Shown: one piece after another, positions 1 through 64,000 of the stretch
Numbering within the stretch: the first letter of the stretch is position 1
How the letters are laid out: every line of letters starts with the position of its first letter
Notes under the pieces: model-generated
Told to the model about the DNA's origin: nothing
Database searches by the model: none
What the model saw: only the letters and a program-made list of their open reading frames with translations
Program-made: the position numbers and the translations under genes
Assembly (NCBI GenBank): GCA_947464275.1
Contig: CANHVU010000016.1
Span: forward strand, 1-64,000
Origin: Bacteroidota bacterium
GTDB taxonomy: Bacteria > Bacteroidota > Bacteroidia > UKL13-3
Length of the DNA: 64,000 nucleotides
Direction: 5' to 3'

Positions 1-135
1 AATAAAACGCTTATTAACATCTCTTAATAATTGTTCACAAGTAAAAATCAGAAATAAGATTTTAGTGGAAAAATTCTCATCAAAAATGAAGCTGAAGTAC
101 ATCATCAAATTTTGTGATGCATAAAAACAAAAATA

Positions 136-168
136 GAGGATTGGTGAGGACACCAACCTCGGACAAAT
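136..168 (+). repeat. Family B palindromic repeat, copy 1
   Basis: A hairpin with arms GAGG-A-TTGGTG and CACCAA-CCTC, a four-base AGGA loop and one bulged A, followed directly by GGACAAAT. The same layout (bulged hairpin, short purine loop, then GGACAAAT) recurs at 8133-8165 with different arm bases. It lies in a gene-free stretch (1-213) where I see nothing else apart from part of a second similar motif at 186-198. Confidence 0.6.
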
Positions 169-213
169 TAAATAAAGGTTCAAAATGGACACCAACCTTG
201 AACACAAAAAACT

Positions 214-248
214 AAAAAGCCCGAATTACATGGTAAATCGGGCTTTTT
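214..248 (-). terminator. Rho-independent terminator of the SDR gene
   Basis: An 11-bp perfect stem (AAAAAGCCCGA against TCGGGCTTTTT) lies 23 bases past the stop of the SDR gene. It has A and T runs on both sides, so it can act in both directions. Confidence 0.85.
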
Positions 249-271
249 TATACTTTTAAGTTTATAAAGCT

Positions 272-1030
272 TTATTTTCTATTTATAATACTTGCTATAG
301 GCTGTGCGGTAGGCATAATAATTAGCTCATTAATATTTACCCTAAATGGCCTGTTCACGCAAAACCAAATGGCTTCGGCTATATCGGCAGCTACCAAATT
401 TTCAAAACCTTCGTAAACTTTCTTGGCTTTTTCTTCATCACCATGAAACCTTACTATAGAAAACTCTGTTTCAACTGCACCCGGGTGTATGGCTGTTACT
501 TTCACACCAAAAGGAGCTAATTCAATACGCATGCCTTTGCTCAATGCATCTACTGCATGTTTGGTAGCACAATACACATTGCCATTGGCATAAACTTCCT
601 TACCTGCTATTGAACCAATATTAATGATATGTCCACTGCCTTTATTTTTAAGAATAGGCAATATATATTTAGAAACGTATAACAGCCCTTTTACATTGGT
701 ATCAATCATGGCTTCCCAATCGTTTAAGTCGCCATCATAAATAGGTGCTAATCCACTTGCCAAACCAGCATTATTAACCAATACATCTATATTTTGCCAT
801 TCAAGTGGTAAACTTTCAATGGCATTTTTTACTTCCGTATGAAGTCGTACGTCAAAAACCAAACAATGGCAATTAACCCCAAATTGGTTTTTTAAATCAA
901 TGGCTAACTTTTCTATTCTATCCTTCCTGCGTGCATTCAGTATTAAATGATATCCGTTTGAAGCCAATATTTGTGCAGTGGCCTCTCCTATTCCTGCCGA
1001 AGCACCAGTAATAAATGCTATTTTATTCAT
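272..1030 (-). CDS. SDR-family NAD(P)-dependent oxidoreductase
   Basis: A short-chain dehydrogenase/reductase of 252 residues, the normal length for a classical SDR. The Rossmann cofactor motif TGASAGIG is at residues 8-15, NNAG at 86-89, the catalytic Ser at 140, and the catalytic YxxxK pair at Tyr153 and Lys157, followed by the PG turn at 183-184. The basic residues after strand 2 (ARRKDR, 33-38) favour NADP(H). Overall it resembles the YdfG group (3-hydroxy acid or serine dehydrogenases), but the substrate cannot be read from the sequence. It stands alone, ends at a strong terminator, and is divergent from the capsule export operon. Confidence 0.9.
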   Translation of the reverse strand: MNKIAFITGASAGIGEATAQILASNGYHLILNARRKDRIEKLAIDLKNQFGVNCHCLVFDVRLHTEVKNAIESLPLEWQNIDVLVNNAGLASGLAPIYDGDLNDWEAMIDTNVKGLLYVSKYILPILKNKGSGHIINIGSIAGKEVYANGNVYCATKHAVDALSKGMRIELAPFGVKVTAIHPGAVETEFSIVRFHGDEEKAKKVYEGFENLVAADIAEAIWFCVNRPFRVNINELIIMPTAQPIASIINRK

Positions 1031-1205
1031 CTTACTATTTTAGTTCTTTATAATTTGGGCAAATTAATATTGATTTTCTTTATCAAAAATAAAAATCTAA
1101 TCATAACTGAATTTAATCCATTAAACCTAGTTTTAATATAACTCAAAACACTAATTATCAATTTGTATATTTATTAATTGAACTAGGAAACACATTTTTA
1201 TCTGT

Positions 1206-1213
1206 TAAGTTTG
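1206..1213 (+). promoter_or_regulatory. Bacteroidota-type -7 promoter element of the capsule export operon
   Basis: TAAGTTTG matches TANNTTTG exactly, and a TTG sits about 25 bases upstream as a loose -33 element. It would give a leader of roughly 100 bases before the lipoprotein start at 1321. Confidence 0.5.
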
Positions 1214-1320
1214 TGTAACAACTTTTAAATATGGTTATAAAAGTTAAATTTGCAATCTTAAAAAATTGTGGAGTAAAACTAACAGATAGATTTACAAACT
1301 ACTACAGGAAAAAAAGTAAA

Positions 1321-2133
1321 ATGAAAATAAATAAATTAATTTCAATAGGAGTTCTAGGCATAGCTCTATTGAGTTCGTGCGTTTCAAATAAGAAGTACGT
1401 TTTGCTTCAGAATGCAAAAACCAATACTAATTCAGATACTACCAAAAGTGCTTATCAGCTTGACAGAACAATTTATAAACTTCAACCTAATGATGTATTA
1501 TTTATCAATTTAACATCATCAGACGAAACTGTAACCAAAGCATTTTCTCGTCCAACTGGCAATACCCAAATGATGCAACAAAATAATGGTATAGGAAATT
1601 CATTTTTCTTTATTGGATATTCTTTGGATTTAAATGGAGAAGTTAATTTACCAATAATTGGAAAAGTAAAAATTAGTGGCTTATCTATAAATGAAGCAAA
1701 AGATAAATTAGAAGTAGAAATTAGTAAATACTTTAAAGTTTTTCACCTTGTGGTTCAAATGACAGAAATGCCATTTACTATATTAGGTGAGGTAATAAGA
1801 CCAGGAAGATACAGTGGTTTATCTAACCAAGTTTCTATTTTAGAGGCATTGGCTTTGTGTGGCGATTTTACACAATTGGCAAATAGAAAATCAGTAACAT
1901 TAATTAGACAAAATTTAGAAGGTGTAAAAATTTATAAAATAGATTTAACCCAGGCCGATATTATCAATTCACCATATTATTTATTAAGACCAAATGATGT
2001 AATATACATAGAACCTTTAAAATCAAGGTCTATTGGTAATTTTAGTAATTTCCAAAATTCATTAAATACAATTACACCATTACTAACCACTTTAGTATTA
2101 GCACTTAATACTTACCTAATTATAAAAAGATAA
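1321..2133 (+). CDS. Wza-like polysaccharide export lipoprotein (Poly_export/SLBB)
   Basis: An outer-membrane polysaccharide export protein of 270 residues. The reading frame opens 90 bases earlier, but I chose the internal ATG at 1321 because it begins a clear lipoprotein signal peptide (MKINKLISIG..., lipobox LSSC with the lipidated Cys near residue 20). An N-terminal Poly_export domain (YKLQPNDVLFINL... LNGEVNLPIIGKVKISG) is followed by an SLBB domain (PFTILGEVIRPGRY) and a C-terminal hydrophobic helix, which may be the Wza-like pore helix. It sits 2 bp ahead of the tyrosine autokinase gene, so the pair forms a Wza-Wzc type export module. Confidence 0.88.
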   Translation: MKINKLISIGVLGIALLSSCVSNKKYVLLQNAKTNTNSDTTKSAYQLDRTIYKLQPNDVLFINLTSSDETVTKAFSRPTGNTQMMQQNNGIGNSFFFIGYSLDLNGEVNLPIIGKVKISGLSINEAKDKLEVEISKYFKVFHLVVQMTEMPFTILGEVIRPGRYSGLSNQVSILEALALCGDFTQLANRKSVTLIRQNLEGVKIYKIDLTQADIINSPYYLLRPNDVIYIEPLKSRSIGNFSNFQNSLNTITPLLTTLVLALNTYLIIKR

Positions 2134-2135
2134 AA

Positions 2136-4634
2136 ATGGACAAAAAGACAACAAATACAGAAGAACAACAAACCAATTTTGCTGATAATTCCTTAAATTT
2201 AAAGGTAATATTGGGTAAATTCATGGCTTTTTTACCTTTTTTTATAGTAAGTTTAGCCATATCACTTGTTGTAGCTTTTTTAGTAAATAGATACACTACT
2301 CCAAGGTTCGCGCTAAAGGCATCATTATTAATAAAAGACAAAAACAGAACTACTTTTGATGGTGCAGAAAGTTTTTTACAAGGTTCGTCTTTGTTAATGC
2401 AGTCGAAAAATTTAGAAAATGAAATTGGTATTTTAAAATCAAGAAGTTTGGTTGAACAAACTTTAAATGCATTAGATTTTAGAGTTTCTTATTTTGTGGA
2501 AGGAAAAATAAAAAAGACGGAATTGTTCGAAAATCCTCCTTTTATTATTCAGCTTGATTCTACACATTTTCAAACATATGAAACACCAATATACGTTAAA
2601 TTTTTATCAGGTAATAAAGTCGAAGTTTCTTCAAATGGCAAGCCTGGAAAAGTATTAATGCCTTTTGATGAGCAAGAAGTGGAGGATGTAGTATCCAAAG
2701 TAGAAAAAAAAGTATTTGACATTAATGAAGACATTGTTTACGAAAATTTGAAGTTTAAAGTGGTGGTTTTAGATCCATCAATAGTAAACAGCAAAGACAA
2801 TATCTATTACATAAGATTAAATACCAAAGAATCATTGATATTAAAATATGCCAGTAGTATTAACGTAAAAACCATTAATAAGCAGTCGTCAATTGTAGAA
2901 ATAACCAAGGAAAGTAGCTACCCAGAAAAAGATGTTACGTTCATTGATGCACTTTGTAATACCTATATCAATTTAGGGTTAGATGAAAAAGCACAAATTT
3001 CAAAAAATACCATTCGTTTCATCAATCTTCAATTAAATGATATCCAGGATACTTTAAAGAATATTGAAAGTAATCTACTTGCTTTTAAAACAAGTAATAA
3101 ACTAATAAATATAGGCGATGAAGGTAAAATGATTATGGTTAAATTAAGTAACCTAGATAATCAAAAAGCCATTGAACAATCTAAATTTAAATATTACTCT
3201 TATTTATACGACTATATTTATAAAAATAAAAATTTTAAAGAGGTAATAGCACCTAGTTCAATGAACATAGCTGATCCTCTTTTAAATTCTTTGATAATTA
3301 AATTAGCTGAACTTTATACTAAAAAAATTACTTACGAAAATAGTTTTAAAGATGCCAATCCAGCTCTTGTAGAAATTGAGCAGAATATAAAAAATATTAA
3401 ATTATCGCTTATTGAAAACTTAAATAATATTAAGAATCAATCATCGATAATGATAAATGATATTACTACCCAAATTAATGCAGTAGAAAAGGAACTTAAT
3501 ACATTACCAATAACTGAAAGACAATTTTTGAATATCAACAGAAAGTTCAACATCAGTGATAAATTATATACATATTTACTTGAAAAAAGAGCTGAAGCTG
3601 GTATAGCTGGAGCATCGGTTGTGGCAGATAATAAGGTTATAGATAAAGCAATAATTGGAGGTAAAATTTACCCAAAAACATCTACCATTTATTCTTTAGC
3701 ATTAGCTATTGGATTAATTATTCCATTAATTGTGATTTTTGTTATTGAGTTTTTTAGTACTTCTATTATCAATCACCAACAATTGCAAACTGCAACTAAA
3801 ATACCTTTGGTTGGAAATATTATTCACAATTCAAGTAATAGTGCATTAGTTATTGCTAATAGTCCAAAAGCAAGTATTTCTGAGTCTTTTAGAAATTTAA
3901 GGAGTAATCTAAATTATTTGATTAGTAAAAAGGATAAAAAAGTAATTTTAGTAACCTCAACTGTGAGTGGTGAAGGTAAAACATTTGTGTCAATGAATTT
4001 GGCTTCAGTTATTGCTATTGGTGGTGCAAGAACATTGCTAATTGGTGTGGATTTAAGGAAACCAAAAATTTTCCAAGATTTTAACTTAAATAACTCTGTT
4101 GGTTTAACAAATTATTTAATTGGTAAAGCCTCAATTGATGAAATTGTACAAAAAACTAGTTTATCTACCCTCGATATTATTACTGCTGGTCCAACACCTC
4201 CAAATCCCTCAGAGTTATTAATGAGCGATGAGTTTGGTGAACTTTTAGAAATAATGAAGGGGAAATATGATTTTGTTCTTTTAGATACTCCTCCTGTTGG
4301 TTTAGTTGCTGATGGTTTAGATTTGATGAAACATGCCGACTTAAACTTATACATTGTTCGTCAAAAAGTAAGTCGTAAAAATTATTTGAATCTAATTAAC
4401 GACTTGTACAACAGTGATAAAAATACAAATATTGGTATCGTATTTAACGATGTAAACTTTGCCCCTATTTATGGATATGGATATGGAAATGGATACGGAT
4501 ATGGTTATGGATATGGTTACGGTTATGGTTATGGTTACGGTTACGGTTATGGTGCATACTCAAGTTATGGTACCTATGGCGATGACATAGAAAAACCTAA
4601 AAAATCATTATGGAAACGTATTATTGGTTTATAA
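2136..4634 (+). CDS. Wzc-like polysaccharide co-polymerase/BY-kinase
   Basis: A fused inner-membrane chain-length regulator and tyrosine autokinase of 832 residues. The Wzz domain lies between two membrane helices (about 29-52 and 519-541), with a coiled region and a GNVR-like segment before the second helix. The cytoplasmic kinase has Walker A GEGKT (Lys615), Walker A' with Asp639 (GVDLRKPK) and Walker B with Asp717 (LLDTPPV). The C-terminal tail is a run of 14 dipeptides, 13 YG and one NG (residues 779-806), plus Tyr808, 811 and 814. These are the probable autophosphorylation sites. It should control polymerisation and export together with the lipoprotein just upstream. The tail is encoded by a near-perfect hexanucleotide repeat. 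Confidence 0.93.
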   Translation: MDKKTTNTEEQQTNFADNSLNLKVILGKFMAFLPFFIVSLAISLVVAFLVNRYTTPRFALKASLLIKDKNRTTFDGAESFLQGSSLLMQSKNLENEIGILKSRSLVEQTLNALDFRVSYFVEGKIKKTELFENPPFIIQLDSTHFQTYETPIYVKFLSGNKVEVSSNGKPGKVLMPFDEQEVEDVVSKVEKKVFDINEDIVYENLKFKVVVLDPSIVNSKDNIYYIRLNTKESLILKYASSINVKTINKQSSIVEITKESSYPEKDVTFIDALCNTYINLGLDEKAQISKNTIRFINLQLNDIQDTLKNIESNLLAFKTSNKLINIGDEGKMIMVKLSNLDNQKAIEQSKFKYYSYLYDYIYKNKNFKEVIAPSSMNIADPLLNSLIIKLAELYTKKITYENSFKDANPALVEIEQNIKNIKLSLIENLNNIKNQSSIMINDITTQINAVEKELNTLPITERQFLNINRKFNISDKLYTYLLEKRAEAGIAGASVVADNKVIDKAIIGGKIYPKTSTIYSLALAIGLIIPLIVIFVIEFFSTSIINHQQLQTATKIPLVGNIIHNSSNSALVIANSPKASISESFRNLRSNLNYLISKKDKKVILVTSTVSGEGKTFVSMNLASVIAIGGARTLLIGVDLRKPKIFQDFNLNNSVGLTNYLIGKASIDEIVQKTSLSTLDIITAGPTPPNPSELLMSDEFGELLEIMKGKYDFVLLDTPPVGLVADGLDLMKHADLNLYIVRQKVSRKNYLNLINDLYNSDKNTNIGIVFNDVNFAPIYGYGYGNGYGYGYGYGYGYGYGYGYGYGAYSSYGTYGDDIEKPKKSLWKRIIGL
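4470..4553 (+). repeat. Hexanucleotide repeat encoding the Tyr-Gly tail
   Basis: Fourteen six-base units (TAY-GGN, one unit AAT-GGA) encode the YG run of the kinase tail. Gain or loss of units keeps the frame and only changes the number of tyrosines. Confidence 0.9.
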
Positions 4635-4656
4635 TAGTAATCAATCTATAAAAAAG

Positions 4657-4685
4657 AAGCTGTCTCTAAAGGACAGCTTTTTTTA
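4657..4685 (+). terminator. Terminator of the capsule export operon
   Basis: The stem AAGCTGTC/GACAGCTT with a 7-base loop, followed by a run of T, lies 22 bases after the kinase stop. Confidence 0.85.
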
Positions 4686-4971
4686 TGCAATAATATCTAC
4701 AAATTTTGCTATGTTAAAACATAACAAAATGTTGTTAAAAGCCTCAAGTACCCAATATTATGATCACAATTTGTATGGTTACAACAGACTATATTTTGGT
4801 GCTTTGTATCATATTAGAATGATGAATTTATTCCACCTTTGAAACCTTCTTATCTTCATTGTATTTGAGTATAAATGAGGCAAGAAATTACAACAAAATA
4901 TAGCTAATTTTCTAATTAATAAATGCTAGGTAGGGTATTAAATCAATAATTTATAGCAATCTAATTATTCG
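4686..4971. other. Intergenic stretch with no recognisable feature
   Basis: It lies between the terminator of the capsule export operon and the 3' end of a minus-strand gene. A short open frame here shows no domain, signal peptide or family resemblance, and I do not call it. Confidence 0.6.
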
Positions 4972-5715
4972 CTAAAACTTAGGACAGCTAAGTTGATTGA
5001 ACTTAGAACTTAAATTATAAAATATGGAAAATGAACTAAAAGTGTAGCCATTTGCAGGAATCTCTGACCTTAATAATAAATTGCCCGTAATTTTATTGGA
5101 CGCACTCAAGGTAAACGAATTCTCGAAATACAAACTGAATTTTTCGGATATTTTGTATCCAATATTAAATCCAATTAAACCAGAAATGGAAGGGATTTGC
5201 TGGATTACTCTTAAACCTGAAGATACATCAATAGCTCCTTTACCAACACTACTGAATGGTTTTAATTCACCACTATTGGGATCTACAATATAGAAAACAG
5301 ATCGGTAGTATAAAATCCCTGCACCAAGAACTAAATTATAAGTAAAATTAGCACGCGATTTAAAATCAATATTATTGTTTAAACTACGCTGATAAACTAA
5401 GGAATATTCATCTACTTTAGCATTAAAAGCCAGTTTATTATCCGATTTAAACGACCAAAGTTCAGTACTTAAATAACGAATTCCTATCTCTTGTTTTTTA
5501 TCAAAGGAAAAAAAGGTTTGAAAACTAAAGCCAGGATTAATTTCACTTACACCAAAAGTATTTGTACTTATGGTATTATCCATTTGTGTTCCCCAATAGA
5601 TACTCTCTCCAACCCCAACACCGATCCTCATATTGTTCAACATTTGAGAAAATAAACTAACAGGAAAATTAATTAAAAATATAAGTACACATGCTTTCTT
5701 TATAAAAGGAATCAT
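4972..5715 (-). CDS. Secreted outer-membrane beta-barrel-like protein, paralogue 1
   Basis: Function unknown. It has 247 residues with an N-terminal signal peptide (hydrophobic segment near 8-20, cleavage probably after FSQ). Alternating hydrophobic strands and Gly-rich turns and a C-terminal Phe (CPKF end) fit a small outer-membrane barrel. The gene at 5801-6544 is a paralogue of identical length sharing blocks such as QMDN, ELWSFKS, YQRSLN and the CPKF end. The two are in tandem on the same strand with 85 bp between them, which points to a local duplication. Confidence 0.7.
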   Translation of the reverse strand: MIPFIKKACVLIFLINFPVSLFSQMLNNMRIGVGVGESIYWGTQMDNTISTNTFGVSEINPGFSFQTFFSFDKKQEIGIRYLSTELWSFKSDNKLAFNAKVDEYSLVYQRSLNNNIDFKSRANFTYNLVLGAGILYYRSVFYIVDPNSGELKPFSSVGKGAIDVSSGLRVIQQIPSISGLIGFNIGYKISEKFSLYFENSFTLSASNKITGNLLLRSEIPANGYTFSSFSIFYNLSSKFNQLSCPKF

Positions 5716-5800
5716 TATCTAACCGTTTATTACAATAGTAATATAAATTAACAAATATTCCATATTTGAAGTAAAATATTAGTATTTATTTACTATCTAG

Positions 5801-6544
5801 TTAAAATTTGGGACAACCAATTCTTCCTTTTTGGTTACCCCAATTTAAATATAACGATAAAGCATGGTAAGTGAACCCATTGTTGGGAACTTTTGATTTT
5901 AAACTGAGGTTACCTGTAAACCTATTATCCAAACTTAATGAAAATGAGTTTTCGAGATATAATAGTAACCTAGGACCGATTTTAAAACCCAAATTTAAGC
6001 CTATAATACCTGATATGGCAGGTACTTTTTCTTTTATTAAAAACGAAGGGTCTGAAACGGGTTTGTCACCAGCACCAATGCTACTAAAAATTCTTAAATT
6101 ATTATTATTGATTGTATAAAAACTAGCGGAATAATAAAGCACTCCAACCCCAACAAGTAAATTAACAGTAAGTGGGCCATTATTTAGCTTTACATTTTGA
6201 TTTAAACTTCGTTGGTATAGGAATGATAACTCCTTAAATTGATTATTTAATGCAAGTTGATTATTTGATTTAAATGACCATAATTCGGAACTCAAAAACC
6301 TAATACCAAATTCATTTATATTATCAAAGGACTTATAAATTTGAAAATTTAAACCACTATTAATTTCACTTTTTCCTAGTGTATTGGTTTCAATTTTGTT
6401 ATCCATTTGAGAACCCGAATAAATAGTAGAACCTACCCCAAAACCTAATCTAACTCCATCTAAATCTTGACCAATAATATATGTTGTAAATAAAAAAACA
6501 AACAAAGATAAAATTGATAGTTTTTTAAAACCAACAAAATGCAT
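5801..6544 (-). CDS. Secreted outer-membrane beta-barrel-like protein, paralogue 2
   Basis: It has 247 residues and a signal peptide (hydrophobic core about 11-24, cleavage probably after IIGQ). It is colinear with the downstream paralogue over its whole length. Shared features are the GVG/GFGVG start of the mature chain, QMDN, SELWSFKS, YQRSLN, the NGxT block before the last strand, and the CPKF terminus. Both look like eight-to-ten-strand barrels; no enzyme motif is visible. The pair may be one transcriptional unit, read from this gene into the other. Confidence 0.7.
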   Translation of the reverse strand: MHFVGFKKLSILSLFVFLFTTYIIGQDLDGVRLGFGVGSTIYSGSQMDNKIETNTLGKSEINSGLNFQIYKSFDNINEFGIRFLSSELWSFKSNNQLALNNQFKELSFLYQRSLNQNVKLNNGPLTVNLLVGVGVLYYSASFYTINNNNLRIFSSIGAGDKPVSDPSFLIKEKVPAISGIIGLNLGFKIGPRLLLYLENSFSLSLDNRFTGNLSLKSKVPNNGFTYHALSLYLNWGNQKGRIGCPKF

Positions 6545-6583
6545 TTATAAAATAATTAAAATATAATGCAAAATTAACACAAC

Positions 6584-6619
6584 AAAGGCTCTTAAACAAA
6601 TATATGTTTAAAAGCCTTT
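6584..6619 (-). terminator. Probable terminator hairpin after fabD
   Basis: A long inverted repeat (AAAGGCT-C-TTAAACA against TGTTTAA-A-AGCCTTT, one mismatch, 6-base loop) begins 21 bases past the fabD stop. The following T run on the minus strand is weak. Confidence 0.55.
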
Positions 6620-6639
6620 ACTATTTGTAAGAAAAAAAT

Positions 6640-7521
6640 CTAAACGCTCTGAGCAGCAGTTTCTTTCGATATTTTCTTAACCAATCCTTGTAAAACTGTA
6701 CCTGGGCCACACTCGTAAAAGTTAGTAGCACCATCATTTACCATAGCTAAAACCGATTGAGTCCACTTAACTGGAGCAGTTAATTGTGCTACCAAATTGG
6801 TTTTAATTTCTTCTACATTGCTAACAGCTTTAGCTACATAGTTTTGGTAAATTGGGCAAATTGGCTCATTAAACTTTGTGTTTAAAATAGCTTCGGCTAA
6901 TTCTTGGCGAGCAGGTTCCATTAATGGCGAGTGAAAAGCACCACCAACTTGTAGAACCAATGCACGTTTTGCTCCTGCAGCTTTTAATAATTCACAAGCT
7001 TTGTTAATACCTTCAACCGAACCAGAAATTACTAGTTGACCAGGGCAATTATAATTTGCCGCTACCACTAATTCATCGGTGATTGAAGCACAAATTTCTT
7101 CTACTTTAGCATCATCTAAACCTAAAACAGCAGCCATAGTTGATGGTTGCAATTCGCAGGCTTTTTGCATGGCCATTGCTCTAGCATAAACCAAACGCAA
7201 AGCATCATCAAAATTTAAAGTTTTATTAGCAACCAATGCCGAAAATTCGCCTAAACTGTGACCTGCAACCATATCAGGTTTAAAATCACTGCCAATACTC
7301 AATGCCTTAATTACCGAATGCAAAAAAACAGCAGGTTGAGTTACTTTGGTTTGTTTTAAATCTTCGTCAGTTCCGTTAAACATTATGTCTGTAATACGGA
7401 AGCCTAAAATTTCGTTAGCTCTTTCAAACAGTGCTTTTGCATCAGCATTGTTATCATATAAATCTTTGCCCATGCCCACAAATTGAGCACCTTGGCCTGG
7501 GAATACGTATGCGTTTTTCAT
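6640..7521 (-). CDS. fabD: Malonyl-CoA:ACP transacylase
   Basis: Transfers malonyl from CoA to acyl carrier protein at the start of type II fatty acid synthesis, in the cytosol. At 293 residues the length is normal for FabD. The oxyanion motif GQGAQ is at 9-13, the nucleophile Ser89 is in GHSLG, the malonyl-binding Arg114 is in YARAMAMQ, and the catalytic His197 is in GAFHSPLM. It is the second gene of a queD-fabD pair with 25 bp between them. It is not next to other fab genes here. Confidence 0.96.
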   Translation of the reverse strand: MKNAYVFPGQGAQFVGMGKDLYDNNADAKALFERANEILGFRITDIMFNGTDEDLKQTKVTQPAVFLHSVIKALSIGSDFKPDMVAGHSLGEFSALVANKTLNFDDALRLVYARAMAMQKACELQPSTMAAVLGLDDAKVEEICASITDELVVAANYNCPGQLVISGSVEGINKACELLKAAGAKRALVLQVGGAFHSPLMEPARQELAEAILNTKFNEPICPIYQNYVAKAVSNVEEIKTNLVAQLTAPVKWTQSVLAMVNDGATNFYECGPGTVLQGLVKKISKETAAQSV

Positions 7522-7546
7522 GTTTTAGTAATTTTAAAGTTGAATT

Positions 7547-7972
7547 TTATTCTCCGTAATATTCTACGTAGTTATTTTCAGTTTCAGTAAGTTTTATGTA
7601 ATGAAGCGCCCCTTTTCCAAGCTTTTCTTCTAAAATATTCCATATTTCAACAATGATATTTTCTATAGAAGGAATAATTCCTTTCATAAAATCAACATCT
7701 TCGTTTAAATTTCTATGGTCAATTTTTTCAATAATTTCTTCTTTAACTATTTTTTTCAATTGCTTTAAATCTATTACCATACCAGTTTCTAAACTAGCAA
7801 TTCCCTTAACGGTAACAAACAATTCAAAATTATGTCCGTGGTAATATTTATTAGAACATTTACCAAAAAAATCTTCATTTTCTTGTGGTGTCCAATTAGG
7901 ATTATACAATTTGTGAGCAGCGTTAAAACGCTCTCTACGAGTAATATATACTATTTTCTGTTTATCAGCCAT
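7547..7972 (-). CDS. queD: 6-carboxytetrahydropterin synthase / PTPS family protein
   Basis: A 141-residue member of the 6-pyruvoyl-tetrahydropterin synthase family, which turns dihydroneopterin triphosphate into 6-carboxy-tetrahydropterin on the way to queuosine. The zinc ligands His20 (NAAHKLYNP) and His45/His47 (YHGHNF) are present. The catalytic Cys39 lies before them (GKCSNKYYHGH), and the DHRNLN block and a final TETENNYVEYYGE, which holds the substrate-binding Glu, follow. QueD and true PTPS enzymes are hard to tell apart by eye; QueD is the usual assignment in bacteria. Confidence 0.85.
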   Translation of the reverse strand: MADKQKIVYITRRERFNAAHKLYNPNWTPQENEDFFGKCSNKYYHGHNFELFVTVKGIASLETGMVIDLKQLKKIVKEEIIEKIDHRNLNEDVDFMKGIIPSIENIIVEIWNILEEKLGKGALHYIKLTETENNYVEYYGE

Positions 7973-7996
7973 TTAAACTTTTTTTAAAAAACTTGG

Positions 7997-8029
7997 CAAA
8001 TATAGGTGTAATATATGTTGTTATACAAA
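7997..8029 (-). promoter_or_regulatory. Promoter of queD-fabD
   Basis: Read on the minus strand, TTTG (8029-8026) is followed after 21 bases by TATATTTG (8004-7997). Both elements fit the Bacteroidota -33/-7 pattern. The queD start is 24 bases further on. Confidence 0.65.
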
Positions 8030-8132
8030 TTTGTTGATTTAAAGATGAATTGATTATGTAATTATCATATTGTTAGCTGAGTATTATTGGTGTTTTGGAA
8101 TCTTGGTTAGAAACCTATTCATATTATAATTA

Positions 8133-8165
8133 GTTGTTGGTCGGGAGACACAACAACGGACAAAT
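8133..8165 (+). repeat. Family B palindromic repeat, copy 2
   Basis: GTTGTTG-GTC, loop GGGA, then GAC-A-CAACAAC (one bulged A), followed by GGACAAAT. It has the same architecture and the same 3' flank as the copy at 136-168. It lies in the intergenic stretch 8030-8257, downstream of pdxH, which otherwise holds only short AT-rich direct repeats. Confidence 0.6.
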
Positions 8166-8257
8166 CAAACAAGTAAGTAGTTGAACTCTTAATTTTCTAT
8201 ACAAAATCTTCAAATCAAAAATCCAACAATCTCCAAATCAAGAAATCACCAAATACT

Positions 8258-8896
8258 TTAAGGTGCTAGTCGCTCTATTTTCCAATTATTATCGGTTTGT
8301 AACGTATAGATAAACCTATCATGTAGCCTACTACTGCGGCCTTGCCAAAATTCAAAACTAATTGGATTTACAACATATCCACCCCAATTTACTGGACGTA
8401 AAAGTGGCTCTTCGCTAAATAAAACTTCCATTTTTTTTACACTTTCTTCCAAAAGTACTCTGTTTGGAATTACCTTACTTTGTGGCGAAGCATGAGCACC
8501 AATTCTACTTCCTAATGGACGGCTATTAAAGTACAAATCTGATTTTTCGTCCGACATTTTTTGAGCAGTGCCAACCACGCGCACTTGGCGTTGTAATTCA
8601 GGCCAAAAAAACACCAAAGCTACCTTGTTATTATGGTCTATATCGTGGCCTTTATTGCTTTGGTAATTGGTAAAAAATTCCAATCCATTTGCTTCAATTC
8701 CTTTTAAAAGCACAATCCGCGCTGCCGGAAATCCGCTAGGGCTAATGGTTGCTAAAGTCATGGCATTGGGTTCTAAAACCTCTGCTTTTATGGCTTCATC
8801 AAACCAAATTTCAAATTGCTCAAAAGCATTAGTTAATAAGTCTTTTTCGTCAAAACTTTTTAAAGTATAATCAGTTCTAATATCTGCTATATTCAT
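8258..8896 (-). CDS. pdxH: Pyridoxamine 5'-phosphate oxidase
   Basis: An FMN-dependent oxidase that makes pyridoxal 5'-phosphate from PNP or PMP. At 212 residues it is full length. Recognisable blocks in order: ATISPSGFPAARIVLLKG, FTNYQSNKGHDI (FMN phosphate binding), VALVFFWPELQRQVRVVGTA, the substrate-binding YFNSRPLGSRIGAHASPQS region, WGGYVVNPISFEFWQGRSSRLHDR, and the WKIERLAP terminus. It starts 1 bp after the stop of the fused D-Ala-D-Ala ligase gene, so the two are cotranscribed. PLP is the cofactor of alanine racemase, which supplies D-alanine, so the pairing is sensible. Confidence 0.96.
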   Translation of the reverse strand: MNIADIRTDYTLKSFDEKDLLTNAFEQFEIWFDEAIKAEVLEPNAMTLATISPSGFPAARIVLLKGIEANGLEFFTNYQSNKGHDIDHNNKVALVFFWPELQRQVRVVGTAQKMSDEKSDLYFNSRPLGSRIGAHASPQSKVIPNRVLLEESVKKMEVLFSEEPLLRPVNWGGYVVNPISFEFWQGRSSRLHDRFIYTLQTDNNWKIERLAP

Positions 8897-8897
8897 T

Positions 8898-11624
8898 TTA
8901 TTTTACTCCCATTTTGGCTGCGCCAAATTCTAATATACTATCAATAAACTCGTAAGGTTTATAATTGTTTAAAGCACATTGATGGAAAATAGCTGTAGCT
9001 GGAGTCATTCCTGGTAATGAGTTAATTTCAATAATTACTACCTCTACCCTATTTTTATCGTAAATTCTAACAAAGGCATCAATGCGGCAATAACCTTCCA
9101 CATTTAAAACTTTAGCCGTTTTCTTCAATACCTCTTGTACTTTTTTACTTATTTCGGCTTGTGCTTTTGCATTTTTACTAAACCTACTTGGCGTAATGTT
9201 TTGACCTTGTCCTGCTAAAAACTTTTCCTCTAACGACAATATTTCGCCTTCGGCCAATGTTTCGCTAGGTTCAAACATTTCGTAAGTTAATTTACTTCCT
9301 TTAAAATGAGTAATTAAACCTCCAGTAACTTCTAAAAAGTGTTTGGCATTTCCTTTCTCAACAAATTTTTCTACTAAAAAATAAGCCTTCATTGGAAACT
9401 CTTCTTTTGGTTTTAAACCCAATCTTTCGGCTAATTCGGCTTCCATTACTTCTAAAGGACGGAAAACTCCTTCCGCATAATTGATTAATTCTTGGCGGGT
9501 TTTAATTTTTTTAACTGCACTGCTACAGCCATCATCAGCTGGTTTTGCAATTAAAGGATAACCAATAGCTTCTACCTTTTTGACAACCTCATCTACATTT
9601 TTTTTCCAATCTTTTTGTTGAACCAACATATGTTCAGCAACTAAAATTTTATGCTTTTTAAGCAATTCATTGGTATCGTATTTATTAATGGTAATGCGGC
9701 TGCTTTCAACACCACTTCCATTATAAGGAATTTTTAGTTTGTTTAAGTAAGTTTGAACCGTTCCATCTTCGCCCGGACGACCATGTAATGCAATGAACAC
9801 AGCATCGGCCATTTTTTTCAAATCTTTGTATTCAATTTTTTTAGGAGCAAATAACTGACTTTCTGCATTGCCATATTTATCAATAATAGGTTTGCATTCA
9901 GCAATAATTTTTTCCATAATTGGCAAGCGTTTATAACTGCTCAATTTTTCTTTTATATCGTCAGCATTGTCTTTTAGCATTACATTAACTGGCAATAACC
10001 AAAGTTCGTGTGCGCTATCATTACCCGTTACAAAAACCGGAAAAGGTTGGTATTTAGCCGAAGAAGCTAATTTTTCGTAAATATTTCTTCCACTCTCCAC
10101 CGAAATATGGCGCTCAGTAGAATAACCACCCATAAACACTGCTACGCGTTTTTTAGTGCTTTTTTGTTTTTTATTGTTAGCAATTTTTGAATCTAAATGA
10201 TTTAACAATTCGATGTGATGAAAATGAACTTGCTGCGAATAAGCTCTTTCTGCTAATGAAGTGCGAATGATATAGGTTAAAAACTGCGATGGATTCAAAC
10301 CAATTTCAGCTGCTTGATGAAAAAAGAAACTCGAAGGCATCATACCGCTTGTGGTATTTGGGTCGTTTAAAAACAACTCTCCTTGATTATTTATAAATCC
10401 ATCAATACGCGCATAAACATGGAAATTAAAGAAGGTAAACAACTGTTCACAAGCTTTTCTAATTTCATCTATTTTGCTTTCTGCAATATCAATTGGAGTA
10501 ATTTTTCTACTTAAACCTGGTAAATATTTACTGCGGTAATCATATACTTCTTTGCCTTTAACTATTTCAGTTGGAGGCAATGCTACTGCGGTTCCATCTT
10601 CATTTTTTAGTACAATGCAACTGAACTCTCTGCCTTCTATAAACCCTTCAATTAAACATTCCGTTTCAGAGTAAATACTCTCCAATAGAATTGTTGATTT
10701 GTTGATTTGTTGATTTGTTGATTTAGCTTTACTCTTTAACTGTGAACTAGGTACTAAAAACTGAGAACTAAATAATTCCAACAAATCATCAGGGTTATAA
10801 ATTAATTCCTTTTGATCATTAACAGTAACTATTACTGGTAAACCAATTCCTTCTTTTACATCAGTAATTTTTTGAATGAATTGTGTTTTGGCTTTTTGGT
10901 CTAAATCCACCCATTCATTAGCCGACACCTGTTGTATAAAAAACGATTTTAAAACAGCTTGTTCAAATTGCTCAAAATTATCAGTGCTAATTACCGAAAC
11001 ACCAACTGAACTGCCTTGATTAGCAGGCTTTATTACAAAAGGAAAACCAACTTCCTTGATTACTTTTTTATAAATATTTTTTAAATCAGGCAATTGGTTT
11101 TTGGCAAACGAAAAGTATTTAGGAACATTCATTCCTGCACTTTTCATTAATTGTTTTTGCAAGCGTTTGTTCATTCCCAAAGCACTTGGCATAATGCCAG
11201 AACCACTGTAAGGAATATCCATAAACTCCAATAATCCTTGTATGGTTCCATCTTCGCCATTGGCGCCATGTAAAGCTAAAAAAGCAAAATCAATCAAACC
11301 TTTTAACTCTTCAGGTTTAATGGTTTTTCCTAATTTTTTTATCAATGATTTGCCATTATCCTCATGCGCAGTGGCCAAATTTTCGGCATACACTTGAACC
11401 TCGGTTTTTTGGTTTTTTAAAGCAGAAACGGGTGGATAAAAATCGCGAATGGAACCTTTATAAATATACTCCCAATTTAGCAAAACAAAGTTGTTAAAGC
11501 TATCCACAAAAATGGGAACGGCTTCAAAAAGCGTTTTATCTAAATTATCGTAAACGGTGCGTCCACCTGCAAAACTTACCTCGCGCTCGCGGCTATTGCC
11601 ACCAAAAAATATACCTATTTTCAT
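8898..11624 (-). CDS. ddl: Fused tandem D-alanine-D-alanine ligase (two Ddl/ATP-grasp units)
   Basis: A 908-residue protein made of two complete Ddl-like units; a normal Ddl has about 300-370 residues. Unit 1 (about 1-460) has FFGGNSREREVS, ALHGANGEDGTIQG (118-130), the ATP-grasp lysine block FVIKPANQGSSVGVS and the metal-binding end DPNTTSGM, where the usual Glu is Asp421. Unit 2 (about 491-908) has FMGGYSTERHIS, ALHGRPGEDGTVQ, LIAKPADDGCSS and the canonical EINSLPGMTPAT end. Unit 2 therefore looks more Ddl-like at the metal site, while unit 1 may have altered activity or specificity. A low-complexity insert sits in unit 1 at about residues 285-313. Confidence 0.85.
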   Translation of the reverse strand: MKIGIFFGGNSREREVSFAGGRTVYDNLDKTLFEAVPIFVDSFNNFVLLNWEYIYKGSIRDFYPPVSALKNQKTEVQVYAENLATAHEDNGKSLIKKLGKTIKPEELKGLIDFAFLALHGANGEDGTIQGLLEFMDIPYSGSGIMPSALGMNKRLQKQLMKSAGMNVPKYFSFAKNQLPDLKNIYKKVIKEVGFPFVIKPANQGSSVGVSVISTDNFEQFEQAVLKSFFIQQVSANEWVDLDQKAKTQFIQKITDVKEGIGLPVIVTVNDQKELIYNPDDLLELFSSQFLVPSSQLKSKAKSTNQQINKSTILLESIYSETECLIEGFIEGREFSCIVLKNEDGTAVALPPTEIVKGKEVYDYRSKYLPGLSRKITPIDIAESKIDEIRKACEQLFTFFNFHVYARIDGFINNQGELFLNDPNTTSGMMPSSFFFHQAAEIGLNPSQFLTYIIRTSLAERAYSQQVHFHHIELLNHLDSKIANNKKQKSTKKRVAVFMGGYSTERHISVESGRNIYEKLASSAKYQPFPVFVTGNDSAHELWLLPVNVMLKDNADDIKEKLSSYKRLPIMEKIIAECKPIIDKYGNAESQLFAPKKIEYKDLKKMADAVFIALHGRPGEDGTVQTYLNKLKIPYNGSGVESSRITINKYDTNELLKKHKILVAEHMLVQQKDWKKNVDEVVKKVEAIGYPLIAKPADDGCSSAVKKIKTRQELINYAEGVFRPLEVMEAELAERLGLKPKEEFPMKAYFLVEKFVEKGNAKHFLEVTGGLITHFKGSKLTYEMFEPSETLAEGEILSLEEKFLAGQGQNITPSRFSKNAKAQAEISKKVQEVLKKTAKVLNVEGYCRIDAFVRIYDKNRVEVVIIEINSLPGMTPATAIFHQCALNNYKPYEFIDSILEFGAAKMGVK
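10691..10722 (+). repeat. Four perfect octamer repeats inside the ligase gene
   Basis: TTGTTGAT is repeated four times without error. On the coding strand this encodes about residues 301-312. The unit is 8 bases, so gain or loss of one copy shifts the frame. The same octamer occurs twice in intergenic DNA at about 15949-15965. Confidence 0.95.
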
Positions 11625-11654
11625 ACTTTTAAAATGCCATTTTTAAATAACATT

Positions 11655-11662
11655 CAAACGTA
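11655..11662 (-). promoter_or_regulatory. -7 promoter element of ddl-pdxH
   Basis: On the minus strand this reads TACGTTTG, an exact TANNTTTG match, 30 bases upstream of the ligase start. No convincing -33 TTTG is visible. Confidence 0.45.
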
Positions 11663-11756
11663 AAATAAAATAAATAGATTGACTAATGATTTTTATGTAC
11701 GATGTTGATAAGATGATTCAGTAATTTTTAGGTGAATTAAACTTTTAAAGAAAAGC

Positions 11757-12284
11757 CTAACCATTCCACCAACTTAATAATATTTTGTATAAAAACTCAA
11801 AGAATGACAATCCTGCAAACACGGTTGTTGACCAAAAACCATTGCTAATAATTAAACTTAATATAAACAAACGCCAATCGCGGGCGCTTAAACCATTATA
11901 GGCAAAATTACCTTTGCGCTCAAAAGCTACGGCCACAAATGGATCGAAGTAAATTGAAAGAAAAACAAATAAGAAAGCTCGGCTTTTGCGCAATACCCTT
12001 ACTAACAGCAATTTTAAACCAACACTATCTTCGCTTGCTATTATGCTACTCATTTTTTCTTTCGAAAATTCAATGCCTAAAAAATCACGTTTGAGGTAAT
12101 CATAAATAATAAAATAACCCCAACAAAATAAAAACGACAATAACATCATGGTAAAAAAACCAACCACAACTCCTAAATTATATAGCGCAAATGGATACAA
12201 CACAAAATCGAAACTGTAATTAATTACAGTAAAGGTAGTTGCTCCTGTTAAAAACAATAATAGTCTATTTAAAAGTTGATTCAT
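11757..12284 (-). CDS. Hypothetical integral membrane protein
   Basis: It has 175 residues with about four to five hydrophobic segments: near 8-24, 33-60, 98-112 and 139-170. The loop after the second carries a charged stretch (YLKRDFLGIEFSKEK). No motif points to a substrate or enzyme activity. It begins on the base after the stop of the upstream DUF2156-like gene, so the two are translated from one message and may act together at the membrane. Confidence 0.7.
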   Translation of the reverse strand: MNQLLNRLLLFLTGATTFTVINYSFDFVLYPFALYNLGVVVGFFTMMLLSFLFCWGYFIIYDYLKRDFLGIEFSKEKMSSIIASEDSVGLKLLLVRVLRKSRAFLFVFLSIYFDPFVAVAFERKGNFAYNGLSARDWRLFILSLIISNGFWSTTVFAGLSFFEFLYKILLSWWNG

Positions 12285-13196
12285 TTACAGTGCAATACTA
12301 TAAGTTTTTAACTGAAAAGCAGGATTTAACTGTTGTTTAAAATAGCGTAAACTTTCTACTCCCCTATCTTCCTGAAAATTAAAGTATTTAAAACCTTGTT
12401 CTGACAAAGCCACACTCAATTGATTTAACAAATACATACCTAAACCCAAAAAAGTTTTAAAAAAATGACCTACTATCCATTCATTATTAAACTCTTCGTA
12501 AATAAGCAAACCGCTTAATTTTTGGTTGGCATAAAGTTTAATTATTTTTAAATTTAAGTTACTGCTTAAATCAATACATTTTTGAAAAGCCAACCATTCT
12601 CTTTGCAAATTAGGTTCATCGGAATAGTTTCTATCCGATTTTATTTGCATACAATCTTTGCAAAACTGCTTTACTTCTTCTTTATTTTCTAATGTAGCTA
12701 AATCGGCTAGTTCAATGGTTAGTTCGTTGTTTTCTTTTAAAGCTTTTGCATAAGCATTGCGTTGCTTTTTGTATTTGCTGCCTTGTAATTGGGCTAAATC
12801 AATTAAATTATAAATGTATTCAAACTCATCTGTTTCAGGAAACAAATTACTTATAAAATCTTGCTCACAATCACTTTGAGAATAGCTAATTTTCAACTTT
12901 GCTATTCCTAATTCTTTGGTTTTTTGTTTAGCAATTTTCACCAAATTATCAGTTAAATTATTTACCAATAAATGAGAAAAAGCATCGCCAAAAGGCGGAT
13001 TAAACAATACTAGCAAAATGGCATTATCTAATTCAAATAGTTGCACATTATTGGCATTATTCCAAAAATTGACAGTAGTTAGTAAAAAATCGGAAGTAGG
13101 TATTATATCCAAGCTTTTAAGTAATAATTCATATTCATCGCTATTGAAAGTCAAATTATTACTATTGTTTATGGTATTTATTTGTTGGATATCCAA
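12285..13196 (-). CDS. DUF2156-like (phosphatidylglycerol lysyltransferase C-terminal-like) protein
   Basis: A soluble protein of 303 residues. It resembles the GNAT-fold C-terminal domain of LPG synthases. The visible blocks are an acidic-aromatic N-terminal half (SDFLLTTVNFWNNAN), LFNPPFGDAF, a middle KQRNAYAKALKEN helix, and a C-terminal core GLLIYEEFNNEWIVGHFF...YFNFQEDRGVESLRYFKQQLNP. That last block matches the family's end, where an aminoacyl or acyl group would be moved. The substrate is unknown. It has no membrane domain of its own, but the next gene encodes a small membrane protein. Confidence 0.65.
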   Translation of the reverse strand: MDIQQINTINNSNNLTFNSDEYELLLKSLDIIPTSDFLLTTVNFWNNANNVQLFELDNAILLVLFNPPFGDAFSHLLVNNLTDNLVKIAKQKTKELGIAKLKISYSQSDCEQDFISNLFPETDEFEYIYNLIDLAQLQGSKYKKQRNAYAKALKENNELTIELADLATLENKEEVKQFCKDCMQIKSDRNYSDEPNLQREWLAFQKCIDLSSNLNLKIIKLYANQKLSGLLIYEEFNNEWIVGHFFKTFLGLGMYLLNQLSVALSEQGFKYFNFQEDRGVESLRYFKQQLNPAFQLKTYSIAL

Positions 13197-13294
13197 ACCT
13201 GTTTTATTGTATTTGTGTCATTGATATGGTCAATAATCTTGCCGTTAATTTTTTGAAGATTTATCTGCCAAATAGTATTTATAGTAACAAAAAA

Positions 13295-13322
13295 AACTGC
13301 CTGTGGTTTGAGGCAGTTTTAA
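13295..13322 (-). terminator. Terminator of the head-GIN/barrel gene
   Basis: The stem AAAACTGCCT/AGGCAGTTTT has an 8-base loop. On the minus strand it is followed by a run of T, 21 bases past the stop at 13343. Confidence 0.85.
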
Positions 13323-13342
13323 AATATTTTTGGATGACATTA

Positions 13343-14743
13343 TTAGAAGTTTAATGCTAATCCTGCTTGAGCTGTTCTGGTATCTAGTACTTTATTTGTA
13401 TCGAATAATGGAACCAAACCATAATTAGCAAATACGCTTACTGCACCATATCCAATTCTAACTGTAGCATCTGCTGCTAAACGGTTTACAAAATAATCGC
13501 CACTTGCTACTGTTTCGTAATCAACACTATTTTTACTGTAAACAGTTTTTACATGGTTAACTGCCGCATATTTTATCATAACACCAAAGGCGGTATAAAA
13601 TCTTTTATCGTGTTTGTTGTAACTAGAATTATACTTAACTAATAATGGCAATGTAAAGTTAAATTGATACAAACGATTGGTACTTAAAGTAGCTGCTGGA
13701 GTAATAAAAGTTAACTGTTGGTTATTGTCGCTTATCATGGAATCCTTATTTTTAAAACCATAATGATCGAAGCTTAATCCTAAACCTGTAGTTAATGCTA
13801 AACGACCTTTTACAATGGGTAAATCCCAATCACCAAAGTTTAAAGCAAAGCGCCACGAGCTACCAATATTTGTTTCTAAGTTTTTATTTGATGCTGCAAG
13901 TGTAGTGTTAAAATCAGGAGTTACAAATGAACCAACACCTAATTCTATACCACCAAAAGCAGTTTCCATTTCAGTACTATGTTTTTTGTGTTTACCTTTT
14001 TTACCCTTTTTAGCTCCAATCGAAATTTCAACTTTTCCATCTTCGCCATCATCATTTACTTGTTCTACTTTAGAACCTCCAGACACTTGTTTTTCAACAT
14101 TTTTAGGATTACCTGTATATTCAATTTTAGAAAAACCGGTTGCTTCAGCCTTTAAATTATTTTTTACAGTAACCAATATTTTTGAAGCGCCACTTGCTTC
14201 GGCCACTGCGTTTTCAAAAGCTGTTCCCATTGCATCTATTTTTGATGCACCAGTAGCCTCTAAGTTACCTTCAGTTACTTTACCATCAATACTTAGCTTA
14301 CTTGCTCCATTAATTTTAGCTTCTAATTTTTCAACGTCTACAAATAAATCCATTTTTGTAGCACCATCAGCCGAAATTTTCAAGCTTTTCGATTTAATTG
14401 CACTATCACCGCCCATTTTCATAGTAGCATTTGATTCTAATTTAATTTCCTCCAAGTTGGTTACATAAATTATAACCTCAACAGGTAAATTGCTTCCAAA
14501 TGGAGCTAAATCAAAATTTAAAGTATTATTACTTACAGATGCTCCTTTTTCTAATGCCGAAATATTAGTATTTTTTGAATCTGCATTTTGATAAGAAACT
14601 TCATTTTTTTCGCTTTGTTGTAGTTTAACTTCAAAATTAGCAGGTACTACTATTTTAGTAAAACTTGGCAATGTTACTTTGGTTTGCGCATGTGCCAATA
14701 ATCCTAAAATGGCTACAGATGCAGTAAATATTATTTTTTTCAT
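13343..14743 (-). CDS. Head-GIN (DUF2807) domain fused to an outer-membrane barrel
   Basis: It has 466 residues. After the signal peptide (MKKIIFTASVAILGLLAHAQ) comes a DUF2807 head-GIN region (about 25-235) rich in short beta repeats of the type GASK, ATGASK and GGSK. A very basic linker follows (KKGKKGKHKKH, about 246-257), and then a C-terminal domain of about 200 residues with barrel-like strands ending in LNF. Head-GIN proteins usually form a right-handed beta structure on the cell surface. Here the barrel may anchor it in the outer membrane. A long open frame on the opposite strand (13815-14468) is a by-product of codon bias. Confidence 0.8.
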   Translation of the reverse strand: MKKIIFTASVAILGLLAHAQTKVTLPSFTKIVVPANFEVKLQQSEKNEVSYQNADSKNTNISALEKGASVSNNTLNFDLAPFGSNLPVEVIIYVTNLEEIKLESNATMKMGGDSAIKSKSLKISADGATKMDLFVDVEKLEAKINGASKLSIDGKVTEGNLEATGASKIDAMGTAFENAVAEASGASKILVTVKNNLKAEATGFSKIEYTGNPKNVEKQVSGGSKVEQVNDDGEDGKVEISIGAKKGKKGKHKKHSTEMETAFGGIELGVGSFVTPDFNTTLAASNKNLETNIGSSWRFALNFGDWDLPIVKGRLALTTGLGLSFDHYGFKNKDSMISDNNQQLTFITPAATLSTNRLYQFNFTLPLLVKYNSSYNKHDKRFYTAFGVMIKYAAVNHVKTVYSKNSVDYETVASGDYFVNRLAADATVRIGYGAVSVFANYGLVPLFDTNKVLDTRTAQAGLALNF

Positions 14744-14850
14744 GATTGTAATTTTTTATTTTATGTAGCTTAATACGCCATACCATATTTTTTGTTACAA
14801 TTTATGGTAAAAAATATTTTATCAACTGATAACTAATACTTTAAAAATGC

Positions 14851-15906
14851 CTATTCTTCTTCTTTAAAATAAATTTTATAAAACTTTCGTCCATCGGGTT
14901 CCACCCCTTGCTCAATTAATTCACGGTTTCCATGAATATAAATATGGAAATTTTTATCCAATTTAAGCACGCTTTTAAATATCCTGGCTTGTTTTTTAAC
15001 TGCTTGGCTCGATATATCAAAACTATCTGAAATATCCAATTCATTACTCATTCTGTATGCTTCATCAAAGGTGCGGAACGATTCTATTACCCCTTCATCT
15101 TTAAAAACAGCTTGTTCAAACTCTTGCTTATCAAAAGTATCGTTGGTTTTAAAATAATCAACCGAACGATTCAAGTAATCTATTTGATCTGCTTTGGTAA
15201 CTTCAAATTCTTCGTTCAATTGTTTGGTTACAAAGTTTTTAGCAATATTCATAAACTCCTTGGTGTGGTTATAATTATTACTACAAGGCTTTAATTGTAA
15301 AAAACTATCCTTCCAATATTGCGCTTCGCTGCCTTTATTTCCTTTATCAATTATACAAACTTTATAACCTTGGTTGGCATTGGTATTAAATATCAAACAA
15401 CCTTTATCCAACTTATCAATGTTAATTCCATCATTATAACTTACATCAAAAACATTATTAGTTTGGTTCAATTTTAAAAAGTCGTATTTATTTTCCGACT
15501 TAAAAATTCCAATAGCTTCTACATCTTCATCTTCTACCTGAATATTGGGAAAATAAGCTATAAATAAATCACCACTTTTTATTTGTGGATGAGTAGATAG
15601 TTCATATAAATGCTTTGCAATATTGATGCTATTGATATGAAATGCATTACCATGTTCGAACATTTGTAATGCATAATTATAAATAGGGTTTAAGGTAAAA
15701 TCATTATTGCTAAAACTAAAATTATAAAACTCAGGATTATTGAAAGAGGTTACAAAAAATTTCATCAATAAATCTTTCAATTTCCCATCGCTTAAATCCA
15801 ACAAATCCTTTGATATGATTAAATCTTCGCCATTGGTTTTATTCCCTACCTGATGTACCGAAACCTTGTTTAATTGGGTTGTTTCTAATTCGAATTTTTC
15901 TGCCAT
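14851..15906 (-). CDS. Nucleoid-associated protein (NdpA/YejK-like, PF04245)
   Basis: A 351-residue protein of the 37-kDa nucleoid-associated family, thought to bind DNA in the cytosol. Typical features are the N-terminal VHQVGNKTNGEDLIISKDLL segment, the SGDLFIAYFPNIQVEDEDVEAIGIFKSENK block in the middle (about 116-145), and the C-terminal DKNFHIYIHGNRELIEQGVEPDGRKFYKIYF block, which is strongly conserved. Its role in the cell is not well known. It stands alone, transcribed on the minus strand. Confidence 0.85.
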   Translation of the reverse strand: MAEKFELETTQLNKVSVHQVGNKTNGEDLIISKDLLDLSDGKLKDLLMKFFVTSFNNPEFYNFSFSNNDFTLNPIYNYALQMFEHGNAFHINSINIAKHLYELSTHPQIKSGDLFIAYFPNIQVEDEDVEAIGIFKSENKYDFLKLNQTNNVFDVSYNDGINIDKLDKGCLIFNTNANQGYKVCIIDKGNKGSEAQYWKDSFLQLKPCSNNYNHTKEFMNIAKNFVTKQLNEEFEVTKADQIDYLNRSVDYFKTNDTFDKQEFEQAVFKDEGVIESFRTFDEAYRMSNELDISDSFDISSQAVKKQARIFKSVLKLDKNFHIYIHGNRELIEQGVEPDGRKFYKIYFKEEE

Positions 15907-15948
15907 TAATTGTTAAATATTGGGGGAAATATATGGATAATAATTGTG

Positions 15949-15965
15949 ATTGTTGATTTGTTGAT
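15949..15965 (+). repeat. Intergenic copy of the TTGTTGAT octamer
   Basis: Two perfect tandem copies of the octamer found inside the ligase gene, here in non-coding DNA between two minus-strand genes. Confidence 0.7.
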
Positions 15966-15971
15966 TACATA

Positions 15972-16442
15972 TTACAATGAACGGAACTCTTTTAAAATAT
16001 TAATGGGGTCTTGATCAAAATCTTTAAATGGTTTTGGCTCAATAACTATTGTTTTTGTTAGTGATGAATTAATACATTCATAAGCTTGCTTATTATTTAT
16101 TTCGAATTGCTCATTTAAAATTACTAAAAAATTTCCTTTGTACTTTATATCTTTATATCTTGTAATTTCTATTAAACTTTTCTTGGAGTTTATTATCAGT
16201 AAAACCTCACTATTCTCTTCAATAATTATATATTTTTTATTTAACCATTTTATAAAAAGTAATGTAATAGTAATAATCAAATCAGTTATACCAATAATAA
16301 TTAATATTCCAGAAACTTCTTCCAAAGATGTAAAAGCATGCATAATACTGGAAAGTATAAATAGAACAACAAAGACATAAAGTCCAATAATAATAGCTTT
16401 GTTTAATGTTTTTTGACTGGATGATATGATATAAACTTTCAT
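15972..16442 (-). CDS. Hypothetical membrane protein with a PH-like cytoplasmic tail
   Basis: Not recognised. It has 156 residues with two membrane helices (about 16-38 and 45-66). A soluble tail follows, with the strand pattern YIIIEENSEVLLIIN...LIEITRYKDIKYKGNFLVI, which looks like a small bacterial PH-type domain. The frame stays open to 16475, but the extra 11 codons run through a perfect hairpin (16454-16475) and read as junk (MLAMTPTSAKN). I therefore start at the second ATG, which gives MKVYIISS. Confidence 0.6.
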   Translation of the reverse strand: MKVYIISSSQKTLNKAIIIGLYVFVVLFILSSIMHAFTSLEEVSGILIIIGITDLIITITLLFIKWLNKKYIIIEENSEVLLIINSKKSLIEITRYKDIKYKGNFLVILNEQFEINNKQAYECINSSLTKTIVIEPKPFKDFDQDPINILKEFRSL

Positions 16443-16453
16443 GTTTTTTGCCG

Positions 16454-16475
16454 ATGTTGGCGTCATCGCCAACAT
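16454..16475 (+). repeat. Perfect 9-bp inverted repeat upstream of a start codon
   Basis: ATGTTGGCG, loop TCAT, CGCCAACAT. It lies 11 bases ahead of the chosen start of the membrane protein gene, in its leader. Confidence 0.75.
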
Positions 16476-16564
16476 ATAAAAGTATGTAATATAATTCTAA
16501 AAGTACTTATTGTATTTCATATTCAACAATAAAAAATTTTATCTAAACTCAAAATACGTTTTTT

Positions 16565-16589
16565 GTTGCAGCCTGAGAACGCCTGCAAC
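16565..16589 (+). repeat. Palindromic intergenic element
   Basis: GTTGCAG, an 11-base loop CCTGAGAACGC, then CTGCAAC. The 7-bp arms are perfect. It lies between two minus-strand genes. I have the impression this is a dispersed repeat type in the phylum, but within this window I see one copy. Confidence 0.5.
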
Positions 16590-16640
16590 GGCCGGAACAT
16601 TTGTTATTATGATGAAAGTTAATGCAGAGCATTTCAACCT

Positions 16641-17075
16641 TTACCACTTATTCAAAGTTACAGGTAGCATTTTTAAGTCAGATAAATTTAGGTTTTCCTT
16701 AAGTAAAACATCATTTAATAATTGAAATTCTCCGCTTCTACCAACTATTTTTAAAACTAGATTCCCAGAAATTCCTTCCTTTTCCGTAATGTTTAATAAT
16801 TCCTTGTAAATATTATTATATAAAAAATTATCCATAAAAAATCCCTGTTTAATTACACCATTAATATTTTCATAATACATTTCTGAAAATTGCACTTCTG
16901 GATAAGCAAGTTTTGTGACTATTAATGGGATAAAAACTAAATAATAATATTCTTCATTTTCAAAAAATTCACTTTCCATGAAAAGAATATATAACTCTTT
17001 TTCTGACAATTGACTAGTTGCATTTTCAAAAATTTCAATTGCTTTTTTTACTTTATGTTCAACAGTATTTTTCAT
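16641..17075 (-). CDS. Hypothetical protein
   Basis: Not recognised. It has 144 residues and is acidic, with no signal peptide or membrane helix. The first third is helical (KVKKAIEIFENATSQLSEKELYILFME). A run of tyrosines and glutamates (FFENEEYYYLVFIPL) follows, and the end is mixed alpha/beta. It lies 34 bp past the start of the DUF2130 gene on the same strand, so it could share its transcript. Its size and acidity would suit an immunity or cytosolic accessory protein, but nothing proves this. Confidence 0.55.
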   Translation of the reverse strand: MKNTVEHKVKKAIEIFENATSQLSEKELYILFMESEFFENEEYYYLVFIPLIVTKLAYPEVQFSEMYYENINGVIKQGFFMDNFLYNNIYKELLNITEKEGISGNLVLKIVGRSGEFQLLNDVLLKENLNLSDLKMLPVTLNKW

Positions 17076-17109
17076 TAATCCAATACAAACCCATTCAGAT
17101 AATTTAGTG

Positions 17110-18561
17110 TTAATCCAATTTTTTATTCAATTCTTCAAATTTTGAGGTCATGGTAGGATTTCCTCGAGTCAATTTTTTTATGGTTAAATCTTCCGCTTTA
17201 TTATTGGCAAGTCTTAAATTATTAACTGACGAAAGAAGAGCATCCTTAGTTTTTTGTAGGTGATCCATAGTTTTATCTATTTCATCAATGGCAGTTTTAA
17301 ATTGCCTACTTGCCAAATCATAGTTTTTTGCAAATCCTTGCTTAAATGCATTTATATTTTCTTCAAAATTAGTAATATCAATATTTTGACTTTTTACAAT
17401 TGCTAATTCCGCCTTAGCTTTCATTGAATTCATGGCTGCATTTCTCAGAAGTGTAATAATAGGTATAAAAAACTGCGGTCTGATGATATACATTTTTTCG
17501 TACTTGTGTGATACATCAAAAATACCTCCGTTATATAATTCGTTATCGGCCTCCAAAAGAGATACAAGTACAGCGTACTCACATTTCTTTTCTATTCTAT
17601 CCTTATCTAATTCCTTTAAAAAGTCTTCATTTTTTTTCTTGGTAGCAGTTTCATCTCCTTCATTTTTCATTTCAAACATGATTGAAATAATTTCATTACC
17701 TAAATCATCTTTTTCTTTGTAAATATAATCACCTTTACTTCCCGATTTTGAATCATTATCTTTTTCAAAATATGCCTTTTGAAATGCAGTAGCTCGGAGT
17801 TTATTAAATTCTATTTCGCAGTGTTGTTCAAGTGTTTCGCCTAACATTTTAGTCGAAAGTTTTAACTTCATATCCTTGCGAAGAGCTATTTCTTCGTCTT
17901 TGTGTTTTATAATATCATCTTTAGCCTTTAGTTCTGCTGTATATTTTTCACTTAATGATTTTTCCAATAATTGCTTTTCAGTTTCCTTAAGTCTAACGTT
18001 ATTGGCTAATTCATCTCTTTCTTTTTCTATTTTTTGAATAGCTTCGGTTACTAATAATTTTTTTTCAATTTCAGCTTTCTCTAGTTTGGAAATCATTTCA
18101 GCAACTAAAGTTTCCTTTTCAGCTAATTTTTCCGATAACTTGAGTTCACTGTTTGCTTTTAGTTGAAGTATTTCTCGCTCTTTTTCATCTTTTTCTTTTT
18201 CTAATTTCTGAATGGCTTCTGCTATAGAATGTTTCTTTTCACTTTCTGCATTTTCAAGTTTTACATTCATTAAAATCAGCTGGTTTTCTTTTTCTGAAAG
18301 TTGTTCCGACAATAACTTTTCATTGTTAGCTTTGATGAGTGCAATTTCTTTATCCTTATTGGAAAGTTCAATTTGTAATGAACTCTTTAAGTTAGCCTCT
18401 ACCAATTTGATGGCACTTTCTTTCTCTTTTTCTGCAAGGTTTAATCTATTTTGTAGCTCTTCGTCAAATTTAGAATCCCTAACTTGTTTAAGTATATCTG
18501 CAAAACCTGCTTCATCTACTTTAAAAGCCTTTTGACAATTAGGACATATAATTTCATTCAT
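17110..18561 (-). CDS. DUF2130 domain-containing coiled-coil protein
   Basis: A 483-residue protein of the DUF2130 family. It starts with half of a zinc ribbon (ICPNCQKAF, two Cys). A long charged coiled coil (about 25-235, many LEKEKDE-type heptads) follows, and then the DUF2130 core. The core contains [35 protein letters not shown] and [17 protein letters not shown], a pattern reminiscent of a nuclease-like fold (D...E-K). The C-terminus [19 protein letters not shown] is typical of the family. The function is unknown, and it often appears in accessory regions. Confidence 0.85.
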
Positions 18562-18900
18562 ATCAATCTTTTTTAGGTTGTGATTTTACAATAAAGTCAA
18601 CGATTACTTACTTTTTGTTTTTAAGCATAAAGAATTCATTGAAAATTTTATTGGTTATTGCTTTTACAAATGTATTTATCACTTACACTTTTACAAACTA
18701 AATAAACTGCACAAATATTCATTTTAGTAGAAAAAATGCTTGTATCTAGGCCATTTGGAGAATTATTTAACACTGATTTGATTAATAAAGCCTTAACAAA
18801 CAAAATAGATTTTATTTTCATGCAAGGTATTTATTTCGAAATTAAATCCATTGCTAAAAACAATCAAAAACTAAAACATGGATACTATTCATTTTGCAAT
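18562..18900. other. Intergenic stretch without a supported gene
   Basis: A 62-codon open frame (18736-18924) lies here but shows no family resemblance and runs into the direct repeat at 18901. I see no RNA gene or terminator. Confidence 0.5.
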
Positions 18901-18980
18901 CCTATCCAACCGACTGGTAGTTAAAAATAATTATTTCTAAAAAAACATAAATTTTATCCTTAAATTATTTAAACTTGAAC
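18901..18980 (+). repeat. Imperfect direct repeat, left copy (promoter-like)
   Basis: It begins CCTATCCAACCGACTGGTAG and ends ...TTTAAACTTGAAC. The right copy is at 20793-20873, before the PaaG-like gene. Both contain a small hairpin (CTATC...GRTAG), an A/T-rich middle and a near-consensus -7 element. The two enclose the fic gene and its downstream partner. Confidence 0.75.
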
Positions 18981-19049
18981 TAAATATTACTAAAATAAGA
19001 ATCAATATAATTATTTGATTTTTAGAATGTAATAGAAATAAATAAGTTT

Positions 19050-19823
19050 ATGAAACTGCAAATCATCCAACCTCAATTATTCGACAAATACTTGCTCAAG
19101 TTCCCTAATATCTTGAAATTGAAATTTGATTTGCTCAAAGATGCGGAATTATCAACGGATACTTTTAGTTTTTATACCTCTGTGGCCTCGGTGTTTAGTA
19201 GTAAAATTGAAGGTGAAAACATTGAATTAGACAGCTATATCAAACATAAAAGAGATGGTATTGCGTTTTTACCCGATTACACTAAAAAAATTGATGATTT
19301 ATACAATGCATATACATTTGCAAAAACCAATTTGCTCAATCAAAATAATGTTTCTATCGTTCATCAATTATTGACCAAAAATATTTTACCAGTAGCACAC
19401 CAAGGAACATATAGAACTCAAAATATGTATGTAGCTAGCGATGATGGTAAAATTGAATATGTAGCAACTTTGCCTCAACTAGTTTCTGAAGAAATGGAAA
19501 AGTTTTATGCTGATTTAGAATTGATTTTAAATACTGAAACTTCTATTGAAGAAACATTTTATTACGCTGCTATGATTCATTTAGTATTTGTAAAAATACA
19601 TCCTTGGAATGATGGAAATGGAAGAACGGCAAGGTTATTAGAAAAATGGTTTTTAGCTCAAAAATTAGGCGGAAAAGCTTGGTTTGTGCAAAGTGAAAAA
19701 TACTACTACCAAAATCATCAAACTTATTACAGTAATATAAGAATACTTGGTCTTGAATATGATGAGCTTGATTACTCAAAATCAATTCCTTTTTTAAGTA
19801 TGCTTGCAAATTCCGTTGTTTGA
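19050..19823 (+). CDS. Fic-domain protein (class II, probable AMPylase)
   Basis: A Fido-fold protein of 257 residues that should transfer AMP, or another nucleotide moiety, to a target hydroxyl. The catalytic motif HPWNDGNGRTAR is complete at residues 184-195 (catalytic His184, Arg191). A self-inhibitory motif of the [ST]xxxE[GN] type lies N-terminal, S50-S-K-I-E54-G55, which places it in class II with an internal brake. The flap block GTYRTQNMYV is at 119-128. A C-terminal DNA-binding domain, common in larger Fic proteins, is absent. It is 11 bp from the next gene and lies inside the direct-repeat bracket. Confidence 0.9.
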   Translation: MKLQIIQPQLFDKYLLKFPNILKLKFDLLKDAELSTDTFSFYTSVASVFSSKIEGENIELDSYIKHKRDGIAFLPDYTKKIDDLYNAYTFAKTNLLNQNNVSIVHQLLTKNILPVAHQGTYRTQNMYVASDDGKIEYVATLPQLVSEEMEKFYADLELILNTETSIEETFYYAAMIHLVFVKIHPWNDGNGRTARLLEKWFLAQKLGGKAWFVQSEKYYYQNHQTYYSNIRILGLEYDELDYSKSIPFLSMLANSVV

Positions 19824-19834
19824 TTTAATCTTAA

Positions 19835-20755
19835 ATGAGAGTTATTTTTACCAAATTATTATTGTTATTTTCCATTGTAAATCTTTGGGGACAAACCTTT
19901 TTTGAGGTAGAAGGTAAAAAAGTATTACTAGCAGAACTGACAAAGGGATATAAATTTTCATTTAAGTTCAAGGATAGTTCAAACCTTTTTTTGATAGACA
20001 GTGTTATAACATTTTCTAATTCTCAAAAAACTATAATGAAAGAAGTTAAATATAGTAATGTCAGAAAAGAAAATTATACAACCATAAACTACTCGAAAAT
20101 TTACCATGGATATAGTTTTTCAAAACATTTTGATAATGGAAAATTGAGATTTATTTATGAAACACAAGTTGATAGTTTAAACAATACGATTTACGATAAA
20201 AGAGAAGAATATTTAGGGGATTCAACCCATAGAACAAATTCTTTAGCATGTTTTTATTACAGAGATAGCTTAAAAAGTGAAGGAAAAATAAGAATTCAAA
20301 CTTGTTATAGTGGTGATGCATTTAGTAATAACCTTATTGAATATAGAAGATTGATTTTTTTTGACGAGAGGAACAGAATAATGAAAGAAGTAAATAATAT
20401 GGACTCAACCATTTACTTTTATGATGAAAAAGATAGTTTGATTTCTAAAAAATATTATAGTTTTGAATTATTAGATGATGGTTTTGAAGAACTATTAAAT
20501 TCTAAACACGTAAATAGTCAATGTGATTCGGAATATGTCTATACTTTCTTAAATACTGATTTTGAGAATGTGAAAAATGAAATTGTAAAATTGTTATTTG
20601 AGCATAAAAGTTATTTGACAAATTATGATTGTAGAGAATGTTTATTAAGTTTTATCTCCAATGATAGCTTGATAAAATTAATTATTCATAGACAGAAAAG
20701 GAATAGTTTGCATGGTGAAGAACTAATATATTTTACAATAACTCAAAAATATTAG
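19835..20755 (+). CDS. Secreted protein of unknown function
   Basis: Not recognised. It has 306 residues with a signal peptide (MRVIFTKLLLLFSIVNLWGQ). The mature chain is rich in Ser, Asn, Asp and aromatic residues and in beta strands of the type YxxxxKLRFIYETQVDSLNNTIYDKREEYL, somewhat like MORN/YD-type repeats in Bacteroidota exported proteins. Cysteine pairs occur late (CDSEY, CRECL). It follows fic after 11 bp on the same strand. If it is exported it is unlikely to be a classic antitoxin. Confidence 0.6.
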   Translation: MRVIFTKLLLLFSIVNLWGQTFFEVEGKKVLLAELTKGYKFSFKFKDSSNLFLIDSVITFSNSQKTIMKEVKYSNVRKENYTTINYSKIYHGYSFSKHFDNGKLRFIYETQVDSLNNTIYDKREEYLGDSTHRTNSLACFYYRDSLKSEGKIRIQTCYSGDAFSNNLIEYRRLIFFDERNRIMKEVNNMDSTIYFYDEKDSLISKKYYSFELLDDGFEELLNSKHVNSQCDSEYVYTFLNTDFENVKNEIVKLLFEHKSYLTNYDCRECLLSFISNDSLIKLIIHRQKRNSLHGEELIYFTITQKY

Positions 20756-20792
20756 AAGCTATTTTCACCTTTTAATTTTATAAATGATTTAT

Positions 20793-20873
20793 CCTATCCA
20801 ACTGACTGATAGTTAAAAAATAATTATTTTAATTAAATCATAAAATTTTAGCCTAAAATTTATTAGCATTGAA
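20793..20873 (+). repeat. Imperfect direct repeat, right copy (promoter-like)
   Basis: It begins CCTATCCAACTGACTGATAG and ends TTAGCATTGAACC, 2 bases before the ATG of the PaaG-like gene. The close match to 18901-18980 covers about 80 bases with scattered substitutions and small gaps. Confidence 0.75.
20864..20871 (+). promoter_or_regulatory. -7 element almost touching a start codon
   Basis: TAGCATTG differs from TANNTTTG at one base and ends 4 bases before the ATG at 20876. If it is used, the message would be almost leaderless. Confidence 0.35.
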
Positions 20874-20875
20874 CC

Positions 20876-21658
20876 ATGAGTTACGAAACAATTTTATTTG
20901 AGGTTAATAATGGAGTGGCTACCTTAACACTCAATAGACCAGATGTTTTCAATGCGTTTAACGAACAACAAAGTTTTGATGTAATTGATGCTTTGAAAAA
21001 ATGTGCTAAAGATAAAACCATTCGTGTATTGGTGTTAACTGGTGCAGGCAAAGCTTTTTGCAGTGGTCAAGATTTAAAATCGATAGCTGGTGCCGAAAAC
21101 CGTAGTTTACGCGAAAGCATTGACAAACGTTATAACCCCATGATTAAAGCCATTCGTAATTTGCCAATTCCTGTAATTTGTAGGTTAAATGGTGTAGCTG
21201 CGGGTGCAGGTTGTTCGTTGGCCTTAGCCAGCGATATGATTGTAGCTAGCGAAAATGCTTCGTTAATTGAAGTATTTATCAATGTAGGTTTGGTGTTAGA
21301 TTCTGGTTCATCGTATTTTTTACCTCGTTTGGTTGGTTCGGCTCGTGCTTTTGAGTTAAGTACCATGGGCAGCAAAGTAAGCGCCCAACAAGCTTTTGAT
21401 TGGGGTATGGTAAACCGTGTTTGCAAACCCGAAGACTTAGACGAAGAAGTTAAAAAACTAACTGATTATTATGCCAATGCTCCAACAAAAGCGATTGGTT
21501 TAATGAAAAAAATGTTGAATAAATCATTCCAAAGCGATTTAGATACCATGCTTGAATATGAGGCTTATTGCCAAGAAATAGCTGGCCGTAGTAAAGATAA
21601 TAAAGAAGGTGTAAAAGCATTTATTGAAAAAAGAAAACCTGTATTTACAGGTGAATAG
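20876..21658 (+). CDS. Enoyl-CoA hydratase/isomerase family protein, PaaG-like
   Basis: A crotonase-fold enzyme of 260 residues. The oxyanion-hole segments are visible as AFCSGQDLKSIAG (about 60-72) and NGVAAGAGCSLALASDM (about 104-120). The region GLVLDSGSSYFLPRLVG has an Asp where PaaG-type isomerases carry theirs, and the C-terminus YCQEIAGRSKDNKEGVKAFIEKRKPVFTGE matches the PaaG subgroup closely. The reaction could be 1,2-epoxyphenylacetyl-CoA isomerisation or a general enoyl-CoA hydration or isomerisation. No other paa catabolic gene is nearby except a PaaI-like thioesterase two genes on. Confidence 0.88.
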   Translation: MSYETILFEVNNGVATLTLNRPDVFNAFNEQQSFDVIDALKKCAKDKTIRVLVLTGAGKAFCSGQDLKSIAGAENRSLRESIDKRYNPMIKAIRNLPIPVICRLNGVAAGAGCSLALASDMIVASENASLIEVFINVGLVLDSGSSYFLPRLVGSARAFELSTMGSKVSAQQAFDWGMVNRVCKPEDLDEEVKKLTDYYANAPTKAIGLMKKMLNKSFQSDLDTMLEYEAYCQEIAGRSKDNKEGVKAFIEKRKPVFTGE

Positions 21659-21741
21659 AATTTGATAATCAAACAATAATTCTCCAAAACAATTTTCCAA
21701 TCTTTTAATCTTTCAATTTTCTAATCCTTCAATCACAAAAA

Positions 21742-22617
21742 ATGAAATTAGCCGCTATTGATATTGGTTCCAATGCCGTTAGGTTACAAATAGTTCGTGT
21801 AAACGAAAATCCTAACGATAAAGACATATTTAAAAAAGTTGAGTTTGTGCGCGTTCCAATTCGTTTGGGTGATGATGCCTTTAAAAAACAATGGATTAGC
21901 AAAAGCAAACGAAAAATTTTTAAACAAGCCATGCAAGCCTTTAAGTTAATGCTTGAAGCTTTTGAGGTTGATCATTACATGGCTTGTGCTACAAGTGCCA
22001 TGCGCGAAGCCGAAAATGGACAAAAAATTGCTGAAAAAATTTACGATAAATGTGGTTTAAAAATCAATATCATTTCAGGGGTTCGCGAAAGTGAAATTAT
22101 TTTGCGCTCTATTAAAGAATATTTCAAACCCAATACCAATTATTTAACCATTGATGTAGGTGGTGGAAGTACCGAATTGGCTGTAATTAAAAATGGGAAA
22201 ACCATTAATTCGGCTAGCTTTAATATTGGAACAGTACGTATGGTTGATGGTGCTGTTAACGAAAAAACTTGGGCTACTATTGAAAGTTGGGTAAAACATA
22301 AAACTGATGAAATACCCGATTTAGAGGCAGTTGTAACTAGTGGAACTATCAATAAAATTTCGGTGATGTTAAATCCTGCTAATCCTGAATATTTTACACG
22401 CGAACAATTGAAAGATTTTCATAGAAAAGTTAGTAAAATGAGTATCATTGAGCGCATGGATAATTTAAAATTGAATCCAGATAGGGCCGATATTATTGAT
22501 GTTTCGGCCGATATTTATTTGCGTATTTTAAATTGGTGTAATATTGAAAAAATTCATGCTCCAAATGCTGGTTTAAAGGATGGTATTTTGCTAGAACTCT
22601 ACGATAAATTTTGCTAA
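21742..22617 (+). CDS. Ppx/GppA phosphatase family protein
   Basis: A 291-residue member of the exopolyphosphatase/guanosine pentaphosphatase family (ASKHA fold). The N-terminal phosphate loop is DIGSNAVRLQIV (6-17), the second loop is DVGGGSTELAVI (about 139-150), and SGTINKISVM comes later. The family's C-terminal HD-like domain is missing, so it is the short form common in this phylum. It should hydrolyse polyphosphate or pppGpp. It ends 6 bp ahead of the thioesterase gene, so the two are probably cotranscribed. Confidence 0.88.
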   Translation: MKLAAIDIGSNAVRLQIVRVNENPNDKDIFKKVEFVRVPIRLGDDAFKKQWISKSKRKIFKQAMQAFKLMLEAFEVDHYMACATSAMREAENGQKIAEKIYDKCGLKINIISGVRESEIILRSIKEYFKPNTNYLTIDVGGGSTELAVIKNGKTINSASFNIGTVRMVDGAVNEKTWATIESWVKHKTDEIPDLEAVVTSGTINKISVMLNPANPEYFTREQLKDFHRKVSKMSIIERMDNLKLNPDRADIIDVSADIYLRILNWCNIEKIHAPNAGLKDGILLELYDKFC

Positions 22618-22623
22618 TTATTC

Positions 22624-23058
22624 ATGAATAAAAATTTAGCAAACTTAAAAAACTGTATTGGTAAAAGTACCAACGATGAAGGCCTTGGAGCAGTTAGTCG
22701 TTGGATAGATGGCACCTTAATTTATGCCGAAGAAGGTCATTTAAAAATTACTTTTAAAGTGTTAGATACTTGGTTAAATCCTGCCAAAACCTTGCATGGT
22801 GGTATGGCTGCTACTTTAATTGACGATGTAATGGGAATGACCGTTTATAGCCTTGGAAACGAAGTGTTTTTTTCTACAGTTAGTCTTAATTTAGATTTTT
22901 TATCGTTTGCATTAGCTGGCGATGAAATTACAGTAGAAGCCAAAGTTATTCGCAAAGGAATAAGTGTGATAAACATTGAAGGTTATATTTATAAACGCAA
23001 TAAACTATTGGTAAAAGCTACCTCCAACTTAGTAAGCAGCGGGAAGAAAGTTTTTTGA
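22624..23058 (+). CDS. PaaI-like hotdog-fold thioesterase
   Basis: A thioesterase of 144 residues, a normal length for a single hotdog domain. The signature LHGGMAATLIDDVMGMTVYS (about 57-76) carries the HGG oxyanion loop and the catalytic Asp on the central helix. VSLNLDFLSFALAGDEITVEAKVIRKG follows, as in PaaI/YdiI-type acyl-CoA thioesterases. It probably hydrolyses a stalled or aryl acyl-CoA. It follows the Ppx-like gene after 6 bp, and the PaaG-like gene is just upstream of both. Confidence 0.85.
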   Translation: MNKNLANLKNCIGKSTNDEGLGAVSRWIDGTLIYAEEGHLKITFKVLDTWLNPAKTLHGGMAATLIDDVMGMTVYSLGNEVFFSTVSLNLDFLSFALAGDEITVEAKVIRKGISVINIEGYIYKRNKLLVKATSNLVSSGKKVF

Positions 23059-23289
23059 CAATGCGAAGTGCGAAATGCCAAAAGTTCGAAGTAAATTGCT
23101 AATTACTGTTCCCGCTGATTGCGCAGATTTTCGCAGAAATTTCAGTATCACCCAAGTCATTCCGTTGGAATCTTCTTGGTGTGGCAACCAACTTAGCTAT
23201 TAGAATCTTACTTGAGTACGAAAGGACAATTATATGAAGCATGATTGAAGTAATTTTTTACTATTATTATGCTTAATTACTATAATTTT
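23059..23289. other. Intergenic stretch with repeat-like motifs
   Basis: No gene is visible. It holds a CGCTGATTGCGCAGATTTTC-type stretch near 23112 and a weak inverted repeat TTGGT...ACCAA (23176-23191), which recalls the GTTGGTG families elsewhere in the window. Confidence 0.4.
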
Positions 23290-24000
23290 TTATTTAAAAA
23301 CTGTTGTGATAGGCATATGGTCACTTAATGAAATCCATTCTTCATATTTACCAACGCTTATACTTTCCAATTTATTAATAAATTCTTTCGAAGCAAAACA
23401 GTAATCAATATGGTAAGGTTTATTTTGATGTCTGTATAGATAGAAAGTTGGTTGTGTTTCATTGCCTTGTTCCTCAGCAAAATGATGATGATAAGAACTT
23501 TGTATTTCTCTTTTTTCTAGAAAACTTACCACATCAGAATGATTTCCAATTCTACTTTTTCTATCCCAAATTTTGTTGCTATTAAAATCACCAATTAGAA
23601 TAGTAGGAATATTATTTTGTAGTAATTCATCGAAATAATTAATAGCTTTCCAAACTTGTTCAATGTATTGATTATTCTTATCACTTGGATTGTTTGCGCA
23701 AATTGCATAAAGCATAAAATCTGTTTGTTCATCAGAAACTATAATTGGAACTATCGTTTTAAAATCAGGGTTGTATTCCTTTAATAATTTAAACTGATAA
23801 TTCCCAAATGAAAACACACCAACACCTTTGTTTTTATTATGACCAAACCATAAAAAGTCTTTAGCTTTTTCATTAGTAAAACTCAATAATTTATCTAAAT
23901 GTTCGCATTCTTGAACAACTAAAATATCAGGAAGATGTATCAAAATAGCATTGAATTTATTTCTAAATCCTCCTTGACAATTCCAAGAAATTAATTTCAT
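23290..24000 (-). CDS. Endonuclease/exonuclease/phosphatase (EEP) family protein, cytosolic
   Basis: It has 236 residues with no signal peptide. The EEP signatures are present in order: SWNCQGG (Asn7), VVQECEHLDK (metal-binding Glu), IPTILIGDFNSNKIWD (Asp/Asn pair), HIDYCFAS and the final SLSDHMPITTVF (Asp-His). This is the layout of exonuclease III-like and other Mg-dependent phosphodiesterases. The substrate, whether DNA, nucleotide or lipid, cannot be inferred. It is convergent with the thioesterase gene. Confidence 0.85.
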   Translation of the reverse strand: MKLISWNCQGGFRNKFNAILIHLPDILVVQECEHLDKLLSFTNEKAKDFLWFGHNKNKGVGVFSFGNYQFKLLKEYNPDFKTIVPIIVSDEQTDFMLYAICANNPSDKNNQYIEQVWKAINYFDELLQNNIPTILIGDFNSNKIWDRKSRIGNHSDVVSFLEKREIQSSYHHHFAEEQGNETQPTFYLYRHQNKPYHIDYCFASKEFINKLESISVGKYEEWISLSDHMPITTVFK

Positions 24001-24245
24001 TTATTCTGCTTTAGACTTTTACAAGTATTATGATAAATCCACTTAAAAAAAAGTTTATAATAAAAAATATCAAATCAACCTTGAAAAGGTAAGCAGCTAA
24101 AGATAGTGTGTAGCCAAATCGCATCACATTCTGACCATCCAACCAATAAACCAGATCAATAATGTAACAATTCAACCATCTAACAATTCAACCAATAAAC
24201 CATCCAACCACTCAACAATTCAACTAACTTTGTGCATAACTTGTG
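24001..24245. other. Intergenic stretch with degenerate CAACCA-type repeats
   Basis: No gene is visible. From about 24133 to 24230 the sequence is an imperfect array of CCAACCA, CAATAAACCA and ACAATTCAACCA words upstream of dnaN. Confidence 0.6.
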
Positions 24246-24246
24246 T

Positions 24247-24276
24247 TTTGTAACATGGCTTGCTAGCATAAATTTG
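24247..24276 (+). promoter_or_regulatory. dnaN promoter
   Basis: TTTG (24247-24250) and TAAATTTG (24269-24276) are separated by 18 bases, a good match to the Bacteroidota -33/-7 pattern. The start codon is 16 bases further on. Confidence 0.65.
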
Positions 24277-24292
24277 AACCTTTACGAAAAGT

Positions 24293-25414
24293 ATGAAATT
24301 TATAGTAAATAGTAGCACGCTTTTAAAGCATTTATCAATGATTGATGGAGTAATTGTGGCCAAACCAATTATCCCAATATTGAATAATTTTTTATTTGAT
24401 ATAAAAGATGGAAACTTAACCATTTCATCTACCGATTTAGAAACCACCATGACCACCAGCATTAAAGTTGATGCAAGTGAGGAAATTTCTGTAGCGGTTC
24501 CTTCAAAAACTACTATCGAATTGTTAAAACAATTGCCTGATCAGCCTTTAGCTTTTTCTATTAATTTAGAAAAAGGTTCTATGGAAATTAAATATGCTAC
24601 CGGTAAATTTAAATTAACAGTTCAAAATGGCGAAGAGTTTCCTAAAAACCCTGAGGTAGATAGCGATCAAACTTTTACCATTCCTAGTCGTGTGTTACAA
24701 AAAGCAATTACCAAAACTGTATTTGCTACTAGTAATGATGAGTTACGTTTAAACTTAACTGGTGTTTACGTTCAATTATTTGAAAAAAGCATCACTTTTG
24801 TAGCTACCGATGCCAACCGCTTGGTACGTTATACCCGCACCGATGTTAGACCAGGTGTAGAAGAAAGTTTTATTATGCCTAAAAAAGCTTTGAACTTGTT
24901 AAAAAACTCGTTACCGGCTGATTTAAGCGAAGTAAAAGTTAATTTCAATAAATCAAACGCATTTTTCTCATTTAGCGATTTTAGTTTAATCTGTCGTTTA
25001 ATTGACGAAAAATATCCTGATTACAAAGCAGTTATTCCGGTAGAAAATCCTAATAAATTAACAATCGACAAAGGTGAATTCCAATCGGCTGTTAAACGTA
25101 TTTCAATTACTTCAAACAAAACTACTTACCAAATTCGTTTAAAATTTGTTGGCAGCGAGTTAACCATTAGCTCCGAAGATATTGATTACGAAAACGAAGG
25201 TGTTGAAAAATTGGCTGCTAACTACGAAGGCGAAGATTTAGAGATTGGATTTAACTCAAAATATTTAGGCGAAATTATTGGTGCTATTGAAGCAAGCAAT
25301 ATGACCTTAGAAATGAGTCAACCAAACAGAGCAGGTGTTATTTCGCCAGCCGAAAGCGAAGATGGCGAAGACATTTTAATGTTGGTAATGCCTATGATGT
25401 TGAACAATTATTAA
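24293..25414 (+). CDS. dnaN: DNA polymerase III sliding clamp (beta subunit)
   Basis: The replication clamp, 373 residues and full length. Three clamp domains follow one another: MKFIVNSSTLLKHLSMIDGVI...NFLFDIKDGNLTISSTDLETTM (domain 1), TFTIPSRVLQKAITKTVFATSNDELRLNLTGVYVQL...FVATDANRLVRY (domain 2), and the last domain, which ends in EDGEDILMLVMPMMLNNY with the typical hydrophobic partner-binding C-terminus. It has its own promoter and terminator and is not beside dnaA or recF here, as is often seen in this phylum. Confidence 0.97.
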   Translation: MKFIVNSSTLLKHLSMIDGVIVAKPIIPILNNFLFDIKDGNLTISSTDLETTMTTSIKVDASEEISVAVPSKTTIELLKQLPDQPLAFSINLEKGSMEIKYATGKFKLTVQNGEEFPKNPEVDSDQTFTIPSRVLQKAITKTVFATSNDELRLNLTGVYVQLFEKSITFVATDANRLVRYTRTDVRPGVEESFIMPKKALNLLKNSLPADLSEVKVNFNKSNAFFSFSDFSLICRLIDEKYPDYKAVIPVENPNKLTIDKGEFQSAVKRISITSNKTTYQIRLKFVGSELTISSEDIDYENEGVEKLAANYEGEDLEIGFNSKYLGEIIGAIEASNMTLEMSQPNRAGVISPAESEDGEDILMLVMPMMLNNY

Positions 25415-25436
25415 TCAATTTAAATTAAATATTTTA

Positions 25437-25472
25437 AAAGAGCTTCCATACGCAATTGTGGAAGCTCTTTTT
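25437..25472 (+). terminator. dnaN terminator
   Basis: A 12-bp perfect stem (AAAGAGCTTCCA/TGGAAGCTCTTT) followed by T residues lies 22 bases after the stop. Confidence 0.9.
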
Positions 25473-25501
25473 GTGTAAAAACTACTCCAAATTTTATAAC
25501 C

Positions 25502-26887
25502 ATGAAAAAATTTGTTTTATATGTATTGTACTTATTAGTAAGCAATGGTTTATTGGCTCAAGCCAAAACTGTAAATGCGGCTAAAGTTGTTGCTGGCCCT
25601 ATGTTAGGTTATGCCGAGCAGCGCGAATGTTTGGTTTGGATTCAAACCAGTTGTAATAAAACAGTAACCTTAAAATATGCCGAAATTAATGGTTTATCTG
25701 AAGGGGAAATGACATTAACCAATAAAAGCGAAAATCCTTGCGCACCTTGGATTTCCAAGTTTGTGTTAACCGATTTAAAACAAAACACAGCTTATACTTA
25801 CGAAATTTATTTAGATAAAAAATTGGTCAATTTTCCTTACGATTTACGTTTTAAAACCAAAAAAACTTGGGCTGAATGGAGCAAAGAAGATGCTTTTGAC
25901 TTGAACTTTTTGGTAGGTTCGTGCACTTATATTAACGATAGCGCTTACGATAGACCAGGCAAACCGTACGGACAAGTAAGCGATATTTTTAGTAAAATGG
26001 CTGAACAACGTGCCGATTTTATGCTTTGGCTTGGCGATAACACTTACACACGCGAGGCTGATTTTAGCAGTGCTAGTGGCATTAAATACCGTTATTTACA
26101 CACCCGCAGCGATGCTAGTTTACAAAAGTTTTTAAGCCGCCAAAATAATTATGCCATTTGGGATGACCATGATTTTGGTGAAAACGATGCCAACAAAACA
26201 TTTGATTTAAAGGATGTTAGCAAAGAGTGTTTTGTGAATTATTGGGGTAACAAAACCTATGGCGAAGGCGGAAAAGGCATTTATTTTAGCCTTAAACAAA
26301 GCGATGCTGAGTTTTTTATGTTGGATGATAGAACTTTTAGAGATGAAAGCGATATTGATGAAGAAAAGTACAAAACCAAAACCCAATTGGGCGAAGCGCA
26401 ATTAAGTTGGCTAAAAAACAAATTGAAACACAGTGCTGCCACATTTAAGTTTATAGTGGTTGGCGGTCAGTTTTTAAATACCGAAACCAACAAAGAATCT
26501 TTTAACTTATACAAACACGAGCGTGCAGAAATAATTAAATTTATTGCAGAGCAAAAAATAAGTGGTGTTATGTTTTTAACTGGAGATAGACATCATACTG
26601 AGTTGTTAAAATACGAACCAAACTCGCAGCCTGATTATATTTGTAGTTACCCAATGTACGATTTAACAAGTTCGGCTTTAACAGCGGGTCCAAGTAATAT
26701 TTTAAAAACCAAGGAAGCTGAAAATCCATTCAGGGTTCAGAATACTTTAGTAGCTGAAAACAATTATTGCGGTATTAAAATTACAGGTGCTCGTGGCAAT
26801 CGTTCTGTCCAAATTACCTGTTACGATAAAGGTGGCATTGTAAAATGGATGCATACCATCAATGAAACTGTTTTAAAAGCTAAATAA
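25502..26887 (+). CDS. Secreted PhoD-like alkaline phosphatase/phosphodiesterase
   Basis: A metallophosphatase of 461 residues with a signal peptide (MKKFVLYVLYLLVSNGLLAQ). An N-terminal Ig-like PhoD_N part (about 30-120) carries RECLVWIQTSCNKTVTLKYAE. The metal-binding blocks of the catalytic domain follow: FLVGSCTYIND, FMLWLGDNTYTREADF, IWDDHDFGENDANK and LTGDRHHTELLKY. Together they mark the PhoD family (Ca/Fe phosphodiesterase-phosphomonoesterase). It should release phosphate from esters outside the inner membrane. The start is fixed by the signal peptide. Confidence 0.9.
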   Translation: MKKFVLYVLYLLVSNGLLAQAKTVNAAKVVAGPMLGYAEQRECLVWIQTSCNKTVTLKYAEINGLSEGEMTLTNKSENPCAPWISKFVLTDLKQNTAYTYEIYLDKKLVNFPYDLRFKTKKTWAEWSKEDAFDLNFLVGSCTYINDSAYDRPGKPYGQVSDIFSKMAEQRADFMLWLGDNTYTREADFSSASGIKYRYLHTRSDASLQKFLSRQNNYAIWDDHDFGENDANKTFDLKDVSKECFVNYWGNKTYGEGGKGIYFSLKQSDAEFFMLDDRTFRDESDIDEEKYKTKTQLGEAQLSWLKNKLKHSAATFKFIVVGGQFLNTETNKESFNLYKHERAEIIKFIAEQKISGVMFLTGDRHHTELLKYEPNSQPDYICSYPMYDLTSSALTAGPSNILKTKEAENPFRVQNTLVAENNYCGIKITGARGNRSVQITCYDKGGIVKWMHTINETVLKAK

Positions 26888-26895
26888 TAGTTTAC

Positions 26896-27126
26896 ATGCA
26901 AACTTATACCAAAAGTCAATTGGCATTGCGCAATGGCCAAGATAAAGACGAAATTTGGGTGGCTTACAAAGGAAAAATATACGATGTAACCAAAAGCCGA
27001 CTTTGGCGCAATGCCAAACATTATGAACATTGGGCTGGTCAGGATTTAACGCCCGAGTTAGCAGATGCACCTCATTTAGATACTGTTTTCGATAAATTTG
27101 ATTGCATAGGCGAGTTGGTTGGTTAA
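26896..27126 (+). CDS. Cytochrome b5-like heme/steroid-binding domain protein
   Basis: A single-domain protein of 76 residues resembling the cytochrome b5/MAPR fold: YTKSQLALRNGQDKDEIWVAYKGKIYDVTKSRLW, then HYEHWAGQDLT and a final FDKFDCIGELVG. MAPR-type members bind heme through Tyr rather than two His, and here Tyr and His candidates are both present in the HYEHW segment. It has no signal or membrane helix. It starts 8 bp after the PhoD-like gene, probably in the same operon as it and the next gene. Confidence 0.8.
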   Translation: MQTYTKSQLALRNGQDKDEIWVAYKGKIYDVTKSRLWRNAKHYEHWAGQDLTPELADAPHLDTVFDKFDCIGELVG

Positions 27127-27154
27127 TTTCGTAAGTAAAAGTTGTAATAATATT

Positions 27155-27988
27155 ATGAAAAAAAGCATTGGTCTATTGGCATTTTTGTTGTGGGTTTTAT
27201 GCCAAACAAATGCACAAGAAATTAAGTTAATTACTTACAATATTCGTTTAAATACTCAGGCAGATGGCGTGAATGCGTGGCCTTTACGAAAGGAAAAATT
27301 TGGTAATTTATTAAATCAATACAATGCCAATATTTGGTGTTTTCAGGAAGTGCTGAATAATCAATTAATTGATTTAAAGGCTATGTTGCCTGAATATAGC
27401 TATATTGGAGTTGGGCGCGATGATGGAAAAGAAGCAGGAGAGTATTCGCCTATTTTTTATAAAAACAGTTTGTACCAATTGGTTTCATCAGGAACATTTT
27501 GGTTATCGCCAACACCTAATGTGGTGGCAAGTAAAGGTTGGGATGCAGCTATAACTCGTATTTGCAGTTGGGCTCAGTTAGAAGATAAAACAACTCACAA
27601 AGTGTTTTTTGTGTTCAATACTCATTTCGATCATATTGGCAAAAAAGCAAGGAAAGAAAGCGCTAAACTCATTTTAGCTAAAATGAATGAAGTGGCTAAT
27701 GACAAACCAATAGTTTTAGCGGGAGATTTTAACAGTGAGCCTTGCAGCAAAGCCTATAAAACCATTGCTAAAAATAAAATAATCCCATTTACCGATAGTT
27801 ATTCCAAACAAAAAGATAATTGCACTTTTACTGGTTTTAAAGTAAATGGAGGTATTTGCAAACGCATTGATTTTATTTTCTTCAACAATTATTTTGAAAA
27901 AATAACTTATCTAATTATTACCGATAATAATGGAACATATTATCCATCTGACCATTTACCAGTGCTTACTTTATTAAAGTTTAAATAA
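27155..27988 (+). CDS. Secreted endonuclease/exonuclease/phosphatase family protein
   Basis: It has 277 residues. The frame opens at 27119, inside the preceding gene, but the ATG at 27155 begins a clear signal peptide (MKKSIGLLAFLLWVLCQTNAQ), so I start there. EEP motifs follow: ITYNIRLN, WCFQEVLNNQ (metal Glu), RDDGKEAGEYSPIFYK, FVFNTHFDHIG, VLAGDFNSEP and YPSDHLPVL. This RDDG/GEYSPIFY subtype is common in Bacteroidota exported hydrolases. The substrate could be a phospholipid, nucleotide or DNA outside the cell. Confidence 0.88.
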   Translation: MKKSIGLLAFLLWVLCQTNAQEIKLITYNIRLNTQADGVNAWPLRKEKFGNLLNQYNANIWCFQEVLNNQLIDLKAMLPEYSYIGVGRDDGKEAGEYSPIFYKNSLYQLVSSGTFWLSPTPNVVASKGWDAAITRICSWAQLEDKTTHKVFFVFNTHFDHIGKKARKESAKLILAKMNEVANDKPIVLAGDFNSEPCSKAYKTIAKNKIIPFTDSYSKQKDNCTFTGFKVNGGICKRIDFIFFNNYFEKITYLIITDNNGTYYPSDHLPVLTLLKFK

Positions 27989-28070
27989 ATAGTACTCTTA
28001 CTAAATTATTACTCATTTTCAATTGATTGATAAAGTAAAACTAAATTATTTTTAAAACGTTGCTTTTCAT

Positions 28071-28661
28071 ATGAAAGTATATTTTAGTGTAATATTGGTT
28101 TTAATTATAGTAGCATTTATTGCTTATAAAGCTTTTGCAAAAAACAATGTGGAGGAGCAACCTTACCAAGTAATAAAAGTTTATGATAATTTTGAGGTGC
28201 GATTTTATCCATCTGCTACCATTGCCTTCATTAATTCAAATGCCAAAACCTATAAAGATTTAGGGAGTTCAGGTTTTAGAAAACTAGCCAATTATATTTT
28301 TGGTGGTAATAAAGAAAATAAAAGTATTGCAATGACAGCCCCTGTTTATATGGACATAAACGATACACAATCAACCATGAGTTTTGTAATGCCTAGTAAT
28401 TATAATAGAAAAAATTTACCTAATCCTAACGATTCAACTATAATGATAAAGGAAACAGAAAGTGTTTATGTTGCTGTTATAAAATTTAGTGGCTTTGCCT
28501 CCGATTCAAAAATTAAAGAGTATACTGAAAAACTAAAGAAGCAATTACTTGAAAAACAAATCAGTTATTATGGTAACTTTTCATATTTAGGTTATAATCC
28601 GCCATTTCAATTAGTTAACAGAAGAAACGAAATATTGGTAAATATTAACTGGAATAAATAA
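28071..28661 (+). CDS. SOUL-family heme-binding protein
   Basis: It has 196 residues: an N-terminal membrane anchor (about 4-23), then a SOUL domain. Visible blocks are YQVIKVYDNFEVRFYPS, GFRKLANYIFGGNKENKSIAMTAPVYM (the family's GG...N..IAMTAPV signature), MSFVMPSNY, and an end with LLGYNPPF-like LGYNPPFQLVNRRNEILVNI. SOUL proteins bind heme or other tetrapyrroles; the physiological role in bacteria is unsettled. A cytochrome b5-like gene lies two genes upstream. Confidence 0.88.
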   Translation: MKVYFSVILVLIIVAFIAYKAFAKNNVEEQPYQVIKVYDNFEVRFYPSATIAFINSNAKTYKDLGSSGFRKLANYIFGGNKENKSIAMTAPVYMDINDTQSTMSFVMPSNYNRKNLPNPNDSTIMIKETESVYVAVIKFSGFASDSKIKEYTEKLKKQLLEKQISYYGNFSYLGYNPPFQLVNRRNEILVNINWNK

Positions 28662-28708
28662 AGGTTGCCTTGTGCTTGTAGTTGTTGTCGCCATAAATAT
28701 ACCATTAG

Positions 28709-28720
28709 ATTGGTGAGGAC
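28709..28720 (+). repeat. Half copy of the family B repeat
   Basis: ATTGGTGAGGAC matches the left arm and loop of the copy at 136-168 exactly, but the right arm is missing. A full family A element follows 16 bases later. Confidence 0.4.
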
Positions 28721-28736
28721 TTATGATAAAAAAGTT

Positions 28737-28770
28737 CTTGTTGGTGCCGCTGCGCTCAAACACCAGCAAG
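28737..28770 (+). repeat. Family A (REP-like) palindrome, remote copy
   Basis: CTTGTTGGTG, a 14-base loop CCGCTGCGCTCAAA, then CACCAGCAAG. It has the same arm, loop length and flanks as the copies around the RAYT gene 7.5 kb away. It lies in the intergenic stretch 28662-28832 between the SOUL and rpsA genes. Confidence 0.8.
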
Positions 28771-28832
28771 GGTGTAAACAATACACAATTCAAATAGAAT
28801 TTCGAAATACCTTATAAATTCAGCATAAAAAA

Positions 28833-28865
28833 AACCTGCTTAAATTGAATTAAGCAGGTTTTTTA
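28833..28865 (-). terminator. rpsA terminator
   Basis: An 11-bp perfect stem (AACCTGCTTAA/TTAAGCAGGTT) with a 6-base loop and A/T runs on both sides, 27 bases past the rpsA stop. Confidence 0.9.
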
Positions 28866-28891
28866 AATATTAGCTAAAAGCTACAATCAGA

Positions 28892-30685
28892 CTATTTATT
28901 TTCTAATTGTTCTTTTAAAGCTGCTAAACCTTCTACGTCAGCAAACGTTGATTTTTCGTTGCTATCGTTGTTTTTCTTAGCTGCTTTAGTAGCTTTTTCT
29001 TTCTCTTCGTTTTTCGATTTTCTTTCGTCAACCTGTTTCACTTCTACATCGTTTTTCCAAACGGCAGTGTGTGATAAAACGATACGTTTGTTTTCTTTGT
29101 TAAACTCAGTAACACGGAATTGTAATACTTCGTCTTCTTTAGCAGTTTTCTTGTCTTCTTTGTAAAGTTGTTTAATTGGAGCATATCCCTCAACCCCGTA
29201 AGGTAAAGCAATGGTAGCGCTTTTCTCTTCAACTTTTAAAATAGTACCTTCATGAACTGAACCTAAAGCAAATAAAGTTTCGAATGCATCCCAAGGATTT
29301 TCATCTAACTGTTTGTGGCCTAAGCTTAAACGATGGTTTTCGTTATCAACTTCTAATACCAATACGTCTAATTCTTGGTCTTTTTTCACAAACTCGTTTG
29401 GATGTTTGATTTTCTTGGTCCAGCTTAAGTCACTTACGTGAACTAAACCATCAACACCTTCTTCTAACTCTACGAATAAACCGTAGTTAGTCATATTACG
29501 AACGATACCTTTGTGTTTACTACCAACAGGGTATTTGTTAGCAATATCAACCCAAGGATCAGTTTTTAATTGTTTAATACCTAAGCTCATTTTACGCTCT
29601 TCTTTTTCAAGAGTTAAAATAACAGCTTCCATTTCGTCACCAATCTTCATAAAGTCAGATGGGTTACGTAAATGTTGGCTCCAGCTCATTTCACTTACAT
29701 GAATTAAACCTTCAACACCAGGAGCAATTTCTAAGAAAGCACCGTAATCAGCTATGTTTACAATTTTACCTGTAACTTTACCACCTACTACTAATTCAGT
29801 GTTTAAGCTATCCCAAGGATGTGCTTGTAATTGTTTTAAGCCTAGTGAAATACGTTTTTTCTCATCATCAAAATCAACAACTACTACGTTAATTTTTTGA
29901 TCTAATTGTAATACTTCTTCAGGGTGATTTACGCGGCCCCAAGAAATATCAGTGATATGTAATAAACCATCAACACCACCTAAATCAATAAACACACCAA
30001 ATGAAGTCATGTTTTTAACAGTACCTTCTAATACTTGGCCTTTTTCTAATCTAGATAAAATGTCAGATTTTTGTGCTTCAATATCTTCTTCGATTAATAC
30101 TTTATGTGAGATAACTACATTTTTGAAAATAGAGTTAACTTTTACCACTTTAAATGGCATTGTTTGTCCTACATAAACATCATAATCTTTTATTGGTTTA
30201 GTATCAATTTGAGAACCAGGTAAGAAAGTATCCATACCTAAAACCTCAACTACTAAACCGCCTTTGGTACGAGTTTTAACGTAACCATTAACAATTTCGT
30301 CATTTTCGTGTGCTTTCATGATATTATCCCATGCGCGCTCACTTACTGCTTTTTTACGACTCAAAATTAATTGACCCAAAGCATCTTCTTTTGTTTCTAA
30401 CAAAACTTCAACTTCATCACCAACTTTTAAATCTGGTAAATCTCTGAATTCTGTTCTAGCTACTAAACCGTCAGATTTAAATCCAATGTTTAATACTACT
30501 TCTTTGTCTGTAAAACCTACTACTGTACCTTTTACAATTTCTTTTTCTGTGATGGCTGAAAGAGTTTTTTCGTAAGCAGCAGCCATTTGCTCACGTTCGT
30601 TTTGGTTGTAATCACCAAAACCAGCGTTGTCCATTTCCCAGTCAAAATCTGGCAAGTTAGTTGTGTTGTTTGTGTTTTTTGTCAA
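28892..30685 (-). CDS. rpsA: 30S ribosomal protein S1
   Basis: An RNA-binding ribosomal protein of 597 residues with six S1 (OB-fold) domains. Examples are KGTVVGFTDKEVVLNIGFKSDG, EGTVKNMTSFGVFIDLGGVDGLLHITDISW and KGIVRNMTNYGLFVELEEGVDGLVHVSDLSW; the last domain is the more divergent EGTILKVEEKSATIALPYGVEGY. The C-terminus is charged. The frame is open to 30721, but I start at the TTG at 30685 because AAAGGAG stands 10 bases before it and no ATG gives a better N-terminus. A strong Shine-Dalgarno site is unusual in this phylum. Confidence 0.93.
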   Translation of the reverse strand: MTKNTNNTTNLPDFDWEMDNAGFGDYNQNEREQMAAAYEKTLSAITEKEIVKGTVVGFTDKEVVLNIGFKSDGLVARTEFRDLPDLKVGDEVEVLLETKEDALGQLILSRKKAVSERAWDNIMKAHENDEIVNGYVKTRTKGGLVVEVLGMDTFLPGSQIDTKPIKDYDVYVGQTMPFKVVKVNSIFKNVVISHKVLIEEDIEAQKSDILSRLEKGQVLEGTVKNMTSFGVFIDLGGVDGLLHITDISWGRVNHPEEVLQLDQKINVVVVDFDDEKKRISLGLKQLQAHPWDSLNTELVVGGKVTGKIVNIADYGAFLEIAPGVEGLIHVSEMSWSQHLRNPSDFMKIGDEMEAVILTLEKEERKMSLGIKQLKTDPWVDIANKYPVGSKHKGIVRNMTNYGLFVELEEGVDGLVHVSDLSWTKKIKHPNEFVKKDQELDVLVLEVDNENHRLSLGHKQLDENPWDAFETLFALGSVHEGTILKVEEKSATIALPYGVEGYAPIKQLYKEDKKTAKEDEVLQFRVTEFNKENKRIVLSHTAVWKNDVEVKQVDERKSKNEEKEKATKAAKKNNDSNEKSTFADVEGLAALKEQLENK

Positions 30686-30695
30686 TTTATTTGAT

Positions 30696-30702
30696 CTCCT
30701 TT
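30696..30702 (-). promoter_or_regulatory. Strong Shine-Dalgarno site of rpsA
   Basis: On the minus strand this is AAAGGAG, followed by ATC, 10 bases before the TTG start. Other genes in the window lack such a site, so it stands out and decides the start. Confidence 0.65.
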
Positions 30703-30866
30703 CGCTTAAAAAAGCCCGCAATAATAATTGTAATTAATTGAACAACAAAATGTTTTTTACATTTATTTCATTATTTTATGCCTATTGGCTAGCTTTTTAA
30801 GTGTTATTTGAAAAAACATAATAAAATTTTTAAAAAAGCTTGCTGTTACAATCCATAAAATTAATT

Positions 30867-30874
30867 TAGTTTTG
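30867..30874 (+). promoter_or_regulatory. -7 promoter element of the DinB-like gene
   Basis: TAGTTTTG matches TANNTTTG exactly, 20 bases before the start codon. Confidence 0.55.
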
Positions 30875-30894
30875 AACCTTAAATTTTAAAAAAC

Positions 30895-31413
30895 ATGAAT
30901 ATTTCAAAACCCGATTTATCGTTATTTCCTGCATATATAGCTCAATATGTAAACCTTGTTAAAACCGATGAATTATACAACGAATTGTATCAAGAAAGCA
31001 TGGATACTATTGATTTACTAACTAGTTTAGATGAAGAAACTTTACTTTATAAATACGAAGCTAATAAATGGACTGTAAAAGAGGTATTTCAACATATTAT
31101 TGATTGTGAGCGTATTTTTCAATACAGAATTTTATCAATAGCTCGTAATCCTGAAGTAGCTTTAGCGGGCTTTGACGAAAATGTTTTTGCTGAAAATAGC
31201 ATGGCCGATAAACGTAATATTATGGATATGGTGCGCGAATTTTCAATGGTAAGAGGTGCTACAGTTGAAGTTTTAAAATCAATTTCTACCAAAGCTTGGG
31301 ATAATATGGGCATGGCCAATAACAATCCTTGTAGCCCACGCAGCATTGCTTACATGCTTTTAGGCCACGAAATTCACCACAGAAACGTGATTGAGAAGAA
31401 ATATTTGTTGTAA
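30895..31413 (+). CDS. DinB-family protein
   Basis: A 172-residue four-helix-bundle protein of the DinB/YfiT type, probably a metal-dependent thiol transferase or hydrolase in the cytosol. The metal-binding histidines can be seen as WTVKEVFQHIIDCERIFQYR (His near 64) and the C-terminal GHEIHHRNVIEKKYL (HxxHH, about 158-162). The length is normal and the substrate is not predictable. It is divergent from rpsA and has its own promoter. Confidence 0.9.
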   Translation: MNISKPDLSLFPAYIAQYVNLVKTDELYNELYQESMDTIDLLTSLDEETLLYKYEANKWTVKEVFQHIIDCERIFQYRILSIARNPEVALAGFDENVFAENSMADKRNIMDMVREFSMVRGATVEVLKSISTKAWDNMGMANNNPCSPRSIAYMLLGHEIHHRNVIEKKYLL

Positions 31414-31458
31414 TAATTTGAAAATGCATTTATTATTGAATTAATAAATCGAATAATA

Positions 31459-32082
31459 ATGCGTTTTCCTAAAGTAGCTTTCCTCTTTTTGTTTTCAATA
31501 GGTTTTTCTTTTCAAAATTGTAAAGAAAGTTCTTTTGATGACTGTGGCTGTGGTCCTTTTTTGGGCAATTATTTTGATATTAACGGATTGGAAATTATTT
31601 CTTACAAAAAACGTGGAACCTGCTGCGCTTATCCTATTTTTGTTCACGAAACTGTGAGTTTTAGTAATTTGTCGATTATTGCCTTAAATTTTAAAGTGGA
31701 TTATTTAGCAGCTAACAATCATTCAAAAAATAATTCATTTTTTAGTACTTTAAACGCATATACTTGCGTTCAAAGTGGCGAATTGGGATCTAAAAATGAA
31801 AGATTAAGCAACCTTAGTATAATTACGTTGAACGATTTTGATACTGCCCATTTGGCAAACGATACCATTAATGACTTATTTGATAATGTAACTTACAATA
31901 ACAAACAAGATTTAAATACCTATTTAGCTACTGATACCTCGTATATAAAAAATACAGGATTAAGTATTTCGCTCAAAACAGCACCTCAAATAAACAAACA
32001 ACTTAAGTTTAAAGCAATTATAAAATTATCGAATGGAGAAGTTTATACTGCCGAAAATAAACAATTTACCATAGCAGATTAA
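31459..32082 (+). CDS. Hypothetical secreted, Cys-rich N-terminal protein
   Basis: Not recognised. It has 207 residues with a signal peptide (MRFPKVAFLFLFSIGFSFQNC) whose Cys21 could be a lipoprotein attachment site. A cysteine cluster follows (DDCGCGPFLG, then GTCCAY), and the rest is beta-rich. The C-terminal part (ISLKTAPQINKQLKFKAIIKLSNGEVYTAENKQFTI) looks like an Ig-type beta sandwich. It overlaps the convergent radical SAM gene by 4 bp. Confidence 0.6.
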   Translation: MRFPKVAFLFLFSIGFSFQNCKESSFDDCGCGPFLGNYFDINGLEIISYKKRGTCCAYPIFVHETVSFSNLSIIALNFKVDYLAANNHSKNNSFFSTLNAYTCVQSGELGSKNERLSNLSIITLNDFDTAHLANDTINDLFDNVTYNNKQDLNTYLATDTSYIKNTGLSISLKTAPQINKQLKFKAIIKLSNGEVYTAENKQFTIAD

Positions 32083-33752
32083 ACTGCTAATTGGTTTGAA
32101 CTTTCCATAGTAATTACCTCAGCCTTGGTAACTCCGTTGTACTGAAAAATAATTGTTGTGTTTAAAAATGCTATTTTTTCGGTTTGTTGCCAAACATCAA
32201 AATCAAAACTAATTGGTACCATTATAAAGCGGTATTTGTGGTGATTTAACTTTAATTGGTTTATGATAGCAGTTTTTTCTGAACGATCTATTTCTTCTAA
32301 AAATTGGGTTTTAGGTTTAATATTTGGCTGCAAATAATAATCAATGGCTATTAATTCTTGAAGGATTGTATCGTTGGCAAAATTGGTTTTTACATATTCA
32401 TCAATAATTTGGTAAATATCGGTTAATGAGTGCTTATGGAAATTACTTTTACTGATAAATAGGGTTCCTAAACCCAATAAAAAGTCGAAAATACTATAAT
32501 TGAGCGCTACATATTTTAAAGTATGAGATGCACGTTTTTTATTCCAATAAATTTCTAAGGCTTCTTCTAAAATGGTTATTTTAGTCAATTCATCCTCGGT
32601 CAAATACTTGCTTTTTATAATTTGATAAGGTGGAAGTGAGTCAAATTCGTAATCGTGTTCCTTGTATTTGTGGCGCATAGGCGTGCCTTTTAAAAACTTT
32701 AAAAAGCCCAATTGCAATTCAGGTGGAAACAGTTTAAAAACCTCTTCAATACTATATTTTATATCGTTCCAATAATCTAAAGGTAAGCCAACAATTAAAT
32801 CTAAGTGCATTTCAATTTTGTTATCTAACTTTTTAATAACAGCACTGGTTTTATCAAAATTTTGTTTTCTACTAACTTGTAAATTAGCTTGTTGGTTAAC
32901 TGTTTGTATGCCAATTTCAAACCTAAATAATCCTTTAGGCACTTTTTCTTGTATAAATGCTACAATATCAGGATGAACTATATCAGCCGTAATCTCGAAT
33001 TGGAATACATTTTCAGGTCTATGGTTTGCCAAAATAAAATCAAACATATCAATGGTAAAATCCTTTTTCACATTGAAAGTCCTATCTAAAAACTTAATTA
33101 CTCGGCCATGTTGCATTAAATAAAGTAAATTGGCTTTTATATCGGCTATGGGTAAAGTACGAACTTTATTATCTAAACTGGCCAAACAAAACTCGCATTT
33201 ATACGGGCAGCCTCTACTGGTTTCTACATAACAAACTTTATTATAAAGGTCTTCGGGTTTATCGTTTATATAAGGATTAAAGTTGGTGTAATGAATCAAA
33301 TCAAACATAGGGGCAGGCAAGTTTTCCTTTACTTTTCCCTCTTTTTCAAAAACCAAATTGGGCACATTTTCTACGTTTGGAAATGCATCTAAAAATGCTT
33401 TAAAAGGAGTTTCACCTTCGCCAGTAATAATATAATCAACCTCAGGAAGTGTGATTAAATCATTGTATTCATAACTAACTTCGGGGCCGCCAAGTAGTAT
33501 TTTGGTATTGGGATTAAGTGTTTTGATTAATCGCGCTACAGCCAAAGTTTGTGTAATATTCCAAATATAACAGCTAAATGCCACTACATCAAAGTCTTTA
33601 CAAAAATCAGCCACACCATCTTTAGGTTCTTTAATGGTAAATTCTTTCCATTCAAGTCCTTCGTGGTCTTTTTTATTAAGTTCGTATAATAATCTAATGG
33701 CTAGATTAATATGTATGTATTTGGCATTTAATGTAGTTAGTAATACGCGCAT
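32079..33752 (-). CDS. B12-binding radical SAM protein (DUF4080-type)
   Basis: It has 557 residues. The N-terminal cobalamin-binding-like domain (1-145) includes LLGGPEVSY and ITGEGETPF. The radical SAM core carries the 4Fe-4S motif CPYKCEFC at Cys182, Cys186 and Cys189, with the following barrel strands (FEITADIVHPD, FRFEIGIQTVN, DLIVGLP). The C-terminal part matches the DUF4080 type. It probably catalyses methylation or another radical reaction on an unknown substrate. It is isolated, with its own promoter. Confidence 0.88.
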   Translation of the reverse strand: MRVLLTTLNAKYIHINLAIRLLYELNKKDHEGLEWKEFTIKEPKDGVADFCKDFDVVAFSCYIWNITQTLAVARLIKTLNPNTKILLGGPEVSYEYNDLITLPEVDYIITGEGETPFKAFLDAFPNVENVPNLVFEKEGKVKENLPAPMFDLIHYTNFNPYINDKPEDLYNKVCYVETSRGCPYKCEFCLASLDNKVRTLPIADIKANLLYLMQHGRVIKFLDRTFNVKKDFTIDMFDFILANHRPENVFQFEITADIVHPDIVAFIQEKVPKGLFRFEIGIQTVNQQANLQVSRKQNFDKTSAVIKKLDNKIEMHLDLIVGLPLDYWNDIKYSIEEVFKLFPPELQLGFLKFLKGTPMRHKYKEHDYEFDSLPPYQIIKSKYLTEDELTKITILEEALEIYWNKKRASHTLKYVALNYSIFDFLLGLGTLFISKSNFHKHSLTDIYQIIDEYVKTNFANDTILQELIAIDYYLQPNIKPKTQFLEEIDRSEKTAIINQLKLNHHKYRFIMVPISFDFDVWQQTEKIAFLNTTIIFQYNGVTKAEVITMESSNQLAV

Positions 33753-33772
33753 TTATTTGTATAAGCAAAATG

Positions 33773-33780
33773 CAAATATA
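33773..33780 (-). promoter_or_regulatory. -7 promoter element of the radical SAM gene
   Basis: On the minus strand this reads TATATTTG, an exact TANNTTTG match, 20 bases before the start codon. Confidence 0.55.
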
Positions 33781-33842
33781 GTTTTATCTATTAAAAACGA
33801 TGAGAAACCTAAATTAGAAATATATAAACCAATTAATAGTAC

Positions 33843-34979
33843 TTATTTAAATCGGTTTCTTAAATCTGTCATTGGTTTTTCGAAAAACACAAAAATTAAA
33901 GTTGAAATAAATAAACACAAAAACCAATATAAAATATACATGCTAAATGCAATTGAAGTTGTCCAACCCTCGCCACCATTACTGCTCTTAAAAAACATAG
34001 CAGCCACTACCCCATTATTTATTAAATATAATGAATAAGAAATAATGGAAACAGCGGTTATGGGCTTGGCAATAAACTGAAATTTAAAGGTTTTTATACT
34101 GGCTAGAAATGGAATGGTTAATGCTATGGCAATACTTAAAAATGAAGTAAAAAAAGTATTTAAGAATAAATTGGGGTTTACTTCAGTAAGATTTTTTTGA
34201 AAAACCATTAAAGCAGCAATACCCATTACTCCTATAATGAATGTAAATACCTTCGTTTTTTCATAATAATTACGATAATTTGATGCAATAAATGCGACTA
34301 TAAATCCAAAATAAATAGCATCAAGTCTAATTAATCCCACTTCTCTAAAATCGTGCGACCATTTATAACCTTCTTGTAAAAAAAATACGGAGTAATAGGC
34401 CCTTAGTATTGTAATAATTATGATTAAAAAAATACTCACCCATACAAAAATGGATTTATTGATATTTTTAGCGCTTTTAAATAAATAAGCAGCTAATGCC
34501 AAAATTAATGGTGAAATTAAATACGAAAGTTCTTCAATACATAAGCTCCATGATTCTTCAAAAAAATTAGGCGGTGTGTTCCAAATATTTTGAAGGAAAA
34601 AGAAATAACGCCAAATTATATCCGGAATTTCATTGAAATATAACGCTATGTATACAAGCAATATAAAGTAATAGTTAGGAAGGGTTCTTAACCATCTTCG
34701 CATCCAAAAGTTCTTGATATCGCTAAAGTTAAGTGAGTAATTATTTTTTTCAAATTGCTTTAATAAGATTCCACCTATTAAAAATCCACTTAATACAAAA
34801 AACAATTCAACACCTAAAATTCCACTGCCATATAAAACTGCTCTTAATGGCTTAGGAAAACTAGCAGTCATCCACCTTGAATGACCAAGTATAACCAAAA
34901 TAATAGCGAAAAAACGCATCAAGTCAAGTCCGAAAATTCTGTCTTCTGTTTTAAATATAGCTGTAAATCGTTTTATCAT
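33843..34979 (-). CDS. Membrane acyltransferase (Acyl_transf_3/OafA-like)
   Basis: An integral membrane protein of 378 residues with about ten helices. The N-terminal block GLDLMRFFAIILVILGHSRW has the family's R...H catalytic pair. FFVLSGFLIGGILL follows, then the RRWLRTLPNYY block, and a C-terminal FEKPMTDLRNRF ends the domain. Members O-acetylate or O-acylate surface sugars. It is near no polysaccharide locus here (the next is 11 kb away), so the acceptor is unknown. Confidence 0.88.
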   Translation of the reverse strand: MIKRFTAIFKTEDRIFGLDLMRFFAIILVILGHSRWMTASFPKPLRAVLYGSGILGVELFFVLSGFLIGGILLKQFEKNNYSLNFSDIKNFWMRRWLRTLPNYYFILLVYIALYFNEIPDIIWRYFFFLQNIWNTPPNFFEESWSLCIEELSYLISPLILALAAYLFKSAKNINKSIFVWVSIFLIIIITILRAYYSVFFLQEGYKWSHDFREVGLIRLDAIYFGFIVAFIASNYRNYYEKTKVFTFIIGVMGIAALMVFQKNLTEVNPNLFLNTFFTSFLSIAIALTIPFLASIKTFKFQFIAKPITAVSIISYSLYLINNGVVAAMFFKSSNGGEGWTTSIAFSMYILYWFLCLFISTLIFVFFEKPMTDLRNRFK

Positions 34980-35088
34980 AGCGCTTTATTATAGTGTACA
35001 AAAAAAATATAAAAACAGATTTATTACTTATCTAATTATTAAGAGAAAAACTGTTTATTTGTTTATAATAGACACTGTACCAAAAACC

Positions 35089-36153
35089 ATGAAGAAGTAT
35101 CCTTACTATATTTTTATTCTGGCACTTTTTAATTTGAATTGCACTAAAAATAACATTACAAATAATACCTCCTCTCCTACTCTATTTATAAAAGGTGTTG
35201 ATGCCTCATTTATTCCTGAAATTAGAAATACCAATTTATCATTTTACAATGCTGAAAATGTTAAGGAAGATATGTTGTTAACTTTAAAAAATGCAGGTGT
35301 AAATACCATTAGGTTGCGTATTTGGAATAACCCAACTAATGGACACAGCAACTTGGCTGAGGTAAAAGCATTTGCAGATGAAATAAAACAATTAAACATA
35401 AAAGTGTGGCTTACTGTGCATTATTCTGATACTTGGGCCGACCCCGGAGCGCAAACCAAACCAATAGCTTGGAGTAATAATACATTTAGTGAATTAAATG
35501 ACAGCGTTTACTATTTTACCAAAACAATTGTAAGCAGTATTAACCCAGATTATATTCAAATAGGAAACGAAATTAACAATGGTTTTTTATGGCCGGAAGG
35601 AAGCACTAATTATATGAATCAAATGGTGCAATTGCTGCAAAGTGGCGTTAAAGCTGTACGCGATGTAAATACTAACTGTAAAATTATGATTCACCATGCT
35701 GGTTATAAAAATGCCGAATGGTTTTTTAGCCAAATAAAAACAGTTGACTATGATTTGATTGGGATTTCGTATTACCCTACATGGCACGGAAAGAGTTTAG
35801 ATACTCTACAAAGCAATTTGATAAGCTTAAATACAAAGTTTAAAAAGCCTGTAGTTTTAGCCGAAACTTCTTATCCTTTTACCTTTGGTTATAACGATTG
35901 GACAAATAATATAATTGGCGATAGCAGCCAAATATTACCGCAGTTTACTGCTACTGAGCAAGGACAAAAAGAGTATATGAAAGCCATTTTAAGTTTAACT
36001 AAAACAACTCCCAATGTCCTTGGATTTTGTTATTGGGGAGCCGATTATGTTAGTTTTAAAGGCAACCAAGCCAAAGATGGTTCAAGTTACGAAAACCAAG
36101 CATTTTGGAATTTTAACAATAAGGCTTTACCTGTTCTACAAGTTTATAAATAA
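35089..36153 (+). CDS. GH53 endo-beta-1,4-galactanase, probable lipoprotein
   Basis: A glycoside hydrolase family 53 enzyme of 354 residues that would cut beta-1,4-galactan side chains of pectin. The frame opens at 35059, but the ATG at 35089 begins a lipoprotein-like signal (FNLNC, Cys18), so I start there. GH53 blocks: IKGVDASF, TIRLRIWNNP, WLTVHYSDTWADPG, the acid/base Glu161 in QIGNEINNG and the nucleophile Glu259 in VLAETSYPF, then GFCYWGADY near the end. It stands alone, without SusC/D partners in view. Confidence 0.93.
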   Translation: MKKYPYYIFILALFNLNCTKNNITNNTSSPTLFIKGVDASFIPEIRNTNLSFYNAENVKEDMLLTLKNAGVNTIRLRIWNNPTNGHSNLAEVKAFADEIKQLNIKVWLTVHYSDTWADPGAQTKPIAWSNNTFSELNDSVYYFTKTIVSSINPDYIQIGNEINNGFLWPEGSTNYMNQMVQLLQSGVKAVRDVNTNCKIMIHHAGYKNAEWFFSQIKTVDYDLIGISYYPTWHGKSLDTLQSNLISLNTKFKKPVVLAETSYPFTFGYNDWTNNIIGDSSQILPQFTATEQGQKEYMKAILSLTKTTPNVLGFCYWGADYVSFKGNQAKDGSSYENQAFWNFNNKALPVLQVYK

Positions 36154-36243
36154 GTAATGGGGCAGGCTAAAGAGTTCCATTGCGTGGCTGCTGAGCCTAG
36201 TCGAAGCATTCTGATTTCTCGTTATTGCGGTATTGTTTCAGCC

Positions 36244-36276
36244 GTTGCTGGTGTTTAGCGAAGCGTCACCAACAAC
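36244..36276 (-). repeat. Family A (REP-like) palindrome downstream of the RAYT gene
   Basis: Read on the minus strand it is GTTGTTGGTG, loop ACGCTTCGCTAAA, CACCAGCAAC. It lies in inverted orientation to the two upstream copies, 28 bases past the RAYT stop. A nearby GAGCCTAGTCGAAGC word at 36193-36207 may be another dispersed motif. Confidence 0.85.
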
Positions 36277-36304
36277 AAATGTATCTCCAATGGCATTAGT
36301 TTAT

Positions 36305-36838
36305 TTAAAACAACTCGTTATAATGTGTTAAAAATTGAAAATTATGAGGTAAATTATTGTAAAATAATTCCGAGGAGTAAACATAATTGCCATTTTGATT
36401 GATGATATTCCATTTCTCATGATAGGGATTATTATGAATATAATTTAGTTTTTGAATAAACACTTCTTTACTAAATAATTGAATGCTCAAAGGGTTTCTT
36501 TCCCAGATTTGATATTTTCTATCTTTTGCACTTACTTTAAACTTTTCTAAAACCATTGGATGATTAATAGTTAAATCTGCTTTTATCTGTTGTGCAGTAT
36601 ATTTCATAAAACTTTGTTGAATTTTATCTAAACTGTATTCACTATTTATTTGCCATATTAAATGAATATGATTTGGCATAATGACAAATCCATAAACTTT
36701 AACTTTATTTTGGTTACATAAAAACGCTAAACTATCAATAATTATTTGTTTGTATTTATTTAGTTTTAGTAAATGTTTCCATTCTAAAATAGTGGCAGTG
36801 TAAAAAAAAGGATAATTCATGTTTAAAATTATATTCAA
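36305..36838 (-). CDS. REP-associated tyrosine transposase (RAYT, Y1/HUH family)
   Basis: A single-strand DNA transposase-like protein of 177 residues. The metal-binding HUH motif is His57-Ile-His59 in VIMPNHIHLIW, and the catalytic tyrosine is Tyr133 in YIHNNPYH, with a WERNPLS segment before it. This is the RAYT layout rather than the shorter IS200/IS605 TnpA, and no TnpB is nearby. It begins 12 bases after one palindrome and is followed at 28 bases by an inverted copy. RAYTs bind and cut such REP elements and are usually kept as single-copy genes. An alternative start is Met7. Confidence 0.88.
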   Translation of the reverse strand: MNIILNMNYPFFYTATILEWKHLLKLNKYKQIIIDSLAFLCNQNKVKVYGFVIMPNHIHLIWQINSEYSLDKIQQSFMKYTAQQIKADLTINHPMVLEKFKVSAKDRKYQIWERNPLSIQLFSKEVFIQKLNYIHNNPYHEKWNIINQNGNYVYSSELFYNNLPHNFQFLTHYNELF

Positions 36839-36850
36839 ATTACTAAGATT

Positions 36851-36884
36851 CTTGTTGGTGCCGCTTCGCTAAAACACCAACAAG
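36851..36884 (+). repeat. Family A (REP-like) palindrome just upstream of the RAYT gene
   Basis: CTTGTTGGTG and CACCAACAAG are perfect 10-bp arms around a 14-base loop CCGCTTCGCTAAAA. It lies in the leader of the RAYT gene. Confidence 0.9.
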
Positions 36885-36931
36885 GGCAGAACTGAAATAG
36901 AAGGTTTTTAGATTGTATTTTTAACGCTAAA

Positions 36932-36949
36932 GCAGGTATCCTCGCCTGC
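36932..36949 (+). repeat. Second hairpin between the two REP-like copies
   Basis: GCAGG, loop TATCCTCG, CCTGC. It lies midway between the two family A copies upstream of the RAYT, so the cluster is REP - hairpin - REP. Confidence 0.5.
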
Positions 36950-36976
36950 ACAAATAGTTTAATTTAAGAATGTTCA

Positions 36977-37006
36977 TGTTGGTGTCGCTTCGCTAAATCA
37001 CCAACA
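36977..37006 (+). repeat. Family A (REP-like) palindrome, second upstream copy
   Basis: TGTTGGTG, loop TCGCTTCGCTAAAT, CACCAACA. It has the same orientation as the copy at 36851 and lies 23 bases past the stop of the histidine kinase gene, where it could also serve as a 3' end hairpin. Confidence 0.88.
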
Positions 37007-37029
37007 ATGGCAAAATTGGTTCATTACTT

Positions 37030-38238
37030 TTAATTATATTTAGAAAGGGAAAAATGAAACTCAGCCCCTTTGCCTATTTGGGATTCTACTTTAATTTCAC
37101 CTCCTAGTTTTTCAATAATTTTTTTTACGGTGGCCAACCCAATTCCATTTCCTTTATTTCCATATTGGTCTTGAATGGATGCGGTTTGAAATAAATTAAA
37201 AATTTTACTTTGGTATTTTTCATCAATTCCAAGACCATTGTCTTTTACAATAAATAAATAATGGCTCGAATTTTCGGAAACAAAAAGTTCAATTTCTGTT
37301 ATTTTTTTATCGCAATATTTTAAAGAGTTGGTGAATAAATTAATAAGTATTTGATCAAGTAAAATGGAATACGTTTCAATAGCCATTAATTCCGATTTTA
37401 ATGAAATGACCAAATTGCCTCCATTGCCAACTAGTGTTGTAAAATCAGCAACTAGTTCGTTTAAATATACCTTGGATTTTTCCAATAATCGTACATCGTC
37501 AATTTTTGAAAACTGTAACAAACCGTCTATTAGTAATATCAGGCGCTCACCACTCTTTTCAATAGAATCGATAAGTAGTTTGCCTTGGGTATCTAATTCT
37601 GAAGCATAAGTTTCGGTAAATATAGTAGCTGCACTCATAATGTTTGCTAATGGTGATTTTAAATCGTGGGCAGCAACAGATGCAAAACTTTCAAGTTCGT
37701 GATTCTTTTGTATTAATTGAACCCTTAATTCCTCTTGCACACGAATGCTTTTCTTATAATTAAGCAAGTTCATAATTTGCTTTGAAATTATTTTAAGTAA
37801 ACTAATTTGTTTATCGCTTAATTTTCGTGGTGTATGGTCAATCACACAGAGTGTTCCTAAAGGAAGATTTTGATCGCTTTTTAAAACAACCCCAGCATAA
37901 AAAATAACTGATGGAAAATTTGTAACCAAAGGATTATCAAAAAAACGTTTATCATTTCTTGTGTCCTCAATAACAAGTAATTCATCTGTTTCGTTTATGG
38001 CATGTGCGCAAAATGCTATATCTCTACTCGCCTCATTTACATCTATACCAACCTTCGATTTAAACCATTGTCTGTCTTCATCTATTAAACTGACTAAAGA
38101 AATTGGAGTTTCACAAATTTCTGATGCTAGTTGAGTTAAACTGTCTATTTCTTCCTCCGATTCAGTATCTAGTACAAAGTATGATTTAAGGCTCTCTAAA
38201 CGTTCTGATTCTCTTTTGTGAAAACTTGGTTTCTCCAT
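37030..38238 (-). CDS. GAF-domain sensor histidine kinase, cytosolic
   Basis: It has 402 residues with no membrane helix. A GAF domain (about 24-160, with ISLVSLIDEDRQWFKSKVG and FYAGVVLKSDQNLPLGTLCVID) is followed by a short linker helix, a HisKA domain with phospho-acceptor His191 (AAHDLKSPLANI) and an HATPase domain (NLFTNSLKYCDKK, VKDNGLGIDEKYQSKIFNLF, GNGIGLATVKKII). The frame is open to 38271; I start at the ATG of MEKPSFHKRE, which fits this family's usual beginning. No response regulator is adjacent, so the partner is unknown. Confidence 0.9.
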   Translation of the reverse strand: MEKPSFHKRESERLESLKSYFVLDTESEEEIDSLTQLASEICETPISLVSLIDEDRQWFKSKVGIDVNEASRDIAFCAHAINETDELLVIEDTRNDKRFFDNPLVTNFPSVIFYAGVVLKSDQNLPLGTLCVIDHTPRKLSDKQISLLKIISKQIMNLLNYKKSIRVQEELRVQLIQKNHELESFASVAAHDLKSPLANIMSAATIFTETYASELDTQGKLLIDSIEKSGERLILLIDGLLQFSKIDDVRLLEKSKVYLNELVADFTTLVGNGGNLVISLKSELMAIETYSILLDQILINLFTNSLKYCDKKITEIELFVSENSSHYLFIVKDNGLGIDEKYQSKIFNLFQTASIQDQYGNKGNGIGLATVKKIIEKLGGEIKVESQIGKGAEFHFSLSKYN

Positions 38239-38554
38239 ATATTTATTTTGCTCCGAATACAATAATAGCATTTTAAGTTAAAATAAAAATATTTGATAAT
38301 CATTAAATTACAATTTACATTTTTTTGATTACGTTTTCAATCAAGGCAATAGGTATAAATGCTATACTTTACTCTTGAATTTTATTTACTTTTCGTTGTA
38401 TAAAAAACAAGAGATTGGAGAGAGGTTGCTGGTCTAATCAAATAAGCATGAAACACACTTTTCTGAACCTTGTCGGAAACATTATATTGGTTATAAATTA
38501 TTAGAACGTTGCGCTAAATATTAGGATAGTGGTGTATCCCCAACGATTAGCTAT
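38239..38554. other. Intergenic stretch without a recognisable feature
   Basis: AT-rich, between two minus-strand genes. I see no gene, RNA or clear terminator. A weak imperfect hairpin surrounds 38411-38437. Confidence 0.45.
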
Positions 38555-39046
38555 TTAATATTTCATTTTATTAGTAAAAAAATCGAAATCAAAAAAATGT
38601 CGCTTGTTGTTTATCCAAGTTTCACCAATAATTCCTTTTTCACATTTGTCAATAGGTATTGCTTTACTTCCATTTAATTCATTTAAACGTCCAAAATATA
38701 TTGAAAATGAATTATGGTCAAATTGTATTGCTAACCAACAAGCGGTCGCATTGAATTTATTCTCCGAAGCTAATGCTTTTTCATAAACGTCTTTTCCTAG
38801 ATTATATCTTGTGTTCAGTTTTCCATTCTTTTGAAATTTATTTCTGGCCTTGACACTTATAATGTATCTTACACTATCCTTTTCACAAAATATATCAGCA
38901 AATGTTTCGTTCATTGAATCGTCATTTAGATTCCTAATTCTATCAAATTTTTTATCAACAAGAGATTTTAAGGCAAATAATTCACCTAGTTCACCAAGTG
39001 ATTTTTTTCTTGATGCTTCTTTTTTATTTACTAAATCTAGTGTCAT
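38555..39046 (-). CDS. Hypothetical protein with a PD-(D/E)XK-like pattern
   Basis: Not firmly recognised. It has 163 residues, charged, cytosolic. A helix with LGELGELFALKSL is followed by ADIFCEKDSVRYIISVKAR, which looks like the core of a nuclease fold (Glu ... Asp ... x-x-Lys), except that the usual Glu of ExK is Ser (S-V-K). A QFDHNSFSIYFGRL strand pair and an aromatic end follow. It could be a solitary nuclease, a degenerate one or a DNA-binding relative. It stands alone. Confidence 0.55.
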   Translation of the reverse strand: MTLDLVNKKEASRKKSLGELGELFALKSLVDKKFDRIRNLNDDSMNETFADIFCEKDSVRYIISVKARNKFQKNGKLNTRYNLGKDVYEKALASENKFNATACWLAIQFDHNSFSIYFGRLNELNGSKAIPIDKCEKGIIGETWINNKRHFFDFDFFTNKMKY

Positions 39047-39486
39047 TTTTGTCGATAGCTGCAGGATTAATTATTTACTATGGAAGAATTATACAAAAAA
39101 ACTTTCTATATATCACCCAAATTAGGTGTTTTTAGAAAGTATTTTTTACACACCACAATTATATTAATTTGGTTTAATAAATATGATATTTTTACAAGAA
39201 CTTAAAGCAATAGATTTTATATTACCATAATCTATCCTTCAAAAAGACGTGACAAGTTTTAAAAACCTATCACGTCTAAAACTTTCGTTAATAGATAGCT
39301 ATGATCACATTTATTTGTTCAAGCCAATACCTTTGGGAGTAAAGTACTAAAAAACAATTATTGGATTTATAAAAAGAGGTAGCCATTTATAAGGAGTTAT
39401 TAAGAAAATAGTTAAAAAACCCAAAAATTGATTTTCCTTAAAAAAATTACTGCCAATTCTAACGTTTTTACTCTGTTAAAAAATTT
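39047..39486. other. Long intergenic stretch with one palindrome
   Basis: No gene is supported. The only structure I see is the 31-base palindrome at 39246-39276. The rest is AT-rich without long repeats. Confidence 0.5.
39246..39276. repeat. 31-base imperfect palindrome
   Basis: GACGTGA and TCACGTC form perfect 7-bp outer arms, and the interior is also nearly self-complementary. No T run follows, so it is not a normal terminator. It could be an operator or a remnant of a mobile element. Confidence 0.5.
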
Positions 39487-39494
39487 TATATTTG
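39487..39494 (+). promoter_or_regulatory. -7 promoter element of trhO
   Basis: TATATTTG, an exact TANNTTTG match, ends 9 bases before the ATG at 39504. The leader would be very short. Confidence 0.55.
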
Positions 39495-39503
39495 CCGCCT
39501 GTT

Positions 39504-40433
39504 ATGAGTGAACCATTAAATTATTTAGTATTAGCATATTATCATTACACACGAATAGAGGATGCCGAAACCTACGCACCTCAACATTTGGCTTATTGCA
39601 AAAGCTTAAAAATTCGTGGTAGAATTTATATAGCCCACGAAGGTATAAATGGAACCATTAGTGGCACACGCCAAGCTTGCGAACAATATATGGCCGATTT
39701 AAAGGCTGATCCTCGTTTTGAAAAAACTGAATTTAAAATAGACGAAGTAGCCGAACATACTTTTCAGCGCATGCACTGTCGTTATAAAACCGAAATAGTT
39801 CACAGCGGTTTACGCGACCCAAATTATATTGACCCAACCAAAGAAACTGGTAAACACCTTAAAGGGGAAGATTTTTTAAACTTAAAAGACCAAGAAGATG
39901 TAGTAATTATTGATGTAAGAAGTAATTACGAAACACGTTTAGGTAAATTCAAAAACTCCATTACGCTTGATATAGAGAATTTTAGAGAGTTTCCTGAAAA
40001 AATAGCTGAACTTGAAAGATTCAAGGATAAAAAAGTAATTACTTGCTGCACAGGCGGTATTAAGTGCGAAAAAGCTTCAGCTCTTTTAATCAAAGAAGGT
40101 TTTAAAGATGTTTATCAATTGCACAATGGCATTATTGGATACGCTAAAGAAACAGGTGGAAAAGACTTTGATGGTGTACTTTATGTGTTTGATGGACGTG
40201 TTAGCGTTCCTGTTAATGACGTTAACCCAACGGTAATATCAAAATGTTTAAAATGTAATGAACCGGCTCCTCGTAATTTAAATTGCGCTAATGTGGAGTG
40301 TAATATTCAGTTTAATATGTGCGATACATGCGCAGAAGAAATGGAAGGAGCTTGCAGCGATGAATGTAAAGCGCATCCTCGTAAACGCGAATTCAATGGA
40401 ACTGGTTATTATACCCGTTTTGCAATTGACTAA
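39504..40433 (+). CDS. trhO: tRNA uridine(34) hydroxylase, rhodanese-like
   Basis: It has 309 residues. Members of the TrhO/YceA family hydroxylate U34 of tRNA to ho5U. An N-terminal acylphosphatase-like domain (YYHYTRIED...GRIYIAHEGINGTISG) is followed by a rhodanese domain with the active Cys182 in TCCTGGIKCEKAS. A C-terminal cysteine-rich tail (CLKCNEPAP, CANVEC, CDTCAEEME, CSDEC) may bind zinc. The frame could begin at a TTG at 39492, but that overlaps the promoter, and the ATG at 39504 gives the normal MSEPLNYLVLAYYHY start. Confidence 0.93.
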   Translation: MSEPLNYLVLAYYHYTRIEDAETYAPQHLAYCKSLKIRGRIYIAHEGINGTISGTRQACEQYMADLKADPRFEKTEFKIDEVAEHTFQRMHCRYKTEIVHSGLRDPNYIDPTKETGKHLKGEDFLNLKDQEDVVIIDVRSNYETRLGKFKNSITLDIENFREFPEKIAELERFKDKKVITCCTGGIKCEKASALLIKEGFKDVYQLHNGIIGYAKETGGKDFDGVLYVFDGRVSVPVNDVNPTVISKCLKCNEPAPRNLNCANVECNIQFNMCDTCAEEMEGACSDECKAHPRKREFNGTGYYTRFAID

Positions 40434-40454
40434 AACTCAATTTTTTTATTAAAC

Positions 40455-40682
40455 TTATTTTCCACTATTTTTTGCTGAATTGATTATTTTATAAGTAACA
40501 TTTTTTAGCATGTTTACTAGTTTTCTGAATTCTACAATTAGAAATAATAATCCTGCCACTACAGCATAAAGTATTGGAAGATCAGAGTTAAAGGCACTAG
40601 GTCTTGCAGCCATTAATGGTATATTGCATGTTAATAATAAAAGCAATAATAATTTGTAAGGAGTACTTTTGAATGAATTCAT
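40455..40682 (-). CDS. Small hypothetical membrane protein
   Basis: Not recognised. It has 75 residues from the ATG at 40682 (84 if the upstream one is used). A first hydrophobic segment (about 9-23, LLLLLLLTCNIPLMA) could be a signal peptide. A second (about 38-52) is followed by a basic tail. Small size and isolation make it a weak call, but the hydrophobic pattern is not random. Confidence 0.4.
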   Translation of the reverse strand: MNSFKSTPYKLLLLLLLTCNIPLMAARPSAFNSDLPILYAVVAGLLFLIVEFRKLVNMLKNVTYKIINSAKNSGK

Positions 40683-40893
40683 ACCATTAATTTGAATGAT
40701 GTAGTACAAACATATAAATAAAAATGTATACTTTTATTATTTAAAAAATTAGAAATCAATTAATAACAATTTTCAACTTACTCAAGGTTAAAAAATACCT
40801 ACCTTTTATATTTTAGTGTTTGTCTTTAATAAAGTTAGATGTTTTCTGTTTAATAAATAAATCTTTAGTTATCTTTTAAATACAAGAATTTAA

Positions 40894-41400
40894 CTATTCA
40901 TTATTAGCCTCATAGCTGTTGCATTGGTTGCAGCGTTTTTCATGAAAAAGGAACACTATGTAATCCGAGAAATTACTATTAATGCCCCCCAACAAAAGGT
41001 GTATGACTTTTTAAAACTTTTAAGAAATCAAGACAAGTTTAAAAAATGGGCTCAAGCCGACCCAAACAGAAATTGGGAATATAAAGGAACAGATGGTACA
41101 GAAGGATTCATTATTTCGTGGAGCGGAAATAATAAAGCTGGTAAAGGTGAAAAAGAAATTATGAAGCTAGTAGAAGGAAAAAGGATAGAAACTCAAATTC
41201 GATTCACTTAACCTATGACTACTACTGCTAATATCAATATGGAAATAATATTTTTAGCTAATAATCAAACAAAAGTTTCAATGAGCAATGCTGGCGTATT
41301 AAAATACCCAATGAATTTATTTATTCCTTTAGCAGAAAAGAACTTTCCTAAAGATATAGATAGTAGTTTATTGGTATTAAAAAGTATTTTGGAAGAATAA
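40894..41400 (+). pseudogene. Decayed SRPBCC-family (polyketide cyclase-like) gene with in-frame stops
   Basis: The frame reads as a normal anchored SRPBCC protein: a hydrophobic anchor (LFIISLIAVALVAAFF), MKKEHYVIREITINAPQQKVYDFL, NQDKFKKWAQADPNR, GTDGTEGFIISW, RIETQIRFT, and then after a TAA (41209-41211), in the same frame, the rest of the fold (PMTTTANINMEII ... YPMNLFIPL). A second TAA at 40891-40893 separates the anchor from any plausible start codon. Two in-frame stops and no ATG before the anchor point to a pseudogene. A truncated protein from Met7 of the first part is possible, but it would lack half the fold. Confidence 0.7.
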
Positions 41401-41432
41401 ATACCTAGAAAAATTAGTATTAGCAAAAATAA

Positions 41433-41468
41433 AAAAAGCCCGATTCGAAAATTCGAATCGGGCTTTTT
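41433..41468. terminator. Bidirectional terminator
   Basis: A near-perfect palindrome (AAAAAGCCCGATTCGAA/TTCGAATCGGGCTTTTT) lies between the SRPBCC remnant and the DUF1573 gene, with T runs on both strands. Confidence 0.92.
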
Positions 41469-41482
41469 AAAAATTATTTTAA

Positions 41483-41926
41483 TTATTGTTTAGGAGCTTC
41501 AGTAGGTTTTACCTCACCTTTTAAGTATAAAATCACACTTGATTTTTTAGCATTACTCATCACAGTTACATTTTTGTTAAATGTACCAGGAGATGCTGCA
41601 TTATAAGTAGCTTTTACATAACCTTTTTGACCTGGTTTAATAGGCTCTTTTGTCCATTCTGGAGTAGTACAACCACAGCCAGCAGCAGCATTAGTAATAA
41701 TTAAAGGCTCTTTACCAGTGTTTTTGAATACATAAGTAAAAGAAGCAGGAACTCCTTGTGGAATTGAACCAAAATCATGAGTTTCTTTTTCAAAAGTAAT
41801 ATCAGCTTGGTTTGGATTTTCTTGCGCAGCAGGAATAGTTCCTGGCGTAGTAGTTGATTGTGCAATTGCGTTAACACTCATTAAACTAGCAACAGCTACA
41901 AATGCGGTAATGATTAACTTTTTCAT
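41483..41926 (-). CDS. Secreted DUF1573 domain protein
   Basis: It has 147 residues with a signal peptide (MKKLIITAFVAVASLMSVNAIAQ). The mature part is a DUF1573 domain, an Ig/ASH-like beta sandwich: ITFEKETHDFGSIPQGVPASFTYVFKNTGKEPLIITNAAAGCGCTTPEWTKEPIKPGQ, with the conserved CGC. These exported proteins are very common in this phylum, and their role is unknown. It has its own terminator. Confidence 0.93.
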   Translation of the reverse strand: MKKLIITAFVAVASLMSVNAIAQSTTTPGTIPAAQENPNQADITFEKETHDFGSIPQGVPASFTYVFKNTGKEPLIITNAAAGCGCTTPEWTKEPIKPGQKGYVKATYNAASPGTFNKNVTVMSNAKKSSVILYLKGEVKPTEAPKQ

Positions 41927-42079
41927 TTTGTCTTTATTTTTGTTTTATAATTATAATTTGATTTATCAAATGTTATACCAAACATTTTTTATTATGTCAA
42001 ATGTAAGTATTTTTAAAATATAATAGTCTAAAAAAATACTTAAACTCTCCTAAATGATGTTTTTTTTACAATAAGTTTT

Positions 42080-43324
42080 CTATTCTGTATCCAAATTTTG
42101 TCTTACGCCATATAATGCTATACCCGATACAAATAAAAACACAGCCATTATTGCATAAGCATAAATAATGTTATTGCTGCTAGAAAAAAATACTTGCGAG
42201 AAAATAAAAATAAAGATACTTCGAGTAAGTACATTAATTAAATTAAAAATACTCCCTACCCTACCCATTATTTGATTGGGAATAATAGTAAACATATAAG
42301 TCAATCGGAGTACTCTAATTCCAGCATTACAAAACCCTAAAATGATACTTACAACATATATTACCAAAACACTTTTACTTAAAAATGCAGCTATAAAAAT
42401 TCCAACAGTTAAAAAGGTAAGCATGATAATTGCCTTTAGAATGGCAGTTTTTTTAAATAGTTTATTAATGAAAAAACCTGCACTAAGTGCCCCAACAGCA
42501 TAAATGGTATCAGCTAAAGCAAATACATTACCTTTTGCTTGAAGATGCTGTTTGATATAAGTAGGCAAAACAGCATGAATTTCAACTAATAGCATAGCAA
42601 ATACCATATAACTTCCTACACCAAAAATAAATACATTCTTGTTTTCTTTCAAATAATCAAATCCAATTTTTAATCTTTGATATATAGATGTACTGTATTC
42701 ATTTATTTTTTTAATTGGCGAGTAAGGAATTAAAAAAATTAACACCGCTGCAATAAAATAGGTAATGGCATCCATCATAAACACATCGTAGATTTGCCAA
42801 GGCATAACTACCATATTATAATGGCCAATACTAAAATTAAAACCATCGAGCAAAATGGCGGCAAACCCACCTGACAAAATGGAAGTAGATTGACCAACAA
42901 TTTCAATATTAGAATTTACTTTATTATACTGTTCTGGACTTGAAATTTCTTGCCCAAATGCATATAAAGTTGGATAATGTATGTTATAATTAAGCATGGT
43001 GATAGCAAAAACACTTATTACCAAATAACTGGGTAAGCCATTATTTAAATATCCAATCAATGCAATAAAAAAAATAAGCATACCACATACCAATGATGTA
43101 ATTAAAAAATTATTCTTTCTACTAAATTTATCAACCAAAGTTCCTGCATATAATCCAAAAAACATGATAAAAAATGTTAGTGCAGCATACGAATAATTAA
43201 ATACTTGTGTATTATTATTTTTAGCAAAATACCACGGAATGGAGAGCATACTTACTCCTTGAGCAAAACCACTAATTCCATTAGCAAAAAATAATAACAA
43301 CAAAGATTTACGGTTTTTGTGCAT
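42080..43324 (-). CDS. MFS transporter (EntS-like)
   Basis: A 414-residue inner-membrane transporter with about twelve helices. The start MHKNRKSLLLLFFANGISGFAQGVSMLSIPWY and the loop LYAGTLVDKFSRKNN (motif A type, G-x-x-D-R/K) match the MFS group of enterobactin-exporter-like and macrolide-efflux-like proteins. The substrate is unknown. It stands alone on the minus strand, divergent from recX. Confidence 0.85.
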   Translation of the reverse strand: MHKNRKSLLLLFFANGISGFAQGVSMLSIPWYFAKNNNTQVFNYSYAALTFFIMFFGLYAGTLVDKFSRKNNFLITSLVCGMLIFFIALIGYLNNGLPSYLVISVFAITMLNYNIHYPTLYAFGQEISSPEQYNKVNSNIEIVGQSTSILSGGFAAILLDGFNFSIGHYNMVVMPWQIYDVFMMDAITYFIAAVLIFLIPYSPIKKINEYSTSIYQRLKIGFDYLKENKNVFIFGVGSYMVFAMLLVEIHAVLPTYIKQHLQAKGNVFALADTIYAVGALSAGFFINKLFKKTAILKAIIMLTFLTVGIFIAAFLSKSVLVIYVVSIILGFCNAGIRVLRLTYMFTIIPNQIMGRVGSIFNLINVLTRSIFIFIFSQVFFSSSNNIIYAYAIMAVFLFVSGIALYGVRQNLDTE

Positions 43325-43345
43325 GCGTTCAAAACTAATAATTGG

Positions 43346-43380
43346 TTTTGATTAAATATAGCTAATTGTAATATATTTTT
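43346..43380 (+). promoter_or_regulatory. recX promoter
   Basis: TTTG (43346-43349) and TATTTTTG (43373-43380) are separated by 23 bases, matching the Bacteroidota -33/-7 pattern, 21 bases before the start codon. Confidence 0.55.
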
Positions 43381-43401
43381 GTAAAAACATTAATACTTTA
43401 A

Positions 43402-43884
43402 ATGCAGAAAAAAGAAATTAAACTTACACCTAAACAAGCACTGTTAAAACTAGCTAGTTATTGCGCTTATCAAGAACGAAGCCATTATGAAGTAAAAAAT
43501 AAACTAGCTGAATATGGCGTGTTTTATAATGATGCAGAACAAGTAATAGCAGAGTTAATTATTCAAAATTATTTGAATGAAGAACGATTTGCAAAAGCAT
43601 TTGCAGGTGGTAAGTTTAGGGTAAAAAAATGGGGGCGTAATAAAATTAAACAAGAGTTGAAACTAAAACAAGTTTCAGATTACTGCATTCAGCAAGGAAT
43701 GAAAGAAATAGATTTTGATGACTATTTGCAAACATTAAGTGAGGAAGCCTTAGCTAAATATAAAACCCTGAAAGATAAAAACTACTTAATAAAGGCCAAT
43801 AAAACAGCAAAATACTTGGTAAGCAGAGGATTTGAAACTGATTTAGTTTGGGATATTGTAAAAAAAATTAATAGTAATAACTAA
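43402..43884 (+). CDS. recX: RecX regulatory protein
   Basis: It has 160 residues of three-helix repeats, a modulator of RecA filaments. Typical text: LKLASYCAYQERSHYEVKNKLAEYG (repeat 1), VIAELIIQNYLNEERFAKAFAGGKFRVKKWGRNKIKQELKLKQVS (repeat 2), and NKTAKYLVSRGFETDLVWDIVKK (repeat 3). The length is normal. It overlaps the convergent nucleoside permease gene by 4 bp. recA is not in the window. Confidence 0.93.
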   Translation: MQKKEIKLTPKQALLKLASYCAYQERSHYEVKNKLAEYGVFYNDAEQVIAELIIQNYLNEERFAKAFAGGKFRVKKWGRNKIKQELKLKQVSDYCIQQGMKEIDFDDYLQTLSEEALAKYKTLKDKNYLIKANKTAKYLVSRGFETDLVWDIVKKINSNN

Positions 43885-45131
43885 AGTACATGCTCAATTT
43901 CTTTGGGCTTGTGTTTATGCTTAAATAATACCGTAAATGCAATAGCAATTATGGAAGCATAAATAGCAAAAGAGATCCATATCGAATGCCAATCTTTAAC
44001 ACCATTTATGGTAAAATATTTATCAATTAAAAAACCACTTACAGCGCTTCCTAAAACAGCTCCAAATCCATTAGTCATCATCATAAACAAACCTTGTGCA
44101 CTTGAACGAATTGTGGAATCGGTAGAGGTTTCAATAAATAATGAGCCAGATATATTAAAAAAATCGAAGGCCATTCCGTAAACTATACATGATAAAACAA
44201 TCATCCATAAGCCACCTGAAGGATCTCCAAATGCAAATAAACCAAACCTCAATACCCAGGCTACCATAGAAATAAGCATTACCTGTTTAATACCAAAACG
44301 CTTTAAAAAGAATGGAATAGCTAGAATGAATAAGGTTTCTGATATTTGAGAAATAGACATAATAATAGTTGAGTACTTAACAACAAAAGAATCACTATAC
44401 TCGGGAATTTTAGAAAAATCGGATAAAAAAGTATCGCCATACATATTGGTTAATTGTAAGGCTGCACCTAAAAACATAGAGAAAATAAGAAACAAGGCTA
44501 TTTTATAAGTACCAAAAAGTTTAAAAGCATCCAATCCTAACTTTTGGGCTAAAGTTGAATTGCTTGATATTAAGTTTTTAGGTGGACATTGGGGTAAAGT
44601 AAATGAATATATACCTAAAGAAATAGCTGCTATAGCTGCAATATAAAACATATTTGAAGAGGCTTTATTGCCTGAAATATTGGTAATCCACATAGCAATG
44701 ATAAATCCAATAGTTCCCCAAACACGGATAGGAGGAAATACTTTCACTACATCAAATTTATTGTTTTTTAAAATAGCATAAGCAATTGAATTTGAAAGTG
44801 AAATGGTTGGCATATAACATAACATGGCTAAAAATATTACCCAGAAAAATGATGCAGGGGAATCAACTTGGGGTATGTAACATAAAGCTAATCCGCCAAG
44901 TATATGAAGTATTCCATACAGTCTTTCTGCATTGATAAATTTATCAGCAATAATACCCGTTAAAGCAGGCATTAAAATAGATGATAAACCTAAGGTAGAA
45001 AAAATAGCACCAAATTCAGAACCGCTCCATTGCTTTGTAGCAAACCAATAATTTCCAACTGTAATTAGCCATGCTCCCCAAACAAAAAACTGGAGAAAAC
45101 TCATTAGTATAAGACGGAATTTTATATTCAT
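43881..45131 (-). CDS. Nucleoside permease, NupG-like MFS
   Basis: A 416-residue membrane protein with about twelve helices. The start MNIKFRLILMSFLQFFVWGAWLITVGNYWF and the loop GIIADKFINAERLYGILHILGG are the marks of the NupG/XapB nucleoside:H+ symporter family. YAILKNNKFDVVKVFPPIRVWGTIGF continues the family pattern. It should import nucleosides. It is followed upstream, at a gap of 54 bp, by the bifunctional nuclease gene on the same strand, so the two could be cotranscribed. Confidence 0.88.
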   Translation of the reverse strand: MNIKFRLILMSFLQFFVWGAWLITVGNYWFATKQWSGSEFGAIFSTLGLSSILMPALTGIIADKFINAERLYGILHILGGLALCYIPQVDSPASFFWVIFLAMLCYMPTISLSNSIAYAILKNNKFDVVKVFPPIRVWGTIGFIIAMWITNISGNKASSNMFYIAAIAAISLGIYSFTLPQCPPKNLISSNSTLAQKLGLDAFKLFGTYKIALFLIFSMFLGAALQLTNMYGDTFLSDFSKIPEYSDSFVVKYSTIIMSISQISETLFILAIPFFLKRFGIKQVMLISMVAWVLRFGLFAFGDPSGGLWMIVLSCIVYGMAFDFFNISGSLFIETSTDSTIRSSAQGLFMMMTNGFGAVLGSAVSGFLIDKYFTINGVKDWHSIWISFAIYASIIAIAFTVLFKHKHKPKEIEHVL

Positions 45132-45185
45132 AAATGTTTAAGTAATTTTATAAAAAAATTTATTGGACTATAGATGCTTCAGATT

Positions 45186-45779
45186 TTATTTGTTTCTTAA
45201 TTCTATTTCATCTCTAATTTTTGCTGCAAGTGCATAATCTTCAACAGATAAAGCCTCGTTTAATAATTGGTGTAACTTTTCTAAAGCTAATTTACTCATA
45301 TCGTTAGAATTATTAACTTCGATATTTATTTTATTCTCAATTTCATCATCAAATATATTTTGCTCTTCACTATCATCTATAATAATTCCAGCCTCTTCTA
45401 ATATATCTTCAAAAGTATAAATTGGACATTTAAATCGAACAGCCAAAGCAATACTATCACTTGTTCTAGCTTCAATTTCCTTAATTATTCCCATTTGTTC
45501 ACAAACTAATTTTGCATGGAAAATACCTTCTTGCAAACTATAAATTTGAATTTCGAGCAGTTCAATGCTGAACTCCTTAAAAAAACTCAAGAACAAATCA
45601 TGGGTCATTGGTCTGAAAGGAATAATTTTTTCAATTTCAATTGCAATTGCTTGTGCTTCAAAGCTGCCTATTACAATAGGCAATCTCCTATTACCTTTAT
45701 CCTCGCCTAATATTAAGGTATAACTACCACTTGTTTGTCCGCTACTTAAACCTAAAATATTTATCTTTACCTTATCCAT
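45186..45779 (-). CDS. Bifunctional nuclease (BFN, DUF151) with a C-terminal UVR motif
   Basis: It has 197 residues. The DUF151 domain (1-130) starts MDKVKINILGLSSGQTSGSYTLILGEDKGNRRLPIVIGSFEAQAIAIEIE and contains HDLFLSFF and ARTSDSIALAVRFKCPIYTFEDILEEAGI. An acidic linker follows. The C-terminal 35 residues are a UvrB/UvrC-type motif (LHQLLNEALSVEDYALAAKIRDEIELR). Members of this family act on both DNA and RNA. The combination is common in Bacteroidota. It may share a transcript with the nucleoside permease. Confidence 0.9.
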   Translation of the reverse strand: MDKVKINILGLSSGQTSGSYTLILGEDKGNRRLPIVIGSFEAQAIAIEIEKIIPFRPMTHDLFLSFFKEFSIELLEIQIYSLQEGIFHAKLVCEQMGIIKEIEARTSDSIALAVRFKCPIYTFEDILEEAGIIIDDSEEQNIFDDEIENKINIEVNNSNDMSKLALEKLHQLLNEALSVEDYALAAKIRDEIELRNK

Positions 45780-46011
45780 ATAAAATATTACCTACAACCA
45801 ACGAATTAATTAAATTAATGGCTCAAAGTACCAACAACTTATCAATAATCTACTAATCAATTAAAAAAATATTATCGAAAATAAAAAAAAATAACATAAA
45901 ACATTGATAATAAGAATAGAATAGTCCAATTTTAGTTTACTGTAACTGTACCATTTAATTTTTAATAATTAACTATTACTTTGCAACCTTATTTAGAAAA
46001 ATCTAGTTTTA

Positions 46012-48447
46012 ATGAAAAAATCAAATACCCTGTATATCTTTTGTTTTGTACTATTAAGCGTTTACTTTGGTTCTATTAATAAGGCCAATTCGCAAACACT
46101 CAACCTTCAAAATATTGCAACAATAAAAATTGACCAATTAAGTGATGAACAAATAGCTGATTTTTGGAATAAAGCCCAAAGTAATGGAATAGGCATGACA
46201 GAACTAGAAGCTGAGAGTAAAAAAAGAAAAATGTCTGGTTTAGAATTTGAGAAACTCAAAGAGCGTATCAATAATCTTTCAATTACCTCAAAAACAAAAA
46301 GTAATATTACAACTTCACTGCGCAAAACAAATGAAAGCAGTAATGAGTTCAAGGAAATAATAGAAAATGATAATTATAAAAACTTTGGTTCTGAATTATT
46401 CAATAATAAAAACCTAACGTTTGAACCAAACTTAAAAATAGCCACACCCCAAAATTATCAATTAGGTCCTGATGATGAATTAATAATAGATATTTATGGT
46501 TATTCGGAAGAAACCATGAATTTAAAAATTAGTCCTGATGGAAATATCAGAATTCCACTTGCAGGCATAGTGCAAGTTTCGGGGCTAACCATTGAACAAG
46601 CAAGAATGCGTATAACAAAATCGCTTTCACAAATTTATGACAGAATAAATACTGGTGAAACTAAAGTAAATATTTCTCTAGGAAATATTAGAAGCATTAA
46701 AGTACTAATTATGGGCGAAGTTACAATGCCAGGGACTTACACTCTTTCTTCATTTTCAACTGTTTTTAATGCACTTTACCATTCAGGAGGACCAAGTAAA
46801 AATGGTTCAATGAGAAATATAAAAGTAATTAGAAATAACAGAGTAATTGCCAATTTAGATATCTATGATTTTTTAATGAAAGGGGAAGCGAAAGGAAATA
46901 TTAGACTACAAGACCAAGATTTAATAAAAATAAGTCCATTTGAAAATAAGGTAGAAATAAAAGGCGAGGTAAAAAGGAATGGTTATTTTGAAATCCAAAA
47001 AAACGAAACACTTAAAGATTTAATAAACTATGCCGGAGGATTTACCAATGAAGCATTTAAGGAGAAAATAAAAGTTACCAGAAATACTTCCAAACAAAAA
47101 AGTGTTGCCGATATTCAAAATGAATTAATAAGTATGTTTTCACCAAAAAGTGGGGATGTATATACTGTAGATAAGCTATTGGAACGATTTGAAAACAGGG
47201 TGCAAATTAAAGGTGCTGTATTTAGACCAGGAGTATATGCCCTTGAAAATAATTTAACTGTAACAAAATTAATTGAAAAAGCTGAAGGTTTAACAGAAGA
47301 TGCTTTTTTAACGAGAGCTATCATATATAGATTAAAAGATGACAATAGTTTAATGATGCTTTCAGTAAATCTTATTGATATTAAAAATAATTTAGCAACT
47401 GATATAAGATTAGAACGTGAAGATATCATTCAAATTGCTTCAAAATTGGAATTAAAACAAAGTTATGGAGTAATTATTAATGGTGAAGTTTTAAAACCAG
47501 GCGACTATCCTTATGCACAAAACATGAAAATTGAGGATTTGATAATTGCGGCTGGTGGATTTAAAGAAACAGCGGCTCTTACTAGAGTTGAGGTTTCAAG
47601 ACGAAAATTCGATATTGATAAAACAGTAATAAATTCAGAAATAGCGATTATTAAACGATTTGAATTAAATAATGAACTAAAAGAAAATTCAAACTTAAAG
47701 TTTGAGTTAGAGCCTTTTGATATTGTAAATATTTATGCTATTTCGGGTTACGAGCCACAAAAAAATGTAACGATAGAAGGAGAAGTGCTCTATCCTGGAA
47801 ACTACACTATTGAAAGGAATAATGAAAAAATATCTGATATTATTAAAAGAGGTGGTGGATTAACTGCATCTGCATTTAAAGATGGTATAATATTACTAAG
47901 AAAAAAGAATAGAGATTATTCAACTACTATAATATATCAGAATAAACTAAAAGCATTAAGAAAACAAAGTAAAGACTCCAATTCAATACTTGATGTATAT
48001 GAAGAAGAAAACTCTATGTATGATATAGTAGGAATAAATGTATCTAAAATATTAAAAAAACCAGGCTCCAAAGAAGATTTACTTTTAAGAGATGGTGACA
48101 TTTTAAAAGTACCATTTGAAAAGCAAACCGTTTTAGTAAGTGGAGAAGTATTGTATCCAATAAAGGTAAATATTAATAATGCTAATTCACTAAGAGGTTT
48201 TGTTTCGAATGCTGGTGGTTTTTCGTCAAAAGCGTTAAAAAGAAAGTCGTACATAGTTTATGCAAATGGCACAGTAAAAGCTACTCACAATTTCTTATTT
48301 GTTAAGATATATCCAAAGGTAAAACCAGGTTGTGAAATAGTGGTTCCAAAGCGCGAAGTAAGAAAACCAGTTAGTGTATTAGAAGTAACTACTATAGCTT
48401 CAACCTTAACAACTTTAGTTTTTTTAATAGTTTCACTTTCTAAATAA
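46012..48447 (+). CDS. Large multi-SLBB polysaccharide export protein
   Basis: It has 811 residues and a signal peptide (MKKSNTLYIFCFVLLSVYFGSINKANSQ) without a lipobox. A short helical pre-domain, a Poly_export domain (NYQLGPDDELIIDIYGYSEE...GNIRIPLAGIVQVSGL) and about six SLBB repeats follow; recurring text is VEIKGEVKRNGYFEI, VQIKGAVFRPGVYAL, VIINGEVLKPGDYPY, VTIEGEVLYPGNYTI and VLVSGEVLYPIKV. A C-terminal hydrophobic helix ends the chain. It should form the outer-membrane channel for the polysaccharide locus whose genes follow. It is much larger than the lipoprotein at 1321. Confidence 0.9.
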   Translation: MKKSNTLYIFCFVLLSVYFGSINKANSQTLNLQNIATIKIDQLSDEQIADFWNKAQSNGIGMTELEAESKKRKMSGLEFEKLKERINNLSITSKTKSNITTSLRKTNESSNEFKEIIENDNYKNFGSELFNNKNLTFEPNLKIATPQNYQLGPDDELIIDIYGYSEETMNLKISPDGNIRIPLAGIVQVSGLTIEQARMRITKSLSQIYDRINTGETKVNISLGNIRSIKVLIMGEVTMPGTYTLSSFSTVFNALYHSGGPSKNGSMRNIKVIRNNRVIANLDIYDFLMKGEAKGNIRLQDQDLIKISPFENKVEIKGEVKRNGYFEIQKNETLKDLINYAGGFTNEAFKEKIKVTRNTSKQKSVADIQNELISMFSPKSGDVYTVDKLLERFENRVQIKGAVFRPGVYALENNLTVTKLIEKAEGLTEDAFLTRAIIYRLKDDNSLMMLSVNLIDIKNNLATDIRLEREDIIQIASKLELKQSYGVIINGEVLKPGDYPYAQNMKIEDLIIAAGGFKETAALTRVEVSRRKFDIDKTVINSEIAIIKRFELNNELKENSNLKFELEPFDIVNIYAISGYEPQKNVTIEGEVLYPGNYTIERNNEKISDIIKRGGGLTASAFKDGIILLRKKNRDYSTTIIYQNKLKALRKQSKDSNSILDVYEEENSMYDIVGINVSKILKKPGSKEDLLLRDGDILKVPFEKQTVLVSGEVLYPIKVNINNANSLRGFVSNAGGFSSKALKRKSYIVYANGTVKATHNFLFVKIYPKVKPGCEIVVPKREVRKPVSVLEVTTIASTLTTLVFLIVSLSK

Positions 48448-48456
48448 ATCAATTAA

Positions 48457-49515
48457 ATGGAAAATAGAGAAATAGCCTTTGAGGATATAGTTAAAAATCT
48501 GAAAAACTTTATCAGTTATCAATTAAAATACAAAGTTATTTGGATGGTGGCAATTGCAATAGGTTTAGCTTTAGGCATAACCATAGCGATAATTAGTAAA
48601 ACAAAATATGAAGCTAAAATTAGTTTTATTATTAATGATGGGAAAAGTAATTCACAGAATCCATTAGCAGCACTAGCAAGCCAGTTTAGCTTAAACTCAT
48701 CACCTATGAACATAACAGATGAGCGTATTTTGTTTTTAATTGGAACAAAAAAAATATTAGGACAATCTCTTTTAACCAATTACCCTTATACCAACTTTAC
48801 CTTAGCCGATAAATACATAGAAATTATGTCGCTAAAAAAAGCTTGGAGTTCAGATACCTCGCTAAATAACTTTAATACTTTTACTAGTAAAAATATTGAA
48901 AAGTTAAGTTACCATGAAAATAAAGCAATGGATATTGTTTTAGCACTTATTTTAAAATCGAATGATTTACAATTTGAAACGGTGAAGAAGAAATCGTCAT
49001 CTTTAGTGAGTCAATCATCGAGTGGAATTATTCTTATTAGCTATAAAAGTAAAGATGAGTTACTTTCAAAAATATTTATAGAAACTATTTACCAAAACCT
49101 AAGTTCGTTCTATATAGAAACCATCACCAAAAATTTACTTGCTAATTACGAATTAGTATCTAATAGAGCTGACTCTATAAAAACAGCTATGTATAGTTCG
49201 GAAAGCGATGCAGCTGAAGCAATGGATCAGTCGATTGGAGTATTTAAATTCAGAGGTAAAATAAAATCAAATAGGTTAAAAAGAGATAATGAAATTTTGA
49301 ATTTAATGTATGCTGAAGTTGTTAAAAATAAAGAGATTGCGAAATTCAATTTAGATCAAGAAAAACCAATACTTCAAGTTATAGACGAACCAACTTTACC
49401 ACTTGAACAACATATAAAGTCTAAGATAATATATGGAATTGTTGGTGCCATAATTGGTGCTACACTCCTATTCTTTTCTTTAACCATATTTTATTTAAAA
49501 GGGTTAAAAAGGTAA
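48457..49515 (+). CDS. Wzz-like chain-length determinant protein without a kinase domain
   Basis: It has 352 residues, with membrane helices at about 27-48 and 322-346 and a periplasmic domain between, the usual Wzz arrangement. KYEAKISFIINDGKSNSQNPLAALASQFSL follows the first helix, and the second begins IIYGIVGAIIGATLLFF after a proline-rich PILQVIDEPTLPLE segment. Unlike the protein at 2136-4634 it ends after helix 2, with no BY-kinase domain or tyrosine tail. It is in an operon with the large export protein and the polymerase (9 bp and 12 bp gaps). Confidence 0.85.
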   Translation: MENREIAFEDIVKNLKNFISYQLKYKVIWMVAIAIGLALGITIAIISKTKYEAKISFIINDGKSNSQNPLAALASQFSLNSSPMNITDERILFLIGTKKILGQSLLTNYPYTNFTLADKYIEIMSLKKAWSSDTSLNNFNTFTSKNIEKLSYHENKAMDIVLALILKSNDLQFETVKKKSSSLVSQSSSGIILISYKSKDELLSKIFIETIYQNLSSFYIETITKNLLANYELVSNRADSIKTAMYSSESDAAEAMDQSIGVFKFRGKIKSNRLKRDNEILNLMYAEVVKNKEIAKFNLDQEKPILQVIDEPTLPLEQHIKSKIIYGIVGAIIGATLLFFSLTIFYLKGLKR

Positions 49516-49527
49516 TATTTAGTTTTA

Positions 49528-50751
49528 ATGAAATTAAATATTCAAGGTAAAATCAATATACTAATAGGAATAATACTACTCAATAATTTATATTTATTAA
49601 GTGGTGTAATAGGTATTCCAAACAATTTGGTTATTGTATTATGCCTTATAATTAGTTTATATTATTCAATAAAAAATATTGATAAACAATTATATGTTAA
49701 CCTAACTAATAATTGGAGTACTTTATTTTTAGTACTTATTTCCATTCCATTATTTTTTATAGATTGGCTTTTAAATAAATCAGCACCTTCATTTAATGAT
49801 TTAATCAGAATTATAATCTATTCACTTTATTTTTCATGGACATTTAGCTATTACAAGTCCCAAGAAAAACTAAAAAATTGGTTTATTATAGTTAGTATAA
49901 CTTCCTTTCTAATTCTTACAATTCAAGGTTTATTTGAAAATTCAAATCCACTAGCATTTTCATTAATACTTTCAACTGGCAATATTGAAAAAAGATTGTT
50001 AACTAGAATAGCAGGAACGCTAATTGATAGCAGCTGTTATTCAGGAATATTATGTATATACCTTTATATTATATATAAATATTGGTATTCAAAAACAGTT
50101 TTTAAAACAGTTTTTTTTACCCTTTTATGTATAATTTGTTTTTACCTAACGGATCTTTCAGGATCTAGGCAAAGCTTAATTATGATACTTTTTTTGCTTC
50201 TATTTATTATTTTTAATAACTTAAATTTAAAAAAGCTTATTCTAATTTCCACATTTATTGCGCTTTCACTAATTAGCATTTTGGCTTCATGGAATCAAAT
50301 AACTACCTACATGAAAGACAATCCTTCATCTTCTGTAGCTCGATTTATTGATGGCGAAAACTCTTCCCAATCATCAAAAAGTACAGAAGAAAGAAAGTTT
50401 TCATTGATATCGGGAGTAGCATTGATACTTGATAATTATTTTATTTATGGACCCGGACTGTTGAATTTCAATTCCCGTTGGGAAAACTTTTCGCAATATG
50501 CCGTTCCGCACAACGGTTTTATTTATTTGTTTGCCCAATATGGTATTTGGGCAATTATTTCATTTTATATATTATTTAAAGTTGGTCAAAGAAGTATAAA
50601 AGTAAACAGTCAAGTTTTGTATATATTATTTTTAATACACTTCTTCTTATATCCTAATATTATGTATTATGGTACTACTTTTTTTGTTTATTTTTTTATA
50701 GATTCAAAATATTTACTCCAAAATAAAGAGCCTGATTCAACTATTATTTAA
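49528..50751 (+). CDS. O-antigen polymerase/ligase-like membrane protein
   Basis: A membrane protein of 407 residues with about ten helices. The long periplasmic loop of the Wzy/WaaL superfamily is visible near 255-330, with KSTEERKFSLISGVALILDNYFIYGPGLLNFNSRW and the conserved AVPHNGFIYLFAQYG motif. It should polymerise or ligate the repeat unit of the polysaccharide. A second, unrelated-looking polymerase lies at 52710-54026. Confidence 0.85.
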   Translation: MKLNIQGKINILIGIILLNNLYLLSGVIGIPNNLVIVLCLIISLYYSIKNIDKQLYVNLTNNWSTLFLVLISIPLFFIDWLLNKSAPSFNDLIRIIIYSLYFSWTFSYYKSQEKLKNWFIIVSITSFLILTIQGLFENSNPLAFSLILSTGNIEKRLLTRIAGTLIDSSCYSGILCIYLYIIYKYWYSKTVFKTVFFTLLCIICFYLTDLSGSRQSLIMILFLLLFIIFNNLNLKKLILISTFIALSLISILASWNQITTYMKDNPSSSVARFIDGENSSQSSKSTEERKFSLISGVALILDNYFIYGPGLLNFNSRWENFSQYAVPHNGFIYLFAQYGIWAIISFYILFKVGQRSIKVNSQVLYILFLIHFFLYPNIMYYGTTFFVYFFIDSKYLLQNKEPDSTII

Positions 50752-50770
50752 ACTAATTTACTAATTGTAA

Positions 50771-51865
50771 ATGACTACTAAAATTAAGCTACTCATCATA
50801 AACTCAACTCTTGAAAAATCAGGACTTACAAATGTTATACTAAACATCTGTAAAAATATCGATTATCAAAAATTTGATGTTAATATACTTACATTATCTA
50901 TGGAACCAGCATCATCACTTTGGAGTAGTTTCAAAAAATTACCTATTAATATAGAAAGTATAGACCTAAATAGAATTGATTGGATTATTAAAGGTAAAAC
51001 TGCATTGATAAATAAAGTAAATGAGATAAAACCTGATATTATACAAACCATAAGTTTTAGAGGAACAGTAAGTGCAATAAAATACTTAAATAGTTATAAA
51101 ATTGTAAGCACACTTCAGGCTGATATTCATAAAAACTATACCGATACTTATGGTAAAATTATTGGTAACTACATAGCCAATCAAGAACTAAATGCTTTTA
51201 AAAATGCCAACAGTAAAATAGTATGTTCAAATAGTTTAAAACAAGTTTATTCTTCTCAAATAAATAATATTAACGTCATTCAAAACGGAATAGATAATAC
51301 GATTTTCAATAAGATAGACTATAAACAAAAAAATGAATTAAGAACTAAACTAGGTTATGAAAATAATAAAACAATTTTTATAAGTGTTGGCGCATTAAGT
51401 AATAGAAAAGATCCATTAACAATTATAGAGGCATTTAAAAAGAGTTCTATTGGTAGGGATAGTAAGTTGCTTTTTTTAGGTAATGGGCCTTTATTAAGCC
51501 AATGTATAAGTGCTTCAGAAGGGTTGAATATTGAATTCATTGGGAATGTTGATAATACACATGAATATTACAAAATGGCAGATGCTTTTATTTCAGCATC
51601 AAGCTCAGAAGGATTGCCCAATAGCGTTTTAGAAGCAGGTATGTGTGGTTTATTTTGTTATTTATCAAACATACCTCAACATACAGAAATTTTTGAGGAA
51701 GTAGAAACTCAAGCAGTATTTTTTAATTGTGGTAATGTAAATGAATTAGCCAAGCAAATTGACAACTACCAAACAACTAAATCAGAGAAATCTATTGATT
51801 TTAACGCGAGAAATATGGCTAAACAGTATGAAGAAATTTATTTAAATATTTATAAAAATACCTAA
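50771..51865 (+). CDS. GT4-family glycosyltransferase
   Basis: A retaining GT-B glycosyltransferase of 364 residues. The N-terminal half (LLIINSTLEKSGLTNVILNICKNI) is the acceptor domain. The C-terminal half has FISVGALSNRKDPLTIIEAFKK, LLFLGNGPLL, IEFIGNVDNTHEYYKMADAFISASSSEGLPNSVLEAGMCGL (the EX7E-type donor site). It ends the plus-strand half of the locus and overlaps the 3' end of the convergent glycosyltransferase by 47 bp. Confidence 0.88.
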   Translation: MTTKIKLLIINSTLEKSGLTNVILNICKNIDYQKFDVNILTLSMEPASSLWSSFKKLPINIESIDLNRIDWIIKGKTALINKVNEIKPDIIQTISFRGTVSAIKYLNSYKIVSTLQADIHKNYTDTYGKIIGNYIANQELNAFKNANSKIVCSNSLKQVYSSQINNINVIQNGIDNTIFNKIDYKQKNELRTKLGYENNKTIFISVGALSNRKDPLTIIEAFKKSSIGRDSKLLFLGNGPLLSQCISASEGLNIEFIGNVDNTHEYYKMADAFISASSSEGLPNSVLEAGMCGLFCYLSNIPQHTEIFEEVETQAVFFNCGNVNELAKQIDNYQTTKSEKSIDFNARNMAKQYEEIYLNIYKNT

Positions 51866-52709
51866 TCAAACGGTAAGGTCTGAACTTATATTTAAGGAAA
51901 CTAACAATACTTTTTAAATTTCTTTTACCATTAACAATATAGTCAAGAGTTGCCTTATTACAATTTATATAATTCTGGTAATTATTGAGTTTAGTTAAAT
52001 CTATTAATTCCCATAATTCAATACTACATCTATATAATTGCATTGAATCCAAACTAAAGTTTTCACTGTGAATATTTGCAACATAAAAAGGTTTATTTAT
52101 ATATGAAAAATCTATTGCATTATTGGCAAATAATTCAATCCAAAAAAACCTATCATCACATCCTTTATGGCAAGGAGCTGTTCTGAATTTTATGTTGTTA
52201 ACTAAACTTTTACTGAACAAAACTTGACCAGGTGAGCGAATAAAATCATCAACAATCAAATTTTCCAAAGTTATTGTTGGTTTCAAATAATAAATTTTAT
52301 GTCTAAAAGTTGGTTTACTATAATTAAAATAACCGTTGACTAAAATTAAGTTTGTTGCGGTACCTTTGTTGTTTATGAGGCTATAAATATCCTCACAAAA
52401 TTCATCATCCTGATCCACCATATGCAGCCAATCACCTTGAGCATTAGCTAAACCAATATTTCTTGATTGAGCTACACCTAAATTCTTTTCATTTTTAATA
52501 AATTGAATCTGTTTAAAAAACTTAGGCTCTAAACCTTGATTAAGTAATACATTTAATGAAACTAAATCAGTTTCTGGAGAGTCAATGACAATAATAACCT
52601 CATAAATAAGTTCATTATTTAAAACTGATTTAAGTGCACTCAAATTTTGAAGCAAACGCAACAAATAATCAGTATTTTTATAGAATGGTATAATTACCGA
52701 TAAATTCAT
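51819..52709 (-). CDS. GT2-family glycosyltransferase
   Basis: An inverting GT-A transferase of 296 residues. It starts MNLSVIIPFYKNTDYLLRLLQNL, with nucleotide-binding VIIVIDSPETD and the metal-binding acidic motif VDQDDEF (about 97-103). The C-terminus is basic (KYKFRPYRLIRYFYKYLNKF) and may touch the membrane. The gene is in the minus-strand half, right after the second polymerase gene (0-bp gap). Confidence 0.85.
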   Translation of the reverse strand: MNLSVIIPFYKNTDYLLRLLQNLSALKSVLNNELIYEVIIVIDSPETDLVSLNVLLNQGLEPKFFKQIQFIKNEKNLGVAQSRNIGLANAQGDWLHMVDQDDEFCEDIYSLINNKGTATNLILVNGYFNYSKPTFRHKIYYLKPTITLENLIVDDFIRSPGQVLFSKSLVNNIKFRTAPCHKGCDDRFFWIELFANNAIDFSYINKPFYVANIHSENFSLDSMQLYRCSIELWELIDLTKLNNYQNYINCNKATLDYIVNGKRNLKSIVSFLKYKFRPYRLIRYFYKYLNKFLHTV

Positions 52710-54026
52710 CTATTGAACTAATTTAAATAAAAATTTGTGTGCAATAAAAACTAAAAATAATAAAATAGGTGTTACAATAATTAAATTGTTTAAATAAGTA
52801 AAACACAAAATTGGATCAGTATCCATAGCTGGAACTACTTTAATAAATAAATAGCTTAAAACACACATTGAAAAAAAACTTTTGGGTAAGTATACTGGTA
52901 ATAAATTACGTATAACACTTACGAAAATTCCTATCAACAAAGAAAATAATGCTGAACCCCAAAAACCAAAATAAAGTAAACCAAATACATTATGCCTTGC
53001 ATTTGGTCCGGAGGTAGCTGTTGAAAAATGATGGTAACTGAATAAATCAATTCCAAAATGTCCGGTGAGTTTATCCCAATTTTCAAATCTAAAAAAACCA
53101 ATAAAATCGGTAAACAAGGCTTTTATTCCATTATAATTATTAAACTTTATTATTACGTCATTAGGATAAGCGTACCAAAAAACATCGCCTGCAAAAATAA
53201 AACGAGTTCCTAAAATTTCAATTGGATTTAAATTTAACTCACTGTTAGTTTGTAAGAAAACAACTATTAATGCAATACAAATAGTACTTGAGACAATAAT
53301 GATTTTATACTTTTTAATGAATAGTGAAACTTTTAAATTGATTGACTGATCGAAAGAAAAAATCCAGGCAGTAAAAGCAGTATATAATACCAATAAAATG
53401 CCTCCTTTACTTCCATTTAAAATTGCAAAAAGTATTAATAAAATAGCGAAGAGGTAAGTATATAATTTCATAAAAAAACCTAACTTCAAATTTTTATTTA
53501 TTAGCAAATAAAAAAGTAACGTACTTGAAAAAATTTGAGTTACCTCAATAAACCTACTTATAATTCCAAAACCAGAGCCACCAGAAAAAGTATCTAATCT
53601 TGAATTAGCAAATATTGGAATACCTGCAACAATAAATACCTGGATCTGAAAAAATATTAGTAGTAAGGAATTAATCACAAAAAAAAACTTGAGTAATAAA
53701 GTCGAATTGGGAATATTTAACTTCTTTATTTGGTATAAATTCTTTAAGGAATTAAAGGGTTTGAATGAATAAATACCAAGGATAAAAGCAAACTGAGTGA
53801 AAAAATAACTAGCTAAATAAAATGCTTTAATTGCTCCAGTAAAATACATAAAAAGTACAACAGATGCCCCAAATGAAGTAATGATTGCAGAAAAAAGTAA
53901 TGGATCTAGAATATTTATTACATAAGGCTTATACAATAAATAAAATACGCAAGCACATAAAACAAAAGCAAACCAAAATAAAGGCTGTTGATTATAGAAC
54001 AAATAAAAAAATTCAAAATTATTCAT
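52710..54026 (-). CDS. Oligosaccharide repeat-unit polymerase-like membrane protein
   Basis: It has 438 residues with about eleven helices. Its pattern fits the O-antigen polymerase (Wzy) group of the Bacteroidota/WpaA type: LLILFAILNGSKGGILLVLYTAFTAWIF in the middle and a late loop SYHHFSTATSGPNARHNVFGLLYFGFWGS with conserved HNVFG. No homology to the polymerase at 49528 can be seen by eye. It is in an operon with the glycosyltransferases on both sides. Confidence 0.8.
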   Translation of the reverse strand: MNNFEFFYLFYNQQPLFWFAFVLCACVFYLLYKPYVINILDPLLFSAIITSFGASVVLFMYFTGAIKAFYLASYFFTQFAFILGIYSFKPFNSLKNLYQIKKLNIPNSTLLLKFFFVINSLLLIFFQIQVFIVAGIPIFANSRLDTFSGGSGFGIISRFIEVTQIFSSTLLFYLLINKNLKLGFFMKLYTYLFAILLILFAILNGSKGGILLVLYTAFTAWIFSFDQSINLKVSLFIKKYKIIIVSSTICIALIVVFLQTNSELNLNPIEILGTRFIFAGDVFWYAYPNDVIIKFNNYNGIKALFTDFIGFFRFENWDKLTGHFGIDLFSYHHFSTATSGPNARHNVFGLLYFGFWGSALFSLLIGIFVSVIRNLLPVYLPKSFFSMCVLSYLFIKVVPAMDTDPILCFTYLNNLIIVTPILLFLVFIAHKFLFKLVQ

Positions 54027-54032
54027 TAATAT

Positions 54033-54737
54033 TTAGTTCAATAATTTGCTTAAAAAACTTCTTAACACACAATAATAATAAATTTTCATATTAAAATGTT
54101 GCTTAATGAATGGCATTCTATCTAAATTAAAATCATCGTCTGTGGCACTACTGCTAGTACCGCCAGCACTAAATTGAGCAATGATTTTGTTAACATACTT
54201 AAATGGAATATTTTTATCTACAAAGCACTGCAGATTTAAATAATGGTCTGCTCTAATTTTATATTTTAATTGGTATTGATATTTTTCAAAAACAACTCTT
54301 GGATACAATATAGCTTGATGGCAAATATTTTTCACAACAATTTTGGCTGCATTAAAATATCCATCGTATATAGTTTTATTTTTTTCAAAATATACATCGC
54401 CATAATACAAATGGTTTAAATTGGTGATACTTAAAACTACTTCATGTAAGGTATTATATAAAATATCATCTGCACCTAAAAACAAATAAAAATCTCCCTT
54501 ACAATATTTTACTGCTTTATTCATGGCATCATAAATACCTGAGTCTTTTTCGGTTTTCCAAAACGTAATATTGGTTTCGTTTTTCTTAATAATATTTAAT
54601 GTTTGGTCGGTAGATAAACCATCTATTATTATTAACTCTATATTTTTATAGGTTTGATTAACCACGCTATCAATGGCATTTTGCAAATATTGATCAGCAT
54701 TATACGTTACAATTATTACACTTATTAATGGCTGCAT
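54033..54737 (-). CDS. GT2-family glycosyltransferase (WfgS-like)
   Basis: It has 234 residues. MQPLISVIIVTYNADQYLQNAIDSVVNQTYKNIELIIIDGLSTDQTLNII is a textbook GT2 start, followed by EKDSGIYDAMNKAVKYCKGDFYLFLGADDILY with the acidic metal motif (ADD). The fold ends near 200. It probably adds a sugar to the lipid-linked repeat unit. Confidence 0.9.
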   Translation of the reverse strand: MQPLISVIIVTYNADQYLQNAIDSVVNQTYKNIELIIIDGLSTDQTLNIIKKNETNITFWKTEKDSGIYDAMNKAVKYCKGDFYLFLGADDILYNTLHEVVLSITNLNHLYYGDVYFEKNKTIYDGYFNAAKIVVKNICHQAILYPRVVFEKYQYQLKYKIRADHYLNLQCFVDKNIPFKYVNKIIAQFSAGGTSSSATDDDFNLDRMPFIKQHFNMKIYYYCVLRSFLSKLLN

Positions 54738-54743
54738 AGTTTA

Positions 54744-55949
54744 TTAATTTTTAAAATTAGTGGCCATCAAAATAGCTTTATATAACGCTTCGCCAAGTTT
54801 ATTTTGATTAATTTCTGCATTTGCTAAAATAACCTCATTGGACAATTTTTTATAACTTAAAACTTCTTGCATTTTCAATGCTAAATCATCTGCATTTCCT
54901 ACATCAAAAAATAACAGATTTTCTTCCAATAGTTCTTTATTAATAGGAATATTACTCACAATTGAAGGCATTCCATAAGCTACAGCTTCGTAAATAGAAC
55001 CACCTCCAGGACCACCTTCAAATAAAGTAGCTTGAATAACTGCAATTGAGTTTAGCATTAAGTTTAATTGAACCTCTTTTTCAATATAACCTAAAATATG
55101 TATTTGTTTTTTGATATTTAATCTTACAATAAGATCTTGCAATTCACTAAAATAATTGGGATCTCTTGGATCTTGGGTCCCGCCAGTACAAATCAATTGG
55201 ATATTTTTATCACCTCCATTTTGGTAAAATTTAGCCAAAGCCTTGAATACCGTTTTATGGTCTTTATGTTTCCAAAATTGATTAGAAACAATAAAGTACT
55301 TACTTGGAAGTTCTTTATCAAAAGAGGTATTTACATCACTTGACTCAGAATTATAAAGTGGGCAGAAAGGAAGTGAAACTACATTATTGGTTTTATGATA
55401 ATACTTTTCGATATCATTTTTTACTGCTTGCCCATTTACTAAAACTGACTTGGCATTACTTAAAATTTGATTGAATGATGCGTCTCTACCTTCAATATCT
55501 AATAACGTAAAAAAGTTTGGATAATATTTATGTTGTAAATCGTAAATATACCCAACCCAAGGAAATGGAAAACTACTACCTAAATTAGAAAATGAGGGTA
55601 TAATTACATCAATTTGATGATGTTTTAGTTCATCAATAAAATTACTTTCCGAATGGTTAAAGGTTACAAATGTTAAATTCGCTTCATTAGAAAGGACATT
55701 TTTTACATGTTCTAAATTAAATTGATGATTAGCAATATGGTATTTTTTTTTTCTTAAAAAAGTATTGATTAATTTTTTTATTCCTAACTTTAATCCGGTT
55801 AGGGTAGAATTTGTTTTAATGGGTATAAAAACCACTAATTCTAAATTGTATTTTTTACTGACTTTATTTAATCCTTTAAGAATTATACGCAAAAAATCAA
55901 TCCCGCCACCCCAATCTATAAAGTATTCCGCATATATTGCAATTTTCAT
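54744..55949 (-). CDS. GT4-family glycosyltransferase
   Basis: A GT-B transferase of 401 residues. The N-terminus MKIAIYAEYFIDWGGGIDFLRIILKGL carries the glycine-rich acceptor loop. The C-terminal domain has FIVSNQFWKHKDHKTVFKALAKFYQNGGD, IQLICTGGTQDP, IHILGYIEKEVQLNLMLNSIAVIQATLFEGGPGGGSIYEAVAYGMPSIVSN (donor site). It is 6 bp upstream of the GT2 gene and 1 bp after the acetyltransferase. Confidence 0.88.
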   Translation of the reverse strand: MKIAIYAEYFIDWGGGIDFLRIILKGLNKVSKKYNLELVVFIPIKTNSTLTGLKLGIKKLINTFLRKKKYHIANHQFNLEHVKNVLSNEANLTFVTFNHSESNFIDELKHHQIDVIIPSFSNLGSSFPFPWVGYIYDLQHKYYPNFFTLLDIEGRDASFNQILSNAKSVLVNGQAVKNDIEKYYHKTNNVVSLPFCPLYNSESSDVNTSFDKELPSKYFIVSNQFWKHKDHKTVFKALAKFYQNGGDKNIQLICTGGTQDPRDPNYFSELQDLIVRLNIKKQIHILGYIEKEVQLNLMLNSIAVIQATLFEGGPGGGSIYEAVAYGMPSIVSNIPINKELLEENLLFFDVGNADDLALKMQEVLSYKKLSNEVILANAEINQNKLGEALYKAILMATNFKN

Positions 55950-55950
55950 T

Positions 55951-56595
55951 TTACTTTATCTTTTTTGCAGGAGTTCCGACATAAGTTCCTTGTTCTACAA
56001 TAGAATTTATAACTGTAGCACCAGCACCAATTATTGAATTTGATTTGATTTCTATTTTTTCAACTGTAACTGCTCCAGTTCCGAAATATACTGTTTTACC
56101 TATTTTTACATTACCAGAAATGTGACAACCAGGAGAAATGGTAGTAAAGTTATCTATTTCTGTATCATGCCCTACGCTGCAATCAAGATACAATAACACA
56201 AAATTACCAATTGTGATATAAGTGGTTAAAACACTACTAGGAAAGAAAACATTACCAAATCCCATTTTTAGCATACCCTCGCGCTTATCCATAATAGCAT
56301 TTGGATGTATTAAATTAGGGTAATGTAAATTTTCAAACTGTTTCAAATTTTCATAAATTTTTTCCTTAATAGTTGGACTTCCTACTCCTAAAAAAACATT
56401 TATTGGAATACCTGTTTCTACAATTTTTAAAAATTCATCTTCTGAAATTATTTTTTTACCATTTAGTGTACTGCCAACATCGCTTTTGCTAACAAAATAA
56501 TTTGGTGTATAATCAATATTGGTTTTTTCGGCTATTTCATAAATTAACCAATCTAGTTCTTTTGCAAAACCAGCCGATCCAAAAATAACATTCAT
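55951..56595 (-). CDS. PglD/NeuD-like sugar acetyltransferase (left-handed beta helix)
   Basis: It has 214 residues. The N-terminal Rossmann-like part (MNVIFGSAGFAKELDWLIYEIAE) binds the sugar, and hexapeptide repeats follow: HPNAIMDKREGMLKMGFGNVFFPSSVL, the catalytic His in LLYLDCSVGHDTEIDNFTTISPGCHISGNVKIG, and ATVINSIVEQGTYVGTPAKKI. It matches N-acetyltransferases acting on 4-amino-4-deoxy UDP- or GDP-sugars. It starts right after the aminotransferase stop, so the two are coupled. Confidence 0.88.
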   Translation of the reverse strand: MNVIFGSAGFAKELDWLIYEIAEKTNIDYTPNYFVSKSDVGSTLNGKKIISEDEFLKIVETGIPINVFLGVGSPTIKEKIYENLKQFENLHYPNLIHPNAIMDKREGMLKMGFGNVFFPSSVLTTYITIGNFVLLYLDCSVGHDTEIDNFTTISPGCHISGNVKIGKTVYFGTGAVTVEKIEIKSNSIIGAGATVINSIVEQGTYVGTPAKKIK

Positions 56596-57687
56596 TTATT
56601 TAAAATTATTAATAATTACACAAATACTATCAATTTGACTTTCGGTTAAGGCTGGATAACTTGGTAAATTTAAACCTCTCCATCCTAAGTTTTCAGCTAT
56701 TGGGTATTTTTGAAACTTTAAACTATACATGGGCATAGTATGAACTGGATAAAACAAAGGACGAGTCTCAATTCCCTCTTGTGCCAGTGCATCACGCAAA
56801 CCATCGCGTTTAGAAGGATCATTTACTAATATAGAGCACATCCAATATGAATGGTAAACATCTTTATCTTGCTCATGGAATTGCACATTGGTATTTGTAA
56901 TTTTATTTTTATACCATTGTGCTACTTGACGTTTTTGTTCTAGAAATGTGTCTATTTGTTCCAATTGTGCCAAGCCTATTGCAGCACAAATATTTGTCAT
57001 GCGGTAATTATAACCAATTACATCATGCCAATATTGACGGTGTTTTGCTAGTCCTTGACCTTTAAAGTGAACGGCTCTATCCATTAAAGTTTCATCATTG
57101 GTTACCACCATCCCACCCTCGCCAGTTGTTATTGTTTTATTTCCAAAAAAACTAAAGGTTGAAATATCGCCAAAGGTACCTACATGTTTTCCTTTATAAG
57201 TTGAACCAATTGCTTCAGCACAATCTTCAATAAGAAATAAATGGTATTCTTTACAAATTGCTTGCAAGGCATCCATATTACATGCATGGCCATACAAATG
57301 AACTGCCATAATAGCCTTTGTTTTTGAAGTGATTTTACGTTTTACATCTTCCGTATCTAACTGCCAAGTACTTTGCAAACTATCTACAAAAACTGGGGTA
57401 GCGCCTGTATAGGCAATAGCATTAACTGATGCTATGTAAGTAAGTGTTGGCACTATTACCTCATCTCCAGGACCAATTCCAAGAGCAATTAAAGCTAAAT
57501 GAATTGCTACTGTTCCATTACTTACAGCAGTAGCATGTTTTATATTTATATAAGACGCAAATCTTTCTTCAAATTGACCCAAAAATTTTCCTTTAGATGA
57601 AATCCATGTAGAATCTATACATTCATTTACATACTTCTTTTCATTACCATTTAGAGATGGCTGATAAACAGGAATTTTTATACTCAT
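56596..57687 (-). CDS. DegT-family aminotransferase, GDP-perosamine synthase-like
   Basis: A PLP-dependent sugar aminotransferase of 363 residues. The start IPVYQPSLNGNEKKYVNECIDSTWISSKGKFLGQFE and the block VSNGTVAIHLALIALGIGPGDEVIVPTLTYIASVNAIAYTGATPVFVD resemble GDP-perosamine synthase (Per) very closely. The Schiff-base Lys184 is in FSFFGNKTITTGEGG. It would aminate a 4-keto-6-deoxy nucleotide sugar at C4. The next gene encodes the matching acetyltransferase. The GDP-mannose dehydratase needed upstream is not in the window. Confidence 0.9.
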   Translation of the reverse strand: MSIKIPVYQPSLNGNEKKYVNECIDSTWISSKGKFLGQFEERFASYINIKHATAVSNGTVAIHLALIALGIGPGDEVIVPTLTYIASVNAIAYTGATPVFVDSLQSTWQLDTEDVKRKITSKTKAIMAVHLYGHACNMDALQAICKEYHLFLIEDCAEAIGSTYKGKHVGTFGDISTFSFFGNKTITTGEGGMVVTNDETLMDRAVHFKGQGLAKHRQYWHDVIGYNYRMTNICAAIGLAQLEQIDTFLEQKRQVAQWYKNKITNTNVQFHEQDKDVYHSYWMCSILVNDPSKRDGLRDALAQEGIETRPLFYPVHTMPMYSLKFQKYPIAENLGWRGLNLPSYPALTESQIDSICVIINNFK

Positions 57688-57714
57688 AAAATATTTTTGT
57701 ATTGCAATTATAAC

Positions 57715-59070
57715 CTATTTTGCCCAAATTCCTTTGGCCTTTTTATTAATAATTAAATGATATTGATAAGGACTTAAAATACTGCCTGGAAGCAAGCAAA
57801 TGCAGGATGATAACATTATTCCCTCTATACCCATATTCAAATATTTACATAAAAAAATAGAGAGCGGAACATTGATGAATACAAGTAAAATTGCCCCTAA
57901 AAACTGAACTCTAATTTTATCAACTGCATTAATAAAGTTTGAGAAAATACTGCTCCAGCTACTTATTAAAATAAACAATGCCGAATACCAAATCAATGCT
58001 TGATTGTATTCAAGTTGACGTTTAATCCAAATATCCAAAACAAACGGTAATACTAAAACCATGATTATTAAACACAAAGCTAAAGCAAACCAAATGTATA
58101 TCAATTTTTTTACCATGTTCTTAACCCAATTGATATCATTCTTAAAATATGCATCTGCAAAACTTGCCCAAAACGGCATAATAATAATTCCAAAACCCAT
58201 CATTGGAATTGAAAAGTATTTATTAATAATACTAAAAGGCGTAACTTGTTCGGGTCCGAATAACTGTGAAATAATTATATTATTAGAGGTAAACATAAAC
58301 ATTACAGCTAATTGTATTAAGAAAAATTGAATGCCTTTACTAAACAAAAATCGAGATAGTTTAAAATCTATAAATGAAAATGCCGGTTTGTAGTCTTTTA
58401 ACAATGTATTATAAAAAATAACTGAAGCCGTAAAAAGTAAAATTATTGGTATTAAACTATTTATTAAACCAATAAAAACAATATTACTTTCGGTGGTTTT
58501 GCTTAGAATATAAGTAATCAACAACACCATTAAAGATGTAATGAATTCAATAGTATTACTAATTGCAACTTTATGGAATGCCACGAGCGTTGTAGTTAAA
58601 ATGGATAATATCATTTTACCACAAAGCATTACAAAAGTAATTTGAATTAAAAATTGAATAGTATTACCATCAATATTGGTATTTAAAATATGATTCCAAT
58701 TTAAAAAATAGTTTACTATTTCAAAGAGACCGATTAGGCTAGCACAAATGATACAAATAATAGCATAAGTAGTACTCAAATACCTACGTGCCAATAGGTG
58801 ATCATCAATAGATACAGCTTGAGTGAACTTGTTTCTAAATCCGTTAGCCAAACCTATATCAAAAAAATAAAACCAAGTAGTAATTGATGAAAGTGTTAGC
58901 CAAACACCATAATCCTTTGTTTCTAAGAAGTTTAAATTAATAGGTACTAATAATATTCCACTTGCTGCTACACCAAATTTTAAAAAAAACGAATAAAAAA
59001 TATTTAAAAAAACATTTAAACTTCGCTGCTGTGTATTTGGTAAAAATTTAAAAACTAACTTTTTTATCAC
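57715..59070 (-). CDS. Wzx-like polysaccharide flippase
   Basis: It has 451 residues and about twelve to fourteen membrane helices of the MATE/MOP type. The early loop DYGVWLTLSSITTWFYFFDIGLANGFRNKF is typical of O-antigen flippases, and the later helices show the repeated pattern of small and aromatic residues. It should move the lipid-linked repeat unit across the inner membrane. It is the promoter-proximal gene of the minus-strand half. Confidence 0.88.
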   Translation of the reverse strand: MIKKLVFKFLPNTQQRSLNVFLNIFYSFFLKFGVAASGILLVPINLNFLETKDYGVWLTLSSITTWFYFFDIGLANGFRNKFTQAVSIDDHLLARRYLSTTYAIICIICASLIGLFEIVNYFLNWNHILNTNIDGNTIQFLIQITFVMLCGKMILSILTTTLVAFHKVAISNTIEFITSLMVLLITYILSKTTESNIVFIGLINSLIPIILLFTASVIFYNTLLKDYKPAFSFIDFKLSRFLFSKGIQFFLIQLAVMFMFTSNNIIISQLFGPEQVTPFSIINKYFSIPMMGFGIIIMPFWASFADAYFKNDINWVKNMVKKLIYIWFALALCLIIMVLVLPFVLDIWIKRQLEYNQALIWYSALFILISSWSSIFSNFINAVDKIRVQFLGAILLVFINVPLSIFLCKYLNMGIEGIMLSSCICLLPGSILSPYQYHLIINKKAKGIWAK

Positions 59071-59146
59071 AATTTATTTTCACAAAACCATTCAATAATA
59101 AAGTTAAATAACGAGAATTAAAAATGAATATAAATTTTAATAATAC

Positions 59147-59154
59147 TAAATTTG
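59147..59154 (+). promoter_or_regulatory. -7 promoter element of the response regulator gene
   Basis: TAAATTTG, an exact TANNTTTG match, 23 bases before the TTG start at 59178. Confidence 0.55.
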
Positions 59155-59177
59155 CTCATTACTAAATTAATATTAAA

Positions 59178-60527
59178 TTGAGAAAAGTATTAATCATTGA
59201 TGATGAAGAAAAGCTAAGAGAGTTACTTGCTCGCATAATTAACTTAGAGGGGTTTGAAGTATTACAAGCAGCAGATAGCAAAAGCGCCTTCAAAAAACTC
59301 ACTCAAAATAATATAGATATTGTTTTATGCGATGTAAAACTACCTGATATAAATGGAGTTGAATTAACAAAAAAAATTAAAGATCAGTATCCATTAATTG
59401 AAATCATTGTATTAACAGCCTATGGCAATATTCCCGATGGAGTACAGGCAATTAAAAATGGTGCGTTTGATTACATTACTAAAGGAGATGACAATAATAA
59501 AATCATTCCTCTTTTATACAAAGCAATTGAAAAAGTGGAGTTAGGAAAACGAGTTCAGCTTTTAGAAAAACTGCTTGGAAACAAATACACATTCGATAAT
59601 ATTATAGGAAAATCAAAGGCCATTCAACAAGCCATTTTACTGGCTAAAAAAGTAGCCGGAACAGATACAACAGTTTTATTAACGGGCGAAACAGGAACTG
59701 GAAAAGAAGTTTTTGCGCAAGCAATTCATCAAGCAAGCCAAAGAAATAAACAAAATTTTGTGGCTATTAATTGTGCTGCGTTTAGCAAAGATTTATTAGA
59801 AAGTGAGATGTTTGGGCACAAAGCCGGGGCTTTTACTGGTGCGGCAAAAGATCAAAAAGGACTTTTTGAAGAAGCAAATAATGGAACCATTTTTTTAGAC
59901 GAAATTGGTGAAATGTCCATTGATTTACAAGCTAAACTTTTACGAGTAATTGAAACAGGCGAGTTTTTAAAAGTAGGCGAAAATAAACCAACAAAAACAA
60001 ATGTAAGAATACTAGCCGCAACGAATAGAAATTTACAAAAAGAAATAGAAGTAGGACATTTTAGGGAAGATTTATTTTACAGGATTTCAGTTTTTCAAAT
60101 TCAATTGCCTGCACTTCGCGAAAGGGTTTCTGATATTGAAGATTTGGCCAAACATTTTATTTTACATTTTGCCACAAAATCGAAAAAGATGATCAATAGT
60201 ATTTCACCTGAATGCTTAGATGCTTTAAAGCTTCACGAATGGAATGGTAATATTCGCGAACTGAAAAATGTGATTGAACGAAGTGTTATTTTAATGGAAA
60301 ATGGAGATTGGAAAATGGAGAATTTACCATTTGATTTTCAAAATAAAAATGCCTTCTACCAATCAACCGATAAAGTATTGTCAGCATTTTCTTTGTCGGC
60401 AGCCGAACAATTGCATATTAGAAAAATTCTGAACCATACCAATGGCAATAAAACTAAAACAGCAGAGTTACTTGGCATTGCACTCACTACCTTATATCGT
60501 AAATTAGATGAGTACAAAATAGTTTGA
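59178..60527 (+). CDS. Sigma-54-dependent response regulator (NtrC family)
   Basis: It has 449 residues with a TTG start (no ATG fits). The receiver domain has the phospho-acceptor Asp52 (VLCDVKLPD), the AAA+ domain has Walker A LTGETGTGKEV and the sigma-54 contact loop GAFTGA, and the end is a Fis-type HTH (NKTKTAELLGIALTTLYRKLDEYK). It activates RpoN promoters. The partner kinase is very likely the HAMP/PAS kinase at 62693, three genes on. Confidence 0.92.
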   Translation: MRKVLIIDDEEKLRELLARIINLEGFEVLQAADSKSAFKKLTQNNIDIVLCDVKLPDINGVELTKKIKDQYPLIEIIVLTAYGNIPDGVQAIKNGAFDYITKGDDNNKIIPLLYKAIEKVELGKRVQLLEKLLGNKYTFDNIIGKSKAIQQAILLAKKVAGTDTTVLLTGETGTGKEVFAQAIHQASQRNKQNFVAINCAAFSKDLLESEMFGHKAGAFTGAAKDQKGLFEEANNGTIFLDEIGEMSIDLQAKLLRVIETGEFLKVGENKPTKTNVRILAATNRNLQKEIEVGHFREDLFYRISVFQIQLPALRERVSDIEDLAKHFILHFATKSKKMINSISPECLDALKLHEWNGNIRELKNVIERSVILMENGDWKMENLPFDFQNKNAFYQSTDKVLSAFSLSAAEQLHIRKILNHTNGNKTKTAELLGIALTTLYRKLDEYKIV

Positions 60528-60549
60528 TATCCTATCAAAACAATATGCA

Positions 60550-60576
60550 AACCCTATCAAAACGATAGGGTTTTTT
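60550..60576 (+). terminator. Terminator after the response regulator gene
   Basis: AACCCTATC, loop AAAAC, GATAGGGTT, followed by T residues, 22 bases past the stop. Confidence 0.85.
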
Positions 60577-60642
60577 GTTTTAAAATTATCAAATGAAATA
60601 TAACAGATTAGTATTCTGTGTATTTTAAATTATTATCCGTTT

Positions 60643-60658
60643 AGGTACATAGTTTGAA
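60643..60658 (+). promoter_or_regulatory. Candidate sigma-54 promoter before the secreted/porin genes
   Basis: AGGTACA-N4-TTGAA resembles the -24/-12 consensus (TGGYACR-N4-TTGCW). The GG is kept, but the C of the -12 GC is an A, which weakens the call. It lies between the regulator's terminator and the next gene. Confidence 0.3.
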
Positions 60659-60675
60659 CTTTAAAGACATGAGTT

Positions 60676-61227
60676 ATGAAAAAAAGTGTCTTTTACTTAT
60701 GTTTCCTTTTATTCCAATTTATCAATTTTTTAGCTGCTCAACAATTAGGTGTTTATAAAACTGAATTAGATTTTATTCAAAACCAAATATTTCCAGATAG
60801 TGGAGCAAGTAAATTGCAGAGCAATACTGTTTTTAGTAATACAATTATTGCCCATAAAAACGGGATAAAATATTGCTTTAAAAAAGATAGCATTTTTGGT
60901 TATAACCATAAAACAGGTTCGTTTAGATGTAATCATTTAGATAAGCAAGATTACCAAATAATGGAAAATGGTAACGTAGTTATTTATATGATTATGGAAC
61001 CAACTTATGGCTATAAAAATTTTGTTCTAAAGCCTCAATATTATTTTAGCTTAAACCTCTCATCACCCATTTTACCATTAAGTATTATCAATATAAAACG
61101 TGCTTTTCCTGAAAATGAAAGGCTTCACCATTTCCTCGATATTGATTTTTATCAAAAAGAAATATCAATGTACAATAGTACTTATAACACTTATCAAATC
61201 AACTATCTAATAAATAAATATAAATGA
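60676..61227 (+). CDS. Small secreted hypothetical protein
   Basis: Not recognised. It has 183 residues with a signal peptide (MKKSVFYLCFLLFQFINFLAAQ). The mature part is rich in Tyr, Asn and Lys and looks beta-structured, with short charged turns. Its stop codon overlaps the start of the porin gene (ATGA), so the two are translationally coupled and probably work together in the envelope. Confidence 0.65.
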   Translation: MKKSVFYLCFLLFQFINFLAAQQLGVYKTELDFIQNQIFPDSGASKLQSNTVFSNTIIAHKNGIKYCFKKDSIFGYNHKTGSFRCNHLDKQDYQIMENGNVVIYMIMEPTYGYKNFVLKPQYYFSLNLSSPILPLSIINIKRAFPENERLHHFLDIDFYQKEISMYNSTYNTYQINYLINKYK

Positions 61228-62600
61228 AAATTACCAAAACAGCATTTGTAGCTTTGGCTTTTATTGGGCTAAAATTAATTAATGCACAAAGCGCCAAAGC
61301 GCAACAAAAAGGAGAGCCATTTGAAGGAATAGATGCCTCTTGGCAAAACGGAAACGATAGAAGAGATTCGTCAGTATTTAAAAACATGCCTTTTTTCACT
61401 CCAAGTGTTTTGATGGATGTAAACTACACTTATGCATTCAATGATCCGATTGATAACACAGTAGTAGGCTCAACTGCTTTAGCCCGTAATAATGAAGTTC
61501 AACTATCAGCTTTGCATTTTGGTGGCGACTTTAATTATAAAAATGCTAGGGCTCGATTTATGACTCAGTTTGGGACTCGTTCCATTGTAGTTCCTCGTAA
61601 TGATTTAAGTCCGTACAGAGGTCAATACAAATTAGCCGATGTTTACCGTTATTTGAGTGAAGCTTATGCAGGTTATCATTTTGATAAGTGGAACGGTATA
61701 AATATTGATGCAGGTATGTTCATGTCATACATTGGTTTAAATTCTTATTATCAAGAAGAGAATTGGGAGTACCAAGCGTCATTTACTTCTGATAACACAC
61801 CATGGTTTTTTAACGGGGTTCGTTTCCAAATTCACCCAAACAAAAACTGGAAAATAGAACCTTGGATTATTAATGGCTGGCAAAGTTATGGTAAGTTTAA
61901 TGCAATGCCAGGTATTGGAGGAAACATAACTTATATGAGTTCGAATAGCAATTTAAAAGTATTAACCAATAACTATTATGGAACTGATGCTGGTGGTATT
62001 AAAGAACGCATGCGTTTCCATTCCGATAATAGTTTGTTGTTACGTTACTTTAATAAACCTGAATCGAAAGGAATCAATAAAATGGCTTTCTCATTAACTG
62101 GTGATTTTGGATTTGAAAAAGGTGGAGGAGTTAACGGATTATCAGACGGAAATACTACAGAAGGACCAGCTCAATATTTTGCAAGTGCTATGTTTTATAA
62201 CAGAATTTGGTTTGCAAAAAACAAAATTGCTTGGACAGTAGGAGGCGGTTATATGACCAATCCAGGAAGGTATTTGGTATTGTATCCAACTGGTCAAGCA
62301 AGCCCACTTCCAAATCCTAATGATCCAACAAAAACTGAAGGTGCGTTTCCTTTTAGTGCGAATCCTGGCGATAAATTTGAAGGTTTTGACTATTCAACTA
62401 ACATAGATTTTATGCCTAATCAAAGCATTACTTTTAGAATAGAATATGTTCACAGAGAATCAAGTGTTCCTTATTTTGCTGGAAAAGGCGGTGTTACTTC
62501 CCAAACAGGTTTCACAACCTCTACGTTAGATCCAAATTGGAGGCCTGATTTAGTAAAATCAGAAGATAGAATTATTTTAGCCATGTTATTTAGACTGTAA
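61224..62600 (+). CDS. Outer-membrane porin-like beta-barrel protein
   Basis: It has 458 residues with a signal peptide ending near residue 27 (QSAKAQQ). Many amphipathic strands with aromatic belts can be seen (VLMDVNYTYAFND, ARFMTQFGTRS, FDYSTNIDFMPNQSITFRIEYVHRES), and the chain ends LAMLFRL, fitting a barrel of about 16 or more strands. It resembles the porin often found with kdp potassium-transport loci in Bacteroidota (from memory; unverified). It is coupled to the upstream secreted protein and followed by the histidine kinase gene. Confidence 0.8.
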   Translation: MKITKTAFVALAFIGLKLINAQSAKAQQKGEPFEGIDASWQNGNDRRDSSVFKNMPFFTPSVLMDVNYTYAFNDPIDNTVVGSTALARNNEVQLSALHFGGDFNYKNARARFMTQFGTRSIVVPRNDLSPYRGQYKLADVYRYLSEAYAGYHFDKWNGINIDAGMFMSYIGLNSYYQEENWEYQASFTSDNTPWFFNGVRFQIHPNKNWKIEPWIINGWQSYGKFNAMPGIGGNITYMSSNSNLKVLTNNYYGTDAGGIKERMRFHSDNSLLLRYFNKPESKGINKMAFSLTGDFGFEKGGGVNGLSDGNTTEGPAQYFASAMFYNRIWFAKNKIAWTVGGGYMTNPGRYLVLYPTGQASPLPNPNDPTKTEGAFPFSANPGDKFEGFDYSTNIDFMPNQSITFRIEYVHRESSVPYFAGKGGVTSQTGFTTSTLDPNWRPDLVKSEDRIILAMLFRL

Positions 62601-62692
62601 CTCTTAATTTATTGAAGTTTAAAAAAAGTAAATTTATTTTTCATCTTGGATAATAAAATCGAATATTGAATAAAATATTTTAATTATTTATT

Positions 62693-64000
62693 TTGATCAA
62701 AATAAAAACAAAACTAACGCTTGGAATAGGCCTTTTATTTGCACTAATAATTATACTTGGTGCAGTAAGTGCGCGTTATGTAAATTTACTAAAAAGCGAT
62801 ACTGAAAATATATTGCGAGCCAACTACAATACTTTAGAATATACAGGTAAAATGTTGGTTTATTTGGATAGTAAGAATACAAATTTAATTGATTCGTTTG
62901 AAACAAATTTAAAACTTCAAGAAGCCAATATTACCGAAAAAGGCGAAAAAGAGAGTACTCAAATGGTTCGCAATGTTTTTGAGTTGCTTAAAATGAAACC
63001 CGACAGCGTGCAACTAAAAAGTAAGTTAAGACAACTTATTTACCAAGTTATGGATGTTAATATGAATGCCATTGAAAAGAAAAATTTAATGGCTAAAAAA
63101 ACAGCAGAAATAGCTACATTTTGGATAGCAGTTGCCAGTACTTTGTGTTTTATAATTGCATTAGGCTTGTTTATAAATTTACCATCATACATTGCTAATC
63201 CTATAAAACGACTTACTGATAGTATTAAGCAAATAGCTTCCGAAAACTATGATGAGCGAATACATTTTGATAACCATGGTGAATTTAAAGAGTTGGCGCA
63301 ATCGTTTAACTCTATGGCTGAAAAGTTACAGGAGTATAATGAAAGTAACTTAGCTAAAATTATGATGAGCAAAAAACGCATTGAAACGCTTATCAATAAT
63401 ATGAACGACCCAATCATAGGATTAGATGAAAACTGGGAAATTATTTTTGCTAACGAAGAGGCCATCAAAATAATTGGAATAGCTGAATCAAAATTAATTG
63501 GTTGCAATGCATTAAAACTTGCTGTACAAAATGACTTAATACGCTTATTGATTAAAAATTTGGAAATTGAAAGTGCTGAAAAACAGAAAATACTTAAAAT
63601 TTTTGCTAACAATAAAGAAAGTTATTTTGAAAAAGAAAATTTTAAAATAACCATTGTGCCAACGGGGGAACAAGTAGAAAAAACCATTGGACATGTAATT
63701 ATATTACGCAATGTTACTGAATACAAAGAGCTAGATTTTGCTAAAACTAACTTTATTTCAACTGTATCGCATGAGTTTAAAACGCCTATTGCTGCTATAA
63801 AAATGAGTTTACAATTATTGGATAATAATAAAGTTGGAGTGTTAAACGAAGAGCAAAAAAGCTTACTCAACAGCATTAACGATGATACCAATAGGTTGTT
63901 AAAAATTACAGGCGAATTGCTAAATATGACGCAAGTAGAAAGTGGTAATATTCAGTTAAATATTGCTCAAAATGATGCACAATCTATTTTACAATATGCC
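62693..64000 (+). CDS. HAMP/PAS sensor histidine kinase (3' end outside the window)
   Basis: The first 436 codons are in the window and the rest is cut off. I begin at a TTG at 62693 (MIKIKTKLTLGIG...), because the N-terminal membrane helix follows at once. Order: helix 1, a helical sensor region, helix 2 (near 145-165), HAMP (PIKRLTDSIKQIASENY), a PAS domain (LINNMNDPIIGLDENWEIIFANEEA) and HisKA with phospho-acceptor His360 (STVSHEFKTPIAAIKMSL). It should phosphorylate the sigma-54 regulator at 59178. Confidence 0.88.
   Translation, partial: MIKIKTKLTLGIGLLFALIIILGAVSARYVNLLKSDTENILRANYNTLEYTGKMLVYLDSKNTNLIDSFETNLKLQEANITEKGEKESTQMVRNVFELLKMKPDSVQLKSKLRQLIYQVMDVNMNAIEKKNLMAKKTAEIATFWIAVASTLCFIIALGLFINLPSYIANPIKRLTDSIKQIASENYDERIHFDNHGEFKELAQSFNSMAEKLQEYNESNLAKIMMSKKRIETLINNMNDPIIGLDENWEIIFANEEAIKIIGIAESKLIGCNALKLAVQNDLIRLLIKNLEIESAEKQKILKIFANNKESYFEKENFKITIVPTGEQVEKTIGHVIILRNVTEYKELDFAKTNFISTVSHEFKTPIAAIKMSLQLLDNNKVGVLNEEQKSLLNSINDDTNRLLKITGELLNMTQVESGNIQLNIAQNDAQSILQYA

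Follow-up and report, generated by a model that had tools for sequence, protein, structure and literature searches.

In-frame heptamer and octamer arrays of an intergenic type in a fused D-alanine--D-alanine ligase and other housekeeping genes of a Bacteroidota genus

The Ligase Gene and Its Repeat

The window analyzed in this study is a stretch of 64,000 nucleotides from a Bacteroidota bacterium (contig CANHVU010000016.1). It contains an open reading frame (ORF) of 908 codons whose product matched the Dala_Dala_lig_N model twice and the Dala_Dala_lig_C model in several stretches. The NCBIfam D-ala-D-ala ligase model exceeded its cut-off on this ORF, and the best Foldseek matches of the modeled protein were Ddl structures. 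Judged by its sequence, the protein is a fusion of two complete predicted ligase units with a repeat in a loop of the first (Table 1). When the genome was searched with the fused ligase only the gene itself was retrieved, without a further D-Ala-D-Ala ligase; the remaining PF07478 matches sit in ORFs of other sizes, which we regard as encoding different ATP-grasp enzymes. The fused ligase gene is probably an essential one. Across about 10 families of the class the fusion was the sole Ddl-like match, other families having a single-unit ligase, and no paper on a fused two-unit ligase was found in our literature search.

The repeat consists of four exact octamers, which read as TTGTTGAT on the window strand and as AATCAACA on the coding strand, with 4.2 exact copies over positions 10691-10724. 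No second perfect period-8 array within the window reached the same score. A preceding reading of the letters alone (hereafter the sequence-only reading) had already placed four exact units in the coding region, and they do lie within the ligase ORF. It had also likened the adjacent codons (FLVPSSQLKSKAK) to intergenic filler; these correspond to residues ~288-300 and are decayed heptamers of intergenic type. In the order of the segment the decayed heptamers (TTTAGTTCTCAGTTTTTAGTACCTAGTTCACAGTT) come first and the octamers last.

Using a 16-mer of the array (TTGTTGATTTGTTGAT) as query and allowing at most two mismatches, five occurrences were found in the window against 0.35 expected, a number matched by 0 of 100 shuffles of the window. 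In the draft genome the octamer 16-mer was located at the ligase site, at position 15950 and at C20:10763. The sequence-only reading had reported the octamer in non-coding DNA near 15949-15965, and a two-unit copy is indeed present there. In the related genome G004 about 130 bp of different sequence stand in place of the surrounding stretch of the window (15907-17081, from the NA37-like gene to 17082, with the two-unit octamer and ORF 15972-16475). Elsewhere in the window (4469-4553), 14 TTATGG hexamers encode a C-terminal (GY)n tail on a protein of 832 aa that resembles polysaccharide-export tyrosine kinases; this hexamer is kept in frame by its unit length.

Table 1. Positions of the fused ligase gene, its repeat-derived segment and related arrays (window coordinates unless a locus or contig is given; G000 is the source genome).
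Feature	Position	Strand	Remarks
Tandem (fused) D-alanine--D-alanine ligase, 908 aa	8898-11624	-	Unit 1, residues ~1-460; unit 2, residues ~493-905
Genus-specific repeat-derived segment, residues ~285-313	10686-10772	-	From orthologue alignments and AlphaFold
Four exact octamers (AATCAACA on the coding strand)	10691-10722	-	Cyclic STNQQINK in any frame
Degenerate heptamer run YAGTTNN (TTTAGTTCTCAGTTTTTAGTACCTAGTTCACAGTT)	10738-10772	-	Adjoins the octamers
Two-unit copy of the ligase octamer, non-coding	15950-15966	+	In the 65-bp gap between ORFs 14851-15906 and 15972-16475
Degenerate octamer array, same class as the ligase octamers, non-coding	24158-24224	.
HisRS, in-frame AAATTCG-type heptamers	L133 (G000:C20) 4923-4954
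IleRS, in-frame AAATTCG-type heptamers	L172 (G000:C4) 1469-1504
HutH, in-frame AAATTCG-type heptamers	L133 (G000:C20) 6664-6698
PurL loop, source genome	G000:C1:154439-154469		CATTCAA units, 13 aa
PurL loop, close relative G004	L293		AAATTCG units, 13 aa

Data and Searches

Relatives of the ligase were collected from 56 of the 58 related genomes and from 77 loci of named genomes, a search in which single-unit ligase families yield partial matches only. The gene flanks on both sides of the array were compared in a codon alignment from which G006 and G018 were left out as misplaced. Repeat arrays were counted with a periodicity scan of 1.264 Mb, i.e., 37% of one genome (the source genome G000), sampled in stretches. 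Among the further genes with in-frame arrays, HisRS, IleRS, and HutH were named by NCBIfam, and the other names rest on sequence reading.

A Genus-Specific Segment in a Predicted Loop

The linker between the DVKEG and GREFS motifs of the ligase spans 58-65 aa in most orthologues outside the genus and 81 aa in the window; within the genus it measures 77-96 aa, but 67 aa in G006. The sequence-only reading had proposed aligning orthologues to see whether residues ~285-313 were missing, and in the alignment these residues were confined to the genus and absent from the orthologues outside it. The AlphaFold model, built on 37 aligned sequences, had a mean pLDDT of 84.6, with values below 50 at residues 292-307, which are flanked by a helix (278-288) and a strand (311-316). 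These residues are predicted from the model to form a disordered, floppy loop of the first ligase unit.

In-gene insertions were also seen in other fused ligases. In Hymenobacter metallilatus (L091, 7249-7325) a second one occupies a different loop and consists of inverted heptamers with CAGAAAC units at its end, and Hymenobacter and L032 carry inverted heptamer arrays in the same ligase linker at a nearby site.

Alleles at the Ligase Loop

Two types of allele were distinguished at the loop. Type A, with heptamers and octamers, was found in G000, G001, G003, G007, G008, and G009, while type B, made up of CTTCGACAAGCTCAGCGACC and AAATCAA or AAATCCG units, was found in G004 and G005, the latter having GTCATCCTGAGCGAAGTCGAAGGA in addition. 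Exactly four octamers are present in five of the type-A species, which show strong synonymous divergence, and four decayed units in the sixth (G003). At the same spot G006 has a precursor of one and a half units (AAATCAACCAATCAA). In G007 the octamer array is cut off by the end of a contig (C228, L037), and another contig holds a second ligase copy of full length; the two copies probably represent two strains in one bin.

Over the octamers 55 nt are identical between G000 and each of G001, G007, and G008, the longest identical run, with a four-fold-site identity of only 0.42-0.46 for the same comparisons. A codon-specific estimate of the chance of identity of the array codons gave 2e-5 to 7e-4 per pair, to be read as resting on small counts and non-independent pairs. 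Possible causes of the 55-nt identity are short-tract recombination, homogenization of the array, or constraint.

The gene flanks group G004 with G000 and G003 on both sides of the loop and G005 with the other clade, so that allele type and gene tree are in conflict. Conversion of a tract carrying the type-B segment from G005 to G004 was rejected on account of this grouping of the G004 flanks, which leaves a very short exchange or an old allele common to both genomes as the explanations that fit.

Repeat Arrays in Intergenic DNA

The periodicity scan recovered 32 degenerate arrays with a 7-bp and 10 with an 8-bp period, compared with 0-5 for the other periods from 5 to 13. Most of these arrays (34/42) lay outside ORFs, at a density about 26-fold that of coding DNA. 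The coding arrays were found by scanning 37% of one genome, and their total is therefore a lower bound. Between genes heptamer arrays adjoin octamer arrays, 3 of the 10 octamer arrays having one within 60 bp. Arrays open in all frames made up 5/6 of the coding and 4/34 of the intergenic arrays (P = 0.001); the idea that coding arrays are specially stop-free was nevertheless rejected after a length-matched test (P = 0.24).

Both families of the ligase segment, the AATCAACA octamers and the YAGTTNN heptamers, are present in intergenic DNA. A 19-mer of the insert, AGTTTTTAGTACCTAGTTC (10744-10762), recurs exactly in the intergenic array C2:45421, and at up to two mismatches it matched 15 places and the reversed control none; the four others that fall within the sampled DNA are non-coding. 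The shared 19-mer and the side-by-side intergenic arrays uphold the view of the sequence-only reading that a repeat of intergenic type was inserted in frame, with the same repeat families also present between the genes of this genome. The octamer array that lies between genes at C20:10762 has a clearly different length and set of units in G000 than in G004.

In-Frame Arrays in Other Genes

Besides the heptamer arrays in HisRS, IleRS, and HutH (Table 1), the source genome has further in-frame arrays in PurL and an FAD oxidoreductase, and the relatives contribute arrays in ValRS, PheRS-beta, and MetRS. The heptamer AAATTCG, which encodes KFEIRNS in any frame, occurs in at least eight unrelated genes (HisRS, IleRS, HutH, PurL, ValRS, PheRS-beta, MetRS, and others), which span the genus and one genome from another genus of the family. 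Shared repeat families are present both between genes and inside several genes that are unrelated. The ligase octamer itself is in frame in two more ORFs, one each in G003 and G004.

The array sites of HisRS, IleRS, and HutH are loops that vary among relatives, and the IleRS loop contains LSVAERSRS, the translation of the CTGAGCGTAGTCGAA palindrome family. The sequence of the units shifts in concert between species, often at constant loop length. In HutH, for example, AAATTCG is present four times in G001, G002, G005, and G009, and AAGTTCG-type units are present in G003 and G004; the PurL loops of G000 and G004 differ in their units and have the same length.

Discussion

We consider it probable that a composite array of 7-bp and 8-bp units, of the type found between the genes of this genus, has become lodged in frame in the ligase loop, that it does not act as a switch, and that other genes have received such arrays likewise. 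Import from intergenic arrays followed by selection on the reading frame is what we infer from the shared repeat families and the fixed length.

The sequence-only reading had described the octamers as having the pattern of a phase-variable gene. An octamer inside an ORF is not a multiple of three, and the claim that one unit gained or lost shifts the frame is correct, the gain or loss of one or two units leading to a stop at codon 317-327 of 908. Intergenic octamer arrays do vary in length between relatives, and a tract so unusually identical across diverged clades could mean active turnover. On the other side, four units have been retained in six species, and all intact type-A alleles have this copy number. 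Four units are short for slippage-driven switching. The Ddl protein is presumably cytosolic and no surface antigen, and since the genome showed no further ligase of this kind, switching it off would be expected to kill the cell. Translation of the downstream unit alone, which the sequence-only reading had raised, is not an obvious way out; the next methionines after the array are residues 428, 429, 498, and 549, which sit within or beyond conserved ligase sequence. That reading had also named two observations that together would speak against it, namely a lack of length variants, which is what the available genomes show, and conservation of the repeat in distant orthologues, which is not what was found. 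Slippage of the octamers turning the ligase on and off is very unlikely, and from the fixed length we conclude that the array is probably no on/off switch.

A less improbable alternative, though still an unlikely one, is that slippage generates the arrays on the spot, in loops that were variable already, and that the shared families reflect mutational bias. The short precursor of G006 lies at the same position, and repeated slippage and reversal can give concerted change at fixed length. Single-unit intermediates would however be frameshifts in essential genes, and the recurrence of AAATTCG in at least eight unrelated genes, the exact 19-nt degenerate stretch common to an intergenic array (with none for the reversed control), and a non-tandem palindrome family (TTCGACAAGCTCAGC) in other alleles of the loop all argue against it. 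It is improbable that the STNQQINK-type peptide or the array DNA is functional as a linker, protein-binding site, or RNA element. The 55-nt run, identical despite the low four-fold-site identity, would fit such a role, yet short-tract recombination between species accounts for it equally well; the array has decayed in G003, one of the nearest relatives, an unrelated segment takes its place in G004 and G005, and the ligase family works without the segment. A conserved functional insert was rejected, since G004, G005, and the orthologues outside the genus lack the segment or have another in its place. The chance of an artefact of metagenome assembly is negligible: the source genome is a draft of 68 contigs and one G007 contig ends within the array, but the same four-unit array was read through inside contigs in five separate assemblies.

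If, as we prefer, the arrays were imported, a degenerate 7-bp and a perfect 8-bp array would have lodged as a composite in a variable surface loop of the sole D-Ala-D-Ala ligase. Neither 7 nor 8 is divisible by 3, so that an array free of stops yields one cyclic peptide whichever frame is read, and the landing frame is therefore irrelevant, only total length and site being of importance. Any landing frame would be tolerated provided that the overall length is divisible by three and the site a flexible loop, and purifying selection on the frame would then lock the number of units. Growth at the site itself may account for the octamer part, as suggested by the shorter precursor in G006. The same process would have marked HisRS, IleRS, ValRS, PheRS-beta, PurL, HutH, and others in the genus, with units perhaps rewritten at constant length by templated exchange with other arrays, which is our preferred guess. 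Neither a donor, a target duplication, nor a mobility enzyme was identified for the arrays, and no empty-site pair with a target duplication was found.

Several known systems resemble these arrays in part. The Rickettsia palindromic elements (RPEs; Ogata et al., 2000; reviewed in PMC10969869) are palindromes of ~150 bp in frame in housekeeping genes. The likeness lies in dispersed small repeats of non-coding type that are in frame in unrelated housekeeping genes and tolerated by the protein, and the insert is likewise absent from the orthologues of relatives. RPEs, however, are palindromic units of ~150 bp with their own conserved peptide, whereas the inserts described here are ~25-90 bp long and mostly direct tandem 7- or 8-mers, with no fixed element and all frames identical; the ligase insert is made of direct tandem units and is no palindromic element of ~100-150 bp with conserved ends. 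TAACTGA and other heptamer direct repeats were described from Beggiatoaceae, Cyanobacteria, and some Bacteroidetes (MacGregor, 2015; PMC4679880), mainly intergenic, mostly at upstream sites and mainly of one heptamer, one set lying within purC. Both cases have in common heptamer direct repeats of Bacteroidetes that are chiefly intergenic and can be mixed within one region, but here the units are AAATTCG, CATTCAA, AACTTCG, and AATCAACA, many are coding and in essential enzymes, and octamers occur too. For prokaryotic repeats of 5-11 nt heptanucleotides were reported to be commonest, with slippage as the proposed source (Mrazek et al., 2007, as cited in PMC4679880); in contrast to such long simple sequence repeats, the present arrays are degenerate, length-locked in coding loops, and common to several genes. 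With contingency loci of the Haemophilus type they have in common a repeat unit within an ORF whose length is not divisible by three, but the ligase is probably essential and cytosolic, its array is short, and no length variation was seen. A literature search, covering few subscription papers, found no account of in-frame heptamer or octamer arrays across Bacteroidota housekeeping genes, and a search for the array and palindrome sequences gave no matches.

Frame-breaking repeats are usually read as a sign of phase variation or of non-coding DNA, and here they are stable in aminoacyl-tRNA synthetases and a cell-wall ligase. We caution that such loci should not be called phase-variable on the basis of sequence alone. 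The arrays point to a rule for the survival of repeats within genes (a unit length coprime to 3, a stop-free strand, and a loop site), account for peptides like SKFEIRNSKFEIRN and LSVAERSRS in the enzymes of these bacteria, and offer a direct test of how essential proteins gain new loop sequence. More tentatively, and with less than even confidence, frame-neutral 7- and 8-mers may be actively copied between intergenic DNA and variable loops of essential enzymes throughout the phylum and their units rewritten at constant length by templated conversion; if so, loop sequences would change through the exchange of arrays instead of through point mutation.
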